Part shown: one piece after another, positions 1-64,000 of the stretch
Position numbering within the stretch: position 1 is the first letter of the stretch
Layout: every line of letters begins with the position of its first letter
Assembly (NCBI GenBank): GCA_022828125.1
Contig: JAJEJD010000020.1
Location: forward strand, 496,001 to 560,000
From: a bacterium
GTDB lineage: Bacteria > UBA8248
Length of the DNA: 64,000 nt
Direction of reading: 5' to 3'
Program-made: the position numbers and the translations under genes
Notes under the pieces: model-generated
The model's database searches: none
What the model was told of the DNA's origin: nothing
The model's input: only the letters and a program-made list of their open reading frames with translations

Positions 1-117
1 GCCGCCCAGTTCGTCGCGCTCGATGACCACGCAGCTTCCCCCGCTCTGGGCGACGCGCACGCCCGCCACGTAGCCCGCAGGCCCCCCGCCGATAACCGCC
101 ACGTCATACGCCGCCAT
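1..117 (-). CDS. lpdA: Dihydrolipoamide dehydrogenase, N-terminal fragment
   Basis: This is the first 39 codons of a minus-strand gene that leaves the window at base 1. The visible peptide starts with a beta strand followed by the FAD-binding motif GGGPAGY (residues 10-16) and reaches the ERDELGG segment that normally comes just before the redox-active cysteines. This matches the N-terminus of flavoprotein disulfide reductases, closest to the E3 subunit of 2-oxoacid dehydrogenase complexes. A strong ribosome site (AAAGGAGGA, bases 121-129 on the opposite strand) precedes the ATG. E1 subunits lie at 56-58 kb, so it may serve them, but it is not in their operon. Mercuric or glutathione reductase cannot be excluded from so short a piece. 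Confidence 0.75.
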   Translation of the reverse strand, partial: MAAYDVAVIGGGPAGYVAGVRVAQSGGSCVVIERDELGG

Positions 118-380
118 GCTTCCTCCTTTGGGTAAGGCGTCCCACATAAAAAACCCGCGCCCATTAGACCAAGGTTCCGCGCTCATGCCAAATGGGGGGA
201 GGGGTTTGGGGCACCGTGCAATTGGGAACCGTATTTTGCCGAATCAATTCCGATGGTGCTAACCTGTTTTATGAATGCTTTTTTATTTTTTGTTGACTCC
301 CACGGCTATTATGCGTATCGCAATGCCGCCGATAGGGAGTATTTTCTAGATTCACCATCAGCGAAAGCCAGAGGACTCGA
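118..380. other. Intergenic region between divergent genes
   Basis: These 263 bases separate the leftward lpdA start from the rightward pentapeptide gene and should hold both promoters. The right half is AT-rich, with a T-run at about 280-290 followed by TTGACT, but I see no convincing -10 partner. I see no RNA gene or repeat here. Confidence 0.5.
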
Positions 381-2630
381 ATGAGAAGCCATCGCGGAGA
401 TTCCGTATTCGATGAGACGCAATACCAGCGTCTGCGAACGCTCGCCGACTCGGTCAACGAAACGGCCCGCATGGCGCGGACCACGCTGTCCATTTTATTG
501 CTGGTGACGCTTTACCTGGCTTTAACTTTAGGCGCCTCTACGGACGAAAACCTATTTCGCAACGGACAAGTTGTACTCCCGCAGGTGGGCGCCGGGCTTC
601 CAGTAGTGCAGAGCTATATTCTTGCTCCTCTGATTTTCGTATGCATGCACGCCCATTTGTTGTTCATTATGAGCGTGCTCACGCGCAAAGTACGGACATT
701 CGAAGGAGCTGTGAAAGAGGACCTTTCAGCCACAAAAAATCTGCACATCAGAGCCACGAAAAGGAGAGAATATCGAGATTGGCTCTCCTCATTCGTTTTT
801 GTTCAGAGACTCCTGAAAGATGTACGGGTCTCGTGGGTGTTGAGAATACTTAGCTGGCTTGCCATCAGCGCAATCCCTTTGGCACTCCTATTCGTCATCG
901 ACCTTTCCTTCGTGCGATATCAGTCCCATGCGATCACTTGGGGCCATCATATCATCTTTGTTTTTGACCTGGTGTTGGTAACTCTCTTCCATTGGCAAGT
1001 GTCTGGCAAAAGAGTGAAGAGGGTTGTTTGGCGGTTTGTAATCTCGGTTAAGAGTATAGCTTTCAACCGTCGGTTGCGCGGCCTGTCAATAACGAAGTTG
1101 TTAGGGTGGATTTGGAACTTTATCAATTTATTATTTGCATTGGCTATGGTGCTACTGTTGATTTTCGTCGCCCATCCACCGGATGGAACTGAAAATCAAA
1201 GCCGTATCTGGCGCGACGAAGTGGCTCCGCACAGAGGATCATATCGGAAAATGTCGGATTGGCCTCACTTGCTCGATGATATTCCATGTTATGAGTGGGG
1301 AATTGCCTGCCGCTATCTTGAGCTCAACAATTTTAAAAAGACTGACAAAAAAGAGGAACTTAGCTTGGCAAGGCGGACGCTTCGCTTCGCCAAATTCAAG
1401 TCCGCTCAATTACAGGAGGCAGATTTCTTTAGAGCACAGTTACAGGGAGCGGTTTTCGATGACGCAGAGTTGCAGAAGGTGAATTTCCAGCATGCGAAGT
1501 TACAGGGAACGGATTTCAAGGGCGCAAAGTTACAGAAGACGAAATTCCAGCACACGCAGTTGCAGGAAGCGAGTTTTTGGCAAGCGAATTTGCAGGGGGC
1601 AAATTTCCAGCATGCGAAGTTAGAGGGTGCAAGGTTCCCTAAAGCGGAGTTGCAAGGTGTGAATTTCTCTGGGTTGAGTTTACAAGGGGTGAATTTCTCT
1701 GGGTTGAAGTTACATGGGGCGAATTTTTTTCAGGCGAAGTTGCACGGAGCAAATCTATCGTTTGCGAAGTTGCACGGCGCGGATTTCTGGGAGGCGGAGT
1801 TGCACGGGGCGAACCTCTCGTGGGCGGAGATGCACGGCGCGAATTTTTTGAAAGCGAAGTTGCACGGCGCGAATCTATCGTTTTCAAAGTTGCATGGCGC
1901 CAATCTCTCTCAGGCGGAGTTGTACGGAGCGAATTCCACTGGGGCGGAGTTGAGCGGGGCGAATTTTTTTGAGGCGGATTTGCAATGCATTTCTAGTAAG
2001 CAGAATGAATGGTACTTGACATGGATGTATGATGCTCGGTTTAGCTTTTCTGTTTATTCATTTCCACCGCGGATTTATAAAATGTACCATCTAAATTTTG
2101 TCTGTTCAAAACTTCCTCAGCATTTGGACGCATGCATCGATTTCCTAATTCCCGAGAATGTGGCGAAAATTAAGCTTGGCTGGAAGGAGTCGGTACTCCA
2201 GAAGAAACACCTAAGCCTAAAAGAGCACCTAAAAAAGCAATTTGAAAATTGTCCGAGCCTAGGGTTCGGTAGTGCAAAACCGCAGAAGAAAGATATGGTC
2301 TTCTATAACCGCAAATCCAGCGCTGGCCCTCCCATGAACTGGCCTCAACCTTTTAAGATTTCCTCAGAAGAATATTTGAAAGCATTACGTGAATGGACAG
2401 TCGAGTTTGCCTGCTGGGATATACATACCGCCCGAAGCAGCTTTAGACGCTGGAATGACAAGTTATTCAAATTAATTGGATTCCAAGATCGAAAAGTTTT
2501 TGATTCTACGAAACACGCTATTCTAAAAGCATTGATCAAAAAGAGAAACGACAAAAAAAATTGCCCTGGGATCAGTATTATCCCAGGTGATGATTGGAAA
2601 CGTATCCGAGAGAAAATGGGTAATGTCTGA
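381..2630 (+). CDS. Membrane-anchored pentapeptide-repeat protein
   Basis: This 749-residue protein is of unknown function. The N-terminal third has about five hydrophobic segments (roughly residues 35-55, 79-101, 153-178, 190-206 and 238-265). Residues about 330-545 form a long run of pentapeptide repeats of the A(D/N)(L/F)xx type, with LHGAN and LQGAN recurring, which is expected to fold as a right-handed quadrilateral beta helix. The final 200 residues are not repetitive and I do not recognise them. The DNA of the repeat block (1375-1985) shows a 30-base periodicity, suggesting recent tandem expansion. The gene is visibly AT-richer than its neighbours, which hints at transfer. Membrane proteins with pentapeptide domains are known, but their roles are mostly undefined. 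Confidence 0.85.
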   Translation: MRSHRGDSVFDETQYQRLRTLADSVNETARMARTTLSILLLVTLYLALTLGASTDENLFRNGQVVLPQVGAGLPVVQSYILAPLIFVCMHAHLLFIMSVLTRKVRTFEGAVKEDLSATKNLHIRATKRREYRDWLSSFVFVQRLLKDVRVSWVLRILSWLAISAIPLALLFVIDLSFVRYQSHAITWGHHIIFVFDLVLVTLFHWQVSGKRVKRVVWRFVISVKSIAFNRRLRGLSITKLLGWIWNFINLLFALAMVLLLIFVAHPPDGTENQSRIWRDEVAPHRGSYRKMSDWPHLLDDIPCYEWGIACRYLELNNFKKTDKKEELSLARRTLRFAKFKSAQLQEADFFRAQLQGAVFDDAELQKVNFQHAKLQGTDFKGAKLQKTKFQHTQLQEASFWQANLQGANFQHAKLEGARFPKAELQGVNFSGLSLQGVNFSGLKLHGANFFQAKLHGANLSFAKLHGADFWEAELHGANLSWAEMHGANFLKAKLHGANLSFSKLHGANLSQAELYGANSTGAELSGANFFEADLQCISSKQNEWYLTWMYDARFSFSVYSFPPRIYKMYHLNFVCSKLPQHLDACIDFLIPENVAKIKLGWKESVLQKKHLSLKEHLKKQFENCPSLGFGSAKPQKKDMVFYNRKSSAGPPMNWPQPFKISSEEYLKALREWTVEFACWDIHTARSSFRRWNDKLFKLIGFQDRKVFDSTKHAILKALIKKRNDKKNCPGISIIPGDDWKRIREKMGNV

Positions 2631-2851
2631 TACGATACATTCCTGCCGAGTGAACCCATAGTCTTGACCCGGTTGATAATGCGATGCTCGCCTAACGTAT
2701 ATAACGCCATTTCCCGAGCCTCGTGCTCCTGCTCCTGAGCGCCCTCTCGGCGCGCTGGCGCTTCAAGATTGGATGAGGGGGAAACTGACCTGATGCGGGA
2801 CGAAAACTCCGCCGCCAGCATTGCAATACACACCTAGGAGCGCATCTAGCC

Positions 2852-3568
2852 ATGTCCACGATTTCCAGCATCGAATGGACCGAGATGACCTGGAACCCGG
2901 TGACCGGCTGCACGAAGATAAGCCCCGGATGCAAGCACTGCTACGCCGAGAGGATGTCGAGACGGCTCCAAGGCATGGGGATCGAGAAGTACAAAAACGG
3001 GTTCTCCCTCGCGACTCACGATTCCTCTCTCGATGAACCCTTGAGGTGGAAGAAACCGCGTCTCGTCTTCGTCAATTCCATGTCCGATCTGTTCCACAAA
3101 TCAGTGCCGTCCGGTTTCATCGAGTCCGTATTCGACGTGATGAACCGCGCGACCCGGCATACGTTTCAGGTGCTCACCAAGCGGCCGGGACGGGCCGCTT
3201 CGCTCGAGCGGAGGCTGAACTGGACGCCCAACATCTGGCTCGGCGCGAGCGTGGAATCCGAAAAATGGCTCGGGCGTCTGGCGCCGCTCAGGGCAACCGG
3301 CGCTAGGACGAAGTTTCTCTCTTTGGAACCCCTGCTCGGCCCGTTGCCGGGTTTGAATTTGACTGGCGTCGACTGGGTGATCGTCGGCGGGGAGTCCGGG
3401 CCGGGCGCGAGGCCGATGGAGGCGGACTGGGTGAGGGAGATCCGCGATAATTGCGTGAACAGCGGCACACCCTTTTTCTTCAAGCAATGGGGCGGCGTGT
3501 TCAAGAAGAAGACGGGGCGTGTGCTTGACGACAGAACGTGGGACGAAATGCCGGAGGCACTCGCTTAA
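2852..3568 (+). CDS. DUF5131 (phage Gp37/Gp68-like) family protein
   Basis: This 238-residue protein has an N-terminal cysteine cluster (C20, C27 and C30, ending CKHCYAERM) of the spacing seen in DUF5131 proteins, which resemble the radical-SAM fold and probably bind an iron-sulfur cluster. Other family hallmarks are WNPVTGC near the start, [11 protein letters not shown] in the middle, [10 protein letters not shown], and FFFKQWGG near the end. Family members occur in phages and accessory regions, often beside a three-Cys-motif partner gene, and I see no such partner here. An AGGAG site lies upstream of the chosen ATG with slightly long spacing. Its last four bases overlap the convergent GNAT gene. 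Confidence 0.85.
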
Positions 3569-4068
3569 CCCCTAAGCGCGCCCCTCAACTCAGATATCCT
3601 GAGGAGCAACATCAGCGGTTCCTGATCCGAGAATCGTTGGAAGCCGAAGCGCTCGTAGAAATTCCCGGCCTCCTCATCAAGCGCCTGGACGATGATGGCG
3701 CGCGCGCCGATGAGGTCGGCCGCCGCCAGGGCTCTCCGGCCTGCGTCTACGATCAGATCGCCTCCCAGTCCCCTGCCCTGATAGTCGAGGTCCACCGCGA
3801 GTTGTCCAAGAAGAATCACCGGGATCGGTTCGGGCATGCTTCTTCCGACGCGCGAGGAAACCCTGCGCCTTTCCACCGATCCGGCCGCGAGGCTGTAAAA
3901 GGCAATCACACGCTCGCCCTCGCAGACGACATACGTCCGCGCGCCGCCTTTCGCTTCGTTCAAGCGGCTCTTGCTTTTCAGCCAGGCGTCGAGACTCTCT
4001 ACGCCTGAGTCAAACCCTGATACGTCGTGATGCGCACGGAGGGGTTCCGGTCCGTTTATCTCTCCCAC
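3565..4068 (-). CDS. GNAT-family acetyltransferase toxin
   Basis: This is a 167-residue GNAT acetyltransferase. It has the acetyl-CoA binding loop QGRGLGG at about residues 98-104 and FYERFGF in the C-terminal core. Length and setting match the type II toxins of the AtaT/TacT group, which acetylate aminoacyl-tRNA and stop translation. That activity is inferred from the family. The start is GTG and lies inside the 3' end of the DUF1778 gene (13-base overlap), so translation is probably coupled to the antitoxin, which comes first in the operon. Confidence 0.88.
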
Positions 4069-4313
4069 AGCGGCCTGCGCTCGAGGCGCTCTTTCAAGCG
4101 CTCGTTCGGTTCGGCGGGCGCATCGAGGGCTGCGAGAAAGGCATCATAAGATTCATCGTCGAGCGCGATGACGGGCCGCTCGTTCAACGTCTCTATCGCC
4201 GCCGCTTCGCTCGCCCTGAGCACGAACTCGGTGCGCGTCACGCCCCGGATCTCCGCAGCCCTGTCGATCAGCGCCAGCCGTTCGTCCTTCACCCTCAGAT
4301 TCATCTGGCCCAT
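4056..4313 (-). CDS. DUF1778 ribbon-helix-helix antitoxin
   Basis: This 85-residue DUF1778 protein has an N-terminal ribbon-helix-helix motif (MNLRVKDERLALIDRAA followed by the T-R-T-EFVLRA helix) and a C-terminal tail that in this family wraps the GNAT toxin. An in-frame ATG exists nine codons further upstream, but AGGAGG lies seven bases before the ATG at 4313, inside that extension, so the shorter start is preferred. It is the first gene of the operon and very probably represses its own promoter through the palindrome just upstream. Confidence 0.88.
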   Translation of the reverse strand: MGQMNLRVKDERLALIDRAAEIRGVTRTEFVLRASEAAAIETLNERPVIALDDESYDAFLAALDAPAEPNERLKERLERRPLWER

Positions 4314-4362
4314 TCGACATCCTCCTAGGCTATTGGCCATAAGCTCATCTCCACCCTCATTC

Positions 4363-4392
4363 TGTATAGCAATTGCATATACGATCCGTCAA
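4363..4392 (-). promoter_or_regulatory. Promoter and operator of the GNAT toxin-antitoxin operon
   Basis: On the minus strand there is TTGACG (4392-4387), an 18-base spacer and TATACA (4368-4363). A near-perfect 19-base palindrome centred on CAATTG (4364-4382, GTATA...TATAC) covers the spacer and the -10 element. This is the usual arrangement for autorepression by a ribbon-helix-helix antitoxin. The promoter lies about 50 bases upstream of the antitoxin start. Confidence 0.6.
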
Positions 4393-4934
4393 GACTCACT
4401 CCCCTGGTCGAGCTAACCTGTCCCAAGCCACTTTCTGCGGAAAAGGTGAACCCTCCCCCTCATCAGTCGGGATTGAACCACGCATTTCCCTGCAATTGCG
4501 CGTTCCGGGAAGGTGTATCATCCCCCTGCTCGATGCGCGGTCTTCGATCTTGAAACCGCAGGTCGCCGCCGGGAGGACGGTCCGTTGCAGAACCTCTCAC
4601 AGCGCTATCCGGGCTTCAGAGGCAGGGAGTCATCGGGGCGGGAGCCGGGCGGCGAAATCGAGGCCAATCACCCCTGAACAATTCCGAAAAATACGATAAA
4701 TATCGATAAATTCACGGGGTTTTTCGATAAATTTCCAAAAATTTCCGAGGGGAAATGCGCGCAAATGCGGGGCGTTGCAGGGCGTTTTTCGCGATATCAG
4801 CCTGGCGGACGACGACCCTCCCCCAGATTCAGGCGCTCCGGCGCACCTTCCAAGGGCGCGTCGCGGCCCCTCAAAACGAGGCTGCGAGGGATAACGGAGC
4901 GGTATTCCGCCCTCGATTGCCCTTCTTGCGCCGC
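4393..4934. other. Intergenic region, no gene seen
   Basis: This stretch lies between the toxin-antitoxin promoter and the nrdJ control region. Short open frames are present, but none has a ribosome site or recognisable protein. It holds the AT-rich 40-base repeat listed separately (4694-4733) and, at 4455-4480, a sequence resembling the one after the third copy of that repeat (45465-45500). It looks like decayed repeat DNA. Confidence 0.5.
4694..4733 (-). repeat. AT-rich 40-base dispersed repeat, copy 1
   Basis: Read on the minus strand, this 40-base segment (AATTTATCGAAAAACC...ATTTATCG) matches 45395-45434 at 38 of 40 positions by eye and 22178-22218 more loosely. All three copies lie in gene-free DNA. 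The core is built on repeated TTTATCGA words. Confidence 0.7.
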
Positions 4935-4978
4935 TTATCCACAGGAAAACACAACATTTGGGGATAACGTGTGGGTAA
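4935..4978. promoter_or_regulatory. DnaA boxes upstream of nrdJ
   Basis: A perfect DnaA box, TTATCCACA, lies at 4935-4943. A one-mismatch box in the opposite orientation (TGTGGGTAA) lies at 4970-4978. Both are just upstream of the nrdJ promoter. In E. coli, DnaA binding upstream of nrdAB ties reductase expression to replication, so a similar role is plausible here. The sites alone do not prove regulation. Confidence 0.55.
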
Positions 4979-5013
4979 GTTCATATATTTTGTGCATATC
5001 CGTTTTTAGGGTA

Positions 5014-5049
5014 TTGACAGACGATAGCAAAACATACTACATTTGGTGT
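5014..5049 (+). promoter_or_regulatory. nrdJ promoter with NrdR-like box
   Basis: TTGACA (5014-5019), a 17-base spacer and CTACAT (5037-5042) make a sigma70-type promoter. The 16 bases at 5034-5049 match the NrdR consensus (ACACTATATATAGTGT) at about 12 positions and overlap the -10, where a repressor would act. A weaker half match sits at 4980-4995. A GC hairpin (GCCCCG/CGGGGC, 5078-5095) follows in the leader just before the ribosome site. Confidence 0.5.
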
Positions 5050-5116
5050 TACGGCTTGATTTCGTCATACTAAATATGCCCCGGCATAGCGGGGCGCCTT
5101 GCGGAGGAGACGGGAA

Positions 5117-8100
5117 GTGGAGTTTACGAGGCGTTTTACCCGGGACGGAGACGACGCGTATGGCGAGGTCGGTTTCGCGCCGCGCACCTCGCGCATCACC
5201 AACCCGGACGGCTCGGTCGTCTTCGAAGCGAAGGACATCATGGCTCCTGAGAACTGGTCTCAGGTGGCCGTCGACATCTTGGCGCAAAAATACTTCCGAA
5301 AAGCCGGCGTACCCGCCCACTCGAAAAAGGTTCCCGAAGACGGCGTGCCCGAGTGGCTGCAGCGCTCGGAGCCTGACACGGAAAAACTCGAATCCCTGCC
5401 CGAGGATGAGCGATACGGGAGCGAGCGAGACGCACGGGACGTTTTCCACCGCCTGGCGGGATGCTGGACGTATTGGGGCTGGAAACACGGTTATTTTCAC
5501 ACCGAAGAAGACGCCAGGGTGTTCTATGAGGAGCTTTTATACATACTCGCGAGCCAGATGGCGGCTCCCAATTCGCCGCAGTGGTTCAATACGGGCCTCC
5601 ACTGGGCCTACGGCATTACGCGCCCCGCCCAGGGCCATTTCTATTGCGATCCCGAAACCGGGGAAATACTCCGCTCCACCAACGCCTATGAACGTCCCCA
5701 GCCGCACGCGTGCTTCATCCAATCAGTGAAAGACGACCTCGTCAACGAGGGCGGGATCATGGATTTATGGACGCGAGAGGCGCGCATCTTCAAATACGGC
5801 TCGGGCACCGGCACGAATTTCTCTAGTCTCAGAGCGGAAGGGGAATCCCTCTCGGGAGGCGGAAGAAGCTCCGGCCTGATGAGTTTCCTCAAGATTGGGG
5901 ACCGCGCCGCGGGGGCCATCAAGTCGGGCGGCACGACACGCCGCGCGGCGAAAATGGTCACGCTCGATATCGATCATCCCGACATCGAGGAATTCATCAA
6001 CTGGAAGGTGCACGAAGAACAGAAAGTGGCTGCGCTCGTATCGGGCAGCAAGATGTGCAACCGGCACATGAACGCCATTCTCGGAACTTGCCGGGAAGAG
6101 AAGAACCTGACCTTGAATGGCAACCTCCATCAACCGGACAAAAACCCATCACTCGCCAAAGCGATACATGCCGCAAGGCTCGCCGGTGTTCCGGACAATT
6201 ACATTCATCGAACCCTTCAACTCGCGCAGCAAGGTATCACCGAGATCGAATTCGAGGAATTCGACACGAATTGGGAAGGCGAGGCCTACGCCTCGGCGTC
6301 CGGGCAAAACTCGAACAATTCGATACGTGTCTCAGATAAGTTTATGAAAGCCATCGAGAAAAATACGGAGTGGAACTTGATTCGGCGGACCGATGGTGAA
6401 ATCGCCGACTCCGTTAGTTCAAAAGAACTCTGGGATCAGATTGGGTATGCGGCGTGGTGTTGCGCAGACCCGGGCCTTCAATTCGATACGACTATCAACG
6501 ACTGGCACACGTGCGCCACTGATGGGCGCATCAACGGTTCTAATCCCTGCTCGGAATATATGTTCCTGGATGACACCGCATGCAATCTGGCATCCATGAA
6601 TCTTATGAAATTCCTGGATACTGAAAAGAATCATTTCCAGATAGAAAACTATCGTCATGTCATTCGCCTGTTGACAGTTGTCCTCGAAATTTCCGTGCTC
6701 ATGGCGCAATTCCCCAGCCCGGAAATAGCCAAACGCTCATTCGAGTATCGTACCCTGGGGCTTGGGTATGCCAATCTCGGCACTGCGTTAATGGTTCTCG
6801 GCATCCCTTACGATTCTCCGGAAGCGGAAGCGTGGTGCGGCGCTCTCACCTCGATCATGACAGGCCACTCGTACGCCACCAGCGCCGAGATGGCCGGAGA
6901 GCTGGGTGCCTTCTCCAGGTATCAGGGCAACCAGGAACATATGCTGCGAGTTCTGAGAAACCACCGCCGCGCAGCTTATTCCGTACCGGAAGCAGAATAC
7001 GAAATGCTCTCTAAAGCGCCAAACGGAATTGCTGCGGGTCTCTGCCCCGATTATCTTCTTCAAGCGGCGCGTGAGGCGTGGGACGATGCTTTAGCCATCG
7101 GCTATCGAAACGGCTACCGGAACGCGCAAGCCACAGTTATCGCGCCGACAGGCACCATTGGTTTGGTGATGGATTGTGACACAACGGGAATCGAACCGGA
7201 TTTTGCCTTGGTGAAATTCAAAAAACTGGCCGGGGGCGGTTATTTCAAGATCATCAACCAATCCGTTCCCGTTGCCTTGCGGCATCTGGGCTATGACGAT
7301 GAAGAGATCCGCGAAATCGTCGCCTATTGCCGAGGTCGGGGCACCCTCACGAATGCGCCTCATATCAACCCAGAGTCTTTGCATGAGAAGGGGTTTACGA
7401 GCAAGGCTCTGGAAAAAGTGGAAGCCGCGCTCGAAGGGGCGTTTGAAATTCAGTTCGCCTTCAACAAATACTCCCTCGGTGAAGACTTCTGTCGTGAGCA
7501 ATTAGGACTCAGTGAATCGCAGATGAGCGACTGGGATCTGAATCTGCTCGAAGCCATTGGTTTCACTCACGAGCAAATCAGCGAAGCGAATGATTTTGTC
7601 TGCGGGAAAATGACGCTCGAGGGCGCCCCCCACCTAAAAGAAGAACACCTAGCCGTTTTTGATTGCGCGAGCAAATGCGGGCGTGAAGGCAAGCGCTTCA
7701 TCAGCCCTATGGCGCACGTCCGGATGATGGCGGCGGCACAGCCTTTCATATCAGGCGCCATCAGCAAAACCATCAACATGCCAGCGGAATCAACGATTCA
7801 AGATATTTTGGACATCTACCATGAATCGTGGCAGCGGATGACGAAAGCCATAGCGATTTACCGAGATGGCTCGAAACTAAGCCAACCACTTTCCGCGCAA
7901 AGCGAAGCGGACCTCTTCGCTGATATCAATGAGGAAGAACCAGCTACCCAAAGCGCTCCCGTGCACGTAGCTCAGCAAATTGTGCGCCGGATCATTTATC
8001 AATCCAGAAGACGCAAGTTGCCTACCCGCCGTGGTGGATACACACAAAAAGCCGTCATCGGTGGGCACAAAGTATATCTTAGAACCGGAGAATACGAGGA

Positions 8101-8707
8101 TGGCTCTATCGGCGAAATTTTCATAGATATGCACAAAGAAGGCGCTGCCTTCAGAAGCCTCATGAACTGTTTCGCCATCGCAATTTCGCTGGGTCTCCAG
8201 CACGGCGTCCCTTTGGATGAATTCGTGGATGCCTTCGTCTTCACACGTTTCGAGCCCGGGGGAATGGTCTCAGGAAACCCACACATCAAAATGAGCACAT
8301 CCATCATCGATTACATCTTCCGTGAGTTGGCAGTTTCATATCTCGGTCGCCACGATCTTGCACAAGTCGTGTCGGAAGATTTGAGGAGCGACACTATTGG
8401 GCGCCCTCAGGAAGAGATCCCGGAATTCGACACCGAAGAAGAAGAGGAGATTCAAACGGTATTCCCGGGACCGGATGCGAGTGCACCGCGCAGTGACCGG
8501 ATAAGTCTGAATTATGAGAAAGAATCCACCCAAACGTCGACGACACCCATAACAGAATCAAGTTCCGCTTTGGATACGCGTATCGAAGAAGCCCGCGCCA
8601 AAGGATATGAGGGTGAAGCGTGCAGCGATTGTGGTTTGTTCACCTTGGTGCGAAACGGCACGTGTCTGAAGTGTATGACTTGTGGCGCAACGAGCGGATG
8701 TTCTTGA
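5117..8707 (+). CDS. nrdJ: Adenosylcobalamin-dependent ribonucleoside-diphosphate reductase (class II)
   Basis: This enzyme of about 1196 residues reduces ribonucleotides to deoxyribonucleotides, using a thiyl radical generated from coenzyme B12. Family landmarks are ACFIQSV with the first redox cysteine (about residue 199), [11 protein letters not shown] with the active-site cysteine (about 478), PTGTI of the phosphate-binding loop (about 676-680), [15 protein letters not shown] (about 915), and a C-terminal CSDCG...CLKCMTCG zinc-like cysteine tail that reloads the active site. GTG at 5117 is chosen because GGAGGAG (5103-5109) lies seven bases upstream; the open frame also contains a TTG further 5' that has no ribosome site. 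There is no intein. The first 300 codons are GC-richer than the rest. Confidence 0.95.
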
Positions 8708-8716
8708 AATTACTTA

Positions 8717-8797
8717 CCCGTCGTGGGGGAAACGGGCGGACTCTGCGACGGGACGAGAGCCGGGGGAGAATCCTCGGAGGGTTATCTCCCGGCTCTC
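8717..8797 (+). ncRNA. Unclassified structured RNA element, tandem copy 1
   Basis: Beginning ten bases after the nrdJ stop, a stem CCCGTCG/CGACGGG (8717-8723 with 8746-8752) encloses a 22-base purine-rich loop. A long hairpin of at least ten pairs follows (GAGAGCCGGG with CCCGGCTCTC, 8755-8764 and 8788-8797). The 23-base core from 8725 is identical in copy 2 while the stem bases differ and still pair. There is no T-run after the hairpin, so it does not look like an ordinary terminator. I do not recognise the class. Confidence 0.55.
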
Positions 8798-8878
8798 ACC
8801 AAAATCAGGATCGGGAGTTGAGGATAATATATCTTGGGGGTTGAGTCTTCGGCTCCTGTTTCAAGTCATAAGCAATTC

Positions 8879-8960
8879 CCTGCTGCGGGGGAAACGGGCG
8901 GACTCTGCGGCAGGTCGAGAGCCGGTGAAGTCTCCTAGGGGGAGTTCTTCATCGGCTCTC
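8879..8960 (+). ncRNA. Unclassified structured RNA element, tandem copy 2
   Basis: This copy lies 162 bases after copy 1. The first stem is CCTGCTG/CGGCAGG (8879-8885 with 8908-8914) and the second is a 14-pair hairpin (8917-8930 with 8947-8960). Relative to copy 1, both stems have changed sequence but kept pairing, and two of the pairs are G-U on the plus strand. They would be A-C mismatches on the minus strand, so the RNA is read rightward. The 23-base core at 8887-8909 is identical to that of copy 1. Confidence 0.55.
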
Positions 8961-8970
8961 CCTATTTCAC

Positions 8971-8999
8971 TTGACACCCGAGGTTCCTTCGCCTACCTT
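8971..8999 (+). promoter_or_regulatory. tRNA-Ala promoter
   Basis: A perfect TTGACA (8971-8976), a 17-base spacer and TACCTT (8994-8999) lie 14 bases before the tRNA. The -35 is consensus and the -10 weak, but the position is right for the tRNA transcript start. Confidence 0.5.
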
Positions 9000-9013
9000 C
9001 AAGTTCCTTTTGT

Positions 9014-9089
9014 GGGGGTGTAGCTCAGATGGGAGAGCGCGTGGATCGCACCCACGAGGTCAGGGGTTCGAATCCCCTCACCTCCACCA
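9014..9089 (+). tRNA. tRNA-Ala(CGC)
   Basis: This is a full 76-base cloverleaf: acceptor GGGGGTG with CACCTCC, D arm GCTC/GAGC, anticodon arm CGTGG/CCACG with loop ATCGCAC, a five-base variable loop, T arm AGGGG/CCCCT with TTCGAAT, discriminator A and an encoded CCA. The anticodon CGC reads GCG (alanine), and the G3-U70 pair that marks alanine tRNAs is present. Confidence 0.97.
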
Positions 9090-9111
9090 TTGCAACTTCT
9101 TGAGTTAAACC

Positions 9112-9957
9112 CTACGCATTGAGCATGGCGAGAGCCGCTTCTCGGGTTCTCATGCCTTCTCGCACTCCACGCTTTTCCGCTACTTCATTCATGCATGAAA
9201 TCACGCCGTCTTCCCATGTGCTCATCACATCGCCAATGCGCGCGCTCATGGCGCCGACTGCCGCCACCGCAATCCCCTCTCGCGCCAGATAGAAGAAAGA
9301 CGCGATACCAGAATCATCTTTTCCCCGTCCGGCATCATTTGCAATAACACCTCTAAGATTAAGCTTAATGACATGGGGGACGAGAGTGAGCCCGCAATGT
9401 GATGCTTGGATAAAAACATCTTGGGGCCTTGGTTCCTTGATAGAACGCAGGACGGGAATTCCCCATGAAGCGCGTATATTACCATTCGGAAATTGCTCTA
9501 GTTCATAAATTCTATCATCGAGACTTTCCTCGACAATTACTTTCCGGCCCATCTCGGCATCGAGCAAATGATTCGAAGCTTCAGCAATGGACTGGCCGAT
9601 TTCAACACCAAGACTTCGAGCTGCTTGATTTGCATGACCGACTTCGCCTTCATACACGGATTCTCCCACGGCGAGTCTCGCGGACATGGTTTCACACGCT
9701 AACGCAGGCACATGATATTCCTGAGCCAAAGATAAGCCGCTGATCCCCGCATCATCCTTCCCGACTCCTGCTGCATGGGCAATGATTGCTCTCGCCCCCA
9801 AGCGCATTGCCCAAGCAATCGTCATTCGTGCGGCATAGGAACCGCTAACGAGAACGTCCCTTTCCCCAACCCTTTCGTCAAAATACGTCATCGAATCCGC
9901 TGAGAGGATACGTCCCTGCGTGTCTTCATGGTGAATCGTCTGTTCGTCCGTAGCCAT
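9112..9957 (-). CDS. Uncharacterised protein of two similar halves (GKDD repeat)
   Basis: I do not recognise this protein of about 281 residues. It is an internal duplication: residues about 35-130 and 181-278 align, sharing GxGKDD(A/S)GI (about 66-72 and 212-218), MSAR(L/I) (about 91-95 and 237-241) and a following E(G/D)xV. The doubled Gly-Lys-Asp-Asp and Met-Ser-Ala-Arg motifs suggest two equivalent ligand or metal sites, or a pseudo-dimer with one site between halves. There is no signal peptide or membrane segment. ATG at 9957 is preferred over the GTG one codon upstream. The ribosome site is weak. It is the last gene of the leftward group, downstream of the 55-codon gene and its terminator. 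Confidence 0.75.
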   Translation of the reverse strand: MATDEQTIHHEDTQGRILSADSMTYFDERVGERDVLVSGSYAARMTIAWAMRLGARAIIAHAAGVGKDDAGISGLSLAQEYHVPALACETMSARLAVGESVYEGEVGHANQAARSLGVEIGQSIAEASNHLLDAEMGRKVIVEESLDDRIYELEQFPNGNIRASWGIPVLRSIKEPRPQDVFIQASHCGLTLVPHVIKLNLRGVIANDAGRGKDDSGIASFFYLAREGIAVAAVGAMSARIGDVMSTWEDGVISCMNEVAEKRGVREGMRTREAALAMLNA

Positions 9958-10020
9958 CACATTTTCTTTCCCGATTCATGAAGCAAAACACGTATACTGC
10001 AAAAAATTCAGGACAAAAGA

Positions 10021-10050
10021 AACGCCCGGCCGATACTTCAACCGGGCGTT
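10021..10050 (-). terminator. Intrinsic terminator after the 55-codon gene
   Basis: A perfect nine-pair stem AACGCCCGG/CCGGGCGTT (10021-10029 with 10042-10050) with a 12-base loop is followed on the minus strand by TCTTTTGT. It lies 22 bases after the stop codon of the small gene and upstream of the gene at 9112-9957, so that gene should have its own promoter in the 60 bases between. Confidence 0.75.
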
Positions 10051-10072
10051 GAATCCTATCTTAAAAGGAACA

Positions 10073-10240
10073 CTATTCTACAGCAGGAGCATTTCCCCCT
10101 TCGCCGTCACTCAAAATATAGAAATCATCAGCTACACCTTTGTCAGACACACCATAGTCCACATCACTTGGCAGCACATCTCCCGATTCTGCAAAAAACT
10201 CGTGATCCAATACGACATCACTATCTCTTAACTCGATCAT
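10073..10240 (-). CDS. Small acidic protein, 55 residues
   Basis: This 55-codon frame begins ATG ATC GAG and ends with TAG 22 bases before a clear intrinsic terminator. A GAGGA ribosome site lies close upstream of the ATG. The peptide is strongly acidic (about 16 Asp or Glu), has few basic residues, and contains no signal peptide or cysteine. I recognise no family. TATAAA with TTGGTT 18 bases before it, about 110 bases upstream, could be its promoter. The terminator and ribosome site argue for a real gene, but without homologues it stays tentative. Confidence 0.5.
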   Translation of the reverse strand: MIELRDSDVVLDHEFFAESGDVLPSDVDYGVSDKGVADDFYILSDGEGGNAPAVE

Positions 10241-10585
10241 TTCATCCTCATCATACGGGCGGCTTGATACGAATTTGCCCGGGCTTTGCCACAGGCGACA
10301 TCACAAAGCGGGCAAGTATACAGAAATCGTTAAAGAAAGCAACCTTTTTTATATCTAAGTCCTTACTTTTCAACCAATAAAATATGTTACTCAAAGCAAA
10401 TTCTCACATTGTTGTCGGGAGTGTCCGTGAACTGCTAACTTTTCAAGGAGGACGAAAAACGGAAGCCGGAAATATGAGTTTCAGATGACCGCGTCCGGGA
10501 AATCATTTATGCGCGCGCGTACACCAAGCCTACACGAAACGACAGAAGGCTCGCCCGATAAATGTTTTAGGTAACAGGCCTGTGT
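10241..10585. other. Intergenic region with a leader hairpin
   Basis: This gene-free stretch lies between the selenoprotein candidate and the small gene. At about 10276-10313 a GC stem (GCCCG..CTTTG with CAAAGCGGGC) could form in the leader of the minus-strand small gene. The part nearer 10560 holds an AAGGAGG word on the plus strand but only a four-codon frame after it. Confidence 0.4.
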
Positions 10586-11251
10586 CTAGGCCATGTCTTT
10601 TGCTTGGAATTCGATGCGTCCTCCCGGCGGTTCCACCACAAGGTGAAGCGCCTCGGCCAATCTCCCGGAAAGATGCCACATGCCACAAATAAAAGTGAGT
10701 TCCACGATCTGCCGATTGGAAAAATATTTCTTCATCTCATTGAATGCGAAGTCGTTATTCTTCGCCCTGAATTTCGATACTTCATCCGCCCATCGAATGA
10801 CGGCTTTTTCCTTATCGTCGAACAAGAGGCTGTCTTTCCAGTCATCGCCTTCCAACAGATTGATTTGATCCTGGGTAAGACCCAGAGCTCGACCGAGCTC
10901 CACATTGTGCCCGATTCAGTTGTTGCACTCTGTCAATATGGCCGTTTTAACGATAACGAGTTCCATGAGTCGAATGTAATCGGACTCCGTCTTCAATCGA
11001 TTCGTGCGGAGCTTTTGATCCAGCAACATCCATCCCTCTACTGTGGGGGGGGAATTTCCCAAAAGCTGCAAAAATCGTGGGACAGTGCCCCACATCCGCT
11101 TCGACCAATCATAAAGCGGAGCGAGTTCCTCCTTCAGTTCGTCAGGAATGTTTTCTGGATCAACAAAAGGCAGTCTTGGCAAAGGACACGCCATCATCTC
11201 TTCGGTCACGCCCAAACTATCCGGTAAACTAGTTCCTTCGTCCACAGACAT
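10586..11251 (-). CDS. AhpD-like (carboxymuconolactone decarboxylase family) selenoprotein, CxxU
   Basis: The frame from ATG 11251 to TAG 10586 is continuous for 222 codons apart from one in-frame TGA at 10918-10916 (codon 112). Before it the protein reads as an AhpD-like N-terminus ending KTAILTECNN. After it, in the same frame, comes IGHNVELGRALGLT. This family has CxxC-x-x-H here, so the TGA replaces the second redox cysteine, giving C109-N-N-U112. A SECIS-like hairpin follows at the right distance. The predicted role is thiol/selenol peroxide or disulfide chemistry. The ribosome site AAGGAG is good, and the gene follows the molybdenum hydroxylase by 30 bases, so they are probably co-transcribed. 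The alternative is a TGC-to-TGA nonsense mutation; the intact downstream half argues against that. Confidence 0.72.
10885..10918 (-). promoter_or_regulatory. Candidate bacterial SECIS hairpin after in-frame TGA
   Basis: On the mRNA, the UGA (10918-10916) is followed after 15 bases by GAGCUC-GGUC-GAGCUC: a perfect six-pair stem with a GGUC apical loop. The loop begins 22 bases after the UGA, inside the usual 16-37 base range for bacterial SECIS elements, and GGUC is the apical loop found in the E. coli fdhF SECIS, where the leading G and U contact SelB. The lower stem is poor. Confidence 0.62.
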
Positions 11252-11281
11252 TGGGTTCTCCTTGAAAATGGGATGGGTAAT

Positions 11282-13531
11282 TTATGCGCTGTTCGTAGCC
11301 AGAGCCTCTCGAATATGATGCGGGCCAACAGGCAACGAGAAAACAGGAATCCCCACAGCGTCTTGTATGGCATTCACAATCGCCGCCGCAGTCGCCACAA
11401 TGGGTGGTTCACCCACACCCCGCATCCCATAGGGTGTGCCCTCAGCCGGGTTATCATACAAAACGGCTTTCAGTTCAGGCATATCCATGCTGGTAGGTAT
11501 CAAATATTCATGGAAGGTATCGCCATGCAGGTTTCCGTCAGGACGTCTGGGCTGCTCCTCCATGAGGGCCAATCCAAGCCCCTGGAGCATGGCGCCTTCA
11601 ATTTGACCAACCACGGACAACGGATTGATGGCAAATCCCACATCCTGCACGCATGTAAGGCGTAATACCCTGATCTCGCCAAGTTCCGGGTTCACGGCCA
11701 CATCCGCTATCTGGCCGGTATGTATCGGACATGGAGGCGGCTTTGCGCTTTCACCTTGTCCAATCAAAAATCCCTGAATTTCAGGCGCCGCCTTGGCCAC
11801 CTGCGCAAGTGTCAGAGCTCGATCAGGCGCTGAAGCCACCTTGACTTGGCCATCTTCCAATACCAGATCGTCTGCAGCGGCTTCGAGTTTTATACTCGCC
11901 ACATTCAAAATTTTACTTCGCAAATCACGCGCGGCACTCAAGGTAGCCATTCCCACCGCACGCGTCGCCTTGCTTCCCGATGCTGCCGATGATTCAGGAA
12001 CGGAATCCGTATCTCCGTTCGTATAACGCACCTCATCTAAACTTACGCCCAATTCCTCTGCGGCGAGTTGGCATATGGAAGTACTCATGCCAGTAAGATT
12101 CACCGTTCCTGCTACCACTTGTACCGTACCGTCTTGGTTTAGACGAACCGTGCAACTAGACGCCTCTCCAGGCCCCGGCCAATATCCGCAAGCAATTCCG
12201 CGACCAAGTTTCCATCCATCTCCCTCGAGTTCTCCGTTAGCCTCAATCTTCTTACCCCATTTTCCTTCCACGGCCGTTGAGTCGAGCACGCTACGCATGG
12301 ACGGATCCTCCTCCCTCCCGGCCAGTGTTTCATCTCCGGGCCGAAGGGAGTTAATTCGCCTAATTTCGAGTGGGTCAATCCCCATCTCACGCGCGATGAT
12401 ATCCATTTGCACTTCAGTGGCAAAGTGGTACTGGGGGCCGCTTGGAGCGCGCACGGGACCACAAACAGGACCATTGGTATACACCGTGCATGCGCGAATC
12501 CTGACGTTGGGAATACGATATGAGCATGAACCCATAAGCATCTTGCTACTGCATTGGAACGGCGCGCCACGGCCATAGGCTCCATGATCCATCGTGACAT
12601 CGAGCTCGCGAGCGACAAACGTACCGTCATTCTTCACCGCTGTGCGTATCGTGATGAAATGAGGGTGCCTCGGATTCACACCGATGTGATCTTCCTCGCG
12701 GGTCATCTCCATGCGAACAGCCTGATCAGTCTTCAAAGCCAAAAAAGCGGCGATATGCTCATAAGTGCTCTTCAGCTTTGCGCCAAAACCTCCCCCGATT
12801 TCAGTAGGAATAACACGGACATGTGTTGCCGGAAGTCCGAGTGCCTCGGCTACATCTGCGCGAATTGCCCAAGCATCCTGCGTGGTTGTCCAGATTGTGA
12901 CCTTCCCGTCGGTACCAGCCTCGGCAGTGCATGCATGGGGTTCAATATAACCGGCATGTACGAAGGGCGTGGAAAAGGTATGTTCAAAAACACGATCCGC
13001 CTCTTTGAGCCCATCGTCGACATCTCCAATTTCTTTTTCAAAACGGGCGATGATGTTTTTGTCCGCATTCGGACCCAGCCCTAAATCTCGCCAATCTTCA
13101 TGAACAGCAAGACCTTTGCCGGCACGACTATCCAAGCCGTTCACTACCGGCTCAAGAACTTCATATTCCACGCGAATCAATTCGAGAGCTTCCTGGGCGG
13201 AATCCATATCTTCGGCGGCCACGGCAGCCACCGGTTCACCGCCATAGCGAACGAAACCATCCTGCGCAAACCAACTCTGATCCTTGATGTTGGCGCCGAA
13301 TCGTATGCGGGGAGCTTCGTCTCGCGTCACGACTGCACGGACGCCGGGTATCTTGCGCGCTTTGGCGACATCCACGCTCAGCACTTTTGCATACGGATGC
13401 GGACTGCCCAAGACAAGACCGATGAGCGAGCGGCTCGACGGGACGTCAGCCGCATACTTGGCGCTTCCAGCTACTTTGTCCGGGGCATCGATTCGGGTAA
13501 GGCCCATACCTGCTACTTTATAGTCTGTCAT
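11282..13531 (-). CDS. Molybdenum hydroxylase large subunit (xanthine dehydrogenase/aldehyde oxidase family)
   Basis: This 749-residue molybdopterin-binding subunit covers both the N-terminal a/b hammerhead domain (about 15-125) and the Mo-binding domains. Landmarks are GGGFGAK in the first Mo domain (about 246-252), GPVRAPSGPQ (about 350-359) in the Mo-cofactor loop, and GVGEPP near the C-terminus with the catalytic glutamate. It hydroxylates an aldehyde or aromatic heterocycle using water; the substrate is unknown. The FeS and FAD subunits it would normally need are not next to it. The site GAGGTG precedes the ATG. It is the first gene of a likely two-gene operon with the AhpD-like selenoprotein. 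Confidence 0.9.
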   Translation of the reverse strand: MTDYKVAGMGLTRIDAPDKVAGSAKYAADVPSSRSLIGLVLGSPHPYAKVLSVDVAKARKIPGVRAVVTRDEAPRIRFGANIKDQSWFAQDGFVRYGGEPVAAVAAEDMDSAQEALELIRVEYEVLEPVVNGLDSRAGKGLAVHEDWRDLGLGPNADKNIIARFEKEIGDVDDGLKEADRVFEHTFSTPFVHAGYIEPHACTAEAGTDGKVTIWTTTQDAWAIRADVAEALGLPATHVRVIPTEIGGGFGAKLKSTYEHIAAFLALKTDQAVRMEMTREEDHIGVNPRHPHFITIRTAVKNDGTFVARELDVTMDHGAYGRGAPFQCSSKMLMGSCSYRIPNVRIRACTVYTNGPVCGPVRAPSGPQYHFATEVQMDIIAREMGIDPLEIRRINSLRPGDETLAGREEDPSMRSVLDSTAVEGKWGKKIEANGELEGDGWKLGRGIACGYWPGPGEASSCTVRLNQDGTVQVVAGTVNLTGMSTSICQLAAEELGVSLDEVRYTNGDTDSVPESSAASGSKATRAVGMATLSAARDLRSKILNVASIKLEAAADDLVLEDGQVKVASAPDRALTLAQVAKAAPEIQGFLIGQGESAKPPPCPIHTGQIADVAVNPELGEIRVLRLTCVQDVGFAINPLSVVGQIEGAMLQGLGLALMEEQPRRPDGNLHGDTFHEYLIPTSMDMPELKAVLYDNPAEGTPYGMRGVGEPPIVATAAAIVNAIQDAVGIPVFSLPVGPHHIREALATNSA

Positions 13532-13636
13532 TTACACCTCATAGAAAAATATAATTTAACCCATTGGAAATTTCTGTGATTCATGAATCATTTAATACCA
13601 AGCCCATGTAACGCACAAATTTAGTCACGATTTTGT

Positions 13637-14038
13637 TTATTCAGGCACATCGGACGGTCTCGTACCAAAGGTGGCTCGAATTTTAGTTTTGATATTCCCA
13701 CGCACATTAAAATCGCCTTCAACCCAGACCCATTTCGGCTCACATACTTCAACCAAGTCATCAAGGATGGTGCTGACCACCTGCTCGTGAAAAATTTCCC
13801 GGTCCCGGTAATTATTGATGTAGAGTTTCAGGGATTTCAACTCTACTATCTTGTCTCCAGGGACGTACTTGATGTGGATGGTAGCGAAGTCGGGAAAATT
13901 GCTGATCGGGCAAAGGCAGGTGAATTCGGGAATGGTAAAATCGACAATGTAATCACGTTGCCTTGAGGGATTCGGAACGGCTTCGAGCGCCGCCTCTGCA
14001 ATCATCTTCGCGCCATACTTCATCTCGCCTTGAGACAT
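13637..14038 (-). CDS. queF: NADPH-dependent preQ0 reductase (7-cyano-7-deazaguanine reductase)
   Basis: This 133-residue short-form (type I) QueF reduces the nitrile of preQ0 to the amine of preQ1 on the way to queuosine in tRNA. C43 in LCP is the nucleophile and D50 in PDFATI the proton donor, seven residues apart as in B. subtilis. The QueF signature ELKSLKLY is at 66-73. It starts five bases after the alcohol dehydrogenase stop, with GGAG upstream, so the two are co-transcribed although unrelated in function. No other queuosine gene is visible in the window. Confidence 0.95.
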
Positions 14039-14043
14039 TTCCG

Positions 14044-15144
14044 CTACGCTCCAGGAGTCAAATTCACCAGCAGGGCGCCATCTTTTCGGGCCACAAACGC
14101 ATCGTGCGCTTCTTGATATTCTCTAAGGGGAAACCGATGGGTGATGTATGGATCCACCTTCAGTCTCCCTGAATGAATGAGCGCCAAAACCTCATCTCCA
14201 CAATTGGGATTCGCTCGAACGCCAAAAATATCCATCTCTTCGAGCACAACGCGTTTCCATGCCATATCAGGAATGTTTTCCGGTATGCCGGTAATGGCGA
14301 CACGCGCGCCTTTGCCACCACAATCCACACTCCATCTAAAGCTATCCGTGGTTCCAGCCGTCTCCAGCACCACGTTTGCTTTTCTTCCGTCTGTCATCTC
14401 ATCTATTCGTTCCGGTACACCACCATCCCGGTAACTGACTACTTCAGCGCCTTGCTCCTCTAAGATTTCAAGTCTCCGGCCACCACCCACGACAATCACG
14501 CGTCCTGCGCCCATTGCTTTGGCTGATTCATAAGCAAAAACACCGATGGGACCAGAACCCAATATCACGACAGTATCACCAGGGTTGACGCCTGCGCGTT
14601 TCGCCGTCCATAGCCCGCAACCGGCCGGATCTACGGCTGAGCCATGCTCAAAAGACATCCCCTCCGGCATCTTGTGCAACGCGCGTATGTTGTTTGTCAC
14701 ATACTCCGCATATGAGCCTTGCGTAATATGACCATATTGTCTGTGGCCAGTAACCGTATTCCCATAATTATAGCAGAGGTTATAGCGGCCGATCAGACAC
14801 ATGCGACAGGCGCCGCACCCTGCATGGCTCGTACCCGCCACGGCATCACCCATCTCAAGACCGAATCCCTCGGTCATCGGACCCATCGCCACGATTCTGC
14901 CGGCCCACTCGTGTCCCAAGATAGCTGGAAGTTGAGGAGGCCAGTTGGGGAGGTGACCGCCTTTGATGATTTCAATATCCGTTCCACAAATCGTTGTGCA
15001 TTCTACTTTTACCAGTACCTCTCCGATATCCGGTTCGGGAACGGGAACAGATTGAATTTCAAGTATTTCGGGAGCAGTCATCACAACCGCTTCCATCTTG
15101 TCTGCTATCTCTTCGCCATAACGCACATCGAAGCGTGAGGACAT
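14044..15144 (-). CDS. Zinc-dependent alcohol dehydrogenase (MDR family)
   Basis: This 366-residue medium-chain dehydrogenase resembles threonine and sorbitol dehydrogenases. It has the catalytic zinc ligands CGTD (about C53) and GHEW (about H77), the structural-zinc cluster CGACRMC......C (about 110-125) and a Rossmann motif GSGPIG (about 197-202). It would oxidise a secondary alcohol or polyol with NAD(P); the substrate is not evident. AGGAGAG lies nine bases before the chosen ATG. An alternative start at Met17 gives a protein closer to the family's usual N-terminus. It leads the adh-queF transcript. Confidence 0.88.
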
Positions 15145-15272
15145 AAAATCTTGCTCTCCTTTACTTCATAAGTTCTTAGGATTCGAATTTGGAATAAATG
15201 CAACACTTCTTGCGAATCGATTACATGCTTTCTGGAAGCTGGTTCAAAAAGACAAGGCTAAGAAACACAATA

Positions 15273-18200
15273 CTAGGCACCCATCTCTCCTTTCTGTGGA
15301 GAATGCACATCTACTTCTTCTCTCGTCAACCATCTACCCGTCCAGATCCGCCACCAAAAGCGCCCTACGTCGTTTCCTATCAATGAAATGACAGGAACCA
15401 GAACGAGAGTTATCACCGTGGCGAAAAGCAGTCCGAAACATAAACTAATCGCCATGGGAATCAAGAATTGCGCCTGGAAGCTTTTTTCGAACAACATCGG
15501 CCCCAATCCCGCAGCTGTTGTGAGTGTAGTCAGAACAATAGCTCTCCACCTTGCGACACCGGCCCGCTGCAGCGCATCTTCTATAGGCATCCCGTCTCTA
15601 ATACTTCGGTTCGCGAAATCCAAAAGAACCAAAGAGTCATTCACTACAACGCCCGTTAGCGCCAAGATACCCATCATGCTCAAGATGGAGATATCGAACC
15701 CCATCACAACATGCCCCCAAATAGCACCTACGATCCCAAACGGAATGGCGCTCATGACGATAAAGGGCTGGAAATAGCTTCTGAACAATGTAGCCAAAAT
15801 CGCAAAAATAACGGCTATCGCAAGCGCAAAAGCACGAAACAGGCTGGCGAATGATTCACTCGTCTCTTTTGCCTGACCCTCGAATCGAATTCCTATCCCG
15901 TGATAGCGGTTCAGGAGTTCTGGGAAGAAATTCGCATTCAAGTCATTTAGCACCTCGGTGGGATTGGCGCGGTCTTGGTCGATTTCGGCCGTTACGTTAA
16001 TCGCCTTTGATCTAGCTACTCGTCTTATTGCATCAAGCCCTTGAATCATCTCGACTTCTGCCACCTCATAGAAAGGGATTTCCGCCCCCGATGACGTCCT
16101 GACCCTCATTTTCCTTATATCTTCCAGAGAGCGCCTCTCCTCGGACGGATAGCGAAGTTTGACCTTCACGTCATCCCGGCCACGTTGCAGACGCAGGACT
16201 TGCAGCCCGAAAAAGCGCGCGCGCAACTGACGCCCCAGGTCATCGAGACTCACCCCCAGCACGCGGGCCTGTGGCTTCAATGATGTTCTAAACTCAAGCT
16301 TTCCAGGCCGGAAATCATCTTGAATATCGTATAGGCCGGGATATTTGGTTAACTCTCGTTTGAACTCCTGAGCTACTCTTCTCAAAGTCCCGATGTCATC
16401 ACCATAGAACTGAACATCGATAGGTTTACCACCGGGCGGACCGGCTCCTCCTGCACTAAAAGTAAGGCTCATTACATCGGGAATTTCTCCTGTATTCTCA
16501 CGCCAGCGATTGATGATTTCCTCTGAGCTGATTCCTCTGGCTTCTGAGGGCAGCATCTCGATAATCACCTGAGCCATATGGCTCCCTCCCACGACGCGCC
16601 CGCCGCCTGGGTCAATATTCTCACCCAGTATTGTAAATACATGTTTGACGACTGGCTCACCCGTTTTCGAGCGAACAACCTCGTCAAGAGCAACAGCTGC
16701 CTGCTCAATCCTTTGCGCCGCGTTTTGTGTTTGTCGAATCGGGGTTCCCAGCGGGAACAGAATTTTGACATGCACCCAATCGGAATCGATTTTCGGGAAA
16801 AATAAAAATCTCACATGCCCACCAACCGCCAAACCGACCGTCACCATAAAAACCACCAAAGCCAGGGATAGGACCAGATATCTTGCATTGAGGCAAAATT
16901 TCAGAATTGGAGCGTAAAATCGATGAATGAGCCAGTTTATGCCTCTATCGATGGCGTTTCTCATACGAGATGAGAGCCCACCTGCCCTGGGTGGCCGCAC
17001 CCAATGTCCCAGATGGGCCGGCAGAATGAATAACGATTCGATGAGAGAAGCAATTAACGCGGCGATGATGGCCGCCGGGAGCACCGCCATGAATTTCCCG
17101 ACCGTTCCTTCCACCATCAGCAAGGGAGCGAAAGCCACAATGGATGTCACGACCGTGGCGGTAACCGGCAGGACGACTTCATAACAGCCGTCAATAGCGG
17201 CCTGAACGCGATTTTTTCCTCTTTCCATATGCGAATAGATATTTTCAGCCACTACAATGGCGTCGTCCACCAGTATCCCTAAAACCATGATGAAGGCGAA
17301 CATCGAGAGCATGTTGAGCGTGCCGCCGGAGAAGTTCAAAAAACCCAAAGCCGTCAACAGGGATACGGGAATTCCCATCGCCACCCAAAATGAAAGGCGA
17401 ATATTCAAAAACAGCCACATGGAGATGAAAACCAAAACGAGTCCGACGCGACCGTTTCTCAACAAAAGATCGAGCCGGTCCCGTATCATACGTGAGGTAT
17501 CCGCCCAATGGGCCAAATCCAATCCTTCGGGCAGTTCTTTCCGCTTTTTCTTTACATATTCAACAACCGTTTTAGAAATCGAAAGCGCATCTTCCTCATC
17601 GGTTCGATACACCAGAATGAGCGCAGCCGGTTTTCCGTTGAATCGACCCGATTTATCGCTGTCTTCAAAAGCGTCGACCACACGAGCAATATCACCGAGT
17701 CTCAAAATTGCGCCGTCTTTTTGGGTAAGTATTTCAAGCCGCTCGAACTCCGGGCCAGTGTAACGCTTTCCCAACGTCCTGATTCTGATTCTCCGCTCCG
17801 CAGAACGGATATCTCCACCTGATAGCTCCAGCACATTCTTGCGAATGATATTCGCCACCCGGTCAAACGTCAGACCATAGCGGCGCAACATCTCCTCAGA
17901 GACTTCGATTGAAATTTCCCAATCTCTCAAGCCGCTCAGAACCACCTTTGAAATGTTGGGCAAATCCAGCAATTCATCTTTAATCTCCGTGGCTTTTCGT
18001 TTCAGGGCTTCTTCGGGCACATTGCCGAACAAGGAAAGACGAATTACTTGATTTATCCGCTTTACTTCCGAAACGATGGGCCTTTCTATGTTCTCGGGAA
18101 ATGTCCTGATACGGTCGATTTCGCTCCGGATATCTTCCATCAAATCTCGGGAGTTCTTGATCCAGGCATGTAGTTCCACGGCAATTTCGCAGCGACCCTC

Positions 18201-18458
18201 ATAAGCAACCGAAGTGATCTTTTTCACCCCTTCGACGCCGGTCAGGGCCTCTTCGATCTTGATGCAAATACCCTCTTCCACCTCCGCAGGACTCGCGCCC
18301 TCCCACACCACGTTGACGCTCACTCGATCGAGGGCGAATTGAGGGAGCAACTCGCTGCGGATTTGAAAAACGGCGACAACACCGATGATCAGCATTATCC
18401 CCATGAGAAGGTTGGCGAAAACGGTATGCCGTGCAGACCAATTCAGAATTTGCCTCAT
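15273..18458 (-). CDS. RND multidrug efflux permease (AcrB-like)
   Basis: This 1061-residue inner-membrane transporter of the hydrophobe/amphiphile RND family uses the proton gradient to expel drugs or toxic metabolites. It has a first membrane helix near the N-terminus, a large periplasmic loop, a helix bundle containing GILVDDAIVV with the paired aspartates that relay protons (about residue 400), then a second loop and bundle with the matching GVVVNDSLVL. Its ATG overlaps the adaptor stop by four bases, so the pair is translationally coupled. No TolC-type outer-membrane channel is encoded nearby. Confidence 0.93.
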   Translation of the reverse strand: MRQILNWSARHTVFANLLMGIMLIIGVVAVFQIRSELLPQFALDRVSVNVVWEGASPAEVEEGICIKIEEALTGVEGVKKITSVAYEGRCEIAVELHAWIKNSRDLMEDIRSEIDRIRTFPENIERPIVSEVKRINQVIRLSLFGNVPEEALKRKATEIKDELLDLPNISKVVLSGLRDWEISIEVSEEMLRRYGLTFDRVANIIRKNVLELSGGDIRSAERRIRIRTLGKRYTGPEFERLEILTQKDGAILRLGDIARVVDAFEDSDKSGRFNGKPAALILVYRTDEEDALSISKTVVEYVKKKRKELPEGLDLAHWADTSRMIRDRLDLLLRNGRVGLVLVFISMWLFLNIRLSFWVAMGIPVSLLTALGFLNFSGGTLNMLSMFAFIMVLGILVDDAIVVAENIYSHMERGKNRVQAAIDGCYEVVLPVTATVVTSIVAFAPLLMVEGTVGKFMAVLPAAIIAALIASLIESLFILPAHLGHWVRPPRAGGLSSRMRNAIDRGINWLIHRFYAPILKFCLNARYLVLSLALVVFMVTVGLAVGGHVRFLFFPKIDSDWVHVKILFPLGTPIRQTQNAAQRIEQAAVALDEVVRSKTGEPVVKHVFTILGENIDPGGGRVVGGSHMAQVIIEMLPSEARGISSEEIINRWRENTGEIPDVMSLTFSAGGAGPPGGKPIDVQFYGDDIGTLRRVAQEFKRELTKYPGLYDIQDDFRPGKLEFRTSLKPQARVLGVSLDDLGRQLRARFFGLQVLRLQRGRDDVKVKLRYPSEERRSLEDIRKMRVRTSSGAEIPFYEVAEVEMIQGLDAIRRVARSKAINVTAEIDQDRANPTEVLNDLNANFFPELLNRYHGIGIRFEGQAKETSESFASLFRAFALAIAVIFAILATLFRSYFQPFIVMSAIPFGIVGAIWGHVVMGFDISILSMMGILALTGVVVNDSLVLLDFANRSIRDGMPIEDALQRAGVARWRAIVLTTLTTAAGLGPMLFEKSFQAQFLIPMAISLCFGLLFATVITLVLVPVISLIGNDVGRFWWRIWTGRWLTREEVDVHSPQKGEMGA

Positions 18459-19780
18459 TGAGCGGAAGCCCCTCCAGCAATCCCGTTTTGATCGTTGAGT
18501 CTCATGCCGGAAACGGGGTCGGGGATCGCGGAAATAATGATGCGGGCGTTTTCGTTCACTCCGTTTCTGATGACGACGCCATCCTGACCTTTTCGAATGA
18601 CTTCCACCTTCTGGATTCTGAGTTTCCCCTCATCCAACAAATAAACATGATCCCGTTCTCGCAATGCGACGCGCGGAATAACAAACACGTCAGGCATCGT
18701 GACACCTTTTATATTCACTTCAACGAACATGCCCACGAAAAGGGGAGGATGCTCCCCGGGCACCCAATTCTTCATGGGCTCGGGAATTTCGACCACCAGC
18801 GTGAGCGCGCGCGTGGACTCATCCAGACCTGAGTCCACCAGCGACACCCGCCCGCGCCATTCGACCTTCTCTCCAAACTGACTCCACGATACCCTCGCCG
18901 TGGGCAAAAATGGCTTCACCTCCTCCTGGCTGCGCGGAAACACCGTCCCCTGATTGCGGCGAAACACCCAGCGCGCATCCTCGACAGGCAGGGAAACCGG
19001 AACCTCCAGCACCGATACGTCATAAATCTTTCCCACCGATTGCCCCGCAGCCGCGAAATCGCCCGCATCCAGACTCGTATCCCGCACCCGCGCATCGAAT
19101 GGAGACACGAGCTTCGTGCGCGATAACTGCAATACCGCCCTCTGGAGTTCCGAGCGGCTCGCATGGAGCGCCGCACTTTTCTGCCTCAACTGAACGGGCA
19201 ATAGGGCCAGAACATTTTTTATGGACTGAACCGTCCTTTCTTGTCTGAGAAAATTTTGTTGCGATTGATCATATTGCCCGGAAGAAATTACACCTTGTCT
19301 TCGCAATCTGTTATTGCGTTCCCTTTCCTGGGAAACCAATTCCAAATGGCGCTCGGCGATTTCCAGATCGGCCTGGTGGTTCTTCTCCTCCTGCCTCAAT
19401 CGAGCGATGTCGGCTCTGAGTTGCGCGATTTCCGCCTTGCGCCGCTCAATGGCGAGTTCATAATCCGCCGGGTCGATTTGAAACAACAAATCCCCTTTTT
19501 TGATGAAGCCGCCGGTTCTGAAGCCTGGCGAGCGCTCGACCACTTTCCCCGACACTTCGGGCACGATGGAAAGCTCCTTCTTGGGCCGCACGGTTCCGAA
19601 TCCCTTCACCCAGAAGGTTTTGTCCTGTTTTTTCAAGAGCATGGTTCTGACAAATCTGCGCGGCTCCGGGGCAATTACAACCTCGGGTTTCGGCCGATTT
19701 TGAATCACCAGTCTTGTAATCGCCGCCCCGGCCGCCAAAACCACGACGGCCAGAACGATAAAGACCTTTTGACGAGACAT
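18455..19780 (-). CDS. RND efflux periplasmic adaptor (membrane-fusion protein)
   Basis: This 441-residue adaptor links the RND permease to an outer-membrane channel. The N-terminal membrane anchor is at about 6-25. It is followed by half of the lipoyl-like motif (VPEVSGKVVE, about 73-82), a long coiled-coil hairpin (about 110-215, rich in Glu, Arg and Gln), the second lipoyl half (KLVSPFDARV), a beta-barrel and a membrane-proximal domain. GGAGAGG precedes the ATG. It is first in the operon, with the permease directly behind. Confidence 0.92.
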   Translation of the reverse strand: MSRQKVFIVLAVVVLAAGAAITRLVIQNRPKPEVVIAPEPRRFVRTMLLKKQDKTFWVKGFGTVRPKKELSIVPEVSGKVVERSPGFRTGGFIKKGDLLFQIDPADYELAIERRKAEIAQLRADIARLRQEEKNHQADLEIAERHLELVSQERERNNRLRRQGVISSGQYDQSQQNFLRQERTVQSIKNVLALLPVQLRQKSAALHASRSELQRAVLQLSRTKLVSPFDARVRDTSLDAGDFAAAGQSVGKIYDVSVLEVPVSLPVEDARWVFRRNQGTVFPRSQEEVKPFLPTARVSWSQFGEKVEWRGRVSLVDSGLDESTRALTLVVEIPEPMKNWVPGEHPPLFVGMFVEVNIKGVTMPDVFVIPRVALRERDHVYLLDEGKLRIQKVEVIRKGQDGVVIRNGVNENARIIISAIPDPVSGMRLNDQNGIAGGASAQ

Positions 19781-19988
19781 TATATTTTCAGCCTCTCCTA
19801 TCTAAGCGGCGATACGACGAGCCATGCGATAAAACCCTTGGGCGGTGCTGCCGAGGACCTGAATTTCCCGGAAACTTCAAGAGAATCCGTGTATAGCACG
19901 CCTCCTTACCCCTATCAGCAGTGGCCCTTTGTGTCAAAAACCCGGTATCCTGCAAACAACTATGGCACACATCAAAAAGGAAGTGGAA

Positions 19989-20879
19989 ATGCACGAAAAC
20001 ATCACTTATTTCAGTGACGGCCTCAAAATCGCCGCGCATCTCTACCGTCCTCCCGACTGGTGGCCCGGCGACCCGCCTCGGCCGGGAATCGTCTGCGTCA
20101 CGGGATACAGCGGTCGAAAGAACCTGGCCACGATCGACATGCCCATCCACCTGAGCAAAGCGGGTTTTTTCACCTTGGCGCCCGATTATCGCGGCTACGG
20201 CGTCAGCGAGGGTGCTCGTGGGCGTCACCGTCCACTGGAACAGGCCCAGGATACCTACGACGGAATCACCTATCTCCAAACGGTTGAAGGCGTGGACCCT
20301 GGGCGAATCGGCCTGTATGGCACGAGTTTCGGCGGCGCGCACGCCATCTGGGTGGCGGCATTCGATGAGCGGGTGAAGGCGACCGTCTCCGCCGTGGGAG
20401 TTCACGACGGCGAACGCTGGCTGAAAACATTGAGAAGGCCTCATGAATGGCTCGCTTTCAAGTCCCGAGTCCAGGAAGCCGCCCGCAAGCGCGTCACGGC
20501 CAATGAGCGGGAAACGATTATCCGCCACGATATTTACAGCGACGACCCGGACAACCCCAAACCCCCGATGACGCTGGAGGAGCACGGTTCCGAGGAAGTG
20601 CTCGAACTCGACCTCGAAAGCGTGGAGGCGTGTTTCCGATATCGCCCCGAATGGGTGGCCGGAAGAATCTCGCCCAGGCCCGTCCTGTTCATCTACGGGG
20701 AAGAAGACGTCATGGTTCCCCCCTCCGAGGCGCACGCCTGCTACGCGGCTTGCGGCGAACCGAAAAAGCTCGTCATGCTTCCCAGGGGACGCCACAACGA
20801 CGTCTACCAGGTGAACAACCCGGATCTCTTCGATATGGCCTTGAAGGAGACGACAGCCTGGTTCCGAGAGCATTTATAG
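19989..20879 (+). CDS. Alpha/beta hydrolase (dienelactone hydrolase/prolyl-oligopeptidase type)
   Basis: This cytoplasmic hydrolase of about 296 residues has the nucleophile elbow GTSFGG, a DxM segment GEEDVMVPP carrying the acid, and GRHNDV with the catalytic histidine. It acts on an ester or peptide bond in an unknown small substrate. The frame extends 20 codons upstream, but AAGGAAG lies five bases before the ATG at 19989, which is taken as the start. The following hydrolase gene begins about 40 bases later on the same strand and may share its transcript. Confidence 0.85.
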   Translation: MHENITYFSDGLKIAAHLYRPPDWWPGDPPRPGIVCVTGYSGRKNLATIDMPIHLSKAGFFTLAPDYRGYGVSEGARGRHRPLEQAQDTYDGITYLQTVEGVDPGRIGLYGTSFGGAHAIWVAAFDERVKATVSAVGVHDGERWLKTLRRPHEWLAFKSRVQEAARKRVTANERETIIRHDIYSDDPDNPKPPMTLEEHGSEEVLELDLESVEACFRYRPEWVAGRISPRPVLFIYGEEDVMVPPSEAHACYAACGEPKKLVMLPRGRHNDVYQVNNPDLFDMALKETTAWFREHL

Positions 20880-20921
20880 GTTTCCCTCGCTAAATCAAAC
20901 ACATGGGAGGTGATGCGAAAC

Positions 20922-21629
20922 ATGGGCGCCACGCTGATATTTCATGGACAATCGACGTTTCTGGTCGAAACCGACGGCGGCAAGACCATCTACATCGACC
21001 CCTGGCTGGAGAAGAACCCTGTGTGCCCTCCAGAACTGAAAACACCGCAGAAGGCGGACCTCATCTGCCTCACGCACGGCCATTTCGACCATACGGGGGA
21101 CGTCATCCCCGTTTTCGAGGCGAATCCATGCCCGGTGGCGGGCCACATGGACCTCATCCGCACCATAGGCGCCGAATACGACTTAGGAGCTCACGCCACC
21201 CCCATGGGAAAGGACGGCACGGTCGATTTCGGCGGCGTCCAACTCACCCTCACCCACGCCTTTCACGGGGGCGCCTACGGGCCGGAACTGAAATACACCG
21301 GCGAGCCCTGCGGACTGATTCTCACTTTCGAGGACGGCAAACGCCTGTATCACGCGGGAGATACGGCCGTTTTCGGCGATATGCGGCTCATCGCCGAACT
21401 CTATGCGCCCGATCTGTGCTGCCTGCCCATCGGGGACAGGGCCACCATGGGCGCGCGGCAAGCGGCGCTGGCATGCGAGTTGCTCGAAGCGAAGCGCGTC
21501 GTGCCCATCCACCACTCGAGCCTGCCCCACTTGACGGGAACGCCCGAGGCGTTCATCGAGGAAGTCGAGAAGCGCGGCCTGGATACGGAGATCATCGTCT
21601 TAAAGCCCGGCGATAGCGTAACGCTCTGA
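20922..21629 (+). CDS. Metallo-beta-lactamase-fold hydrolase (UPF0173 type)
   Basis: This protein of about 235 residues carries the MBL zinc motif THGHFDHTGD (about 50-59), a second-ligand HAGD near 145 and PIHHSS near 196. Together these match the UPF0173 metal-dependent hydrolase group related to the lactonase UlaG. The substrate is unknown. GGGAGG lies 11 bases before the ATG at 20922. Upstream GTG and ATG codons sit too close to that site. Confidence 0.88.
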   Translation: MGATLIFHGQSTFLVETDGGKTIYIDPWLEKNPVCPPELKTPQKADLICLTHGHFDHTGDVIPVFEANPCPVAGHMDLIRTIGAEYDLGAHATPMGKDGTVDFGGVQLTLTHAFHGGAYGPELKYTGEPCGLILTFEDGKRLYHAGDTAVFGDMRLIAELYAPDLCCLPIGDRATMGARQAALACELLEAKRVVPIHHSSLPHLTGTPEAFIEEVEKRGLDTEIIVLKPGDSVTL

Positions 21630-21640
21630 TTTAATTCTCT

Positions 21641-22084
21641 TTACGCGCTCGGCCGCTCGATGAGTTCGAGCGTGTTGCCGTCGGGATCTTCCAGATAGAC
21701 GACGAAGCCGCCCTTGTTGGGACCCTGCGTGACGGGCACGGGCTCTGAGACGAAGTTGACCCCCCGGGGCTTGAGCGCCTCGTACATCCCATTGAGATCA
21801 TTGACGTTATAGGCGATGTGCGCGCTGCCCACGTTGTTCGTGGCCGTGTCTATCTTGACGCCCGGCGCGCCCACGTATTCGACCAGTTCGATGTGGTAAC
21901 CCCCACCCAAGATATAGACGATGCGAAGGTCGGCACCTGCGATGCCCGTCACCTTCTCGCTGTAGTCCTGTGGCCGGGTGTCGACCGAAACGATAGTAAA
22001 ATCAAGGGTTTCGCAGTACCACCCGGCGATCGCCTCGGCGTCCGACACCGTGAAACTCGTATGGTTGATGCTCGTCAAGCCCAT
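21641..22084 (-). CDS. VOC-family (glyoxalase/dioxygenase fold) protein
   Basis: This 147-residue vicinal-oxygen-chelate protein has paired beta-alpha-beta-beta-beta modules. Metal-ligand candidates are H7 in SINHTSF, the glutamate in YHIELVEY, H in GSAHIAY and E near the C-terminal TLELIE. That set is typical of methylmalonyl-CoA epimerase or glyoxalase-like enzymes. The reaction cannot be told from sequence alone. The start at 22084 is chosen over the longer frame because AAGGAGG lies six bases upstream. It is convergent with the MBL gene. Confidence 0.88.
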   Translation of the reverse strand: MGLTSINHTSFTVSDAEAIAGWYCETLDFTIVSVDTRPQDYSEKVTGIAGADLRIVYILGGGYHIELVEYVGAPGVKIDTATNNVGSAHIAYNVNDLNGMYEALKPRGVNFVSEPVPVTQGPNKGGFVVYLEDPDGNTLELIERPSA

Positions 22085-22177
22085 CTTGCGCCTCCTTTTA
22101 CGCCATCGATCCGGGGGCGTACTCCCCCCTTTTGTCCGCCGGTTTTCCAGGCGCAATTATGGCATATCGCCGCATTT

Positions 22178-22218
22178 AATTTACGGAAAAACCCCGTGAA
22201 TTTATCCGAATTTATCTA
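22178..22218 (+). repeat. AT-rich 40-base dispersed repeat, copy 2
   Basis: This is a diverged copy of the element at 4694-4733 and 45395-45434, sharing the AAAAACCCCGTGAATTTATC core. It lies upstream of the VOC gene at the edge of the decayed region. Confidence 0.6.
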
Positions 22219-22358
22219 ATTTTTCATTTATTCAGAAACCCCGGTACTTCTCGCACTGCGGGCGCTTCCTCTCCTCGCCACATCCACTGAGCAGTACGCC
22301 TGAGACTGCTGTAAGAGTTCGCGCGGAAACACATTATTAGAATTGATTTGTCATCGCA

Positions 22359-23048
22359 TCAGTATCCACAAGACGCGCGAACACCATTTCTTGCTTGTGC
22401 AATCGCACGGTCGTATTGGCTTACCTCATACGCCGGGCAACCTCCGTGCTGCAGTATTCGTTTCGCAGTCTGGTTCATCCGCAAAACAAATCGGAAGCTT
22501 CCGCACATTGAATTGCCACTCGGCATTGGTTGGGATGCTATTAACCGCGCGCCTTTACGTTTGGCTCGTTCACAAGATCGGTCGGAACTTCTCAAGGGAC
22601 TCGGCGAATCATATTTTCGTCCCGGACTTTCCGAGTTCTCGCCAAAATCCAGATTATCCAAATCCTCTCCCAGAGCCAACAATTCCTCTACGCGTCGCAT
22701 CATTTCCTCTGCCTCAAGCGCCTCGAAATCGCTCTCTTCTTCTAAGTCCTGTAAATATTCAAACTCTCCTTCCAGAGCCATTTGCCTTTCCACTTCTTCC
22801 TCTATTTCATTCATTTCTTTTTCCCTGCGCATTCTTTCTTCTTCTTGCCGGGCTAAGTCTGGGTCTTCGAGTTTTCCACGGTTCTCTTCCAGGCAGCGGG
22901 GCTCACGCTGTTCACCCTCCACATGGAACTCTTCTGCTTCTTCTCTGGCCTGGCGCATTCGGCGTTGTTGCTCTCCCATGGAAGAACAAACAACGGTGGG
23001 GAAAAATCCTCGTAATTGTTTGTCGCTTTCAGCCAATAGCTCAGCCAT
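22359..23048 (-). CDS. Hypothetical glutamate-rich coiled-coil protein
   Basis: This 229-codon minus-strand frame is one of three long overlapping frames here. It is preferred because residues about 24-135 form a strongly charged helix rich in Glu, Arg, Met and Leu with heptad-like spacing, while the competing plus-strand frames are Ser/Pro/Arg-rich, as antisense frames of coiled coils usually are. The last 80 residues look unlike the rest and may be out of frame relative to an ancestral gene. There is no clear ribosome site and no recognised family. It lies in a stretch with transposon debris, so it may itself be decaying. Confidence 0.4.
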   Translation of the reverse strand: MAELLAESDKQLRGFFPTVVCSSMGEQQRRMRQAREEAEEFHVEGEQREPRCLEENRGKLEDPDLARQEEERMRREKEMNEIEEEVERQMALEGEFEYLQDLEEESDFEALEAEEMMRRVEELLALGEDLDNLDFGENSESPGRKYDSPSPLRSSDRSCERAKRKGARLIASQPMPSGNSMCGSFRFVLRMNQTAKRILQHGGCPAYEVSQYDRAIAQARNGVRASCGY

Positions 23049-23061
23049 CCAAAGGTTCTAT

Positions 23062-23916
23062 TCACTCACGTACCATCGACAAGAGATTTTGCCAGCCGCG
23101 CACCCAGCAGCATTGGTGATCAAACCGAGAAACAGTATGAAAATGGACGTTTGCCAGTGATGTTTTCTGGCGATACCGCTCAATGAGCCCGGGAGGCACT
23201 ACAAGGTCCCGTTCGCCATGGAAATGAAACTCCCGTGTCTTCCTGTTGACAGGCTGACGCTCGGACGGGTTGAGGGAACCTTTGAGAGAAGAGACCCGGT
23301 GGTGGTTTGTCCAGGCGGCGGTATCCAGAGGCGCAGCGACCGTATCCGCGTGTAGCTCAGTTATCGGACCGGCTTCGCCGCGGGTGATATTAAGAGTGGG
23401 ACGAATAACGGTCCGAACGGTTCTGATAACCGGCCTGGTGAGATTCCGAATGGAACGACGCAATCTGCCCAATCCCTGGGCGTCCGCAGCCGGCGGATTA
23501 CATATCGTCACCATCCAGGCACATAACAAGATGACGATCATGAGGTAGCGAGAACAACATCTACTGACTGTTCTTTGGCGATTCATATCATTGGATGCCA
23601 GGAGCTTCGCTGCCATCCGAATCTGAAGAGGATGAACCGTCTTTTTTTCTCGAGAATCTTTCACATCCGTTTCCTCGACAGGAGCAGCTGCGTCACGGAT
23701 TGTATTCAGATTGGGCCGAATATCTGTCCGAACAGATTCCATGACCGGGCGGGTGAGATTCCGAATGGAATCTCTGAGCTCACCCGGTCCCTCTGCGGGC
23801 ACAGCAGACGGAACAAATGTCATCACTATCAGGAGACCGAAGAATCCCGCGAGCACGGAGAAGCGGGAACGAGGTTCAACGTTTGTTTTCGCGCATTTCA
23901 AGTCATTTCGCATCAT
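23062..23916 (-). CDS. Tandemly duplicated exported module fused to a hydrolase tail
   Basis: This frame of about 284 codons is composite. A hydrophobic signal-like segment precedes a module containing SIRNLTRPV..VRT.IRP.LN (about 47-75). A second hydrophobic segment (about 120-140) then precedes a near copy of the same module (about 148-176). The last 60 residues (HGERDLVVPP...DHQCCWVRGW) look like the C-terminal end of an alpha/beta hydrolase, with the acid and histidine but no nucleophile elbow. The duplication is also visible in the DNA. It reads like two copies of an exported-protein 5' end joined to a truncated hydrolase, so it is probably a rearranged or dying gene. Confidence 0.4.
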   Translation of the reverse strand: MMRNDLKCAKTNVEPRSRFSVLAGFFGLLIVMTFVPSAVPAEGPGELRDSIRNLTRPVMESVRTDIRPNLNTIRDAAAPVEETDVKDSREKKTVHPLQIRMAAKLLASNDMNRQRTVSRCCSRYLMIVILLCAWMVTICNPPAADAQGLGRLRRSIRNLTRPVIRTVRTVIRPTLNITRGEAGPITELHADTVAAPLDTAAWTNHHRVSSLKGSLNPSERQPVNRKTREFHFHGERDLVVPPGLIERYRQKTSLANVHFHTVSRFDHQCCWVRGWQNLLSMVRE

Positions 23917-24076
23917 TTGATGCCTTGTTTCGATCCGAAGCCTGTGAAACGGTCTGGTACGGTAACGTCGCAATGCTCCAACCGGCCCCACGAGCATTAT
24001 TGGAGGAGGAAGCACCGGCGCGAAGGGCTTCCCTAATTTCAACGAGATATGCCGATGGAGACGGCACCACAGACAA

Positions 24077-24283
24077 ATCCTTGTGCCGCGAAGGCACGTA
24101 GCCGCCCAGAACCACCGCGCGGCGGCCCTGCGCGTCACGGTCGGCCGCATACCCCTCCAGAAAGGTCCCCAACTCCGCTTCCAACGCCTGGCGGATGATT
24201 CGCTGCGCGCCCTAGCGCACCGGTTCGCTCAACTCGTCTCGCAGGGCTGGATTCCGGAAAGGAATCGTCGTATCTTCTCTCAT
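24077..24283 (-). pseudogene. IS256-family transposase, N-terminal remnant
   Basis: From ATG 24283 the minus strand reads PFRNPALRDELSEPVR, then an in-frame TAG, then GAQRIIRQALEAELGTFLEGY...RRAVV..GYVPSR. This is the conserved start of IS256-type transposases, with a CAG-to-TAG stop where the family has glutamine. After about residue 66 similarity ends abruptly in unrelated sequence, and no catalytic DDE portion remains. It marks a past insertion next to the GC-rich hydantoinase genes. Confidence 0.72.
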
Positions 24284-24405
24284 GGTGGAGCATCTCCCGT
24301 GTGCTGAATGACCGGGCTTTGGACAACCCTGTTTCAGCGGGATGCGCCGCCTCCTTCAATTCAGCCCATACACAACTTCTGACGGCAGCTCGTCGGGGAG
24401 TGCCC

Positions 24406-26151
24406 ATGGATCCAGGCTGCGACCGAATCACCACCGAGGTCATCGCGCACCGCTTCGCCGCCGCGGCCGACGAGATGATGGCCACCCTCGTCAAGACCGC
24501 GTATTCCCCGAACATCAAGGAGCGGCGTGACTGCTCGGTCGCGATCTTCGACGCTGCGGGCAACCTCCTCGCCCTGACCGCCATCGCCCCCCTTCACCTG
24601 AGCTCGCTCCTCGGCCTCGTGGAGAACATCACCCGGCGTTACCCCCTCGACCGCTTTCGCCCCGGCGACGGCTTCCTCACGAACGATCCGTACGTGGGAG
24701 GCGGCTCGCACCTGCCGGACCTGACGCTCGCAAGCCCCGTCTTCTTCGACGGCCGGCCGGTCGCGTTCGTCGCCAACATCGCCCACCACTCCGACATCGG
24801 CGGCAAGGTGGCGGGGAGCGAGAGCGCCGACTGCACGAGCATCTTCCAGGAAGGGCTGCGCATCCCTCCCGTCAAGCTGCTGGACGAGGGGGAGCTGTGC
24901 GCCGACATACTCGCGTTCGTGCTCCTCAACACGCGCACCCCGCGCGAGCGCGAGGGCGATCTGCGGGCCCAGATCGCGACCAACGCCATCGGGGTCCGCC
25001 GGGTGCAGGAGTGCTTTGCCCGCTTCGGAGCCGAGAGCGTGCGCCGGGGCGCGAGAGCGCTTCTCGACTACGCCGAGTCGCGCACGCGCGCCGAGATCGC
25101 GAAGTTGCCGGACGGAACCTACGAGAACGAAGAAGTGGTCGACAACGACGGCGTGGCCGACGGGGTCGTTCGCCTCCGCGTCAAGATCACCATTCGCGCC
25201 GATCGGATTCACTTCGACTTCACGGGCACCGACGGGCAGGTCGCAGGGGCCCGGAACATGCCGCTCGCGGCCACCCTGTCCGGCGTCTACTACGCGGTCA
25301 AGGCGGTGACGGACCCGGCGCTGCCGCCCAACTCCGGATACTTCCGCGCCATCGGCGTCACCGCGCCGGAAGGCACGGTCCTCAACTGCCGCCCCCCCGC
25401 CGCAGTCGGGGATCGGGGCGCGACCGGCAACGTGCTCGGCGACTTGCTGCTGGGCGCGCTCGCCGACGCGGCGCCGGACCGGGTGATGGCCGGCTGCGGT
25501 CCGCTCCACGGGCTTATCTTCAGCGGCGTCGACCCGCACCGGAACGAGTACTTCGTCGACTACGAGACCTACGCGGGAGCGTCCGGCGCGCTTTCCGCGC
25601 TCGACGGAAAAGACGCGGTCCGGGTCCACGTTTCGGGCGCGGCCAACCTGCCCGTCGAATCCGTGGAGCAGGAGTTCCCGCTGACCGTCGGCCGCTACGA
25701 GCTAATCGCCGACTCGGGAGGCCCCGGACGGTATCGCGGCGGCCTCGCGACGCGCCGCGACGTCACCATCTGGGCGGAGCGGGCGAGGCTCGCAGGCCGC
25801 GGACTGCGCCAATCCCGAGGCGCGTCCGGGCTGTTTGGCGGAAGTTCGGGGTGTCCCGGCGTCTTCGTTCTGGACCCGGGCGGAAACCGCGAGACGAAGC
25901 TTCCGGGCTCGTTCTCGGAGCTCGAGGTGGACGCGGGAACGACGGTCCGGGTCGACACCCCGTCCGGCGCCGGCTTCGGCGACCCGTGGGAACGCGATCC
26001 GGAGAGGGTGCGCGACGACGTGGCCGCCGGCAAGGTGACCGCACCCGCGGCGGAGCAGAGCTACGGCGTCGCGCTCGTCCGCGGAAGCGTCGACGCCACC
26101 CGGACCGCGGCCTTGCGGGAGGCCCGCCAGGATTCGAACCATGGCGCCTGA
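24406..26151 (+). CDS. hyuB: Hydantoinase B/5-oxoprolinase B-type subunit
   Basis: This 581-residue HyuB-type subunit works with HyuA in ATP-dependent opening of hydantoins, 5-oxoproline or related rings; acetone carboxylases are also relatives. Signatures are TAYSPNIKERRDCS near the start, NDPYVGGGSHLPDL (about 96-109), NIAHHSDIGG (about 124-133) and a glycine-rich C-terminus. The frame is open 35 codons further upstream, but GGGGAG lies five bases before the ATG at 24406. The gene is much richer in GC, with nearly all codons ending in G or C, unlike neighbours on either side. Confidence 0.92.
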   Translation: MDPGCDRITTEVIAHRFAAAADEMMATLVKTAYSPNIKERRDCSVAIFDAAGNLLALTAIAPLHLSSLLGLVENITRRYPLDRFRPGDGFLTNDPYVGGGSHLPDLTLASPVFFDGRPVAFVANIAHHSDIGGKVAGSESADCTSIFQEGLRIPPVKLLDEGELCADILAFVLLNTRTPREREGDLRAQIATNAIGVRRVQECFARFGAESVRRGARALLDYAESRTRAEIAKLPDGTYENEEVVDNDGVADGVVRLRVKITIRADRIHFDFTGTDGQVAGARNMPLAATLSGVYYAVKAVTDPALPPNSGYFRAIGVTAPEGTVLNCRPPAAVGDRGATGNVLGDLLLGALADAAPDRVMAGCGPLHGLIFSGVDPHRNEYFVDYETYAGASGALSALDGKDAVRVHVSGAANLPVESVEQEFPLTVGRYELIADSGGPGRYRGGLATRRDVTIWAERARLAGRGLRQSRGASGLFGGSSGCPGVFVLDPGGNRETKLPGSFSELEVDAGTTVRVDTPSGAGFGDPWERDPERVRDDVAAGKVTAPAAEQSYGVALVRGSVDATRTAALREARQDSNHGA

Positions 26152-28243
26152 GCGCTGCGTCCTCGGCGTCGACGTCGGCGGGACGTTCACCGACTTCGCG
26201 CTCGTCCGCCTCTCGGACGGCAAGACGTGGTTTCTGAAGACGCCCTCGACCCCGGACGACCCGTCCCGGGCGATTGCGGCCGGCATTCCGGAGCTGTTGG
26301 ACCGTGCAGCCGCCGGCGCCGGGGACGTCCGCTACTTCGGCCACGGAACGACGGTCGCCACCAACGCGCTCATCACGGGGGACACGGCGGTCACGGGCCT
26401 CATCACCACGGAAGGGTTTCGCGACATCCTGGAGATCCGCCGCCAGCGCCAACCCCACAACTACGACATTCGGATGCCGAAGCCCCCGCCCCTCGTCGCG
26501 CGCCGCCTTAGGCGCGAGATCGGGGAGCGCACCTATCTCCTCGGGCCTTCCGACGTGCCGCCGGACCTCGAAGCGCTCGATGGAATCCTCGACGACTTCC
26601 GCCGCGAAGGCGTGGAGGCGGTGGCCGTCTGCTTCCTGCACAGCTACCACAATCCGGCCCACGAGGCCGCCGTCGCGGCCGCGGTGCGCGAGCGTCTTCC
26701 CGGTGCGTTCACCTGCGCATCCCACGAAGTCGTGGCCGAGTTCCGCGAGTACGAGAGGACAACGACCACCGTGCTGAACGCATCGCTGGGCCCGGTCGTG
26801 AGCCGCTATCTCGAGCGCCTCGGGGAACGGTCCCGCGCCCTGGGCATCGTGAGTCCGAAGATCCTCCAGTCCCACGGCGGCGTCGCCTCGCTTCGGGATG
26901 CGGGTGCGATGGCGGGCCGCTGCCTCATGTCGGGGCCGGCGGCGGGAGTCACCGGCGCGGGCTTTCTCGCCGGAAGGGCCGGGTGTCCGGACGTCATCAC
27001 CTTCGACGTCGGGGGAACGAGCACCGACGTCTGCCTCATCGAAGGCAACCGGCCGCTCGTCGCAAAGGAGCGGGAGGTGCGGGGGCATCCCATCCGCTTT
27101 CCGATGGTCGACGTGCATTCGGTGGGAGCCGGAGGGGGCAGCATCGCGCGCGTGGACACGGGCGGCTTCGTGCACGTGGGCCCCCGGAGCGCCGGCGCCG
27201 CGCCCGGCCCCGCCTGCTACGGCCTCGGGGGAACCGAGCCCACCGTGACCGACGCCAACGTCGTGCTCGGCCGCCTTTCCGGCGAATCCCTGCTGGGTGG
27301 CCGCATGAGCCTCCGTCCCGACCTCGCGCGCCGCGCAATCGCCGAGGAGGTGGCGGCCCCGATGGGGCTCGGGGTCGAAGAGGCGGCCGAAGCGGTGCTC
27401 ACCATCCTCAACGAGAACCTGGTTCAGGCGATACGCGTGATCTCGGTGGAGAAGGGTTTCGATCCGCGCCACTTCACCCTGGTGGCGTTCGGGGGGGCGG
27501 GGCCTCTCCTCGCCTCCGCGCTCGCCCGCGAGCTGGGCATGACCCGGGTCATGGTGCCGCCCGGACCGGGTCTCCTCTGCGCGCTCGGGCTCCTCGTCGC
27601 CGACGTGCGCTCGGATTTCAGCCTGACGCGGATCGCCGATCTCGAGGGAACCGGCGCCGCCGGCATCAACGCCACCTTCGCGGAGGTCGGGCAGCGAGCG
27701 CTCGAATGGTTCGACCGGGAGGAGGTGGAGCCCGGCGAGCGCACGGTGCAGCGCGCCATCGACATGCGCTACGTCGGACAGAGCCACGAGATCACGGTGG
27801 CGGTTCAGGAGCGGGAATTCGCCGACCACGACCTCCCGGCGCTGGTCGACGCTTTCCGGAGCGAGCACGAAAGAGTGTACGGCTACGCGCCGGACGCGCC
27901 GGTTCAACTCGTCACCTTTCGCGTCACCGCCCTCGCCCGGGTGACGGCGCCCCCGGTCGCGGGCGCCGCCGGGACGGGCGGCGACCTGCGCGTAGCGGAG
28001 CGAGGGAGGCGCCGGGTGCATTTTGCAGAGCTCGGCGGATTCGTCGATTGTCCGATCTACGCCCGGGAGGGCCTCCCCCGGGGCGCCGATCTCGAAGGCC
28101 CCGCGATCCTCGAGCAGATGGACTCGACGACCGTTGTGCTGCCCGGACAGGTCGCCCGCAGCGACGAGAAGGGCAACCTGAACCTCACGGTCGTGTCGGC
28201 CCCGCACAACGCAGGCAACGGTGGTAGCGGGGGGCTCGCATGA
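26141..28243 (+). CDS. hyuA: Hydantoinase A/5-oxoprolinase A-type subunit
   Basis: This 700-residue ATP-dependent partner of HyuB has the actin/hsp70-like nucleotide motif GVDVGGTFTDF (about 9-19), GHGTTVATNALI (about 68-79), MSGPAAGVTG and the second phosphate motif DVGGTSTD in the middle. Its ATG lies inside the last codons of hyuB (11-base overlap), so the two are coupled. The substrate (hydantoin, oxoproline, N-methylhydantoin) cannot be assigned from sequence alone. Base composition matches hyuB, supporting arrival as one unit. Confidence 0.93.
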   Translation: MAPERCVLGVDVGGTFTDFALVRLSDGKTWFLKTPSTPDDPSRAIAAGIPELLDRAAAGAGDVRYFGHGTTVATNALITGDTAVTGLITTEGFRDILEIRRQRQPHNYDIRMPKPPPLVARRLRREIGERTYLLGPSDVPPDLEALDGILDDFRREGVEAVAVCFLHSYHNPAHEAAVAAAVRERLPGAFTCASHEVVAEFREYERTTTTVLNASLGPVVSRYLERLGERSRALGIVSPKILQSHGGVASLRDAGAMAGRCLMSGPAAGVTGAGFLAGRAGCPDVITFDVGGTSTDVCLIEGNRPLVAKEREVRGHPIRFPMVDVHSVGAGGGSIARVDTGGFVHVGPRSAGAAPGPACYGLGGTEPTVTDANVVLGRLSGESLLGGRMSLRPDLARRAIAEEVAAPMGLGVEEAAEAVLTILNENLVQAIRVISVEKGFDPRHFTLVAFGGAGPLLASALARELGMTRVMVPPGPGLLCALGLLVADVRSDFSLTRIADLEGTGAAGINATFAEVGQRALEWFDREEVEPGERTVQRAIDMRYVGQSHEITVAVQEREFADHDLPALVDAFRSEHERVYGYAPDAPVQLVTFRVTALARVTAPPVAGAAGTGGDLRVAERGRRRVHFAELGGFVDCPIYAREGLPRGADLEGPAILEQMDSTTVVLPGQVARSDEKGNLNLTVVSAPHNAGNGGSGGLA

Positions 28244-28338
28244 CAGGGCCGAGAGAGACGGAAAGAGCATGAGCAAGGATTCGGAGCGATTCCAGTAACC
28301 TGCCTGCAGCGCCACAACCAAATTACCGATCTTGTCTG

Positions 28339-28378
28339 GTACTGAATAAATTCTTGTGAAATTTTCGCTATTCAGTAC
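28339..28378. repeat. Inverted repeat between convergent genes
   Basis: GTACTGAATA (28339-28348) and TATTCAGTAC (28369-28378) form a perfect ten-base inverted repeat around a 20-base AT-rich spacer. It lies between the ends of hyuA and the phosphosulfolactate-synthase gene, immediately before the latter's stop. It could be a transcription-end hairpin for both, or the scar of the element that brought the GC-rich genes. Confidence 0.5.
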
Positions 28379-28380
28379 TA

Positions 28381-29193
28381 TCAATCCGCAGATTCGAAAG
28401 CCCGCTCCGTCGGGCCAACCGAACTGAGGCCGCAGCGCAGGGCTTCGAGATTGAACGTCATCCAGGGAGGCACGTTCCCGATGTTCACGTCGGGGCCGAA
28501 TTCGGTGAGCAGGAATTTCTGGAGTTCGTAGATGACATTGTTCGTCGTGCCTTCGATCCACCAGCCGGGAAGCTCGAAAATCACCTTCCGCACGTCCATC
28601 TCCCCGCGGATCGAATCGATCAGAGCACGGTCGGCTTCGCCACCCGGCATGAGTTCCGCCGCCTCGAAGAGCACCACCGAGGCACCCGCCTCCATGCAGA
28701 TGTTCGCCTGGGAGATCAGTTCCGCCACGTCCTGCTTGCCGGTCTTGGAACCCACCTCGCCGTGCACCTCCAGCCCTGCATCTATTGCCGAGCGCACCAT
28801 CCGCTCCCTTTCGCCGTCTGTAAGAGAAACGCAGTTGTCTGAAATCTCTATCGCCTCGACCCCGTATTCCGCCGCCGCCTCGAAATAGGGCCCCACCCCG
28901 CCCCAGCCCTGCGTGGCGAAGATGTATTCGAGAAACTGCCCGCCGATGAAGGGCTTGACGTCGTGGCTCTTGAAGAGTTCGAGCTTCTCGCGGTAGTAAT
29001 CCTCGAGATAGAGGCGCGAAGTGCCCACCGCGATTTTGCCGAGATCGATGAACGGCCCGCTCATCCGGAGGAGTCCCCGGAGGTACTCGATGGTCTCCCC
29101 CTTGTCGATCATCATGGTGATCCCGCTGGTTCTGGGTTTTTCCATGCTGCGCTCTGCGGGCAGCGGAACGAAATCGAAGGCGAATCCGGCCAT
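28381..29193 (-). CDS. comA: Phosphosulfolactate synthase (ComA) family protein
   Basis: This 270-residue TIM-barrel protein belongs to the ComA family. The founding enzyme adds sulfite to phosphoenolpyruvate to make phosphosulfolactate for coenzyme M and other sulfonates. Family features are KPRTSGITMMIDKG near residue 20, DLGKIAVGTS (about 51-60), GGQFLEYI (about 84), EISDN (about 115) and GEVGSK (about 147). Bacterial homologues outside coenzyme M makers are often uncharacterised, so sulfolactate synthesis is an inference. It lies close to sulfotransferase genes. GAGTT precedes the ATG weakly. Confidence 0.85.
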   Translation of the reverse strand: MAGFAFDFVPLPAERSMEKPRTSGITMMIDKGETIEYLRGLLRMSGPFIDLGKIAVGTSRLYLEDYYREKLELFKSHDVKPFIGGQFLEYIFATQGWGGVGPYFEAAAEYGVEAIEISDNCVSLTDGERERMVRSAIDAGLEVHGEVGSKTGKQDVAELISQANICMEAGASVVLFEAAELMPGGEADRALIDSIRGEMDVRKVIFELPGWWIEGTTNNVIYELQKFLLTEFGPDVNIGNVPPWMTFNLEALRCGLSSVGPTERAFESAD

Positions 29194-29296
29194 CTGAGAA
29201 CTCCTTTCAGGCTCGTTTCTATTGATGAGGAACCGGAGCTTCAGTTAATCGCATCGCCCGCGCTGTTGCAAGGATGGAAAGCGAGCGAGTTTCTCG

Positions 29297-29568
29297 GGGT
29301 TGTGTTGAAAACCCCTTGCGGGTCGGTCTGGATCCCACCGTAGGGGCCGCCCCTCTCGACTGGAAAAGCAACCCCCCCTACCCCCCCTTGTCAGGGGGGC
29401 AAGAAAAAACAAAAGCCCCTCTACGGGCGGCCGGCATCGCCTTTTTTTACCCCCCTGACAAGGGGGGGTAGGGGGGGTTGCTTTCAAAGAGGGAGGTCGG
29501 GGGTTCGCGCGAAAGCGGCCTTCCCCCTAAAGGCAATATCCCCCGACGAGGGCTTTTTCAACAACCCC
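29297..29568. repeat. Intergenic element with shared terminal inverted repeats (1)
   Basis: The left end is GGGGTTGTGTTGAAAACCCC (29297-29316) and the right end GGCTTTTTCAACAACCCC (29551-29568): degenerate copies, in opposite orientation, of the terminal repeat found on the other elements listed here. It fills most of the gap between the comA and sulfotransferase genes and encodes nothing visible. It contains the C-rich long inverted repeat listed next. Confidence 0.65.
29365..29485. repeat. C-rich long inverted repeat, copy 1
   Basis: A left arm of C-runs around CTTGTCAGGGGGG (29366-29400) pairs with a right arm CCCCCTGACAAGGGGGGG (from 29450) across a 50-base centre containing CAAGAAAAAACAAAAGCC. 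A nearly complete second copy is at 58801-58921 and a shortened one at 35822-35870. Transcribed, it would form a very stable hairpin. Confidence 0.7.
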
Positions 29569-29727
29569 GTGCCGTTCCCCCTCATTCGATGATGAGCCTT
29601 ACCAGATTAGGCTCCGGGCGGGTGCGCCCGTATAATGCGCCTACACGCCATGCGATCGAGAGCAGGAGAGAGAATCGTAATACTCGCCCGAGCGGAGAAA
29701 CGCTCAAGAATCCACCAAGGAGGAAAC

Positions 29728-30741
29728 ATGCCGGATTTTTCCAGACCCGTATTCATCGTCAGCGCTCCCCGGTCGGGTTCGACCCTGTTCCGGCTTATTC
29801 TGGACGCCCACCCGCGCCTGGCGGTGCCCTCCCCCGCCTGGCTGTATGAAATGGTCTACCCCTATCTCTACAGCTATGGCGACCTCTCAAGCCTGGAGAA
29901 CCTCTCCTCGCTCGCCGAGGATATCTTCGAGAGCCCCTTCATCAAGAACATGAAGCTAGACATCACGCCCGAAGACCTCGTTTCCGCCGCTGCCGAACCT
30001 ACCTTCCGGGGGCTTTACGACGCGCTTCACCGCCACTACGCCGCGCGCACGGGAAAGGAGCGGTGGGGCGAGAAATCCCCCCGCAATTCGTTCTGGATGG
30101 AGGAGATCAAGGCGGATTTCCCGGATGCGCAATTCGTCCACATCGTGCGCGACGGACGCGACATGGCGATCGACATCGCCGACTCGCCCGAAATGCTGCC
30201 CGAGAACATATATTCGGGCGCCCACGTCTGGAAGGACTTCACGGGCGCGGCGCACGCGTCGGGAAAACGCATGGGGGAATCGGATTACTACGTCATCCGT
30301 TACGAGGACTTGTGCGCAGAGCCCGAGAGCGAACTCAAGAAACTGTGCGAATTTTTGGGCGAGGACTTCGACGGACAGATGCTGGCCCACCACGAGACGG
30401 AATCTTCCAAGAACTGGAGTGCGCTCCCCAACCACGTGAAGAGCGGGCGGCCCATCTCCACGCAATACTGCGAGATGTACAAGACGCGCCTGCCCGCGGA
30501 CGACGTGTCCGCGCTCGAAGAAGTGATGGGAGAGTTGCTCGTCGAGTTCGGCTACCCGGTGGGCGGGAGCGCGAAGCCCATCCCGGAAAAATTCGCGGCC
30601 CAGTTGATGGAGAGCGAGATGATCTCAGCCCCCCGCGTGATCGCCTACCGCAAATGGCACGCCGACCGGCGGCGCGAGCGGCTCGAAGGGGGCGTCTGGA
30701 AGCTCGAAGAGAGAAAATCCCTCCTGCGCTCTCTTTGCTGA
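29728..30741 (+). CDS. Sulfotransferase family protein (paralogue 1)
   Basis: This 337-residue enzyme of the PAPS-dependent sulfotransferase fold has the 5'-phosphosulfate loop SAPRSGSTL (12-20) and the 3'-phosphate motif HIVRDGRDMAIDIADS (about 139-154). It would move a sulfuryl group to a hydroxyl or amine of an unknown acceptor. It is closely similar along its whole length to the protein at 42903-43916, which is also 337 residues, so the two are a duplicated pair. AAGGAGG lies five bases before the ATG at 29728. Confidence 0.9.
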   Translation: MPDFSRPVFIVSAPRSGSTLFRLILDAHPRLAVPSPAWLYEMVYPYLYSYGDLSSLENLSSLAEDIFESPFIKNMKLDITPEDLVSAAAEPTFRGLYDALHRHYAARTGKERWGEKSPRNSFWMEEIKADFPDAQFVHIVRDGRDMAIDIADSPEMLPENIYSGAHVWKDFTGAAHASGKRMGESDYYVIRYEDLCAEPESELKKLCEFLGEDFDGQMLAHHETESSKNWSALPNHVKSGRPISTQYCEMYKTRLPADDVSALEEVMGELLVEFGYPVGGSAKPIPEKFAAQLMESEMISAPRVIAYRKWHADRRRERLEGGVWKLEERKSLLRSLC

Positions 30742-30823
30742 CGGCGGGAGGCGGCTGGTGAACCGAAGCCTCCAGCCCTGCTGAAAACAAGCAAGACGAC
30801 GACTCGCGATGCCCGGACCTGAC

Positions 30824-31021
30824 GGGGTTGCTGAAAAAGCCCTCCTCGGTCGGAATCGGCCACCACCGTCATTCCGGCGAAAGCCGGAATGACGAACGAA
30901 TACCACGCCCGTTGTAGGGGCGGTTCGCGAACCGCCCCTACGGTTGGTAGCACTCCCATGAAGATGGTCCTGACCGGCCCCATGCGCTGAATCACGGAAT
31001 CAAGACTTTTCCAACAGCCCC
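30824..31021. repeat. Intergenic element with shared terminal inverted repeats (2)
   Basis: The left end is GGGGTTGCTGAAAAAGCCC (30824-30842) and the right end AGACTTTTCCAACAGCCCC (31003-31021). Inside are two perfect palindromes shared with other elements: the CATTCCGGC/GCCGGAATG type (30868-30893) and the GTAGGGGCGGTTCG/CGAACCGCCCCTAC type (30914-30941). No gene is seen between 30742 and 31235 apart from the leader of the next gene. Confidence 0.7.
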
Positions 31022-31235
31022 AAATAAGCCGCGCTTGTGCCCCCTTCTTGGATTCTCTATGATGACGGCCATCCAAATACCACTTGAGGCATACGCCGTT
31101 TGAGGAAAACCGGCTTGCTCATTTTACCTTTGTCTCGCGGCTCGTCCGTTGCGCGGCGAGAAACCACGAATAACAGGAGCCGAATACACGGAATCGAAAC
31201 ATAATCTGGGAAAACCTGCTCATGGAGGAAACCCG

Positions 31236-32216
31236 ATGTCCAAGATCATGAAATGCATCATCGCCTTTGGTGTTCTGGTATCCGTGGGGTTCGTCGATTC
31301 AGCCCCGGTTGAAGCGGCCTATCCCGAGCGCGCCATCAACTACATCGTCGCCTACAGGGTCGGCGGCGGCTCGGACAGGACGTCGCGCGCCTTCGTTCCC
31401 TTCTTGGAAAAGCACCTGGGCAAGGGCGCCAAGATCGCCATCATCAACAAGCCCGGCGCGGGCGGCAACATCGGGTTCAACGCGATTGCGAACGCCAAGC
31501 CCGACGGCTACACCATCGGCATGACGAACTTCCCCCAGGCCATCGTCGGCCCCATCATGGGGAAGGTGAAATACACCATCAAGGACTTCGACTTCCTGGG
31601 CAACGTGAACAGGGGGCCGACGACGTTCGCCGTGCTCAAGACAAGCAAGTACAAAACGCTGGCCGACCTCATGGCCGACGTCAAGAAGAACCCCGGCAAA
31701 ATCTCGATAGGCATGGCGGCCCTCAGCAGCGTCCACAGCATCGGGACCAGCAAGTTCATGGTCAAGACGGGACTCAAATTCAACAAGGTGCCCTTCGGCG
31801 GCGGCGGCCCCGCGCGCAACGCCCTGCTCGGCGACCACGTTCCGGTGCTGGCGATCTCGATGTCGGCCATCGCGAAATTCAGGGACAAGGTCAACATCCT
31901 CGCGCAGGCGGCGCCCGAGCGGGTGGCCATCGGCTCCTGGGTCCCGACGTTCAAGGAGCAAGGCGTGGACATCACCAACTTCGTCTATCGCCCCGTGGCC
32001 GCTCCCAAGGGCGTGCCGGCGCCCATACTGGCGAAGCTGCGCGCCGCCTTCAAAAAGGCGATCGCAGACCCGGGATTCCTGAAAGTGGCGAAGAAGCAGA
32101 AAATCGCAGTGGAATACACGAGTGGGGAAGATATGGCGAAGGTTGCCAACGATTCTCACATGGCGCACGAGCAGCTCTGGAAGACGAATCCCTGGATGAA
32201 GAAGAAAAAGAAATAA
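31236..32216 (+). CDS. tctC: Tripartite tricarboxylate transporter substrate-binding protein
   Basis: This 326-residue periplasmic receptor of the TctC/Bug family has a signal peptide at 1-28 (cut after an A-x-A, EAAYPER following) and the family segment INKPGAGGNIG (about 71-81). These receptors bind carboxylates and hand them to the TctAB permease, whose genes follow at 33.6-35.6 kb after an intervening hydrolase. The frame is open 29 codons further upstream, but GGAGG and the signal peptide fix the start at 31236. The ligand is unknown. Confidence 0.92.
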   Translation: MSKIMKCIIAFGVLVSVGFVDSAPVEAAYPERAINYIVAYRVGGGSDRTSRAFVPFLEKHLGKGAKIAIINKPGAGGNIGFNAIANAKPDGYTIGMTNFPQAIVGPIMGKVKYTIKDFDFLGNVNRGPTTFAVLKTSKYKTLADLMADVKKNPGKISIGMAALSSVHSIGTSKFMVKTGLKFNKVPFGGGGPARNALLGDHVPVLAISMSAIAKFRDKVNILAQAAPERVAIGSWVPTFKEQGVDITNFVYRPVAAPKGVPAPILAKLRAAFKKAIADPGFLKVAKKQKIAVEYTSGEDMAKVANDSHMAHEQLWKTNPWMKKKKK

Positions 32217-32294
32217 GAACGGTCCGGGTCTTCATGTAAGCGAGGGCGCAGAACCGCGAGCAGCCCGAGGGCGCGATCAGCCAATGCGCCATAA

Positions 32295-32735
32295 GGGGCT
32301 GTTGAAAAGGCTCCGATGAAGAAGAGTTTGACACGAGCAAGGAGCGAGCGATTGTGTTTTGGTAGGGACAGGTCGCGACCTGTCCGGTCGCCATTCGAGT
32401 AAGGACGTGTAGGGGTCACCGGTCGGGATTGACCCACCGCGCGGCATCGGGCTTCGCAGAACCCTTGACGCCCTCATCCCGGGCAAGCGGCCCCAAACCC
32501 TCATCCTGAGTAGGCGCGCAAGCGCCGTATCGAAGGATGGGGGGCGCATCTCTGTGGCGGGCGTGAACTTCGCCCTTCGATACGCCGCCTTCGGCGGCTA
32601 CTCAGGATGAGGAAGGTGGGGAGGCGGAGCTTGTCCCGAGCGAAGTCGAGGGGCCGCTACTCAGGGTGAGGCGGAGCGGTGAGTTGCGCAGGACGAGGAG
32701 GAGAATTGCGCCACATCGGGTTTTTCAACAACCCC
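32295..32735. repeat. Intergenic element with shared terminal inverted repeats (3)
   Basis: The left end is GGGGCTGTTGAAAAGGC (32295-32311) and the right end GGGTTTTTCAACAACCCC (32718-32735). Nested inside are a palindrome of the TAGGGACAGG/CCTGTCC type (32362-32385) and two facing copies of the TTCGATACGSCG...CTACTCAGGATGAG repeat (32500-32541 and 32573-32612). Short frames across this stretch are not convincing genes. Confidence 0.7.
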
Positions 32736-32754
32736 ATAAGGTCGGGTGAAAGGT

Positions 32755-33537
32755 ATGCCGCATATCAACGTCTCGGGAGTCGACCTCCACTATGTCGAGG
32801 AGGGCGAGGGGAAACCCGTATTCTTTCTTCACGGGAATGCGGGTTCGGGGCGCGTGTGGCGCAAAATCACGCCCGAATTCAAAAAGCGCTACCGCGCCAT
32901 CGCGCACGACCGCCAGGGGTTCGGTGATTCCGAGAAAAACGAGACGGGCGATTTCTCGCCGCGCGGATTCGCAGGGGAACTGGCGCGCCTGATGGACGCC
33001 TTGGGCGTCGAGCGGGCCCACGTCTGCGGACTCTCCATGGGCGGCATGATCGCCCAGTGCTTCGCTCTCGATCATCCAGACAGGTTGGACGGGCTGGTGC
33101 TCGTGGGGACGATGCCCGACCGGACGGGGCGCAACGTCCCCGAGACGCTGGCCGAACTGGAGCGGGACGGATGGCCCGCCGTCGCGGATCGTCTCATCCA
33201 TCACTGGTTCCGTCCGGGCAGCGATGAGGCGGACGTTACGGAAGCATATGAGATCGCCCTGCAATCGCCGCAGAAATTCCGCGAACTCACGGTCACCGCG
33301 CTCGGGACGTTCGACATCAAGGCGGAACTCCCCGGCATCGAGGCCCCGACGCTCATCCTGAACGGCGAGGCGGACGTCACCAACGTGATGGCCCACGCAG
33401 AAATCATGAATGAAGGAATCCCGGGTTCGCGCCTCATCAGGATTCCCGACTGCGGACACCTGATCCCGATTGAAAGACCCGAGGCGTTCTGCCGGCACAC
33501 GCTCGGGTTCCTGGCCGAGGTCGACGCCATGTCGTAG
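32755..33537 (+). CDS. Alpha/beta-fold hydrolase
   Basis: This hydrolase of about 260 residues is in the class of haloalkane dehalogenase/3-oxoadipate enol-lactonase proteins. It has oxyanion-hole HGNAGSG (about 25-31), nucleophile GLSMGG (about 91-96), an acid in LNGEADVTN and histidine in CGHLIP. It sits between tctC and tctB, so it may process the imported compound or an ester of it. A GTG three codons upstream is an alternative start; neither has a strong ribosome site. The gene begins right after a repeat element. Confidence 0.85.
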   Translation: MPHINVSGVDLHYVEEGEGKPVFFLHGNAGSGRVWRKITPEFKKRYRAIAHDRQGFGDSEKNETGDFSPRGFAGELARLMDALGVERAHVCGLSMGGMIAQCFALDHPDRLDGLVLVGTMPDRTGRNVPETLAELERDGWPAVADRLIHHWFRPGSDEADVTEAYEIALQSPQKFRELTVTALGTFDIKAELPGIEAPTLILNGEADVTNVMAHAEIMNEGIPGSRLIRIPDCGHLIPIERPEAFCRHTLGFLAEVDAMS

Positions 33538-33608
33538 CAAGAAAAAGGCGCTTTGAAGTTTCGGCCTCATACGAGTTGTCCCTGGCTACACTCGCGGGGG
33601 AAGCGCAC

Positions 33609-34049
33609 GTGTTCCAGAACCATGACAGGGTCGCCTCCGTAATTTTCTTCCTTGCGACGACCTTCCTCTACTACCACGCCGGGAGTTTTCCCGAAGAGGC
33701 AGCCTTCTACCCACGTATGGTCATCGGCTTGATGGTCATTCTCTCCGTCCTCATGTTCGTGAAGTCATGGCTGAAAACCGGGCGGAGCAGGACCTTCGAG
33801 CCGTTCTTCATCCACCACAAAAGATTCCTCCTGAGCACCCTCATGGCCTTGGCCTACATCGCGGGCGTGCAGTATCTCGGCTACTACAGCGCCTCGCTGG
33901 TTTTCATTCCCGCCGCAGCCTGGGCGCTGGGCTACCGGAACAGGTTCGTCATGGCGGGCACCACGGTCTGCTATCTCCTGTTCATCTTCGTGGTGTTCGA
34001 CCAGCTCTTCGACCGCCCGCTCACGCAGGAATTTTTCCTGCGCCACTAA
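33609..34049 (+). CDS. tctB: Tripartite tricarboxylate transporter small membrane subunit
   Basis: This protein of about 146 residues has four hydrophobic segments, as in TctB small subunits: residues about 10-25, 40-60, 75-100 and 110-132. It partners TctA in the inner membrane. The frame is open from a TTG at 33576, but GTG 33609 is preceded by a G-run ribosome site and fits the family length. The next gene, tctA, begins 67 bases later. Confidence 0.82.
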   Translation: MFQNHDRVASVIFFLATTFLYYHAGSFPEEAAFYPRMVIGLMVILSVLMFVKSWLKTGRSRTFEPFFIHHKRFLLSTLMALAYIAGVQYLGYYSASLVFIPAAAWALGYRNRFVMAGTTVCYLLFIFVVFDQLFDRPLTQEFFLRH

Positions 34050-34116
34050 GGGGGAGTGAAAGCATGGCGCATGAACACCGGTCTGGCCCCAAACGCCGAG
34101 CCAGGGGAATGAAACC

Positions 34117-35643
34117 TTGATTGAGCCTTTCTACAATTCCCTGTGGGTCATCCTCGAGTGGCAGAACATCCTCGCCATGCTCGTGGGGGTGATCGGCGGC
34201 ATCATCTTCGGCGCGATTCCGGGCCTGACGGCGACGATGGGCATCGCCCTCTTGATCCCCCTCACTTTCGGCATGTCCCCGCTCATGGCGCTGGGGATGA
34301 TGGCCGGCATCCACAACGGGGGCTCCTACGGCGGCGCCATCCCTGCCGTCCTGCTGCGCATTCCGGGCACGCCGGGCGCCATCGCCACCACGTTCGACGG
34401 CTACCCGATGGCCCAGCAGGGCTTGGCGGAACGGGCGCTCAAGATCGCCTGCGTCTCCTCGGCGGTGGGCGGCATGGTGAGCGCCGTATCGCTGATGACG
34501 CTTTCCCCGCCCCTTGCGGAATTCGCCCTGGCCTTCGGTCCGCCCGAGATCTTCTGGATCAGCCTGTTCGGCCTCTCCAGCATCGCCGTCCTGCTGGGCT
34601 CGGACCCGATCAAGGGCTTGATGGCCTCCTGCGTCGGACTGCTCCTCGGAATGGTGGGCCTCGACCACGTAACCGGATATGAGCGCTTCACCTTCGACAC
34701 GCTCGAGCTCTCGGGCGGGCTGCAGCTCATCGTCATCATGGTCGGTGTGTACGCGCTGCCGCCTGCGTTCCAGATGGCCGAGCGCGCTGTCATGACCGGC
34801 GTGAAATCCAAAGACCTCGAATTCGAGGGCAAGTCCGACATGGCGAACTGGCCGTGGATGCAGATTTTCCCCGCCTGGGTCCGCGCGAACGTCATCGGGA
34901 TCATCATCGGGATTCTCCCCGGCGTCGGGGGCGTCGTCGGCGCATTCGTCGCCTACAACGAAACCAAGCGCTCATCGAAAGACCCCGAGAGTTTCGGCAA
35001 GGGAAACCCCGTGGGCGTCGCCGTGGCCGAATGCGCCAACAACGCCGACAACGCCGCCGCCATGATCCCGGCGCTCACCCTGGGGGTTCCCGGCAGCGGG
35101 CTGGCCGCCCTGATACTGGCGGGCCTGCTGATTCATGGACTCGAACCCGGCCCGCGCCTGTTCAAGGAAGCGCCCGACGTGGTGTACGGCTACATGTGGG
35201 CGATGCTGTTCACCTCCGCTTCGTTGTTCGTGTTCGGCGGCATCATCGCGACGAAGCTGTTCGCCAACATCCTCCGGCTGGCGCAGGTGCAACTGATGCC
35301 GGTCATCATCGCGCTGACGGTGGTGGGCATCTATTCGTTCGAGAACAGCATCTTCAACGTCTACCTGATGCTGGGGTTCGGCCTGTTCGGCTACGCGATG
35401 GAGCGGCTGAAGTTCCCCATCGCCCCTTTGATTCTCGGCCTCATCCTGGGGCCCAAGGTGGAGTTCAACTTAAGGGTCGCGCTCCGGCTGTCGCAGGATG
35501 ACTGGTCGATCCTGTGGACGCGGCCGATCAGCATCGCCCTCATCATATTGACCGCGCTCGTACTCGCGTATCCGCTGATTTCCGCCCTCCTCCGCAGGAA
35601 CAGGGAGAGGCCGGAAGAGGAGTTCGCCCTGGGGGAGGAATGA
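34117..35643 (+). CDS. tctA: Tripartite tricarboxylate transporter large permease
   Basis: This 508-residue TctA permease has about 11-12 membrane helices. Family signatures are GIHNGGSYGGAIPAVLLRIPGTPG (shortened here: GGSYGG, about 67-72) near the N-terminus, PGVGGVVGAF (about 268-277) and NNADNAAAMIPALTLG shortly after. It imports carboxylates delivered by the TctC receptor, using the ion gradient. The start is TTG, because the nearby ATG is out of frame. AGGGGA lies upstream at good distance. Confidence 0.93.
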   Translation: MIEPFYNSLWVILEWQNILAMLVGVIGGIIFGAIPGLTATMGIALLIPLTFGMSPLMALGMMAGIHNGGSYGGAIPAVLLRIPGTPGAIATTFDGYPMAQQGLAERALKIACVSSAVGGMVSAVSLMTLSPPLAEFALAFGPPEIFWISLFGLSSIAVLLGSDPIKGLMASCVGLLLGMVGLDHVTGYERFTFDTLELSGGLQLIVIMVGVYALPPAFQMAERAVMTGVKSKDLEFEGKSDMANWPWMQIFPAWVRANVIGIIIGILPGVGGVVGAFVAYNETKRSSKDPESFGKGNPVGVAVAECANNADNAAAMIPALTLGVPGSGLAALILAGLLIHGLEPGPRLFKEAPDVVYGYMWAMLFTSASLFVFGGIIATKLFANILRLAQVQLMPVIIALTVVGIYSFENSIFNVYLMLGFGLFGYAMERLKFPIAPLILGLILGPKVEFNLRVALRLSQDDWSILWTRPISIALIILTALVLAYPLISALLRRNRERPEEEFALGEE

Positions 35644-35674
35644 TACGGGCCGTCCGCTTAAAACAGGGAAAGGA

Positions 35675-35903
35675 GGGTTGTTGAAAAAGTCCCTCAAGGG
35701 GGAGTGATTTCTCCCGAAGGTTTGTAGGGACAGGCCCCCGTGCCTGTCCTGACGAAGGACAACCACGGGAATAGATGTCTTCTATACGGGCGGCCACGGG
35801 GACTCGCCCCTACTTGAAAACCACCCCCCCCTACCCCCCTTGTCAGGGGGGTAGGGGGGGGGGTGCCTTTGTCCTCCGACAAGGGGGCTTTTTCAACAAC
35901 CCC
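35675..35903. repeat. Intergenic element with shared terminal inverted repeats (4)
   Basis: The left end is GGGTTGTTGAAAAAGTCC (35675-35692) and the right end GGGCTTTTTCAACAACCCC (35885-35903), near-perfect inverted copies. Inside are a TAGGGACAGG palindrome piece (35723-35766) and a shortened C-rich repeat (35822-35870). The remaining bases up to the TRAP gene at 36217 hold no recognisable gene. Confidence 0.78.
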
Positions 35904-36216
35904 GAACGGCGCGGGATTGACCCGGAAAATGTTTGTTTGTATACCGGTTACATACTTTTCATTCATACCGAGGCGTCCTTCCCGAGTTTCAGGAAGGACG
36001 GATTCCCGATAACGAGGGTTTCACGGCGTCTCTGCGTTTCGTGGAGGTAACCAAGTGCTTAAGTGACGTCTCCCGAATCGCGCCGATGACGAACGCTCAT
36101 AAAACTTTTTTGAGGAACCGCCAAAGACGAGAACATTGAAAATTCCATAATACCGGGAAAAGGAATTTTTCGGATTCCTTTTCGGTTGAAACACAGACCA
36201 CACAAAGGCGAAGCCG

Positions 36217-38139
36217 ATGCAGGATAGAGCCGAGGGCGTAGGATCCCAGCACAGGAACCTCCCCGATATTCTGGCGAAGATCATATTCGCCTTTGGAGCC
36301 TTGAGCACCGCGTTTCACCTCTACGTCCTCATGGTCCAGCCGATTCAGCCCTGGATTTTGCGGTCCTTTCACCTGACCTCTTCGGGCATCCTCGTTTTCG
36401 CGCTCATCCCCTGGAGAGCCGACAGGAAAAACGAAGGCCCCAACCTCCTGGATTATTCCCTCGCTTTTCTCCTCGTCACGACGACCATCTTCCTCATCGT
36501 CGACTTCGACGAGATGCTCTACCGGGTCGGCGTCGACCCCAACATCTACGACGTCGTTTTCGCCACCATCACGTTCCTCGTCATCCTGGAGATGGGACGC
36601 CGCCTGCAGGGATACGTGCTGCCGATACTCGCCCTCGTCTGCCTGGCCTATGCGCTGTGGGGCGACTACCTGCCGGGCTTGTGGGGCCACAGGGGCTATC
36701 CGTTCCCGCGCACCATCACGTATCTCTTCAGTCTGGAGGGAATCTTCGGGCCTCCGCTGGCGGCCTCTTCCACCTTCATCATCCTCTTCATCCTCTTCGG
36801 CTCCGCTCTCCAGAGTTCGGGCGCAGGAAGGCTGTTCATCGATACCTCCCTGGCCATCGCGGGCGGCGCGAGAGGCGGGCCGGCCAAGGTGGCGGTCTTC
36901 GCCAGCAGCCTGTTCGGCACGATGTCCGGCAGTTCGGTGACGAACGTGGTGACGACCGGCACCTTCACCATCCCGCTGATGAAGAGCATCGGCTATCGTC
37001 CCGCCTTCGCGGGCGCAGTGGAGACCGTCGCCTCCACCGGCGGGCAGCTCATGCCTCCCGTCATGGGCGTCACGGCGTTCGTGATGGCCGAGGTGACCGG
37101 CATCCCCTACCTCAAGATCGCAGCCGCGGGCCTCATACCGGCCATTCTCTTCTACGTGGCGGTCTATTTCATGATCGGCGTCGAAGCGAAAAACTTAGGC
37201 CTGAGCGGCCTGCCCAGGAGTGAACTTCCCCGCCTGTGGGACGTCCTGCGCCAGAACGGCCACTTGCTTCTGCCCATATTCGTCCTCATCTACTTCCTGG
37301 TCTACGTGCGGGTCTCGCCGATGAAATCGGCCTTTTACGCCATCGGCGCGGCGGTGGTCGCAAGCTGGCTCCGGCAGGAGACCCGCATGGGGGCGAAACG
37401 GGTGGCCGAGGCGCTCTACCGGACGATGGAGGGCGCCATTCACGTCGCGACGCCCAGCGCCTTGGCGGGCGTGGTCGTGGGCGTTTTGTCCCTCACGGGG
37501 CTGGGGCTCAAGGTCACGGATCTGCTGCTCTCCTACGTGGGCGACAGTAAAATGCTGGGACTCCTCGCCGTCATGCTGGTCTCCATCGTCCTGGGGATGG
37601 GCGTGCCAACGGTCGCCGCCTACCTCGTCGCCGCCGCGGCGGCCGGTCCCGCTCTGGTGAAACTGGGGTTTCCGCTCTTGAGCGCGCACATGTTCATTTT
37701 CTACTACGCCGTCCTGGCCACCATGACGCCGCCCGTCGCGGCTTCCGCCTTCGCCGCGGGCGCGCTCGCAGGTGCCCATCCTATGCAGGTCGGCTTCATG
37801 GCGGTGCGGCTCGGAATCGCCGCCTACATCGTCCCGTTCCTCTTCGTCTACGGGGATTCCCTCCTGATGCAGGGCTCCTGGGGAGGGATCGGGTTGGCGG
37901 TCGGCACGGCGCTTTTCGGCGTCTACGCCCTGGCGAGGTGCGTCATCGACCAGGGAATCGCCCTGTGGCGCAGGGGGGTGCTCGGGGTGGCGGCCCTGCT
38001 GCTGATCCTCACTGGCGGCCTGACGGACATCATCGGCCTCGTCGTATTGGCCCTGGGGCTGGGGGGCGACCTGCTCGCCTGGTTCCGGAAGATTCGCAGC
38101 GGGAAGCAAAAAGAGGATGCGCTTGAGGAGAGCACATAA
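36217..38139 (+). CDS. TRAP transporter fused 4TM/12TM permease
   Basis: This 640-residue permease joins the small (DctQ-like) and large (DctM-like) TRAP domains, as is normal in TAXI systems. The first 200 residues contain four to five helices. The large domain carries AGGARGGPAKVAVFASSLFG (about 217), GSSVTNVVTTGTF (about 238), and MGVPTVAAYLV and YYAVLATMTPP in the second half. It imports an organic acid with sodium or protons. The receptor gene follows 57 bases after its stop. AAGG lies eight bases before the ATG. Confidence 0.94.
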   Translation: MQDRAEGVGSQHRNLPDILAKIIFAFGALSTAFHLYVLMVQPIQPWILRSFHLTSSGILVFALIPWRADRKNEGPNLLDYSLAFLLVTTTIFLIVDFDEMLYRVGVDPNIYDVVFATITFLVILEMGRRLQGYVLPILALVCLAYALWGDYLPGLWGHRGYPFPRTITYLFSLEGIFGPPLAASSTFIILFILFGSALQSSGAGRLFIDTSLAIAGGARGGPAKVAVFASSLFGTMSGSSVTNVVTTGTFTIPLMKSIGYRPAFAGAVETVASTGGQLMPPVMGVTAFVMAEVTGIPYLKIAAAGLIPAILFYVAVYFMIGVEAKNLGLSGLPRSELPRLWDVLRQNGHLLLPIFVLIYFLVYVRVSPMKSAFYAIGAAVVASWLRQETRMGAKRVAEALYRTMEGAIHVATPSALAGVVVGVLSLTGLGLKVTDLLLSYVGDSKMLGLLAVMLVSIVLGMGVPTVAAYLVAAAAAGPALVKLGFPLLSAHMFIFYYAVLATMTPPVAASAFAAGALAGAHPMQVGFMAVRLGIAAYIVPFLFVYGDSLLMQGSWGGIGLAVGTALFGVYALARCVIDQGIALWRRGVLGVAALLLILTGGLTDIIGLVVLALGLGGDLLAWFRKIRSGKQKEDALEEST

Positions 38140-38196
38140 ACGCAGGTTTTCACGTAAAAGCAGCAGCCTGTCAATCTCACACAGAGGAGAAAGGCC

Positions 38197-39204
38197 ATGA
38201 ATTTCACCCGCAAGCAGATTCAACCCGTGGTTTTTGCGATCATCGCCGCCTTCGCCTTCGGAGTCGTGCTGTCCGCTCCCGCCGAGGGGGCGAGAAAAGA
38301 CTGGCCCAAGCGCATCACCATCGGCGGCGGACCGCTCCAGGGAACCATCCAGTTCCAGGCGCTGGGCTGGTCCAGCGTGCTGAACAAGGTCTTGAAGCTC
38401 AACTCCTCGGTGGAGTCCACCGCAGGCGCTACGGTGAACGCGAGGCTCATCAGCCAGGGCAGGCAGGACTTCGGGTTCGGCACGAGTTCGAGCATCTCCG
38501 ACGCCGCCTATCATGGCAGAGGCTTCGCCAAGGGCAAACGCTACAAGAACCTCCGCATCATGTCGCCGGTCGACAGCTCGGGCGTGCAGTTCTGGACGCC
38601 TGCGAAAAGCCCCATCATGAAGGCCGAGGACATCCAGGGAAGACGCCTCAACATCAGCCGTCCGGGCAGCGGCGTGGACCGCTTCGGGCGCAATCTCATG
38701 AAGGTGGTCGGCCTAAAGCCCAGCCAGGTGACCAACGTGGGCCATGGGCAGGCGAACCGCATGATGCAGGACGGCATCCTGGACGTCGCCGCCACGATCG
38801 GCGCACCGCCTCACCCCGCCGTCGCCTCCATCACCTCCCAGCTTCCTTTCCGCGTGTTCGGGCTCGGGCACGGGAAGTGGGCGGAGATGATGCTTGCGAA
38901 ATACCCGTTCTACGTGAAGACCGCGATCGTCGGCGGCATGTATAAGGGAAATCCGAAACCTGTCAAGACCATCGGACAGACGAACTGGCTCGGCTCGGGC
39001 GCGCACGTGCCGAACGACCTCGTGTATGAGGTGGTGAAGGCGACATTCGCGAACAAGAAGGACCTCGTGCTCGCCCACAGGTCGTGGGAAGCCCTCGACA
39101 TCAACAAGATGACGAAGGCGAACATCCCCGTGCACCCGGGCGCGATTCGCTACTACAAGGAAAAGGGGATCAAACTGCCCGCATCGGCCATGATGGCGAA
39201 GTAA
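38197..39204 (+). CDS. TAXI-family TRAP solute receptor
   Basis: This 335-residue periplasmic receptor has a signal peptide at 1-32 (after which comes ARKDWP) and TAXI features: ITIGGGPLQGTIQ at the start of the mature protein, then STAGATVNARL and the RPGSGVDRFGR segment. It delivers its ligand to the fused permease encoded just upstream. GAGGAG precedes the ATG. The ligand is unknown; related systems move glutamate, other carboxylates or sulfonates. Confidence 0.9.
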   Translation: MNFTRKQIQPVVFAIIAAFAFGVVLSAPAEGARKDWPKRITIGGGPLQGTIQFQALGWSSVLNKVLKLNSSVESTAGATVNARLISQGRQDFGFGTSSSISDAAYHGRGFAKGKRYKNLRIMSPVDSSGVQFWTPAKSPIMKAEDIQGRRLNISRPGSGVDRFGRNLMKVVGLKPSQVTNVGHGQANRMMQDGILDVAATIGAPPHPAVASITSQLPFRVFGLGHGKWAEMMLAKYPFYVKTAIVGGMYKGNPKPVKTIGQTNWLGSGAHVPNDLVYEVVKATFANKKDLVLAHRSWEALDINKMTKANIPVHPGAIRYYKEKGIKLPASAMMAK

Positions 39205-39220
39205 GGAGCCGTTTCGGTAC

Positions 39221-39687
39221 GGGGTTTTTGAAAAAGCCCCTTGAGGGGGGATGATTTATGAACGTCGGGGCCGTTCGCGAACGGCCCCTACGAAAGGACG
39301 TGATTACCGTCAATCCGGCGAAAGCCGGAAACCAAAAAGAGACGAGGCGCGCATGTTGCGGGGTTCCCTTTTCTCGATGATCGGGTTGGCGATGACGGTA
39401 TAAAAGCGAAAGGCAAATGGATTCCGGCTTTCGCCGGAATGACGAGCAAAAGCGAGGAGCAAATCCGCCGCTCCGCCTCACGCTGAGTAGCGGCGAAGCC
39501 GCGTATCGAAGGGCGCCGTTTGCGCCTCCCATCCTTCGATACGGCGCTTTCGCGCCTACTCAGGATGAGGGTTTGAGTTCGCCCGGCGGGTGATTGCGAA
39601 AACCACGTTTTCCCGTAGGCGGAGACGACATATGAGAGAGGACGCGGTCCGGCGCAGGGACCGCATATGGACTTTTTCAACAACCCC
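39221..39687. repeat. Intergenic element with shared terminal inverted repeats (5)
   Basis: The left end is GGGGTTTTTGAAAAAGCCCC (39221-39240) and the right end GGACTTTTTCAACAACCCC (39669-39687). It carries the largest cargo of nested repeats: a GGGGCCGTTCG palindrome (39264-39291), two CCGGCGAAAGCCGG units (39309-39330 and 39420-39442) and two facing TTCGATACGSCG units (39483-39513 and 39533-39571). The right end supplies a false ATG in frame with the next gene. Confidence 0.78.
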
Positions 39688-39702
39688 AGAAAGGAAAGGA
39701 TA

Positions 39703-41898
39703 GTGCGTCTCCCGGATTGGACTATACAGAACTGGACGGATGAGTTGGGCTCCGCCGAGGTCGATCCCGCCGCCGATGCGGTGGCGGGCGAGTTCGGCAC
39801 GTGGCGGATCCGCTACGAGGTGGGCCGCTGGGGGATCGATGAGCGCGGCTCCATCAAGATCGCCTTCCGGCAGGTGAGCAACTGGGGCGCGCCGCAGTAC
39901 GACGACCCCAAAGGGGAGAACTACACCACGGTCAGGCTCCATTCCGATTCCGAGGCGGTGCTCGCACCCAGGTTTGAGAAGCGCGGATACATCCGCCACT
40001 GGCGGCAGGCCTTGACCATCGACGTTCTGGACGGATGCCTCTGGGAAGGCGACAGCATCGAAGTCACGCTGGGCGACACGACCGGGGGCGGACCCGGCCT
40101 CAAGGCGCAGACCTTCAGCGAGAGCAACTTCGAGTTCAAGATTTTCGTCGACCCATTCGGCGCGGGAAATTTTCAGCCCCTGCCGCATTCCCCGACGCTC
40201 CGGATCAAGGGAGGAGAAGCGCGCCGCCTGATCGCCATCATGACCTCCGAGGCCGCCGTCGGCGAAAAGGGATGGCTGCTCGTGAAGGCGGAAGACAGGC
40301 ACGGCAACATCGCGGAAGGCTGCGCTGAGGAGATTTCGCTCGAAACCGAGGGCGCGAACCTGGGCCTCCCCGAGGGTCTGCGTTTCGGTGGGGACGGGCT
40401 CGCGCTCTTGAGAACGGAGGAGATTTCTTTCGAGAGCGAGGGCGTGGCGCGGGTCCGTGTGAAAGACAGTGCGGGACACGAAGCGCTTACGAATCCCGTC
40501 GTGGTGCGCGGGCGGATAGAGGGCCCGCGCCTTCACTGGGGGGATTTTCACGGGGGCCAGACCGCCGGCACGGTGGGCGTCAACAGTTTCGAGGAGTTCT
40601 ACCGCTTCGCGCGGGACGCGGGCGCGCTCGAGTTCACCACCCACCAAGGGAACTGCTTCGAGGTGACGAACGAGGATATGGAGGAGCTGAAAGAGAAGAC
40701 CCGCGCCTTCCATGAGCCGGGCCGCTTCGTCCCTTTCCTCGGCTATGAATGGTCGGGCACGACGCCGATGGGCGGGGATCACGCCATATTCTTCTTCGAT
40801 GAGGACAACGCGATCCACCGCTGCTCCCATTGGCTGCAGACGGACCTCTCAGACGCCGATACGGATCGCGACCACATCACCAAGCTCCATGCGCAGCTGC
40901 GCGGCGGGGGAGCGTTGAGTCTCCCGCACGTAGGCGGGCGGCCCGCGAATCTCGCGTTTCACGACCCCGAACTCGAACCCGTCATCGAGATCCACTCCAA
41001 GCACGGCATGTTCGAGTGGATGCTCGAAGAATCCATCGAACGGAACATGAAGGTGGGCTTCGTCGGCGGGAGCGACGACCACTACGGCCAGCCCGGCGCC
41101 TGTTACCCAAGCGAGGACGTGAGCCACTTCGCCGCGCGCAACGGCCTGACGGCGCTTTACGCCGGTGAGCTGACGCGGGAATCCATCTGGGCCGACATCA
41201 AGGCGCGCCGCTGCTACGCCACGAGCGGCGAGCGGATTTACCTGCGCTTCACCGTGAACAATAGGTGGATGGGGGAGGAGATCGATGCGGCGGGAGCGCC
41301 CCGGATATCCGTCGAAGCCGTGGGGACGGGCCCCATCGAGCGAATCGAGGTTTTTCGCGGCATGACGCGGATTCATACCGAAAAAATCGCACCGGACCGG
41401 GCGGGCAATTGGCTTCGCGTTCTGTTCTCAGGCGCCAGGGTGCGCGGACGGGGGCGCTCTACCCTGTGGGACGGGCGGTTGTCTTTAACAGGAGCGCGAA
41501 TTCTGGCGGCGGAACCCGTCGCGCTCGTTGATAACCGAGACCGGCTCGACCCGGGCGCGGATTCCGGGGTCTCGTGGAGCCTCTACACCGCGGGAGATTC
41601 CCGAGGTTTCAATCTCGAACTGGACGGCGATGCGGGCGAGATGGATATCAGCACGGAACACGCGGCGCTTCGCGGAAATATCCGGGATTTGCTCGAAAAA
41701 GCAGCCTTCGTGGACGCAGGAAGGCTCGGCCAGCGGATAGAAGTCGGAAGGAATCCGGCGACGGACGGCCCCTGGGAAGCGCGCTTCGAGTATACCGACG
41801 AAGATGCTTCTACCGGCCTGAACACCTATTGGGTCCGGGTGATCCAGGTGGATCAGGAGAAAGCCTGGAGCAGTCCCGTCTGGGTGAATCTCGCATAA
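39703..41898 (+). CDS. DUF3604 domain protein (PHP-like metallo-hydrolase)
   Basis: This 731-residue protein has an N-terminal beta-rich region of about 265 residues and a DUF3604 domain with likely metal ligands: HWGDFHGG (about 273), FTTHQGN, FLGYEWSG..GGDHAIFF, SLPHVGG, EIHSKHG and GGSDDHYG. These resemble PHP-type phosphoesterases. The function is not established. The frame opens 12 codons earlier inside the terminal repeat of the preceding element, but AAAGGAAAGG just before GTG 39703 identifies the real start. It is followed 44 bases later by the Ntn-hydrolase gene. Confidence 0.85.
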   Translation: MRLPDWTIQNWTDELGSAEVDPAADAVAGEFGTWRIRYEVGRWGIDERGSIKIAFRQVSNWGAPQYDDPKGENYTTVRLHSDSEAVLAPRFEKRGYIRHWRQALTIDVLDGCLWEGDSIEVTLGDTTGGGPGLKAQTFSESNFEFKIFVDPFGAGNFQPLPHSPTLRIKGGEARRLIAIMTSEAAVGEKGWLLVKAEDRHGNIAEGCAEEISLETEGANLGLPEGLRFGGDGLALLRTEEISFESEGVARVRVKDSAGHEALTNPVVVRGRIEGPRLHWGDFHGGQTAGTVGVNSFEEFYRFARDAGALEFTTHQGNCFEVTNEDMEELKEKTRAFHEPGRFVPFLGYEWSGTTPMGGDHAIFFFDEDNAIHRCSHWLQTDLSDADTDRDHITKLHAQLRGGGALSLPHVGGRPANLAFHDPELEPVIEIHSKHGMFEWMLEESIERNMKVGFVGGSDDHYGQPGACYPSEDVSHFAARNGLTALYAGELTRESIWADIKARRCYATSGERIYLRFTVNNRWMGEEIDAAGAPRISVEAVGTGPIERIEVFRGMTRIHTEKIAPDRAGNWLRVLFSGARVRGRGRSTLWDGRLSLTGARILAAEPVALVDNRDRLDPGADSGVSWSLYTAGDSRGFNLELDGDAGEMDISTEHAALRGNIRDLLEKAAFVDAGRLGQRIEVGRNPATDGPWEARFEYTDEDASTGLNTYWVRVIQVDQEKAWSSPVWVNLA

Positions 41899-41942
41899 AA
41901 TGATGTAGTTTAACCAAGCATGTATCTTGTGAGGAGAGCGAA

Positions 41943-42821
41943 ATGTGCACCATAGGCGCCGTTGCGACGATAGACTCGAATGGCAATCCCGTCGCCTTCG
42001 CGCTCAAGAATTCGGACTACATGCAGGTCGGCCACTGGCACGGCTGCATTACCGGAGGGGCGGGCAATGACTTCATGGGCTTCAACACGGCCTCGCGGCC
42101 CGGCGTGAACTCCGGCATGAACGAAAAAGGGCTTGCCGTCATCCGCTCTTTTCTGGACTACCGGGGACCTTTCGATGAGAAAGACGAACCTGTAAAAAAG
42201 CAAAAGGACTTCCCGCTGGACGTCGACCGCCGCAGCGCCATCGCCGCGAGCCTGCTGGAAATCTACGAGACCGTCGATGAGACGCTCCCCTACCTGCACG
42301 ACGTCATTCCAAAACACACGGGCAAAGGCACCGGTCAGCGGGGCGGGAATTTTCTTCTCGCAGACGCGACGGGCAAGGTCGCCGTGCTGGAGCACTGCGA
42401 GGACAGAATCGAATCCCGCGTCTATCCGGAAGGATTCTCGGCGCGCGGGAACAACGGGCGCCTTATCCTCCTGGAGGAGCAGGCCAAATTGCCCGAGCAT
42501 GTGCGCGAGGATCGGGAGACGCGCTGCAACTACATGCAGAACGCTCTGGCGAGGCTTCGCGAATCGATCCCCAAGGGGATGAGCAAGGCGGAGGCGCTCG
42601 ACAGCCTGAAAAGAACCCTCTCCTGGAAGGGACCCGAAGGGGACGGGGGCGTGGGTTCGATTTGCGCGGTGGACCTTCGCGCGCCGGGAGCGCGGACGAA
42701 CAGCGCGCAGCCATGTTCGACGCGCACAGCGGTCATCTTCGACCTGATTGAGAAAACGATGCACTTCACGCGGGGCAATCCCAACCAGCTCCCCTGGGAG
42801 ACGATGCGCTTTCCCGCATGA
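41943..42821 (+). CDS. N-terminal-nucleophile (C45/choloylglycine-hydrolase-like) amidohydrolase
   Basis: This 292-residue protein begins Met-Cys-Thr, so removal of Met would expose Cys as the catalytic N-terminal nucleophile. Further family marks are FALKNSDY (about 20-27), FNTASRPGVNSGMNEKGLAV (split here: GMNEKGLAV about 58-66), RGGNFLLADATGKVAVLE and the C-terminal TRTAVIFD. Such enzymes cut linear amides or transfer acyl groups (acyl-CoA:6-APA transferase, bile-salt hydrolase). The substrate is unknown. GAGGAG lies before the ATG. Confidence 0.85.
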   Translation: MCTIGAVATIDSNGNPVAFALKNSDYMQVGHWHGCITGGAGNDFMGFNTASRPGVNSGMNEKGLAVIRSFLDYRGPFDEKDEPVKKQKDFPLDVDRRSAIAASLLEIYETVDETLPYLHDVIPKHTGKGTGQRGGNFLLADATGKVAVLEHCEDRIESRVYPEGFSARGNNGRLILLEEQAKLPEHVREDRETRCNYMQNALARLRESIPKGMSKAEALDSLKRTLSWKGPEGDGGVGSICAVDLRAPGARTNSAQPCSTRTAVIFDLIEKTMHFTRGNPNQLPWETMRFPA

Positions 42822-42902
42822 AGATGATGGAACTCACCCACTCCAACCACATCCCGGAAAAAAGCACGAACGCGCCCGGGCCGTCCTGAGAGGAAGATTT
42901 TC

Positions 42903-43916
42903 ATGACCGAGAACAACGAACGCCCCGTATTCGTCGCCAGTTCACCCCGTTCAGGCTCCACCCTTCTGAGATTGATCCTGGACGCCCACCCGCGTCTGGC
43001 CGTGCCCCCGCCCGCATGGCTCACGCACTTCATCTATCCCTATCTCTACAGCTACGGCGATCTTTCGAACGAGGCCAATCTCACCGAATTGATCGAGGAC
43101 TCCCTCGCCACGCCGACGATCCGCGCATGGCCCATCTCGCCGAGTGCGGCTGAAGTGCGCGATGAAATGCGAGAGCCCACCTTTGCGGAGATGTACGCCG
43201 CCCTGCACCGGCTGTATGCGCAATCGCACGGAAAAGAGCGATGGGGAGAGAAGACGCCGCGCGTTTCCTTCTACATGGAAGACCTGAAAGCCATGTACCC
43301 GGGCGCGCAGTTCGTTCACATCATCAGGGATGGCCGGGACGTCGCCATCGACATCGCGGATTCCGCGCTGTGGCCGAACAACCTCTGCGCGACCGCCGCC
43401 GTGTGGCGCGATTTCGTCGAGAGCATCAACGAATCGGCGGAAACGCTGGGGCCGGATTCCTTTTACGTCGTCAGGTATGAGGAACTCTGCGCCGAGCCGG
43501 AATCCGTCTTGGAAAAGCTGTGTGAATTTCTGGGCGAGGATTTCTCGCCCGCCATGCTGGCCCATCATGAAACCGCATCGACGAAGCAATGGGCCGAAAC
43601 CCCGATACACGCCAAAACGGCCCGCCCCATCACGACCGATTTCGTCGAAATGTACAAGCATCGCCTGCCGGCGTCGGACGTGGGAGTCATCGAAAGTTTC
43701 ATCGGCGAGACGCTGGACGAATTCGGCTACGTGCTCACGGGCGCGCCGGACAACCTCTCCTCGCGCGAGAAACGCCAATTGCTCGAAAACGACACCATCA
43801 CCAACATCCAGGCCGTCGAGTACAAACGCTGGCATGACGGAAGAAGAAAAGAACGGCTCGAGCGAGGCGTATGGAAGCGAGAGGACCGAGATTCCCTCCT
43901 CTGGGGTTTCCATTAA
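42903..43916 (+). CDS. Sulfotransferase family protein (paralogue 2)
   Basis: This 337-residue paralogue of the enzyme at 29728-30741 has the PAPS motifs SSPRSGSTLL (12-21) and HIIRDGRDVAIDIADS (about 139-154), and the same C-terminal pattern RWHDGRRKERLERGVWK. It is followed 14 bases after its stop by ATP sulfurylase, so activated sulfate supply and use are co-transcribed here. The acceptor is unknown. GAGGAAG lies before the ATG. Confidence 0.92.
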   Translation: MTENNERPVFVASSPRSGSTLLRLILDAHPRLAVPPPAWLTHFIYPYLYSYGDLSNEANLTELIEDSLATPTIRAWPISPSAAEVRDEMREPTFAEMYAALHRLYAQSHGKERWGEKTPRVSFYMEDLKAMYPGAQFVHIIRDGRDVAIDIADSALWPNNLCATAAVWRDFVESINESAETLGPDSFYVVRYEELCAEPESVLEKLCEFLGEDFSPAMLAHHETASTKQWAETPIHAKTARPITTDFVEMYKHRLPASDVGVIESFIGETLDEFGYVLTGAPDNLSSREKRQLLENDTITNIQAVEYKRWHDGRRKERLERGVWKREDRDSLLWGFH

Positions 43917-43930
43917 AGGGAGCGTCCGGT

Positions 43931-45106
43931 TTGTCCCCGCAAAACGCCCCGCAGGAGCATCCCCATCTCCTCGTCCCCGAGGAGGAAAGAGCGGCTTTAG
44001 AGCGTGAGGCTGCCGATCTGCCTCACCTCTCCCTGAACGCACGCCGGCTGTGCGATCTCGAACTGCTCTTGAACGGCGGGTTCGCTCCCTTAAGTGGATA
44101 TTTAAGCCGCAAGGACTACGAGTGCGTTCTCGAATCCATGCGCCTTGAAAACGGAGCCTTGTGGCCCATCCCCATCGTCCTCGACGTTCCCGAGAGAGCG
44201 GCGAAGAGCATCGAGAAGCGCCCCCGGCTCGCCCTGCGGGACGGCGATGGAACACCGCTCGCCGTTCTGGACGTGGAAGACGTATGGCGGGCCGACCCCG
44301 AGCGGGAAGCGCAATGCGTGTTCGGCACTCTCGATCAAACGCATCCGGGGGTTCGATATCTTTATCAGGAAACAGGCCCCTTCTACCTCAGCGGCCTCTT
44401 GCGCGGAATCCGTCTGCCCCGGCACGCCGACTTTCCCGAATATCGCCGCACGCCGGGAGAGTTGCGGGAGAGATTCCGGGCGATGGGCTGGAAGTGGGTC
44501 GTCGCCTTCCAGACGCGCAACCCGATGCACAGGGCGCATGTGGAACTGACGATGCGCGCCTCTTCGGAGAATGGAGCCAACATACTCATCCATCCGGTGG
44601 CGGGGATGACGAAACCGGGAGACATCGACCATATATGCCGGGTGCGCTGCTACGAGCACGTCCTCAAGCATTATGCGCCTGATTCCGTCACCCTGGCGCT
44701 GTTGCCCCTTGCGATGCGGATGGCCGGCCCCAGAGAGGCTCTCTGGCACGCGCTCATCCGGAAAAACTACGGCTGCACCCACTTCATCGTGGGCAGGGAT
44801 CACGCCGGCCCCGGCGTCGACGGCCGGGGTGAGCCTTTCTACGACCCATACGCTGCTCAGGATCTGCTGAAAACCCACCAGTCCGAATGCGGAATCGAAA
44901 TGGTCCCGTTTCAGGAGATGGTCTACGCCCCGGATGAGGGGCGCTACCTGCCGGTGGACCGGACATCCGAAAACACTCGAATCCTCAGGATATCCGGCAC
45001 GAAGCTGCGTAAAATGCTGGAAAGGGGTGAAGAAATACCCGGGTGGTTCACCTACCCGGAAGTCGCGGAAGAGCTGAGGGGCTATTCTTCCCCGAAAAAG
45101 CCTTAA
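43931..45106 (+). CDS. sat: Sulfate adenylyltransferase (ATP sulfurylase)
   Basis: This 391-residue enzyme makes APS from sulfate and ATP. It has the ATP-binding QTRNPMHRAH (about 194-203, with the HxxH catalytic pair), GRDHAGP (about 288-294) and KLRKML near the C-terminus. The fused APS-kinase domain of some relatives is absent. The open frame begins at an ATG inside the sulfotransferase gene, but TTG 43931, with AAAGGGAG eight bases upstream and right after that gene's stop, is a more likely start. With the sulfotransferase in front it suggests a sulfation unit; an APS kinase is needed for PAPS and is not seen in this window. Confidence 0.92.
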   Translation: MSPQNAPQEHPHLLVPEEERAALEREAADLPHLSLNARRLCDLELLLNGGFAPLSGYLSRKDYECVLESMRLENGALWPIPIVLDVPERAAKSIEKRPRLALRDGDGTPLAVLDVEDVWRADPEREAQCVFGTLDQTHPGVRYLYQETGPFYLSGLLRGIRLPRHADFPEYRRTPGELRERFRAMGWKWVVAFQTRNPMHRAHVELTMRASSENGANILIHPVAGMTKPGDIDHICRVRCYEHVLKHYAPDSVTLALLPLAMRMAGPREALWHALIRKNYGCTHFIVGRDHAGPGVDGRGEPFYDPYAAQDLLKTHQSECGIEMVPFQEMVYAPDEGRYLPVDRTSENTRILRISGTKLRKMLERGEEIPGWFTYPEVAEELRGYSSPKKP

Positions 45107-45881
45107 GCAGCGTTGCGTTCTTCCCGAAAAATCGTTCCTGTGAAACTGCACGCTTCTCGGCTTAAGGGCCGAACGGGAACTAATTTTGCACTACCGTATC
45201 GTAGGGACGAACGTTTACACCGACGCGCGCTCGCTGGGGTGCGCGGGAGTTTAAACGAATCCGCTTTCGGCTTGATTACGGGTCGGAAAAGGCGAATTCC
45301 AGCAGATATGCACAAGTCGCATACCTGGCATTATATCAATAAGTTATATGGATTCTATTGCCGACGGAAACGGCCCAGAATATCCGATGAGACTAATTTA
45401 TCGAAAAACCACGTGAATTTATCGATATTTATTGAATTGTTTGGGCCTTTTTATCGATTTTTTCTTCTCAATCCCGACTGGGGAAGGAGGGATTGACGCG
45501 ACCGAGGAAGAAGCGATCGCCATTCCCCTGAGTTCGCAAGATCGCCCCCGCTCAATCCGAATCGCCTTCTCCATTTTCTCCCCTCCCCCAATCCAATCGC
45601 CGGGAACGATTTTTCCCGCGCGGGATTCTCGCCCACGCGCCCGAAAACCCGCACGCGGCAAATGCGGGGAAATGCGAATCGGTCTTTTACGCTCCTCTGG
45701 CGATCATCCCGATGAGTCGAGCCGGATCTTTTTTCATTATCCTTCAGATACCCATCACCTTCGCCGACTTTGGATGACGACCCGACTTCTTCCACACACG
45801 TTCCAGGGGAAGATACGCGCGCGCTTCCGGCCCGGCGCGATGAAACGGCGGCGCGCCGGTTCGAAAAACAACCCTGACGAT
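45107..45881. other. Long intergenic region, no gene seen
   Basis: These 775 bases between two convergent genes contain short frames on both strands that lack ribosome sites or recognisable products. The stretch holds the AT-rich repeat (45395-45434) followed by AATCCCGACTGGGGAAGGAGG (from 45471), a word related to sequences at 4455-4480 and 47968-47995, so it appears to be accumulated repeat DNA. Confidence 0.5.
45395..45434 (+). repeat. AT-rich 40-base dispersed repeat, copy 3
   Basis: This copy matches the reverse complement of 4694-4733 at 38 of 40 positions by eye. It is flanked to the right by a further TTTTTATCGATTTTTTC stretch and by the GACTGGGGAAGGAGG word that also accompanies copy 1. 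Confidence 0.7.
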
Positions 45882-46703
45882 TCAGAAACGGTAAGACAGA
45901 AACAACCCGCCGGAAAACCGTCCGTCGTCTTTGACGATTGGACTGTCGGCGGCATCGCCCAGCAATCGTGAATATCCGCCCCGGGCACTCACCGCCCAGT
46001 TTTCCGCAAACGGGTAGATGATGCCGAACTTGAAGTCCACCGACTTGAATCCGGATCCGGGGCGATACCGGGCATAACCCGAACCCGATGATTGAACAGA
46101 ATTCACGCCGAAGTAGCCTTCCATATAGTCGCCGTCCGCCCAGGTTGCGGATACGCCAAATTGCAGCGCCGGTCCTTTCAGCCCGCCATCACCCATGCCC
46201 GGCGAATTCATCCCTCCGGTCATCAGAGCCAGCGGCACGATGCCCCCGACGCCTGCCTCCACCAAGGTCCCGTCGACATCTCCCAAATGTCTGGAAGCGC
46301 CGATGTAGGGCGTAATCGGTCCGATGGCGTATTTTATTTTGAGGTTGGCGGCAGCGGCGTCATCGATGTCCCCCATGCCCCTCAGGTCGTCGCTGTCCGA
46401 TTCATCCCTGCCGAACACATACCCCACCCCGGCGCTGACCTTGAGTCCGTGGTCGTCATAGAGGTGAACGCCCAAACCCTCGCGCGGGTTGAGAAAAACC
46501 AGGTCTTTCCACGTGATGTCTATCAGGGGAAGAACGCGCGTCTCCATCTCGTCGGAACCTTCATACTTCGCGTCGTATCTTGCGCCCAGCCCGATGCGAA
46601 TATTCCAATCGCTTCCTTCTCCGGCTTCTGCGAACGGAAGCCAGGCGAACAGGAAGAGCAGGCAAAGGAGCGGCAAGAATTTCTTCGCCGTGTCATTTCT
46701 CAT
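45882..46703 (-). CDS. MipA/OmpV-type outer-membrane protein
   Basis: This 273-residue protein has a signal peptide (1-26, cut after A-E-A) and a predicted beta-barrel ending in the outer-membrane signature Tyr-Arg-Phe. Segments such as RIGLGARYDAKYEGSD, VLPLIDITWKDLVFLNPREG (cut: PREGLGVHL) and YPFAENWAVSARGGYSRLLGDAADSPI (cut: NWAVSARGGYSRLLGDAADS) match the MipA/OmpV family, which scaffolds peptidoglycan enzymes in E. coli and shows other roles elsewhere. The frame extends 97 codons upstream, but AGGGG and the signal peptide place the start at 46703. Confidence 0.87.
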   Translation of the reverse strand: MRNDTAKKFLPLLCLLFLFAWLPFAEAGEGSDWNIRIGLGARYDAKYEGSDEMETRVLPLIDITWKDLVFLNPREGLGVHLYDDHGLKVSAGVGYVFGRDESDSDDLRGMGDIDDAAAANLKIKYAIGPITPYIGASRHLGDVDGTLVEAGVGGIVPLALMTGGMNSPGMGDGGLKGPALQFGVSATWADGDYMEGYFGVNSVQSSGSGYARYRPGSGFKSVDFKFGIIYPFAENWAVSARGGYSRLLGDAADSPIVKDDGRFSGGLFLSYRF

Positions 46704-46821
46704 TTTTCGACCCCTGAGATTTACGGGCATTCGACGCCGGCGTACATGGGCGCAGGTTGTCTCGACAGCATGCCGAGATAAACGGGACGATGCAGCGGAT
46801 TGTATCAGCCGAAAAGCCTGC

Positions 46822-46930
46822 TTCAAAGGAAAACCGCGGGCGCATGGAGCGCCACTTCGCCCTGTACGAGAAAATGCGCGCGCCATTGGAAGCGGGGGTG
46901 AAGGGGAAAATACTACGGAGGAGGAGGTGA
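46822..46930 (+). repeat. Duplicated segment with a 28-codon frame (left copy)
   Basis: Bases 46844-46930 encode a 28-codon frame, MERHFALYEKMRAPLEAGVK and a basic tail. A related stretch at 47400-47465 encodes VERLYSLQCEKMRAPLASAG. Each copy lies close to one of the two small coiled-coil genes, so a gene-sized cassette seems to have been duplicated. I cannot say whether the frame is translated. Confidence 0.4.
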
Positions 46931-47017
46931 AACTGCGCGAAAGGTGAATTTGAAAGCCGCCCTTCGATATGGGAAAATCAGCATGCTGCTCCACGAGATA
47001 ACCAGGAGAGGGTGAAG

Positions 47018-47320
47018 ATGCTGGGCTATGAAATGCAGTTCTGGATCATGTGGGCGGCGCTCGTTCAGGCGGCAGGGGTGATGACACAATGCGTGCTCAT
47101 CTACATGGGCTTCAACACCATGCGGCAGGCGAACGAGTTGAGGAGCAGACAACTGGAAGCGCAGGAAAAAGCGCGAGATGCGCAACACGAAGAGAACATG
47201 GCGGCCCTCAACGAGCTGATCAGGCAAGGGCGTGAATTCTCGAAACAAAGCGAGAATCGGCATGAAGAAAACATGGCGGCCCTGAAAACCCTTATCGAGC
47301 GGACCGCTCCCAACGCCTGA
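47018..47320 (+). CDS. Small membrane-anchored coiled-coil protein (A)
   Basis: This protein of about 100 residues has one hydrophobic segment (about 8-32) followed by a charged helix with two copies of EENMAAL(N/K)xLI (about 58-67 and 84-93). The layout is helix in the membrane, coiled coil outside or inside. It resembles the protein at 47500-47811, on the opposite strand. AGGAG lies nine bases before ATG 47018; a GTG two codons upstream is possible. The gene ends before a clear terminator. No function is recognised. Confidence 0.6.
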   Translation: MLGYEMQFWIMWAALVQAAGVMTQCVLIYMGFNTMRQANELRSRQLEAQEKARDAQHEENMAALNELIRQGREFSKQSENRHEENMAALKTLIERTAPNA

Positions 47321-47342
47321 TCCCGACGCGAAAATGTTTCCG

Positions 47343-47372
47343 CTCGCCGGGAAGCGCTTCCGGCGAGTTTTT
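47343..47372 (+). terminator. Intrinsic terminator of small gene A
   Basis: CTCGCCGGGAAGC pairs with GCTTCCGGCGAG (47343-47355 with 47356-47367, one bulged G) and is followed by TTTTT. It lies 22 bases after the stop of the gene at 47018-47320. Confidence 0.75.
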
Positions 47373-47389
47373 CGTGGCGCAGGCTTCCC

Positions 47390-47465
47390 CTCCGGTCGCG
47401 TGGAGCGCCTCTACTCTTTGCAATGCGAAAAAATGCGCGCGCCGCTGGCAAGCGCGGGTAAAGAA
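47390..47465 (+). repeat. Duplicated segment (right copy)
   Basis: This is the counterpart of 46822-46895. Both contain TGGAGCGCC, then AAAATGCGCGCGCC, then GGTAAAG or GGTGAAG words in the same order and frame. The reading frame stays open to 47543 but has no ribosome site. Confidence 0.4.
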
Positions 47466-47499
47466 AAAACCGAAACGGCCGAGGTGGTGACGTCCCCCT

Positions 47500-47811
47500 T
47501 CAACCATCCCGTTGCGCGGACGGCGCAGACGTCCGCCGGATGAGTTCCATCATCGCCTCATTCTGCCCTTCCAACGCCTTCATGGTTTCCCGATGTTGAG
47601 TGGATTGTGATTTTCGTCGGCCTTCTATCGCCTCCATGTTCTTTTTATGTTGCTCGGCGCTGCGCTTGTAGTACCGGTGCAAAAGGAAAAGCCCATATCC
47701 GGCCACAGCGCATTGCGCGGCCCCGACAAGCGCGGCGACCCATACGGCGGCTTGTTGCAGTGCCAGAGCGGCTTGTTGCAGGGCGAGGTTTGCTGTTTCG
47801 TATTCCGTCAT
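47500..47811 (-). CDS. Small membrane-anchored coiled-coil protein (B)
   Basis: This 103-residue protein has an alanine/glutamine-rich start (LALQQAALALQQAA), one membrane helix (about 24-45) and a charged coiled coil with two related units (KKNMEAIEG and RETMKALEG, then EAMMELIRRT). The architecture and the E/K-x-MxAL units match protein A at 47018-47320, so the two are divergent paralogues in convergent orientation. GGAG lies eight bases before the ATG. Function is unknown. Confidence 0.6.
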   Translation of the reverse strand: MTEYETANLALQQAALALQQAAVWVAALVGAAQCAVAGYGLFLLHRYYKRSAEQHKKNMEAIEGRRKSQSTQHRETMKALEGQNEAMMELIRRTSAPSAQRDG

Positions 47812-48132
47812 TCGGCTATCTCCGGTCTGTCCTCGTGGAGCAGCTTGTCAATCAGTCTTGCCCGGAGCGGAGGATTAGTCAAAGAGTCGAACCCGAGCGA
47901 GGAGGGAGGGTTCGCCGGGCGCGCCCCGCGTTAAGCCTTTCGGCGGAATCAACTCCGCTCAATTAACGAGAAATAGCCGACTGAGGAAGGAGGGATTGCG
48001 GAATCCAGTGTCTTTTCGCGTTCGTTCGGTTAATGGTCTTCCCGTAGGGGCGGTTCGCGAACCGCCCTGCTTTGCGGACGAGGCGCGAGAACGACCCGGC
48101 GGATGCGCTTCAGGGAACGGTCGGCGAGATGT

Positions 48133-48161
48133 TTGTGTCCGATCTCGAAGTCATGTATATT
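48133..48161 (+). promoter_or_regulatory. Possible promoter of the adenine-deaminase operon
   Basis: TTGTGT (48133-48138), a 17-base spacer and TATATT (48156-48161). The -10 is good and the -35 poor. It would give a leader of about 100 bases containing the hairpin at 48213-48245. Confidence 0.35.
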
Positions 48162-48212
48162 ACTCTTATCCTAAGCTGTCCATACGATTTTTAGGGTCTT
48201 GCGGATCATGTC

Positions 48213-48245
48213 GGGGACCGATAGTTCAAGCTGTCGGGTATCCCC
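48213..48245 (+). promoter_or_regulatory. Leader hairpin upstream of adenine deaminase
   Basis: GGGGA-CCGATAG (48213-48224) pairs with CTGTCGG-gta-TCCCC (48231-48245): 12 pairs including one G-U, with a three-base bulge and a six-base loop. It ends just before the ribosome site GAGGAGG. It could modulate translation; it lacks the conserved bases of the purine riboswitch. Confidence 0.4.
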
Positions 48246-48268
48246 AATCCACAGAGGAGGACGGAGCA

Positions 48269-50038
48269 ATGTCCTCACGCCGAGCCCTGATCGATGTTGC
48301 TCTTGGCAATGAACCGGCCGAACTTGCAATAACGAACGGCCGTCTCGTCAATGTACATACCCGTGAAATCTACAGCGCCGGGGTCGCCATTAAGGGCGAC
48401 CGTATCGCGGCGGTCGGCGACATCGATTACGCGATCGGTGAGAATACGGAAGTCATCGACGCGGAGAACCGCTATGTGACGCCCGGCCTGATCGACGGCC
48501 ACCTCCACATGTATCACTCCTACCTGGGCGTAAACGAGTTCGTCGAGGGAATGCTGCGCCATGGCGTTACCGCCTACGCGGACGGCTTCTACGGCCAAGG
48601 GATCGTCGGCGGTCGGGACGCGATCCGGTTTTTCAAGGATGCGCTCGAGGCCACCCCGCTCAGGCTCATATTCCTGGTCCCCACCCTCGCGCACCTGCAG
48701 AACCGTGAACTCGGTCTCGATCCCACACCAGGCGTCAGCGTCGAAGAGATGAACGAGATGCTCGACTGGGAAAACTGTGTGGGCCTGGAGGAGCCGCCGT
48801 TCCTGCCGGTCTGCGAGAAGTGGGAGGATTATCTGGACCTCTTCGACCGGTGCCTGGAGCAGCGCAAAACGATTACGGGGCATGCCGCCGGCGCAAACTG
48901 GCGCCAGATGCAAGCATACGCCGCGGTCGGAACCAGTACCGACCACGAGTCCATCGCGACCGACGAGGCGGTCGACAAGACCCGGGCCGGCTTTCGCCTG
49001 CTCATGCGGCTCGGGTCGGGCGCGATTGACGTGCCCGAACTCGTCAAGGCGTATCTTGAGCACAAGATCGACCCGAGAGCGCTTGCCATGTGCGCAGATC
49101 TCGCATCGCCGGAGAAACTGCTGCGCGAGGGCGGGGTCGACGATAATATCCGCGTGGCGGTTCGAAACGGCGTGCCGCCCGTAATCGCGGTCCAGATGGC
49201 GACCATCAATGTCGCTGAGGCCTTCTATCTGCAGAGGGATATGGGGGCGGTTGCTCCGGGCCGCTACGCCGACATCCTGCTCGTCGACGACCTGGTCACT
49301 TTTGATATTTCCCGCGTATTCGTCGGCGGGAAGACCATCGTCCGGGACGGCGAGTTCCTGGCGGACCTGGCCCCCATCGAGTATCCAGGCAACTTCCGTG
49401 GAACGGTCAAGATCGAGCGTGAGATCACCGCCGGTTATCTCGAACCACGGACCGATGCCGAGGGCCCGGTGACCGTTCGGGTGATCGGCGTGACGGACGG
49501 CAGCCTCGTCACCGACGACGGGAGGGCGGTCCTCGAGGTCAATGACGGCGTGATACAGCCGGATCTCGACAACGACGTCCTGCCGCTCACGATGGCCGAT
49601 CGGTTCGGCAAGGGCGGGGGGCGCATCGGCAACGGCTTCGTGCGCGGCTTCGGTCTCAAGCGCGGCGCGATTGCGTCGACCGTCAACGCCGTCTGCGAGA
49701 ATCTGGTTGCGGTCGGCGCGAACACGTCCGATATGGCGTTCGCCATGAACAAGCTCGCCGAGATCGGCGGCGGGAAGATCGTCGTTGCCGATGGCGAGAT
49801 CCTCGCATTGGTGGAGTTGCCCCTTCTCGGGCTCTTGTCCGAAGAACCGACGGAGACGGTCACGGCGAAGTTCGACAAGGCGTTCGAAGCCATACGCGAA
49901 CTCGGGTGCGATCTCGCGAGCCCGTTCTCGCAGCTCGAGTTCAGCTTCGCCTGCGGCGAAATCGGCGACCTGCGGCTTTCCGACGAAGGGTTGTTGCGGG
50001 TCGACCCGCCGGAGATGGTGTCGCTGGTCGTGGAATGA
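48269..50038 (+). CDS. ade: Adenine deaminase-family amidohydrolase
   Basis: This 589-residue protein of the adenine-deaminase family converts adenine to hypoxanthine and ammonia in its characterised members. It has the metal-binding GLIDGHLHMY (about 65-74), TGHAAGA (about 204-210), DHESI (about 226) and a long C-terminal domain with GRYADILLVDD and NTSDMAFAMN. GAGGAGG lies nine bases before ATG 48269, and the frame is open 91 codons upstream without a ribosome site. It heads an operon with an SDR and a ribose-type ABC importer, so its substrate may be an imported purine-like compound rather than adenine itself. Confidence 0.9.
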   Translation: MSSRRALIDVALGNEPAELAITNGRLVNVHTREIYSAGVAIKGDRIAAVGDIDYAIGENTEVIDAENRYVTPGLIDGHLHMYHSYLGVNEFVEGMLRHGVTAYADGFYGQGIVGGRDAIRFFKDALEATPLRLIFLVPTLAHLQNRELGLDPTPGVSVEEMNEMLDWENCVGLEEPPFLPVCEKWEDYLDLFDRCLEQRKTITGHAAGANWRQMQAYAAVGTSTDHESIATDEAVDKTRAGFRLLMRLGSGAIDVPELVKAYLEHKIDPRALAMCADLASPEKLLREGGVDDNIRVAVRNGVPPVIAVQMATINVAEAFYLQRDMGAVAPGRYADILLVDDLVTFDISRVFVGGKTIVRDGEFLADLAPIEYPGNFRGTVKIEREITAGYLEPRTDAEGPVTVRVIGVTDGSLVTDDGRAVLEVNDGVIQPDLDNDVLPLTMADRFGKGGGRIGNGFVRGFGLKRGAIASTVNAVCENLVAVGANTSDMAFAMNKLAEIGGGKIVVADGEILALVELPLLGLLSEEPTETVTAKFDKAFEAIRELGCDLASPFSQLEFSFACGEIGDLRLSDEGLLRVDPPEMVSLVVE

Positions 50039-50066
50039 CGCAAACCGGAAACAAGAGGGAGAGATC

Positions 50067-50828
50067 ATGAGTGATGGAAAGCTGGCGGGCCGCGTCGCAA
50101 TCGTGACCGGCGGATCGCGGGGGCTTGGGCAGGCGATTGCATGGGAATTCGCGAGTGAAGGCGCCGACGTGGCCGTGGTCGGACGAGACGAAGGCGCCCT
50201 CGCAGAAACGGTTGACGGCATCGAGCAGCGCGGCGGTAAGGCCGTCGCTATCGCGGCGGAACTCCGTGAAGTCGCCTCGATTCCAGGCGTTTTCGACAAA
50301 GCCGAGGAGGCGCTCGGCGAGTCGACGATCCTTGTCAACAGTGCGGGCGTACAGGGGGATCGTCCTGCGCTCGACGTCACCGAGGAGCAGTATGACGAGG
50401 TGGCCGACACCAACATGAAGGCGCTGTTCTTCTGCTGCCAGGAGGCCGGCAAGCGGTGGATCGATCGCAAGAGCGGCGGACGCATCATCAACCTCGGTTC
50501 CATTTTCGCCGTCGTCGGGATGCCCAATTTCTCGGTCTATTGTTCGACGAAAGGCGGCGTGCTGCTGCTTTCCAAGGCTCTCGCTATCGAGTGGGGGCCA
50601 CACGGAATCAACGTCAACCTGATCGGCCCCTGCGCCACGATGACGGACATGGTAAGGCCGCTGTTCGACGACCCCGATTTCAAAGCGGCCTACATGCCGC
50701 GGGTGCCCGCCGGCGCCCTGCCTGATCCTCTGGACATCGGCAGAGCAGCCGTCTTCCTGGCCTCGGACGACGCTCGGATGATTCATGGACACCATCTACT
50801 CGTAGACTCCGGCTATACGACCAACTAA
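50067..50828 (+). CDS. Short-chain dehydrogenase/reductase
   Basis: This 253-residue SDR has the NAD(P)-binding TGGSRGLG (15-22), NSAG (about 92-95), a catalytic serine in NLGSIF (about 145) and YCSTK with the catalytic Tyr and Lys (about 157-161). It oxidises or reduces a hydroxyl/keto pair on an unknown substrate. It starts 28 bases after the adenine-deaminase stop with GAGGGAG upstream, and is followed by importer genes, so it is likely a catabolic step on the imported compound. Confidence 0.92.
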   Translation: MSDGKLAGRVAIVTGGSRGLGQAIAWEFASEGADVAVVGRDEGALAETVDGIEQRGGKAVAIAAELREVASIPGVFDKAEEALGESTILVNSAGVQGDRPALDVTEEQYDEVADTNMKALFFCCQEAGKRWIDRKSGGRIINLGSIFAVVGMPNFSVYCSTKGGVLLLSKALAIEWGPHGINVNLIGPCATMTDMVRPLFDDPDFKAAYMPRVPAGALPDPLDIGRAAVFLASDDARMIHGHHLLVDSGYTTN

Positions 50829-50854
50829 TCGAGGTTCGGGGGGCTGAGACCCTG

Positions 50855-51949
50855 GTGACTGACCAGAGCGAAACATCAGGCGGTCCTGTCGCAGGCGACC
50901 ATTTCAGGAACGGTTCCCCACAGGAAACGACCTGGACCGGCGGCGTTTTGGAGCGAACGCGTGGTTTCCTGCGCCTCGAGGTGCAGCTGCTGTTCGTCCT
51001 CGTCTTCCTCTACCTCGTGTTTTCGGCCATAGAACCCGACATCTTTATTTCCGTCAGGACCATCGAGAATCTCGCCAGACAGGCGGGGGTGCTGCTGGTC
51101 GCCAGCGTCGGGCAGATGCTGGTGCTTGTCGTGGGTGGTTTCGACATATCGGTCGGCGCGACTGCGGGATTCGCCTCCACAGCGCTCGCGCTGCTGGTTG
51201 ACGATTTCGGGTTGTACGGGGCCGTCATGGCGGCTTTGGCGCTCGGGGCCGTTGTCGGATCCGTTAACGGTCTTGTTATCGCGTATCTGGGAGTCAACCC
51301 CTTCGTGGCTACCCTGGCGATGCTGACGTTCCTGACCGGGTTGTCAAACGAACTGAGCAGCGGCGCCTCGGTTCCGATCACCGATCGGGGTGTGAGCGCG
51401 TTCGGTGCGGACGAGTGGGGGCCGCTGCCGGGGACAATGGGCGTCGGGCTGGTTGTCGTATTCATTGCGTACCTGCTCCTCAACCGCGTCAGGGCGGGTC
51501 TCTACATCTATGCGATCGGGGGGGGACGTGAGACGGCGCGTCTGTCAGGAATTTCGGTCGCCCGTTACGAGGTTCTCGCCTATGCGATGTGCGGCCTTTT
51601 TGCGGCCGTCGCCGGGGTTATGCTCGCATCCAGGGTCACGCTTGGGCAGGCAAGCCTCGGGGCCGGGCTGGAGCTTGAATCCATCGCCGCGGCGGTGATT
51701 GGGGGCGCCGCGATCGGCGGCGGCGTCGGCCGGCTGCTTGGCGCTGCAATGGGGGTGGGGATCCTGACGGTACTCACCAGCGGTCTCGAGATCGTCGGTG
51801 TTTCGGAGTTCGCGCGCCAGATGGTCACCGGCGTCGTGCTGGTCGTAGCGGTCGCCTTCAACCAGCGAGGACGGATAGGTGAATGGACGATCGTAAAGCT
51901 GGCCAAATCACTGCTCCACGGCCGCGTCGCACGGTCCCGCGGCCCTTGA
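50855..51949 (+). CDS. Ribose-type ABC importer permease
   Basis: This 364-residue inner-membrane permease of the RbsC/XylH family has about eight to ten helices. It has the family loop VLVVGGFDISVGATAGFAS (about 90-108) and the later segment AAAVIGGAAIGGGVG (about 281-295), which contacts the ATPase. It pairs with the receptor and ATPase encoded next. The GTG start has a weak G-rich ribosome site. Confidence 0.92.
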   Translation: MTDQSETSGGPVAGDHFRNGSPQETTWTGGVLERTRGFLRLEVQLLFVLVFLYLVFSAIEPDIFISVRTIENLARQAGVLLVASVGQMLVLVVGGFDISVGATAGFASTALALLVDDFGLYGAVMAALALGAVVGSVNGLVIAYLGVNPFVATLAMLTFLTGLSNELSSGASVPITDRGVSAFGADEWGPLPGTMGVGLVVVFIAYLLLNRVRAGLYIYAIGGGRETARLSGISVARYEVLAYAMCGLFAAVAGVMLASRVTLGQASLGAGLELESIAAAVIGGAAIGGGVGRLLGAAMGVGILTVLTSGLEIVGVSEFARQMVTGVVLVVAVAFNQRGRIGEWTIVKLAKSLLHGRVARSRGP

Positions 51950-51985
51950 CGCAACATTTCGTTTTCACTGCCAAAGGAGAACACC

Positions 51986-53110
51986 ATGCGTATCAAATCT
52001 ATGATTGCCATGCTGAGTCTCGTCACGTTTGCGCTTATGTTCTGGGGAGGGAGTGAGGTCAGCGCCCAGAAAATCAAAATCAGTCCCAAAGATGCGGCCT
52101 ATGCGAAATATCAGGCGCTTTCGACGGCGAAAAAGTTGCATTCGAATCTTCCCTGCACGGTTTCCCCTACCCCGGATGAAGCCGCGGCGTACCGCGCGCC
52201 GAAGGCGAAGCGCAGATACACAATCGGCTTCATGGAGCCCACGCTGGCGGGACACTATTACCAGGCTGGTTCGAGCGGCGCGTTCAAGGCTGCCAAAGAG
52301 GCGGGCGTGAAGCTCGAGTTCGTTTCTGCCGGTACCGGATACGCGTCGCCCGAGCAGCAGCTCAAACAGGCCGAGCGTCTCCTGCTGAAAGGCGTGGATG
52401 CGGTTGCGGTCATCCCGACCGATATCCAGGGTGGCGTCGCAATCACCAACCTTTTCCTCCGCGAGAAAATTCCGGTCGTGATCGTGGCCACGGAGTCCAG
52501 TTCACCGGATGCGTACATGGTCATGCAGGACGACTACCAGATGGGTCGTGATTCGGCTGACCTCCTGGTGAAAGAGACCGGCCCGAATGCCGGGAAGGGC
52601 ATCGTGATCGCAGGACCAGCCAACGCCACCTGGTCGGCCAAACGGGCAGCCGGTTTCGCGGATCGGGTGAAAGAAAAGTACCCGGGCGTCAAGATCGCCG
52701 TCTCGGCGACGCAGAACGTCGATCCCGCCCAGGGGCTTAAATCGTTCGAGAACGCGGTTCAGGCCCATCCGGATATCAAATGGGTGTATTCGGTCTTCAA
52801 CCTGCTGCTCGATCCCGACTCGCTGCCAGCGCGGTACAAGGACGTGGCTTTCGTCACGAACGGTCTGGACCCTGCCTCCATCCAGGATTTGAAAGAGGGT
52901 CAATACTCGACGATCATCGGCATCACGCCGACTCCGATGGGGTATCAGGGGGTCGGTCACGCCGTGGCAATCCTCAATGGCGATCAAAACGTGCCCGCCC
53001 TGGTGTGCATCCCGCTGACGCGGTACACCGCAAAAGACATGCCGCCCAACAAGACTGCGGTGACGCTGGAGCTTATCCAGAAAGGGTTCGAGGTCTCGGC
53101 TCAAAAATGA
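51986..53110 (+). CDS. Ribose-type ABC importer solute receptor
   Basis: This 374-residue periplasmic type I binding protein of the sugar/nucleoside class has a signal peptide at about 1-27 (cut after VSAQ). The mature protein shows YTIGFMEPTLAGHYYQAGSSG (cut: GHYYQAGSSGAFKAAKEAG), DAVAVIPTDIQGG and the DDYQMGRDSADLLVKE strand-helix. AAGGAG lies before the ATG. Its place behind adenine deaminase suggests a purine-like or nucleoside ligand rather than ribose, which is inference. Confidence 0.9.
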   Translation: MRIKSMIAMLSLVTFALMFWGGSEVSAQKIKISPKDAAYAKYQALSTAKKLHSNLPCTVSPTPDEAAAYRAPKAKRRYTIGFMEPTLAGHYYQAGSSGAFKAAKEAGVKLEFVSAGTGYASPEQQLKQAERLLLKGVDAVAVIPTDIQGGVAITNLFLREKIPVVIVATESSSPDAYMVMQDDYQMGRDSADLLVKETGPNAGKGIVIAGPANATWSAKRAAGFADRVKEKYPGVKIAVSATQNVDPAQGLKSFENAVQAHPDIKWVYSVFNLLLDPDSLPARYKDVAFVTNGLDPASIQDLKEGQYSTIIGITPTPMGYQGVGHAVAILNGDQNVPALVCIPLTRYTAKDMPPNKTAVTLELIQKGFEVSAQK

Positions 53111-53153
53111 CCGGCAGGCAGCGCTTCGCCCGCGGGCTTGGTGGTCAGAGAGG

Positions 53154-54692
53154 ATGGAATTGTTGAATTCCCCGGTCGAAGAACGCCGTGTTCCCGCCAT
53201 CAGGATGGAGAACGTCACCAAAACGTTCCCCGGCGTAAAGGCCCTGGATCGCGTCAGCTTCGATGTTGACCACGGTGAGATACACGCGGTGGTCGGGGAA
53301 AACGGGTCGGGAAAGTCCACACTTTTGAAGCTGATGGTGGGCGCTTTCCCGATGGACTCCGGGCTGATCCACATTAACGGGGATGAGGTACGGCTGCGCT
53401 CGCCGCGTGAAGCCAGGAAGCGGTACGGTATCAAGATAATGCCGCAGGATGTCGAGTTGTGCGGACAACTGATTACCGGCCGTAACATCATGCTGGGCCT
53501 TGAGGGGGCGCTGGTCGATCGAAACAGACTCTCGCGCCACGAGCGGGTCATGACGACGGAAGTGCTTCGCCTGATCGGCGCTCACGTGGATCCCCAGGTC
53601 TTGGGGGAGGATTTAAGCACACCGGAGGCTCGATTTATCCAGATCGCTCACGCGCTCTTGCCTCCGGTGAACGTGGTCCTTTGCGACGAGCCGACGGCGG
53701 TACTCTCCACAGTGGATGCCGAGGCGCTTCTGGCCATCTTGACCAGGATTCGGAGTGAAGCGGGTACGGCCATCGTATACGTCAGCCACCGGATAGGCGA
53801 GGTTCTCCAGATAGCCGACCGCATCACGATCCTGCGTGACGGCCTCAGCGTCGGTACGTTTCGACGCGACGAGATCGACCGGCAACAAATAATTGAGTTG
53901 ATGACCAAGTCTGCGCGCGCCGGCAAGCAAGGGGCGCCGGTTCAAGACGCTGTCCAGAGCGCAGCGAAAGAAGGCAAGCTGGCGGTAAAGGAACTCGGGT
54001 TCGGTCGAAACTTCTCAGACATCTCGCTCGAAGTAGAGGCAGGACAAATTGTGGGAATCGCCGGCGCACAAGGTGCCGGATTTGGTCCGCTGCTCGCCGC
54101 AATTGCGGGCCGCATCAATTACGACTTCGGTTCTATCGAGTTGGACAAAGCCACCGTCCCGCCCGGCTCGACCACGAAAGCGTACAAGCTTGGGATCGCG
54201 CTGGTCCCTGCCGACCGGCGGCAGGCGGGTATTATCCCATCGCTCACGGTTCGGGAGAACATCGCCTTGCCCGTTACAGGTTCTCTTGGGCGATACGGTT
54301 TCAGGCTTCGACGGGCCGAGCGGGAGACGAGCCGAAAGAGCGCTGAGATATTCGATATCAGGGGAGCAGGGCTTAACACCATGGCCGGGAACCTGAGCGG
54401 CGGCAACCAGCAGAAACTGGCGATTGCCCGATCCCTTCAGGGGGACCCGAAGTTTCTTCTGCTCGAAGAACCCACGCAGGGGATCGACATCGGCGCCAAG
54501 TCCGAGATCCGCCACCACATCGGCCAACTCGTTCGCAACGAAGGAATGGGCGCGCTGGTCGCGAGTTCCGAGTTTGAAGACCTCATCGGCTTCTCGGACG
54601 TCCTCCATGTGATGCGCCTGGGCCGGATCGTCGCGACATTCGACGGGAAGACGGCGACCTACTCGGACATCCTTCACGCGGCGCTCCCCTAG
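53154..54692 (+). CDS. Ribose-type ABC importer ATPase (two ATP-binding domains)
   Basis: This 512-residue RbsA/XylG-type ATPase has two fused cassettes. The first has Walker A GENGSGKST (about 44-52), an unusual signature LSTPEARF and Walker B VVLCDEPT. The second has a degenerate Walker A (GAQGAGFG, about 303-310), as is normal for the family, with LSGGNQQKL (about 409-417) and FLLLEEPTQGIDIG. The start is uncertain: AGAGG abuts the ATG at 53154, and Met18 (53205) is an alternative. Confidence 0.92.
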   Translation: MELLNSPVEERRVPAIRMENVTKTFPGVKALDRVSFDVDHGEIHAVVGENGSGKSTLLKLMVGAFPMDSGLIHINGDEVRLRSPREARKRYGIKIMPQDVELCGQLITGRNIMLGLEGALVDRNRLSRHERVMTTEVLRLIGAHVDPQVLGEDLSTPEARFIQIAHALLPPVNVVLCDEPTAVLSTVDAEALLAILTRIRSEAGTAIVYVSHRIGEVLQIADRITILRDGLSVGTFRRDEIDRQQIIELMTKSARAGKQGAPVQDAVQSAAKEGKLAVKELGFGRNFSDISLEVEAGQIVGIAGAQGAGFGPLLAAIAGRINYDFGSIELDKATVPPGSTTKAYKLGIALVPADRRQAGIIPSLTVRENIALPVTGSLGRYGFRLRRAERETSRKSAEIFDIRGAGLNTMAGNLSGGNQQKLAIARSLQGDPKFLLLEEPTQGIDIGAKSEIRHHIGQLVRNEGMGALVASSEFEDLIGFSDVLHVMRLGRIVATFDGKTATYSDILHAALP

Positions 54693-54745
54693 GCGTCGGC
54701 GCCGGGGCTGTGGCGTAGCGAATTGAGACACATCAGGAGGTAGAA

Positions 54746-54877
54746 ATGCCACACGCACCCTCCCCTTCAACCGCCCGGCAACACGCACATTTTCAAAAAC
54801 GCCCGGTTCGCTGTTCACGCCAGAAGCAGGCGGCGCTCCAAAAGCGTCCGCACCTCAAGCCTGCCGTCGGCGATTAG
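54746..54877 (+). pseudogene. Truncated start of an operon gene cut by the toxin-antitoxin module
   Basis: After the ABC ATPase there is an excellent ribosome site AGGAGG (54735-54740) five bases before ATG 54746. The frame runs 43 codons and its second half lies antisense inside the toxin gene. The site is of the strength used by real genes in this operon, so the 5' end of a further gene was probably left when the toxin-antitoxin module arrived. The remaining peptide is too short to identify. Confidence 0.45.
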
Positions 54878-55141
54878 CAGCACATAGACGTTCTCGTCCA
54901 TCACCCGGTAGATTATGCGGTAGGGCTTGAAGAAAACCTCGCGGTACTCGCGGATTCCGATGTCAAGCAATTCCTTCGGGAAAGCGCCGCGCAGGGGATG
55001 CTCGGTCAGCCCTGCGAACGCCTCTTCGATTCGATCAAGCACATGGCCGGCAGCGGCCGGCGAATCGCGCCGCTCGATGTAATCGCAGATATCTACGAGG
55101 TCGCGCGCCGCGTCCTCGGCCAGATGGAGCGCGAAGCTCAT
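54815..55141 (-). CDS. RelE/ParE-family toxin
   Basis: This 108-residue RelE/ParE-superfamily toxin has DLVDICDYIERRDSPAAAGHV near the start (cut here to DYIERRDSPAAA, about 20-31), LRGAFPKEL in the middle and EVFFKPYRIIYRV (about 70-82), a beta-hairpin pattern typical of the ParE branch. RelE members cleave mRNA on the ribosome and ParE members poison gyrase; which applies is not certain. Its ATG shares one base with the antitoxin stop (TGATG). Confidence 0.88.
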   Translation of the reverse strand: MSFALHLAEDAARDLVDICDYIERRDSPAAAGHVLDRIEEAFAGLTEHPLRGAFPKELLDIGIREYREVFFKPYRIIYRVMDENVYVLLIADGRLEVRTLLERRLLLA

Positions 55142-55416
55142 CAGCGGGCCTGAAGCCGCTCCCGGAGCCGCGCCGTCACATCGGCGGCGGGTTGCGTCCG
55201 CCCGGCTTCAATCTGGCGGTCGCCCAGGGCGAGAATCTTGAGCAGGGCGAGCGTCTCCTGCATCCGCTCGTAGCTGTCGATGTCCTGCATGACCACCTTG
55301 GCTTCTCCGTTCTGGGTGATCACCAGGGGCTCCCCCCGCTCCCCGAGCGTACGGACGATTTCCGCGGCATGCGCCTTTAAGTAGCTGATGGGTTTTATCC
55401 GGTTCGAAAGGGTCAT
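55141..55416 (-). CDS. Phd/YefM-family antitoxin
   Basis: This 91-residue antitoxin has the Phd/YefM N-terminal DNA-binding core: SYLKAHAAEIVRTL (about 11-24), GEPLVITQNGEAKVVM (about 28-43) and DIDSYERMQETLALL. The C-terminal tail is the likely toxin-binding part. GGAGG precedes ATG 55416; an upstream extension of 16 codons crosses the operator and is not used. It is the first gene of the operon and should repress it via the adjoining palindrome. Confidence 0.9.
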   Translation of the reverse strand: MTLSNRIKPISYLKAHAAEIVRTLGERGEPLVITQNGEAKVVMQDIDSYERMQETLALLKILALGDRQIEAGRTQPAADVTARLRERLQAR

Positions 55417-55426
55417 GGCCGCCTCC

Positions 55427-55448
55427 TGTGGACTGAATATAGTCCACA
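55427..55448. promoter_or_regulatory. Operator of the Phd/RelE module
   Basis: TGTGGACT (55427-55434) and AGTCCACA (55441-55448) form a perfect eight-base inverted repeat with a six-base GAATAT spacer, directly upstream of the antitoxin ribosome site. This is the expected place and form of a Phd-type autoregulatory site. Confidence 0.65.
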
Positions 55449-55498
55449 AACGGGTCGGATGCAAGGGCTTTCAGCCCGTGTTTTCACCAGGACGGAAT

Positions 55499-55683
55499 GA
55501 CGCCGGGCGCGCCAGCGCCCCAACCTCCTCATCCTGAGTAGGCGCGCCGGCGCCGTATCGAAGGAGGAGGGCCGAACGTCCCCCGGCAGGTGCGGGGCCT
55601 CGCCCTTCGATACGCGGCTTCGCCGCTACTCAGGATGAGGCGGTGCGGATTTGGTTCGTCATTCCGGCGAAAGCCGGAATGAC
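55499..55683. repeat. Cluster of dispersed palindromes
   Basis: Two facing units of the TTCGATACGSCG...CTACTCAGGATGAG repeat (55527-55565 and 55603-55640) are followed by a perfect CATTCCGGC/GCCGGAATG palindrome (55658-55683). The same families occur in the elements at 30.8, 32.3, 39.2 and 58.5 kb. No gene is seen between 55449 and 56113. Confidence 0.7.
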
Positions 55684-55915
55684 GGCGGGGGTCAATTCCG
55701 AGCGGAGAGGACTTTTTTAACACTCCGATAAATGAGCGTTTGTGTCGAAGGGTGCTCCTCTCAGACAGGCTGCCCACCCTCCCTTCACCGATCAGATCTT
55801 CGTGCCGGACAGGTAGGGAGGGAATTCTGATTCACCAAGGCTCCATAAGAAATCACGTTATTAAAAGTTCACCTTAAATACTTAATAAAATTCCTTTTTC
55901 AAATTATATTCTACG

Positions 55916-55948
55916 AACACTTAATAAGGAATTTTATTATTAAGTGTT
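55916..55948. repeat. AT-rich perfect inverted repeat
   Basis: AACACTTAATAA (55916-55927) and TTATTAAGTGTT (55937-55948) pair perfectly across nine bases. To the left, CTTAATAAAATTCCTT (55880-55895) is a further inverted partner of AAGGAATTTTATT (55926-55938). The whole patch (55850-55975) is far more AT-rich than anything around it. Confidence 0.65.
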
Positions 55949-55970
55949 ACGGATTAAATATTAATAATAG

Positions 55971-56039
55971 GGATATTGAAAAAGCCCCCTCTGACAAAGG
56001 GGCTGGGGGGGCACGACAAGGGACTTTTTCAAAAGCCCC
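55971..56039. repeat. Minimal intergenic element with shared terminal repeats (6)
   Basis: GGGATATTGAAAAAGCCCC (55970-55988) and GGGACTTTTTCAAAAGCCCC (56020-56039) face each other across about 30 bases with a small GACAAAGGGG/CCCC hairpin. It looks like the smallest member of the element family. Confidence 0.6.
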
Positions 56040-56113
56040 CCTCAGTCGGATTTGACCTCATTGGCCTGACTTTCCAAACCGCTCTACTGTCTTCTGATGG
56101 AAACCGTCCCCCC

Positions 56114-57094
56114 TTACACACTCACCCCCAGCGCCTTTTTCGCGGCGTCGACGACGTTGGCGGTGTTGGGGAGCACGAAGTCCTCGAGGCGGGGCTCGAA
56201 GGGGATGGGCGCGTCGAGGGCGGCCACGCGGCCGATGGGGGCGTCGAGGTAGTCGAAGGCCTCTTCCTGAACGGCTGCGGAAATCTCCGAACCCACGCCG
56301 CTCCTCAGGTGCCCTTCCTCGACGATGATGCAGCGGTTCGTCTTGCGGACGGATTCGGCGAGCGTCTCGGTATCGAGCGGGGCCAGCGTCCTGGGGTCGA
56401 CCACTTCGGCGCTGATGCCCTCCTCGGCGAGTTCATCCGCCGCCGCCAGGCAGTTGTGCACCTGGTAGCCCACGCCGATGAGCGTGATGTCGCCGCCTTC
56501 GCGCTTCACGGCCGCCTGCCCGAAGGGGGTGACGTGCTCGCCCTCGGGGACTGCGCCCTTCATCTTGTAGAGCATCTTGTGCTCCACCATGAGAACGGGG
56601 TTGTCGTCGCGGATCGCCGCGCACATCAGGCCTTTGGCGTCCGCGGGGTCGCTCGGCGCGGCCACCTTGATGCCCGGTATCTGCATGAACCAGGCTTCGA
56701 GGCACTGGCTGTGCGTGGGGCCGTACTGCACGCCCCCGCCGCCGGGGGTGCGCACGACGAGCGGCACGCTCAACTGCCCGCCCAGCATGTAGCGCAGCTT
56801 GGCCGCCTGGTTGATGAGCGGGTCCATCGCCAGCATGATGAAGTCCATGAACATGATCTCGACGATGGGCCGGTAGCCCGCCATGGCGGCACCCACGCCC
56901 GCGCCCACGATGCCGAGTTCGCTGATGGGCGTGTCGCGCACGCGGTCGCGCCCGAATTTCTCGGCGAGGCCCTTCGTCACGCCGAACACGTAGGCAAGCT
57001 CCACGTCCTCGCCCATGACGATGACGCGCTCATCACGCTCCATCTCCTCGTGATGGGCTTCGGTCAACGCATCCACAAAAGTGATCTCTCGCAT
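56114..57094 (-). CDS. pdhB: 2-oxoacid dehydrogenase E1 beta subunit
   Basis: This 326-residue E1-beta subunit of a pyruvate- or acetoin/branched-chain-type dehydrogenase has GEDVELAYVFGVTKGL (about 28-43), DTPISELGIVGAGVGAAMAG (about 54-73), the QAAKLRYM segment and the C-terminal transketolase domain (VEEGHLRSGVGSEI). With E1-alpha it binds thiamine diphosphate and decarboxylates the oxoacid. It lies downstream of the E1-alpha gene, separated by about 280 bases of repeats; no E2 gene is in the window. The frame runs 53 codons upstream through repeats, and GGAGAG plus family length place the start at 57094. Confidence 0.92.
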   Translation of the reverse strand: MREITFVDALTEAHHEEMERDERVIVMGEDVELAYVFGVTKGLAEKFGRDRVRDTPISELGIVGAGVGAAMAGYRPIVEIMFMDFIMLAMDPLINQAAKLRYMLGGQLSVPLVVRTPGGGGVQYGPTHSQCLEAWFMQIPGIKVAAPSDPADAKGLMCAAIRDDNPVLMVEHKMLYKMKGAVPEGEHVTPFGQAAVKREGGDITLIGVGYQVHNCLAAADELAEEGISAEVVDPRTLAPLDTETLAESVRKTNRCIIVEEGHLRSGVGSEISAAVQEEAFDYLDAPIGRVAALDAPIPFEPRLEDFVLPNTANVVDAAKKALGVSV

Positions 57095-57170
57095 CTCATT
57101 TCTCTCCAGTTCGGGTTTTTTCCCACTCCCCCTCGTCGGGGAGGACATCCCGATCATCGAATTGTTCACC

Positions 57171-57339
57171 GTAGCAGGGACAGGCCTTTGCGCCTGTCCG
57201 AGGCCTCCGTGCCTGTCCTGCTCTTCGTGGTTGTCCTTCGTCAGGACAGGCACGGAGGCCTGTCCCTACAAAACCATCACGTCTGCGCCGCGTGAACCTC
57301 CATGCCGCTGCTCCCGAAACAGGGTTTTTCAACAACCCC
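57171..57339. repeat. Palindromic repeats between the E1 genes
   Basis: A 100-base inverted structure built on TAGGGACAGG and GCCTGTCC words (57171-57270) is followed by a terminal-repeat copy GGGTTTTTCAACAACCCC (57322-57339) and the CTCAAGGGGGGAGTGATT word seen beside other copies. The insertion seems to have separated two genes that are normally adjacent. Confidence 0.7.
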
Positions 57340-57372
57340 CTCAAGGGGGGAGTGATTCCACCATTCCCTTTA

Positions 57373-58365
57373 CTAGGCGTACACGTCCTCGAGGGCGGAT
57401 TCGAGCGTGGCTTCGGGGCTTCCCTCCGCAAAGTCGATGGCGTCGTTGAGCTCCTTGTCCACGGCTTTCAAGTGCGCCTTTTTCTGCGCTTCGGTGAGTT
57501 TCAGCATGTCGGCCGCGATCGTGAGCGGATCGCGCTTTCTCCACTCGTCCACCTCTTCCTTGGTGCGGTAGGGGCCGAACTGGGGATCGCCGCGCGAGTG
57601 GCCGAAGAAGCGGTAGGTCTTCGCCTCGATGAGGCTCGGGCCGCCCCCCTCGCGCGCACGGCGCACGGCCTCGGCGGTCGCCTCGTAGACGGCCACCACG
57701 TCCATGCCGTCCACCGTCACGCCCGGCGAGTCGTAGCCCTGCGCGCGCACGCTGATGTCCTTGACGGCCGTGGAGCGCTCCACGTGGTAGCTCACTGCGT
57801 AGTGGTTGTTCTCGCAGAAGAAGATGACGGGCAGCTTCCAGATGGCGCACAGGTTCATCGACTCATGGAAGCTGCCCTGGTTCGAGGCGCCGTCCCCGAA
57901 GAAGACCACCGCCACGCGGCCCGAGCCTTCCAACTGGTAGGCGAGGCCCATGCCCGTGGCCATCGGCATGTTCGCCCCCACGATGGAGTGCGCGCCGTAG
58001 TGGCCCTTGGAAATATCGGCGATGTGCATGGAGCCGCCGCGCGCCTTGCAGAGACCGGTGGACTTGCCTAAAAGCTCGGCCATCATCTCAGGCATCCGGG
58101 TGCCCTTGGCGATGGAGTGCCCATGGCCCCGGTGGGTGGTGAGGATGGCGTCCTCATCCTCGAGCGCGGTGCAGACGCCGACCGAGCACGCCTCCTGCCC
58201 GATGCTCACGTGGACCGCGCCCTTCACCCGGCCCGCCATGAAGAATTCGTCCGTCTTCTCCTCGAAGCGGCGGATGCGCAGCATGTTGCGGTACATCGCG
58301 TTCAGGTCTTTTTTCGTCAACCTCTTCGGCTTCGCCGATCTTCTCTTCTTCGCCCTGGTGGCCAC
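57373..58365 (-). CDS. pdhA: 2-oxoacid dehydrogenase E1 alpha subunit
   Basis: This 330-residue E1-alpha subunit has the thiamine-diphosphate motif starting GDGASNQG (157-164) and ending ENN (185-187), the phosphorylation-loop-like YRFFGHSRGDP (about 268-278), and HRGHGHSIAKG near 78-88. It forms the heterotetramer with E1-beta encoded downstream. Pyruvate and acetoin are the likeliest substrates; the choice cannot be made from sequence alone. The start is GTG at 58365, with a GGAGGAGG ribosome site. The N-terminal 20 residues are basic. Confidence 0.93.
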   Translation of the reverse strand: MATRAKKRRSAKPKRLTKKDLNAMYRNMLRIRRFEEKTDEFFMAGRVKGAVHVSIGQEACSVGVCTALEDEDAILTTHRGHGHSIAKGTRMPEMMAELLGKSTGLCKARGGSMHIADISKGHYGAHSIVGANMPMATGMGLAYQLEGSGRVAVVFFGDGASNQGSFHESMNLCAIWKLPVIFFCENNHYAVSYHVERSTAVKDISVRAQGYDSPGVTVDGMDVVAVYEATAEAVRRAREGGGPSLIEAKTYRFFGHSRGDPQFGPYRTKEEVDEWRKRDPLTIAADMLKLTEAQKKAHLKAVDKELNDAIDFAEGSPEATLESALEDVYA

Positions 58366-58480
58366 GGCCTCCTCCTCCCGGCGATGACAACGGAATACGC
58401 CTTTTGAAGTATTGCGAGAAAATGAATTCTAGACTCCCATCACTACCACACGGGGCGGTGATGGTTCAATCGACGCGGTG

Positions 58481-59009
58481 AGGGGTTGTTGAAAAAGCCC
58501 ATCGAGGAAGAAGTGACGCCTGCGCCTCCGCCTAGTTTCGGGTTTTGGCCGTCATTCCGGCGAAAGCCGGAATCCATTTTCGCCTTTGCCTTTTCGCTTT
58601 CTCGTTCGGACGTTTTTACTCCGGGACGGGGAGGATCGGAATCGAACACAAAAACGAAAGGCGAATTCTCTGAATTCCGCATCCGGACGCCGCGCAACAA
58701 GAAGGTCGTGGCCGCACCGCCCTGTGAAAAGTCAAAATGGATTCCGGCTTTCGCCGGAACGGCGGCGGTGGTCATTTCGAGCGAGGAGAACTTTGCCAAA
58801 GGAGCAACCCCCCCTCCCCCCCTTAACAGGGGGGCAAGAAAAAACAAAAGCCCCGCTACCGGCGGTGGGCGTCGCCTTTTTATACCCCCCCTGACAAGGG
58901 GGGGTAGGGGGGGTTGGTTTTCCAGTCGAGAGGAACGTCCCCTGGAAACCGCCAACGCCTCTTTCCTCACCCTTCGATACGCCGCTTTCGGCGACTACTC
59001 AGGATCAGG
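58481..59009. repeat. Repeat-filled intergenic region
   Basis: This stretch begins with AGGGGTTGTTGAAAAAGCCC (58481-58500). It holds two CCGGCGAAAGCCGG units facing each other (58551-58573 and 58740-58760), a nearly full second copy of the C-rich long inverted repeat (58801-58921) and a TTCGATACGSCG unit (58970-59009). I could not find a clean right-hand terminal repeat. Frames across it are not credible genes. Confidence 0.7.
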
Positions 59010-59026
59010 CGGTGCGGTTTTGTTCC

Positions 59027-59701
59027 TCACTCACGCTTCGCCTTGTAGCGCAGGAAGATCTCATCCCCCACCCGCCGGACCTCCTCAAGCGTCAGCCCCA
59101 GGAACTCGCCCGAGGGGAAACCCGGCCCGTCCATGAGCGTCGGAGCATCGGAGCCGCCAGCCAGCCAGGGGGTGAGCGTCACGTGAAACTCGTCGATATG
59201 ACGGGCGAACTCCCATACCAGGGAACCCCCGCCCTCTACCAACACGTTTTTCATCCCGCACTCCCCCAGGTGGGCCAGCACCTGTGACGCAAGGGACTCC
59301 GTCTCATCCAGGACGAAGACTCGCGCATCCCCGGTTCGGGCGTCCTCAAGGCGGCGCGCCCCCTCGGGCGCGGTGAATATCAAGCGCTCGATCTCCTCGG
59401 CTTCGAACCAGGGCAGTTTATGGGGGAAAACGCCGCTTTTCGTAACAAGAGCGTTCGCCGGATGCGAGGGTAGGCCGCGCTCGACCCGCTCGCTCACGAG
59501 GGATTCCTCGCGCACCCTCGCGGGATGCCGCGCCGTCCTGAGCGTCTCGCCGCCCCATATCACGGCGTCCGCACGGGCTCTCAGGCGATCCATCTCCAGG
59601 CGGTCCGCTTTGGTGCCAAGCGGGAAATCCTCGCGGTCATGGCTTGCGATTTTCCCGTCGAGCGTCACCGCCAGATTCGCGTATACGAAGGGTTTGTCCA
59701 T
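59027..59701 (-). CDS. RibD C-terminal/dihydrofolate-reductase-fold reductase
   Basis: This protein of about 224 residues has the RibD_C fold: ANLAVTLDGKIA (about 7-18), RARADAVIWGGETLR (about 41-55) with the nucleotide-binding glycine pair, NVLVEGGGSL (about 147-156) and the C-terminal FLRYKAK. It probably reduces a pyrimidine or pterin-like compound with NADPH. Riboflavin genes are not nearby, so the substrate is open. ATG 59701 is taken over a TTG four codons upstream; neither has a strong ribosome site. Confidence 0.85.
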   Translation of the reverse strand: MDKPFVYANLAVTLDGKIASHDREDFPLGTKADRLEMDRLRARADAVIWGGETLRTARHPARVREESLVSERVERGLPSHPANALVTKSGVFPHKLPWFEAEEIERLIFTAPEGARRLEDARTGDARVFVLDETESLASQVLAHLGECGMKNVLVEGGGSLVWEFARHIDEFHVTLTPWLAGGSDAPTLMDGPGFPSGEFLGLTLEEVRRVGDEIFLRYKAKRE

Positions 59702-59809
59702 GAAAATTCTCAACTCAAGGTTGTGGTCTGCCCGGTTAAGGCAGTAAAGTTTCCTGTCGCCCCGTCTTCATGAACGCCGGCATTCATCAGACAAAGGAGA
59801 GAAAACGAC

Positions 59810-60460
59810 ATGGGTGAATTCGACCAGAGAGTGGACCTTCCCGCGCTCGATTTCCAAAAGCTCAACATCGGCCCCTACAGCAACAACGTGTACGTGCTGA
59901 CGTGCAAGGCGACGAAGGAGTGCGTCATCATCGACACCTCCCATTCCGCCGAGCCGATTCTCGCCGCGTGCGAAGGCGCCACGCCCAAATACATTCTACA
60001 GACCCATTGCCACGGCGACCACATCGACGCGCTGGACGAGGTGCGCAGCCGCACGGGCGCGCCCCTGGGCCAGCACGCCGAGGACGCGAAGGAGTTCGGC
60101 ATCAGCCCGGATTTCACCATCGCGGACGGCGAGGAGATCACTTTCGGCGAGATCACCCTCAAGGCCATCCACACGCCGGGGCATTGCAAGGGCATGCTGA
60201 TGTTCTACTACCCGGGCCACTGCGTCTGCGGGGACACGATTTTCCCCGGCGGCCCCGGCAAGACCTGGAACCACGGGCAACTGCTGACCTCGCTCGATTC
60301 CATCGAGAACAAGGTGTTCGCCCTGCCGGACGACACGGTTCTCTACCCCGGCCACGGGGCGAACAGCACCGTCGCGCAGAGCAAGGCGGAAGTCGCCGGC
60401 TTCCGGGCCGCGGGCAGGCCTGCGCCGAATGAGTTCGGGGACGTGACCTGGGACGGCTAA
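59810..60460 (+). CDS. MBL-fold hydrolase (glyoxalase II-like)
   Basis: This 216-residue metallo-beta-lactamase-fold enzyme has THCHGDHIDALDE (about 64-76) with the HxHxDH zinc site, HTPGHCKGM (about 121-129) and GDTIFPGGPG (about 142-151), closest to hydroxyacylglutathione hydrolase-like thioesterases. The C-terminal recognition helices of true glyoxalase II are short here. AGGAG lies ten bases before the ATG. A VOC protein follows 47 bases later on the same strand, a pairing that suggests detoxification of an aldehyde or thioester. Confidence 0.88.
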   Translation: MGEFDQRVDLPALDFQKLNIGPYSNNVYVLTCKATKECVIIDTSHSAEPILAACEGATPKYILQTHCHGDHIDALDEVRSRTGAPLGQHAEDAKEFGISPDFTIADGEEITFGEITLKAIHTPGHCKGMLMFYYPGHCVCGDTIFPGGPGKTWNHGQLLTSLDSIENKVFALPDDTVLYPGHGANSTVAQSKAEVAGFRAAGRPAPNEFGDVTWDG

Positions 60461-60507
60461 ACATTAACAAGCGACCTGAAAGGGTTCAAAGAGACAGGAG
60501 CCAAGCA

Positions 60508-60900
60508 ATGAGTTCAGCCGGCATCGTATTCGATCACGTGCACGTCATCAGCAAAGACCCCGAGGCGAGCGTGAACTGGTTCGTCGAGAACCTGGGCGGT
60601 GAGCGTGGAGAGGGCGGCGTGTTCAAGGGCGCGCCGCAGATTCCCGTAAAATTCAACGGCGCCACGGTCATCGTCCGCGGAGAGCGAACGGGCGAGAGCG
60701 CGGGCGACAAGGGCGGTCTCGAATGGGGGACGGATCACTTCGCCTTCGAGGTCTCGGGGGATTTCGACGCCTATTGCGCCGACCTCAAGAAAAAGGGCGT
60801 GAAATTCACCGTGGAACCGGTACAATTCAACCCGAAGACGCGGATCGCCTTCATCGAGGCGCCCGACGGCGTCAGCATCGAGTTGCTGAGAAGAACATGA
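60508..60900 (+). CDS. VOC-family protein (glyoxalase fold)
   Basis: This 130-residue vicinal-oxygen-chelate protein has a first-strand FDHVHVISKD with a candidate metal histidine (H11), HFAFEVSG in the second module (H about 76) and a C-terminal SIELLRR with the glutamate ligand. That set fits lactoylglutathione lyase-like enzymes, but specificity is unknown. AGGAG lies seven bases before the ATG. It directly precedes the cytochrome cluster. Confidence 0.88.
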   Translation: MSSAGIVFDHVHVISKDPEASVNWFVENLGGERGEGGVFKGAPQIPVKFNGATVIVRGERTGESAGDKGGLEWGTDHFAFEVSGDFDAYCADLKKKGVKFTVEPVQFNPKTRIAFIEAPDGVSIELLRRT

Positions 60901-60955
60901 CGCCGGAGAATCTTTGATCCGCGCTGCCAGACCGCCCGGTTCGAAGAGGAAAACC

Positions 60956-62017
60956 GTGTTTCATCTCGCGCGAATCGCAGCGCTGTGTTTCCTGACAGCG
61001 ACGCTCGGGTGGGCAGTCGCGACGCCGGCACATGCGCAGGACGCTCGCGCCCAAGCGCAGGAAGAACTCCCCCCGGAACCGCCGCTCGGCCTCGACGATG
61101 TGCCCGTGCCCGATGACAACCCCATGACGCGGCCCAAGATCGAACTCGGAAGGCTCCTTTATTTCGAAAAACGCTTCTCCGGCGACGGGAAGGTCTCCTG
61201 CGCGACGTGCCACATGCCCCGGCGCGGATTCTCGAACGCGCGCCAGTACGGAATCGGCTTTGATGGCAGGCTCACGCTCAGGAACGTGCCCACCGTCATC
61301 AACGCCGCCTACAACGAGTCCCAGTTCTGGGACGGGCGCGCCGGCAGCCTCGAGGAACAGGCCAGGGGGCCGATTCTCCACCCGGGAGAGATGGCCTCAA
61401 GCGAAGAAAAAATCATACGCACGCTCGGCGCGATCCCCGAATACCAGGAGCGATTCAAAAAGGCGTTCGGGAGCCCCGGGGTCAGTCTCGAGCGCGTGGT
61501 TCGGGCCATCGCCACCTTCGAGCGCACCCTGCTCTCGGGGAACTCCCCGTTCGACCGCTGGAAATACGGGGGTGACAAGACCGCGCTCTCGCCACAGGCG
61601 ATACGGGGATTCGAGGTCTTCAGAACCAAGGGAAATTGCGTGAAATGCCACCTGGTGGACGAGTTCAGCGCGCCGTTTACGGACGATAAGTTCCATAACC
61701 TAGGCGTCGGGATGGACAAGAAGCCCCTGCAACTCGGGCGGGAAGCGATCACCAAAAAAACCAAGGACCGGGGCAAGTTCAAGACGCCCACGCTTCGCCA
61801 CATCACGCAGACGGCGCCCTACATGCACGACGGCCGCTTCGATACGCTTGCGGAAGTGGTCGATTTCTACGAGGAGGGCGGACACCCGAACCCCCATCTC
61901 GACCCGGACATGAAGCCCCTCAAGCTCACGAAAGCAGAAAAAGAGGACCTGATCGCCTTCATGGGCGCGCTCACGGGCGACCTCCCAGAGGTCAAAACCC
62001 CCGAGTTGCCGAAGTGA
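60956..62017 (+). CDS. Diheme cytochrome-c peroxidase/MauG-type protein
   Basis: This exported protein of about 353 residues has a signal peptide (1-27, cut after AHA), two heme-attachment sites CATCH (82-86) and CVKCH (228-232), and the family segments RNVPTVINAAYN and PTLRHITQTAPYMHDG. It takes electrons from c-type cytochromes to reduce peroxide, or, if MauG-like, oxidises a partner protein. GTG 60956 gives a normal signal peptide and has GAGGA six bases upstream; a TTG at 60914 is an alternative. It is first of four exported redox genes in one direction. Confidence 0.9.
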   Translation: MFHLARIAALCFLTATLGWAVATPAHAQDARAQAQEELPPEPPLGLDDVPVPDDNPMTRPKIELGRLLYFEKRFSGDGKVSCATCHMPRRGFSNARQYGIGFDGRLTLRNVPTVINAAYNESQFWDGRAGSLEEQARGPILHPGEMASSEEKIIRTLGAIPEYQERFKKAFGSPGVSLERVVRAIATFERTLLSGNSPFDRWKYGGDKTALSPQAIRGFEVFRTKGNCVKCHLVDEFSAPFTDDKFHNLGVGMDKKPLQLGREAITKKTKDRGKFKTPTLRHITQTAPYMHDGRFDTLAEVVDFYEEGGHPNPHLDPDMKPLKLTKAEKEDLIAFMGALTGDLPEVKTPELPK

Positions 62018-62083
62018 GGCTTTTTGGGCAAACTCCACCCCGTTACCGCCCGCGCCGATTCGAACCGATCAAGGACGAACCGG

Positions 62084-62803
62084 ATGAAACGCATGATAAA
62101 GATGTTTCCCCTCGCGTTCGCAGCAGTTTTCTCTCTCCTGCTCACGTCCGCCCAATCCTACGGGGCGGAGGTTGACGAGGGGAAATCCCTTTTTGAGCGA
62201 AACAACTGCGGAAGCTGCCATACCCTGAAAGGCCCTGAAACCAGGATACCCCCGCCTGCGCGCCACGGAATCAAAGGCCCTACGCTGTGGTATGCGGGCA
62301 GCAAGTTCCGGCCCGGCTTTCTGGCGAAATGGCTCGCGGAACCCGAACCTTTTCGAGGCGTCGTCTACGGCACCATGAAGCGTGGGAAATACCCGCATCC
62401 TGCCCTTCCGGTGGAGAAGGCGGCGAAGGTGGCGGTATACCTGGAAAGCCTAACAGATCCCGAAATGCCGGCCGGCGTCGTCCCGCGCTGGAAGAAAATC
62501 CCCCGGAAAGTGCTCAGGCGCGCGAGAATCCTGTTCCAGAAAAAACAGCCGTGTTATTCGTGCCACATGGTCTCGATACGAAAGACGGTGTACCGGACGA
62601 AAATCGAGGTGGGCGGCCACAGCGCGCCCCATTTCAAAGATGCGGGAGTCAGGCTGAACCCCGATTTCATCGTGGCCTTCCTCAAAAAGCCTGCGCGCTA
62701 CAACCCCAACGGCAGAATGCCGGTGTATGGGGATAAGCCGTTCACGAAGCTGAGCGAGAAGGACTTCATCGCTCTCGCCACTTATATCGCGAGCTTCAAA
62801 TGA
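62084..62803 (+). CDS. Exported diheme cytochrome c
   Basis: This protein of about 239 residues has a signal peptide (cut after SYGA) and two c-type heme sites, CGSCH (42-46) and CYSCH (157-161), in two similar domains. Each is followed by a HxxP-like and later methionine ligand region (GRMPVYGD near the end). It is probably an electron carrier between the peroxidase and other redox partners. AAGGA lies before ATG 62084; an earlier in-frame codon lacks a signal peptide. The stop overlaps the next gene's ATG (ATGA). Confidence 0.88.
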   Translation: MKRMIKMFPLAFAAVFSLLLTSAQSYGAEVDEGKSLFERNNCGSCHTLKGPETRIPPPARHGIKGPTLWYAGSKFRPGFLAKWLAEPEPFRGVVYGTMKRGKYPHPALPVEKAAKVAVYLESLTDPEMPAGVVPRWKKIPRKVLRRARILFQKKQPCYSCHMVSIRKTVYRTKIEVGGHSAPHFKDAGVRLNPDFIVAFLKKPARYNPNGRMPVYGDKPFTKLSEKDFIALATYIASFK

Positions 62804-63228
62804 AGCTTCACATCCTCGGGAGAACGCTGATTCTCGCCCTCGTGGTGGCGGCGGCGAACGCCCCGTCCCTTGCAGTCGCGGAGGAACCGGCAAGCCGCGT
62901 GAGTGCTGCGGAGAATTTCCGCTGGTACTGCATCCAGTGCCACGGCCCCACGGGAGACGGCAAGGGGGTGAACAACACCAAGAAGCTGCCCGTGAACCCC
63001 CGCAACCTCACAGACGGCAAGGACATGGCCCAGTTCTCGGATGAAGACATGGTGCGCACCATCACCCGCGGAGGCGGGGCGAGCGACCTCTCCCCCATCA
63101 TGCCGCCGTGGGGCAACGTGTTTACAAAACGGGAGATTCGTGATTTGGTGGCCCTGATTCGCAAGATGTGCGATTGCCGCTTCGACCCCAAGGCGAAAGA
63201 GGCGTTTTTGAAGCAACAAGGCCGCTAG
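62800..63228 (+). CDS. Exported monoheme cytochrome c
   Basis: This 142-residue protein has a signal peptide (1-27) and a single heme site CIQCH (44-48) of the cytochrome c553/class I form, with a distal methionine candidate in SPIMPPW (about 100-106). It overlaps the diheme gene by four bases and is followed 11 bases later by the beta-propeller gene, so the proteins are made together. Two extra cysteines near the C-terminus (CDC, about 123-125) may form a disulfide. Confidence 0.9.
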   Translation: MKLHILGRTLILALVVAAANAPSLAVAEEPASRVSAAENFRWYCIQCHGPTGDGKGVNNTKKLPVNPRNLTDGKDMAQFSDEDMVRTITRGGGASDLSPIMPPWGNVFTKREIRDLVALIRKMCDCRFDPKAKEAFLKQQGR

Positions 63229-63239
63229 GTGCCTCCATC

Positions 63240-64000
63240 ATGCGCGACCTCATGCTCTCTCTTGTCGTTCTCGCTCTTTTCCTCTCGATTACCGCGCCCG
63301 CGCTTGCGGCGGGCGAGCGGATTCTCGTCACGAACACGCGCGACGGCACGCTGAGCGTCATCTCGCGCGAAACGCATGAGGTCATCCGGACGATCCCCGC
63401 CGGCAGGAAGGCGAACCGCCTCTCCCTCGCGCCCGACGGGCGCCACGCCTACGTCATCAACGACGGCAGCGCCTTCGTGCGCGTTTTCGACACGCACAAG
63501 CTCAAATTCGTCCGCCGCGTGCGCGCGGGCCGCGACCCCTACAACCTGGCGTTCTCCCCCGACGGCGCGCTCGCCTATTTCGTGAACACCTATTCGGACA
63601 ACGTGACGATCCTCGACGTCGCCGCACGCAAGATCATCGGCTTGATCAAGCACGGCGGGAACAACCCGGTGAACATCAAGCTGAGCCCCGACGGCCGCCT
63701 CGCCTTCGTGGCGAACGAACTCAGCGAAGACGTCTCGGTGGTCGATCTCGATACGAGAAAACCTATCAAGCAGATCGAGGCGGGCCACTACATCGAGGGC
63801 ATCGACGTAACGCGCGACGGCAAGAAGCTCTACGTCATGAACGGGGAGAGGAACTCCTACAGCGTGGTCAACCTCGATACCCTGGAAATCATCCGCACCA
63901 TAAAACTCTCCGGCGAGCCGCACGACGCCCTCATCACGCCGGACGGGAAATTCCTCTACGTCACCCTGCCGCACAAGAACAGGGTGTCGGTCTTCTCGCT
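63240..64000 (+). CDS. YVTN-type beta-propeller protein, 3' end missing
   Basis: At least 253 residues are visible. A signal peptide (1-24, cut after ALAA) is followed by repeated blades of about 42 residues, each with the pattern xxPDGxxAYVxN...VxVxDxxTxKxI (PDGRHAYVIND, PDGALAYFVNT, PDGRLAFVANE, RDGKKLYVMNG, PDGKFLYVTLP). This is a periplasmic seven-bladed propeller related to YncE and to PQQ/surface-layer propellers, with at least six blades visible before the window ends. Encoded behind three cytochrome genes, it may serve as a scaffold or substrate partner. Confidence 0.88.
   Translation, partial: MRDLMLSLVVLALFLSITAPALAAGERILVTNTRDGTLSVISRETHEVIRTIPAGRKANRLSLAPDGRHAYVINDGSAFVRVFDTHKLKFVRRVRAGRDPYNLAFSPDGALAYFVNTYSDNVTILDVAARKIIGLIKHGGNNPVNIKLSPDGRLAFVANELSEDVSVVDLDTRKPIKQIEAGHYIEGIDVTRDGKKLYVMNGERNSYSVVNLDTLEIIRTIKLSGEPHDALITPDGKFLYVTLPHKNRVSVFS

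Follow-up and report, generated by a model that had tools for sequence, protein, structure and literature searches.

A tandem array of structured RNA units behind the class II ribonucleotide reductase gene nrdJ in one bacterial lineage

Introduction

Ribonucleotide reductase is a central step of DNA precursor supply. Most bacterial structured RNA motifs of known function are located in 5' leaders. In ANTAR-target dual hairpins and in the lambdoid put RNA, two neighbouring hairpins form one recognition module. Here we describe a tandem array of RNA units directly behind nrdJ, found in a 64,000-nucleotide stretch of bacterial DNA (the window), and compare it with the closest described systems. 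The array unit, like ANTAR targets and put RNA, pairs two neighbouring hairpins, but it has a 12-nt loop on the first hairpin (P1) and a triloop on the second (P2) in place of paired hexaloops, and it sits after rather than before the linked gene. The two hexaloops with A1 and G4 that define an ANTAR target are thus absent. The protein-sequestering RNAs of the CsrB/RsmZ type also repeat hairpins with the same short G-rich GGA loop motif. In contrast to these, each repeat of the array combines two hairpins and has a 12-nt loop and an invariant G-U helix; the array is fused behind nrdJ and occurs in a genome and genus where CsrA was not detected.

The array shares with 3'-end-derived bacterial sRNAs and 3'-UTR elements a sense-strand structured RNA directly behind a gene and a terminator-like end hairpin. 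It differs from them in having one to four homologous tandem units, a near-invariant loop and no relative in Rfam 15. Short tandem RNA repeats are also a feature of type III toxin-antitoxin systems (ToxI-like), although their spacing is ~36 nt compared with ~94-107 nt in the array. Judged by the identity and strand of the neighbours alone, the array also has no constant toxin gene downstream, being followed by tRNA-Ala, an unrelated small ORF or an opposite-strand gene. We class the array as a new family of structured RNA, of the 3'-UTR type and outside every named family.

Results

The gene upstream of the array is certainly nrdJ, as its product exceeds the cut-offs of the NCBIfam models NF005736 (1973 bits) and TIGR02504 (589 bits). 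The reading frame is open from 5099, the stop codon TGA occupies 8705-8707 and the first RNA unit starts eight bases past it (Table 1). The promoter-like boxes that stand between the array and the tRNA gene have a poor -10 element and were missed by a consensus scan; similar sequence precedes the tRNA in several relatives.

Table 1. Features of the nrdJ locus in the window
Feature	Position	Strand	Evidence
nrdJ, vitamin B12 (adenosylcobalamin)-dependent class II ribonucleotide reductase	5201..8707	+	NCBIfam and ORF list
RNA unit 1	8716..8800	+	Fold z -6.1; covariance model R1 94.3 bits
Unit 1 parts: P1; loop (GAAACGGGCGGA); P2; tail ACCAAAA	P1 8717-8728/8741-8752; loop 8729-8740; P2 8755-8797	+	Fold
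Orphan P2 of middle unit, P1 gone	8812..8858	+	Homology to sister genomes; fold
RNA unit 3 (second intact copy)	8878..8963	+	Fold z -5.4; R1 82.8 bits; unit tree
Unit 3 parts: P1; loop; P2; tail CCCTATTTC	P1 8879-8890/8903-8914; loop 8891-8902; P2 8917-8960	+	Fold
T-rich, terminator-like tail past last P2	8961..8970	+	Tail statistics; terminator-like scan match 8936-8964
Promoter-like TTGACA-17-TACCTT ahead of tRNA-Ala	8971..8999	+	Read from sequence; inferred
tRNA-Ala(CGC), downstream neighbour, outside the element	9014..9089	+	Rfam tRNA match

A first-pass annotation of the window had drawn attention to two tandem RNA copies with an identical 23-base core and compensated stems. The identity is present (8725-8747 and 8887-8909), as are the change of one stem from CCCGTCG/CGACGGG to CCTGCTG/CGGCAGG and the G-U pairs that are valid on the plus strand only. 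The first stem, given there as 7 bp, does pair but is longer, because GGGG pairs with CUCU inside P1 through an invariant G-U wobble, giving a helix of 12 bp closed by the 12-nt loop. The two intact copies surpass dinucleotide shuffles in folding by a wide margin on the plus strand (Table 1) and by a smaller one on the minus strand (z -3.5 and -3.3).

The units, 41 of which were collected as set out below, are about 85 nt in size and share one plan. The outer part of P1 (P1a, 8 bp) is free to vary in sequence with compensation, while the inner part (P1b, GGGG/CUCU) keeps its G-C, G-U and G-C pairs constant in all 41. The P1 loop, which has a GGA at its 3' edge, consists of 2-4 variable nucleotides followed by ACGGGCGGA; ACGGGCGGACUC is near-invariant, a single base differing in just one unit (unit 2 of genome G011). 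P2 is a compensating hairpin of ~19 bp with the apex CCU-NGG-RGG, where the NGG triloop is followed by R and often reads GGGGG.

Both copies in the window are real, yet their number had been understated, as a third, damaged unit lies between them. Its remnant folds into a stem in which 14 of 14 pairs are standard, several of them as G-U. The homologue of this stem in the sister genomes G004, G006, G007 and G008 is the P2 of their unit 2, which there has a normal P1 before it. Judging from these sister sequences, the P1 of the middle unit is lost in the window and the P2 arms have changed since with their pairing kept. The spacing of the two intact copies is 162 bases, compared with 94-107, and once 123, between units in the relatives. 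A unit tree places the second intact copy as the positional orthologue of unit 3 in the sister genomes, and units are positionally orthologous within genera. The first unit of G002 is a remnant similar to the middle unit of the window. The variation in unit number, together with the decay of these two units, indicates that no single unit position is essential.

An alignment made with MAFFT without reference to structure contained double compensatory changes at 16 of the 27 predicted pairs. In the alignment of all 41 units fitted to the model, 96.9% of pair cells are standard, two-sided compensation occurs at 16 pairs (10.2 +/- 1.6 in shuffles) and 127 cells are changed on both sides (36 +/- 7 in shuffles). 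The covariation score from the same alignment is 0.469, compared with 0.254 after shuffling and 0.096-0.126 when the partners are slid; as the units are kin and the alignment was fitted to the structure, these figures are not independent probabilities. The size of the effect and the structure-free alignment nevertheless agree. With the invariant wobble left out, G-U and A-C cells number 144 and 3, respectively, which identifies the selected molecule as RNA of the nrdJ sense strand. The loop can be set against the four-fold degenerate sites of nrdJ: when the window's genus is compared with other genera, these sites are 21-39% identical (values for G001 and G003 left out). Near-invariance of the loop over this distance implies strong selection, in excess of what a stable hairpin needs.

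Loss of covariation on adding more copies had been named as the result that would speak against a functional RNA; covariation instead grew with the 41 aligned units. Compensation above shuffles, confined to a single strand, is what marks a conserved structured RNA family, and both are found here. The functional structured RNA first suggested from two copies is thus upheld by the conserved loop, the compensated stems, the margin over shuffles and the restriction to one strand. As the loop barely changes and the stems change in matched pairs, the array unit is very probably a real functional RNA, so far unnamed.

The earlier failure to match the copies to a known class was borne out, since tRNA was the only Rfam family to reach its gathering score when the window and 14 nrdJ loci from the lineage were searched, and the cobalamin riboswitch model gave no gathering-score match in either. 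A permissive scan of the two copies against Rfam 15 returned chance matches only, the best being microRNA models with E of 0.8 or worse. A search of literature titles and abstracts, with most subscription journals outside its coverage, returned no relevant RNA motif linked to nrdJ or Nitrospina. No relevant nrd-linked hairpin array was found in those titles and abstracts either, and an earlier description in the uncovered journals is possible. Two copies in one window were enough to discover a family of covarying RNAs that Rfam lacks.

To describe its distribution we used pattern and covariance-model (R1) searches of the 18 genomes of the window's phylum, the same 18 being returned by queries at the level of order, class and phylum. 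The 41 units come from 14 of these genomes, which belong to one family and span six genera; each array-bearing genome has a single array of one to four units. The model-based search of relatives that the first-pass annotation had called for thus returned matches that adjoin nrdJ across six genera. nrdJ was detected in 16 of the 18 genomes, and in 14 the array lies 3' of it on the same strand, as it does wherever the 3' flank of nrdJ is assembled. In G016 the contig breaks within the first P1 arm (...AATTTCCCGTCTCAG...) downstream of nrdJ, and in G009 it stops 10 nt past the gene. Neither nrdJ nor the array was detected in G005 and G013.

The distance from the nrdJ stop to the first unit is about 8-30 nt in most genomes, which leaves little room for a separate promoter. 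In two g2 genomes, G001 (L234) and G002 (L195), a same-strand ORF of ~94 aa separates nrdJ from the array, and the copy in G002 has no Pfam match. In G001 and G003 the array is directly followed by an ORF with a C-terminal motif (QKLFGPRERVFLTRDEADRYAIGLG) similar to that of the ~94-aa ORF. The location between nrdJ and a tRNA, which had been remarked on as unusual, is not constant. The tRNA-Ala gene is downstream in 10 of the 14 genomes, and in G012 the single unit is followed by no tRNA, the next gene being on the opposite strand. The array is kept 3' of nrdJ there too, so the constant neighbour is nrdJ alone.

Wider searches returned little. A pattern scan of contigs, in which 80 of the 118 stretches among the matches listed were scored with the model, gave one scoring stretch (L087, 72.6 bits, from Nitrospinaceae bacterium UBA3496, which matches G012 of the set above), the next reaching 26 bits. 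Viral contigs gave one chance match, in unrelated sequence. R1 found nothing in 32 assorted genomes, in 95 genomes from the phylum of an NC10 bacterium or in 395 genomes of a 'Deltaproteobacteria' phylum; these negatives are weak, as in each search few candidates were scored per genome and there was no positive control. As far as seen, the family is confined to one bacterial lineage.

The tails that follow P2 differ with position in the array. After interior units they are mostly NCC or CCU and then A-rich, whereas after the last unit they are T-rich, often CCCTTTTT or CCCTATTT, with a median of 4 T in 8 nt (one-sided Mann-Whitney p 1.3e-5, the units being non-independent). The statement that neither copy carries a terminator T-run is correct for interior units, but last units are T-rich, and the second copy in the window has CCCTATTTC. 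The single unit of G012 has no T-rich tail. The contrast between last and interior tails suggests that the array ends the nrdJ transcript.

Discussion

Read from its sequence and position, the array could well be an undescribed structured 3'-UTR of the nrdJ mRNA that carries repeated loop sites for a putative partner, a proposal to which we give an even chance. The transcript would read from nrdJ through the array and stop at the last P2 with its T-rich tail, and the repeated P1 loops would be binding sites for one conserved partner. An RNA-binding protein is a likelier candidate than an antisense RNA, since we found no conserved complementary target. Binding of the partner would affect how stable the nrdJ message is, or how it is processed or translated, and unit copy number would set the dose. 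The effect could fall on nrdJ itself (cis) or arise by titration (trans), and we prefer cis. The missing T-rich tail of G012 and the variable number and decay of units count against the proposal. More tentatively, and with chances that we place somewhat below even, the 3'-UTR array of one to four modules may bind a dedicated partner and so couple deoxynucleotide supply by the B12-dependent reductase to a cell signal, as a new family. Ligand-binding, pure terminator and self-cleaving roles have less support. A sense-strand tandem array fixed behind nrdJ lineage-wide is a strong sign of ribonucleotide reductase control from the 3'-UTR. The module is compact, and nature provides both a series of one to four copies and damaged units, which makes its function directly testable.

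Several partners for the loop were considered. Exact complements of the 12-nt loop outside the array are sporadic and none is common to most genomes. Two of them (GAGTCCGCCCGT) fall within a region of ~540 bases with internal repeats, 77% identical between L228 (G000:C22) and L206 (G008:C107); this is probably chance. Pairing of the loop with nrdJ itself gave Watson-Crick runs of 6-8 nt at best, at non-matching places. The 8-nt ACGGGCGG is complementary to CCGCCCGU, the universal decoding-site sequence of 16S rRNA; this match is probably chance too, as the exact 14-mer CCGCCCGTCACACC was not found in the assembly and conservation runs beyond the match. A CsrA sponge is contradicted in the window's genus, where CsrA was detected in none of seven genomes, five of which bear arrays, in a search that found it in 5 of the 18 phylum genomes and in the E. 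coli and B. subtilis controls. Nor does the GGA at the edge of the P1 loop, or the NGG triloop of P2, correspond to the apical GGA hexaloop expected in each hairpin of a CsrA-sequestering RNA.

It is also possible, though rather unlikely, that the array acts in trans, as a small RNA or sponge cut from the 3' end of the nrdJ message that uses its repeated loop to titrate a protein or to base-pair with other RNAs, nrdJ being only the carrier. Several identical loops per molecule, near-invariant across species, would suit a decoy, and sRNAs from mRNA 3' ends are established as regulators and form a field of their own (review PMC9438474). Against this, the 12-nt complements are scattered without a conserved target, CsrA, the classical client of sponges, was not detected in the window's genus, and the joint absence of array and nrdJ suggests a link in cis. 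A promoter within the last part of nrdJ may also give rise to a separate small RNA.

That the hairpins do no more than terminate transcription and protect the mRNA 3' end from exonucleases, with the loop kept for tertiary structure only, we regard as improbable. The strength of the P2 hairpin and the tails of last units fit a terminator, but the tails of interior units are A-rich and G012 lacks a T-run. Nor does a terminator need an invariant 12-nt P1 loop and an unchanging G-U pair, repeated up to four times. Still more doubtful is a ligand-binding RNA, a 3'-UTR riboswitch perhaps for a form of B12 or a nucleotide relevant to NrdJ. Invariant unpaired nucleotides that adjoin a helix with covariation, together with the B12 dependence of the enzyme encoded next to them, would suit one. 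The array is, however, not upstream of an expression platform and matches neither the cobalamin nor any other riboswitch in Rfam, and both the 3' location and up to four tandem copies would be atypical.

A role as leader or attenuator for tRNA-Ala is very improbable: the tRNA comes next in the window and most genomes, but this reading is contradicted by G012, which keeps its unit beside nrdJ with no tRNA after it. In addition, a small ORF intervenes in g2, and in the window promoter-like boxes separate the array from the tRNA. The idea that the array mimics the G3-U70 element of tRNA-Ala was dropped by reasoning only, as the helix context is wrong. Tandem hairpin repeats beside a tRNA might also recall a mobile or palindromic DNA element (REP/BIME, MITE or integron attC), which we consider scarcely credible given positional orthology of units within genera, G-U pairing on one strand only and the single locus per genome, the last of which excludes REP-like dispersal. 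The unit spacings (94, 95, 96, 97, 98, 99, 101, 104, 105, 106, 107, 123 and 162) do not keep to multiples of three, which excludes a protein-coding tandem repeat.

The region upstream of nrdJ offers some further observations. A conserved string resembling AATAAAATACGAA, perhaps the nrdJ promoter, stands ahead of the gene in several relatives (L186, L189, L191 and L193), and in the g1 genomes its place is taken by TTGACA-...-TACTACATT. Further upstream in the window, 3565-4340 on the minus strand encodes an Antitoxin TacA1-like protein (PF08681, 79 bits) and an adjoining GNAT acetyltransferase; the two resemble a toxin-antitoxin pair of the TacAT type. Further upstream again, at 2852-3568 on the plus strand, lies a gene for a DUF5131 protein (PF07505, 332 bits) with weak similarity to a radical SAM family.

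What the first reader, a model, noticed from the sequence alone, without database searches (positions are those of the whole stretch)
10586..11251. AhpD-like gene with in-frame TGA: a probable CxxU selenoprotein
The reading frame from 11251 to 10586 is intact on both sides of one TGA at codon 112. The sequence reads C-N-N-(TGA)-I-G-H-N where AhpD/CMD proteins have CxxC followed by H, so the TGA sits exactly at the second redox cysteine. Fifteen bases later comes a perfect six-pair hairpin with a GGUC loop at bacterial SECIS distance. AhpD/CMD-type selenoproteins have been described from marine metagenomes; this one is linked to a molybdenum hydroxylase. Standard gene callers split it in two.
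Basis: partly seen in the sequence, partly recalled or inferred. Interest (0 to 1): 0.9.

Follow-up and report, generated by a model that had tools for sequence, protein, structure and literature searches.

The report
Phylum-wide family of AhpD-like selenoproteins
The gene that looks broken by a stop codon almost certainly encodes a working enzyme carrying selenocysteine, and it is one of about ten related selenium genes in this uncultured bacterium, conserved in every genome held of its phylum.

Summary
The genome holds tRNA-Sec, selA, selB and a selD that is itself UGA-interrupted. All 16 public relatives keep TGA at codon 112, with no other disruption. Purifying selection is equal on both sides of the TGA. 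The hairpin fits the published bacterial SECIS model and covaries across relatives. The Gly codon in its loop is GGT in 99 of 118 genes, against 9% for other Gly. Homologues outside the clade have Cys in this column.

The larger finding is a radiation. This genome has 9 core CMD paralogues with CxxU plus three more divergent ones. All 18 held genomes of the phylum carry them, 121 of 124 matches with a TGA. Only 4 of 128 genomes outside the phylum give a comparable match.

AhpD-like/CMD CxxU selenoproteins have been known since 2005, so the kind is not new. New here are the lineage-specific expansion, the CxxUxxHN active site (His at +3, as in debrominase Bmp8), and conserved pairing with a molybdenum hydroxylase. 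Substrate unknown; I favour a selenol/thiol redox enzyme.

The parts
10586..11251 (-). CMD/AhpD-like gene, 221 residues, Sec-112 read from TGA, stop TAG
   Evidence: PF02627; AlphaFold pLDDT 85.8; AhpD-fold PDB matches
10916..10918 (-). in-frame TGA, Sec codon 112, second residue of the CxxU motif
   Evidence: invariant in 16/16 orthologues and close paralogues
10885..10900 (-). bacterial SECIS hairpin: 6-bp stem GAGCUC/GAGCUC with GGUC loop (loop 10891-10894)
   Evidence: covariation; meets the published bSECIS constraints
10925..10927 (-). Cys-109, first residue of CxxU (predicted resolving partner)
10907..10909 (-). His-115, +3 from Sec; invariant with Asn-116 in the clade
11258..11263 (-). 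Shine-Dalgarno-like AAGGAG before the ATG
11282..13531 (-). molybdenum hydroxylase large (MoCo-binding) subunit, directly upstream of the selenoprotein gene in all nine orthologous loci

Best explanation
A functional selenoprotein gene. UGA at codon 112 is decoded as selenocysteine by SelB and tRNA-Sec, directed by the hairpin that starts 15 nt downstream. The product is an all-helical AhpD/CMD-fold redox enzyme whose active site is Cys109-x-x-Sec112-x-x-His115-Asn116. Shown by sequence: intact frame, conservation, selection, SECIS covariation, complete machinery and fold prediction. Inferred: Sec is inserted; the selenolate of Sec112, helped by His115, attacks the substrate; Cys109 resolves it as a selenenylsulfide that cellular thiols then reduce. 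The gene is one of a set of paralogues duplicated while already Sec-coding, spread over different catabolic gene neighbourhoods. This copy is tied to a molybdenum hydroxylase and probably works in the same pathway, on a peroxide, electrophilic or halogenated intermediate. The substrate is unknown.
For: Frame and TGA. tRNA-Sec, selB, selA and selD in the genome; ARAGORN calls tRNA-Sec, anticodon TCA; selD reads MVKAGG(TGA)GSK. All 16 relatives have TGA in the same column; 121 of 124 homologues across 18 of 18 genomes of the phylum contain a TGA; selB in 15/18 and tRNA-Sec in 16/18, the gaps mostly in incomplete MAGs. dN 0.016-0.040 against dS 0.43-0.80, alike before and after the TGA. Stem covariation: 49 double-change cells against 18.4 in shuffles, 0/500 reach it; innermost pair C-G in 53, U-A in 41 of 97. 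GGT at the loop Gly 99/118 against 9.0% of other Gly, Fisher p about 6e-70. Cys at this column in outside homologues. TGA also ends other genes here, e.g. L075 and L076, so it is not a genome-wide sense codon.
Against: No protein or RNA data. Hairpin energy alone is not better than shuffles (z -0.89). Chemistry and substrate are inferred; His spacing differs from AhpD, so hydroperoxidase activity cannot be assumed. The Pfam CMD score is marginal (23.1 against 23). Sequences in the pair and codon counts are related, so those p-values overstate independence.
Confidence: 0.95

Rival explanations
1. A pseudogene or sequencing error: the TGA is a real premature stop.
For: A stop codon is present, and ORF callers split the gene.
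Against: Same TGA in 16 of 16 relatives from independent MAGs; purifying selection after the TGA; no other lesions; Sec machinery present.
Confidence: 0.01
2. TGA is read as an ordinary amino acid (Cys or Trp) through a changed code or suppressor tRNA rather than as Sec.
For: The column is Cys in outside homologues.
Against: TGA ends other genes in this genome; a tRNA-Sec with anticodon TCA and selA/B/D are present; a covarying SECIS follows the TGA.
Confidence: 0.02
3. Functional sub-hypothesis: the selenoprotein acts as a general AhpD-type alkylhydroperoxidase or thiol adaptor in antioxidant defence.
For: AhpD fold; Glu97-Cys109 spacing of 12 equals Glu118-Cys130 in M. tuberculosis AhpD and Glu36-Cys48 in PA0269; NCBIfam neighbours are peroxidase-related.
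Against: His at +3 from Sec, not +4 as in AhpD and PA0269; the Glu is Gln in the L073 paralogue group; no ahpC seen beside the gene; about ten paralogues in catabolic neighbourhoods suggest different substrates.
Confidence: 0.4
4. Functional sub-hypothesis: it is a selenium-dependent reductive dehalogenase, a CMD-fold counterpart of deiodinase.
For: Bmp8 debrominase is among the closest solved folds and has the same C-x-x-C-x-x-H spacing, CMYCKSH, aligned to CxxUxxH.
Against: Only about 15% identity to Bmp8; the mutant crystallised is C82A, which if it is the first Cys of CMYC corresponds to our Cys109 and not the Sec position; no halogen-linked genes seen nearby; groundwater members also carry it.
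Confidence: 0.12

Closest known systems
AhpD-like 1/2 and CMD-domain CxxU selenoproteins (PMC1088965; PMC2398784; review PMC13188914)
   Same: CMD/AhpD domain, Sec at the second position of CxxU, bacterial SECIS directly downstream
   Different: Those papers describe genes from metagenome reads; here a multi-paralogue set is fixed across one phylum, with motif CxxUxxHN and a Mo-hydroxylase partner. Whether these exact sequences were among theirs could not be checked.
NCBIfam NF053654 YciW-related (seleno)protein, NF041238, TIGR01926
   Same: best-scoring curated families, partly selenoproteins
   Different: Scores for the window protein are far below cut-off (43.8 of 310; 29.8 of 81.8), so no curated model claims it
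AhpD-like proteins PA0269 (2o4d/2ijc), Atu0492 (2gmy), D. radiodurans AhpD (6k40)
   Same: fold and CxxC helix hairpin; Glu at -12 from the first Cys (PA0269)
   Different: Cys instead of Sec; His at +4 (PA0269, Atu0492)
Debrominase Bmp8 (6ohi, 6ohj)
   Same: CMD fold and CxxCxxH spacing
   Different: Cys, about 15% identity; lacks the Glu

Membership tests
Bacterial SECIS-dependent selenoprotein | in-frame UGA conserved in relatives at a position that is Cys in homologues | tested here: met
Bacterial SECIS-dependent selenoprotein | SECIS: loop 3-9 nt, stem 4-16 bp, G in first two loop positions, 16-37 nt from UGA, MFE at most -7.5 | tested here: met
   loop 4, stem 6, GG, 21 nt, -13.1 kcal/mol; covariation
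Bacterial SECIS-dependent selenoprotein | selA, selB, selD and tRNA-Sec in the genome | tested here: met
Bacterial SECIS-dependent selenoprotein | Sec shown chemically in the protein | not testable with these tools
   needs mass spectrometry or Se labelling
CMD/AhpD family (PF02627) | Pfam gathering score | tested here: met
   23.1 bits against 23, marginal
CMD/AhpD family (PF02627) | all-helical AhpD fold with redox pair in the helix hairpin | tested here: met
AhpD proper (hydroperoxidase) | proton relay Glu, Cys, Cys, His with His at +4 from the second Cys | tested here: not met
   Glu97 is at the right spacing, but His is at +3 and Asn at +4
AhpD proper (hydroperoxidase) | ahpC partner and peroxide reduction | not tested
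   no ahpC seen beside the gene; activity needs an assay
NF053654 YciW-related (seleno)protein | curated cut-off 310 bits | tested here: not met
   43.8 bits
TIGR01926 peroxidase-related enzyme | curated cut-off 81.8 bits | tested here: not met
   29.8 bits
Bmp8-type debrominase | CxxCxxH active-site spacing in CMD fold | tested here: met
   with Sec in place of the second Cys
Bmp8-type debrominase | reductive debromination activity | not testable with these tools
   needs enzyme assay

The most novel reading that the evidence does not exclude
One phylum of uncultured, partly sponge-associated bacteria has evolved a radiation of selenium-dependent CMD-fold enzymes with the Bmp8-like CxxUxxH site, each paralogue being a reductive dehalogenase or comparable electrophile-reducing selenoenzyme for a different natural product, this one coupled to a molybdenum hydroxylase.
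Probability: 0.12. Interest if true: 0.85.

Novelty: new member of a known kind. Interest (0 to 1): 0.52.

Why it matters
Selenocysteine is costly and usually used sparingly. A family kept at about ten copies in well-assembled genomes, with Sec in almost every core copy, across every held genome of a phylum, implies strong and repeated selection for selenium chemistry. The set gives about 120 natural SECIS variants with compensatory changes. It also offers a concrete Sec system whose substrates can be sought through linked genes. Standard ORF calling splits these genes, so the trait is easily hidden in public genomes.

Tried and rejected
Hairpin energy as sole evidence: not significant. A changed genetic code: rejected because TGA also ends other genes and the Sec machinery is present. 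Other UGA read-through candidates in the window by codon-position GC: none looked convincing. The search for related loci genome scan returned relatives only from Nitrospinota/Tectomicrobia-type MAGs, so outside relatives came from the genome search and the plasmid collection. TAL-effector rows are short chance resemblances with no stretch passing on its own. A Bmp8 paper was sought in the library and not found. The Olavius selenoproteome paper is not held. The whole genome was not available as a file; I took only the stretches needed, so total selenoproteome size was not counted. L083 (103-codon frame, CQPU) is kept only as a weak candidate. In the tree the two SxxC rows of G015 were overwritten by the CxxU domain of the same frame, so their placement there is not meaningful.

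Full report
OBSERVATION. The minus-strand frame 11251-10586 is open apart from one TGA at 10916-10918, codon 112. It reads C109-N-N-U112-I-G-H115-N116. A GAGCUC-GGUC-GAGCUC hairpin occupies 10900-10885, with its stem 15 nt and its loop 21 nt past the UGA. The ATG at 11251 follows AAGGAG. A mechanical ORF caller splits the gene.

MACHINERY. The window lies in a 3.92-Mb, 97% complete MAG. It holds tRNA-Sec (75.9 bits, over the Rfam cut-off; anticodon TCA by ARAGORN), selA and selB close together on one contig, and selD. selD itself has one TGA, in MVKAGG(U)GSK, which is the known Sec/Cys site of SelD (site from established knowledge).

CONSERVATION. A scan of public genomes found 16 relatives, most labelled Nitrospinota or Candidatus Tectomicrobia. 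Nine are orthologues of this gene and seven belong to the closest paralogue group. All 16 have TGA in the same column and no other lesion. Against five close relatives dN is 0.016-0.040 and dS 0.43-0.80, with the same pattern before and after the TGA. The downstream half is therefore translated in frame.

SECIS. The published bacterial model asks for a 3-9 nt loop, a 4-16 bp stem, G in the first two loop positions, 16-37 nt spacing and MFE at or below -7.5 kcal/mol (PMC13188914). This hairpin has 4 nt, 6 bp, GG, 21 nt and -13.1 kcal/mol. Energy alone does not beat shuffles (z -0.89), so comparison is the real evidence. In 97 distinct sequences the innermost stem pair is C-G in 53 and U-A in 41. 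On 47 representatives, 49 cells are changed on both sides against 18.4 in shuffles (0 of 500 reach it), and sliding the 3' partner lowers the paired cells from 82.6% to 60.3% or less. The Gly codon in the loop is GGT in 99 of 118 genes against 9.0% for other Gly in the same genes; the other conserved Gly, at +12, is GGT in only 20 of 119. These sequences are related, so p-values overstate independence, but the effect is very large.

A RADIATION. The genome has nine core CMD genes with CxxU and three more divergent ones: L081 (CNYU), L082 (apparently a two-domain protein, CDYU) and L083 (CQPU, weak). L082 is conserved with its single TGA in 11 of 11 genomes that have it, and its own SECIS region folds at z -3.80. 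In the phylum, 18 of 18 held genomes carry the family; 121 of 124 matches contain a TGA, up to 15 matches per genome. selB is found in 15/18 and tRNA-Sec in 16/18; only one genome, 67% complete, lacks both. Among 121 distinct loci, 119 have Sec in the column; two of these have Ser in place of the first Cys (SDYU, L099 and L101), and two SxxC domains in genome G015 lie in a tandem or fused arrangement. The tree shows paralogue groups spanning genera, so duplications of already Sec-coding genes predate the genera. Outside the phylum, 4 of 128 genomes match at E 1e-20; one strong match (G102) is also CxxU, and others are Sec or lack the pair.

FOLD AND ACTIVE SITE. AlphaFold gives pLDDT 85.8 and pTM 0.81. 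The best solved matches are Atu0492, PA0269, D. radiodurans AhpD and debrominase Bmp8. Glu97 lies 12 before Cys109, the same spacing as Glu118-Cys130 in AhpD and Glu36-Cys48 in PA0269 (PMC3141380). The His, however, is at +3 from Sec with Asn at +4, whereas AhpD and PA0269 have His at +4. Among the structures whose alignments I could read, only Bmp8 shares the +3 spacing, CMYCKSH. That Bmp8 works like thyroid deiodinase is from memory and not tested. The crystallised Bmp8 mutant is C82A, probably equivalent to our Cys109, so the dehalogenase analogy is suggestive only.

CONTEXT. In all nine orthologous loci a molybdenum hydroxylase large subunit lies directly upstream, even in genera where other neighbours differ. 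Other paralogues sit near ABC or Tct transporter genes, an amidohydrolase, nitroreductase, aldehyde:ferredoxin oxidoreductase and, for L082, a second Mo hydroxylase with its FAD subunit. This suits substrate-specific enzymes more than one general antioxidant (inference).

MECHANISM. UGA decoded by SelB and tRNA-Sec at the hairpin (strongly supported, not observed); Sec112 selenolate as attacking group and Cys109 as resolving thiol (inferred; the Ser-for-Cys109 variants keep Sec, which fits Sec being the essential residue); substrate unknown.

NOVELTY. CxxU AhpD-like/CMD selenoproteins are a known kind. No curated NCBIfam model claims this protein (43.8 of 310 bits). Of the top-ranked papers found on these lineages none mentions selenoproteins, but that search is not exhaustive. 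I file it as a new member of a known kind, with an unusual phylum-wide expansion as the interesting part.

Noticed in passing
L030 (own genome C30:4116-5078, minus): selD is itself UGA-interrupted, reading MVKAGG(U)GSK, so selenophosphate synthetase is also a selenoprotein.
   Followed up: yes
L215 (own genome C23:112715-113497): yqeB, a maturation gene of selenium-dependent molybdenum hydroxylases, is present (363 bits, over cut-off); the organism may also use labile selenium in Mo enzymes.
   Followed up: partly
L099, L101: Two CMD genes keep the Sec but have Ser instead of the first Cys (SDYU); these may work without a resolving Cys.
   Followed up: partly
L173, L196 (genome G015): SxxC CMD domains lie next to CxxU domains, apparently tandem or fused arrangements with a degenerate second domain.
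   Followed up: partly
L082 5295-6092: A longer, apparently two-CMD-domain selenoprotein beside an FAD subunit and a second Mo hydroxylase, with an unusually stable SECIS region (-26.2 kcal/mol, z -3.80).
   Followed up: yes
window 11282-13531: The Mo hydroxylase large subunit stands without FeS or FAD subunits beside it, so its electron partner is unclear.
   Followed up: no
window 9014-9089: tRNA-Ala with anticodon CGC between the class II ribonucleotide reductase gene and the ORF 9112-9960.
   Followed up: no
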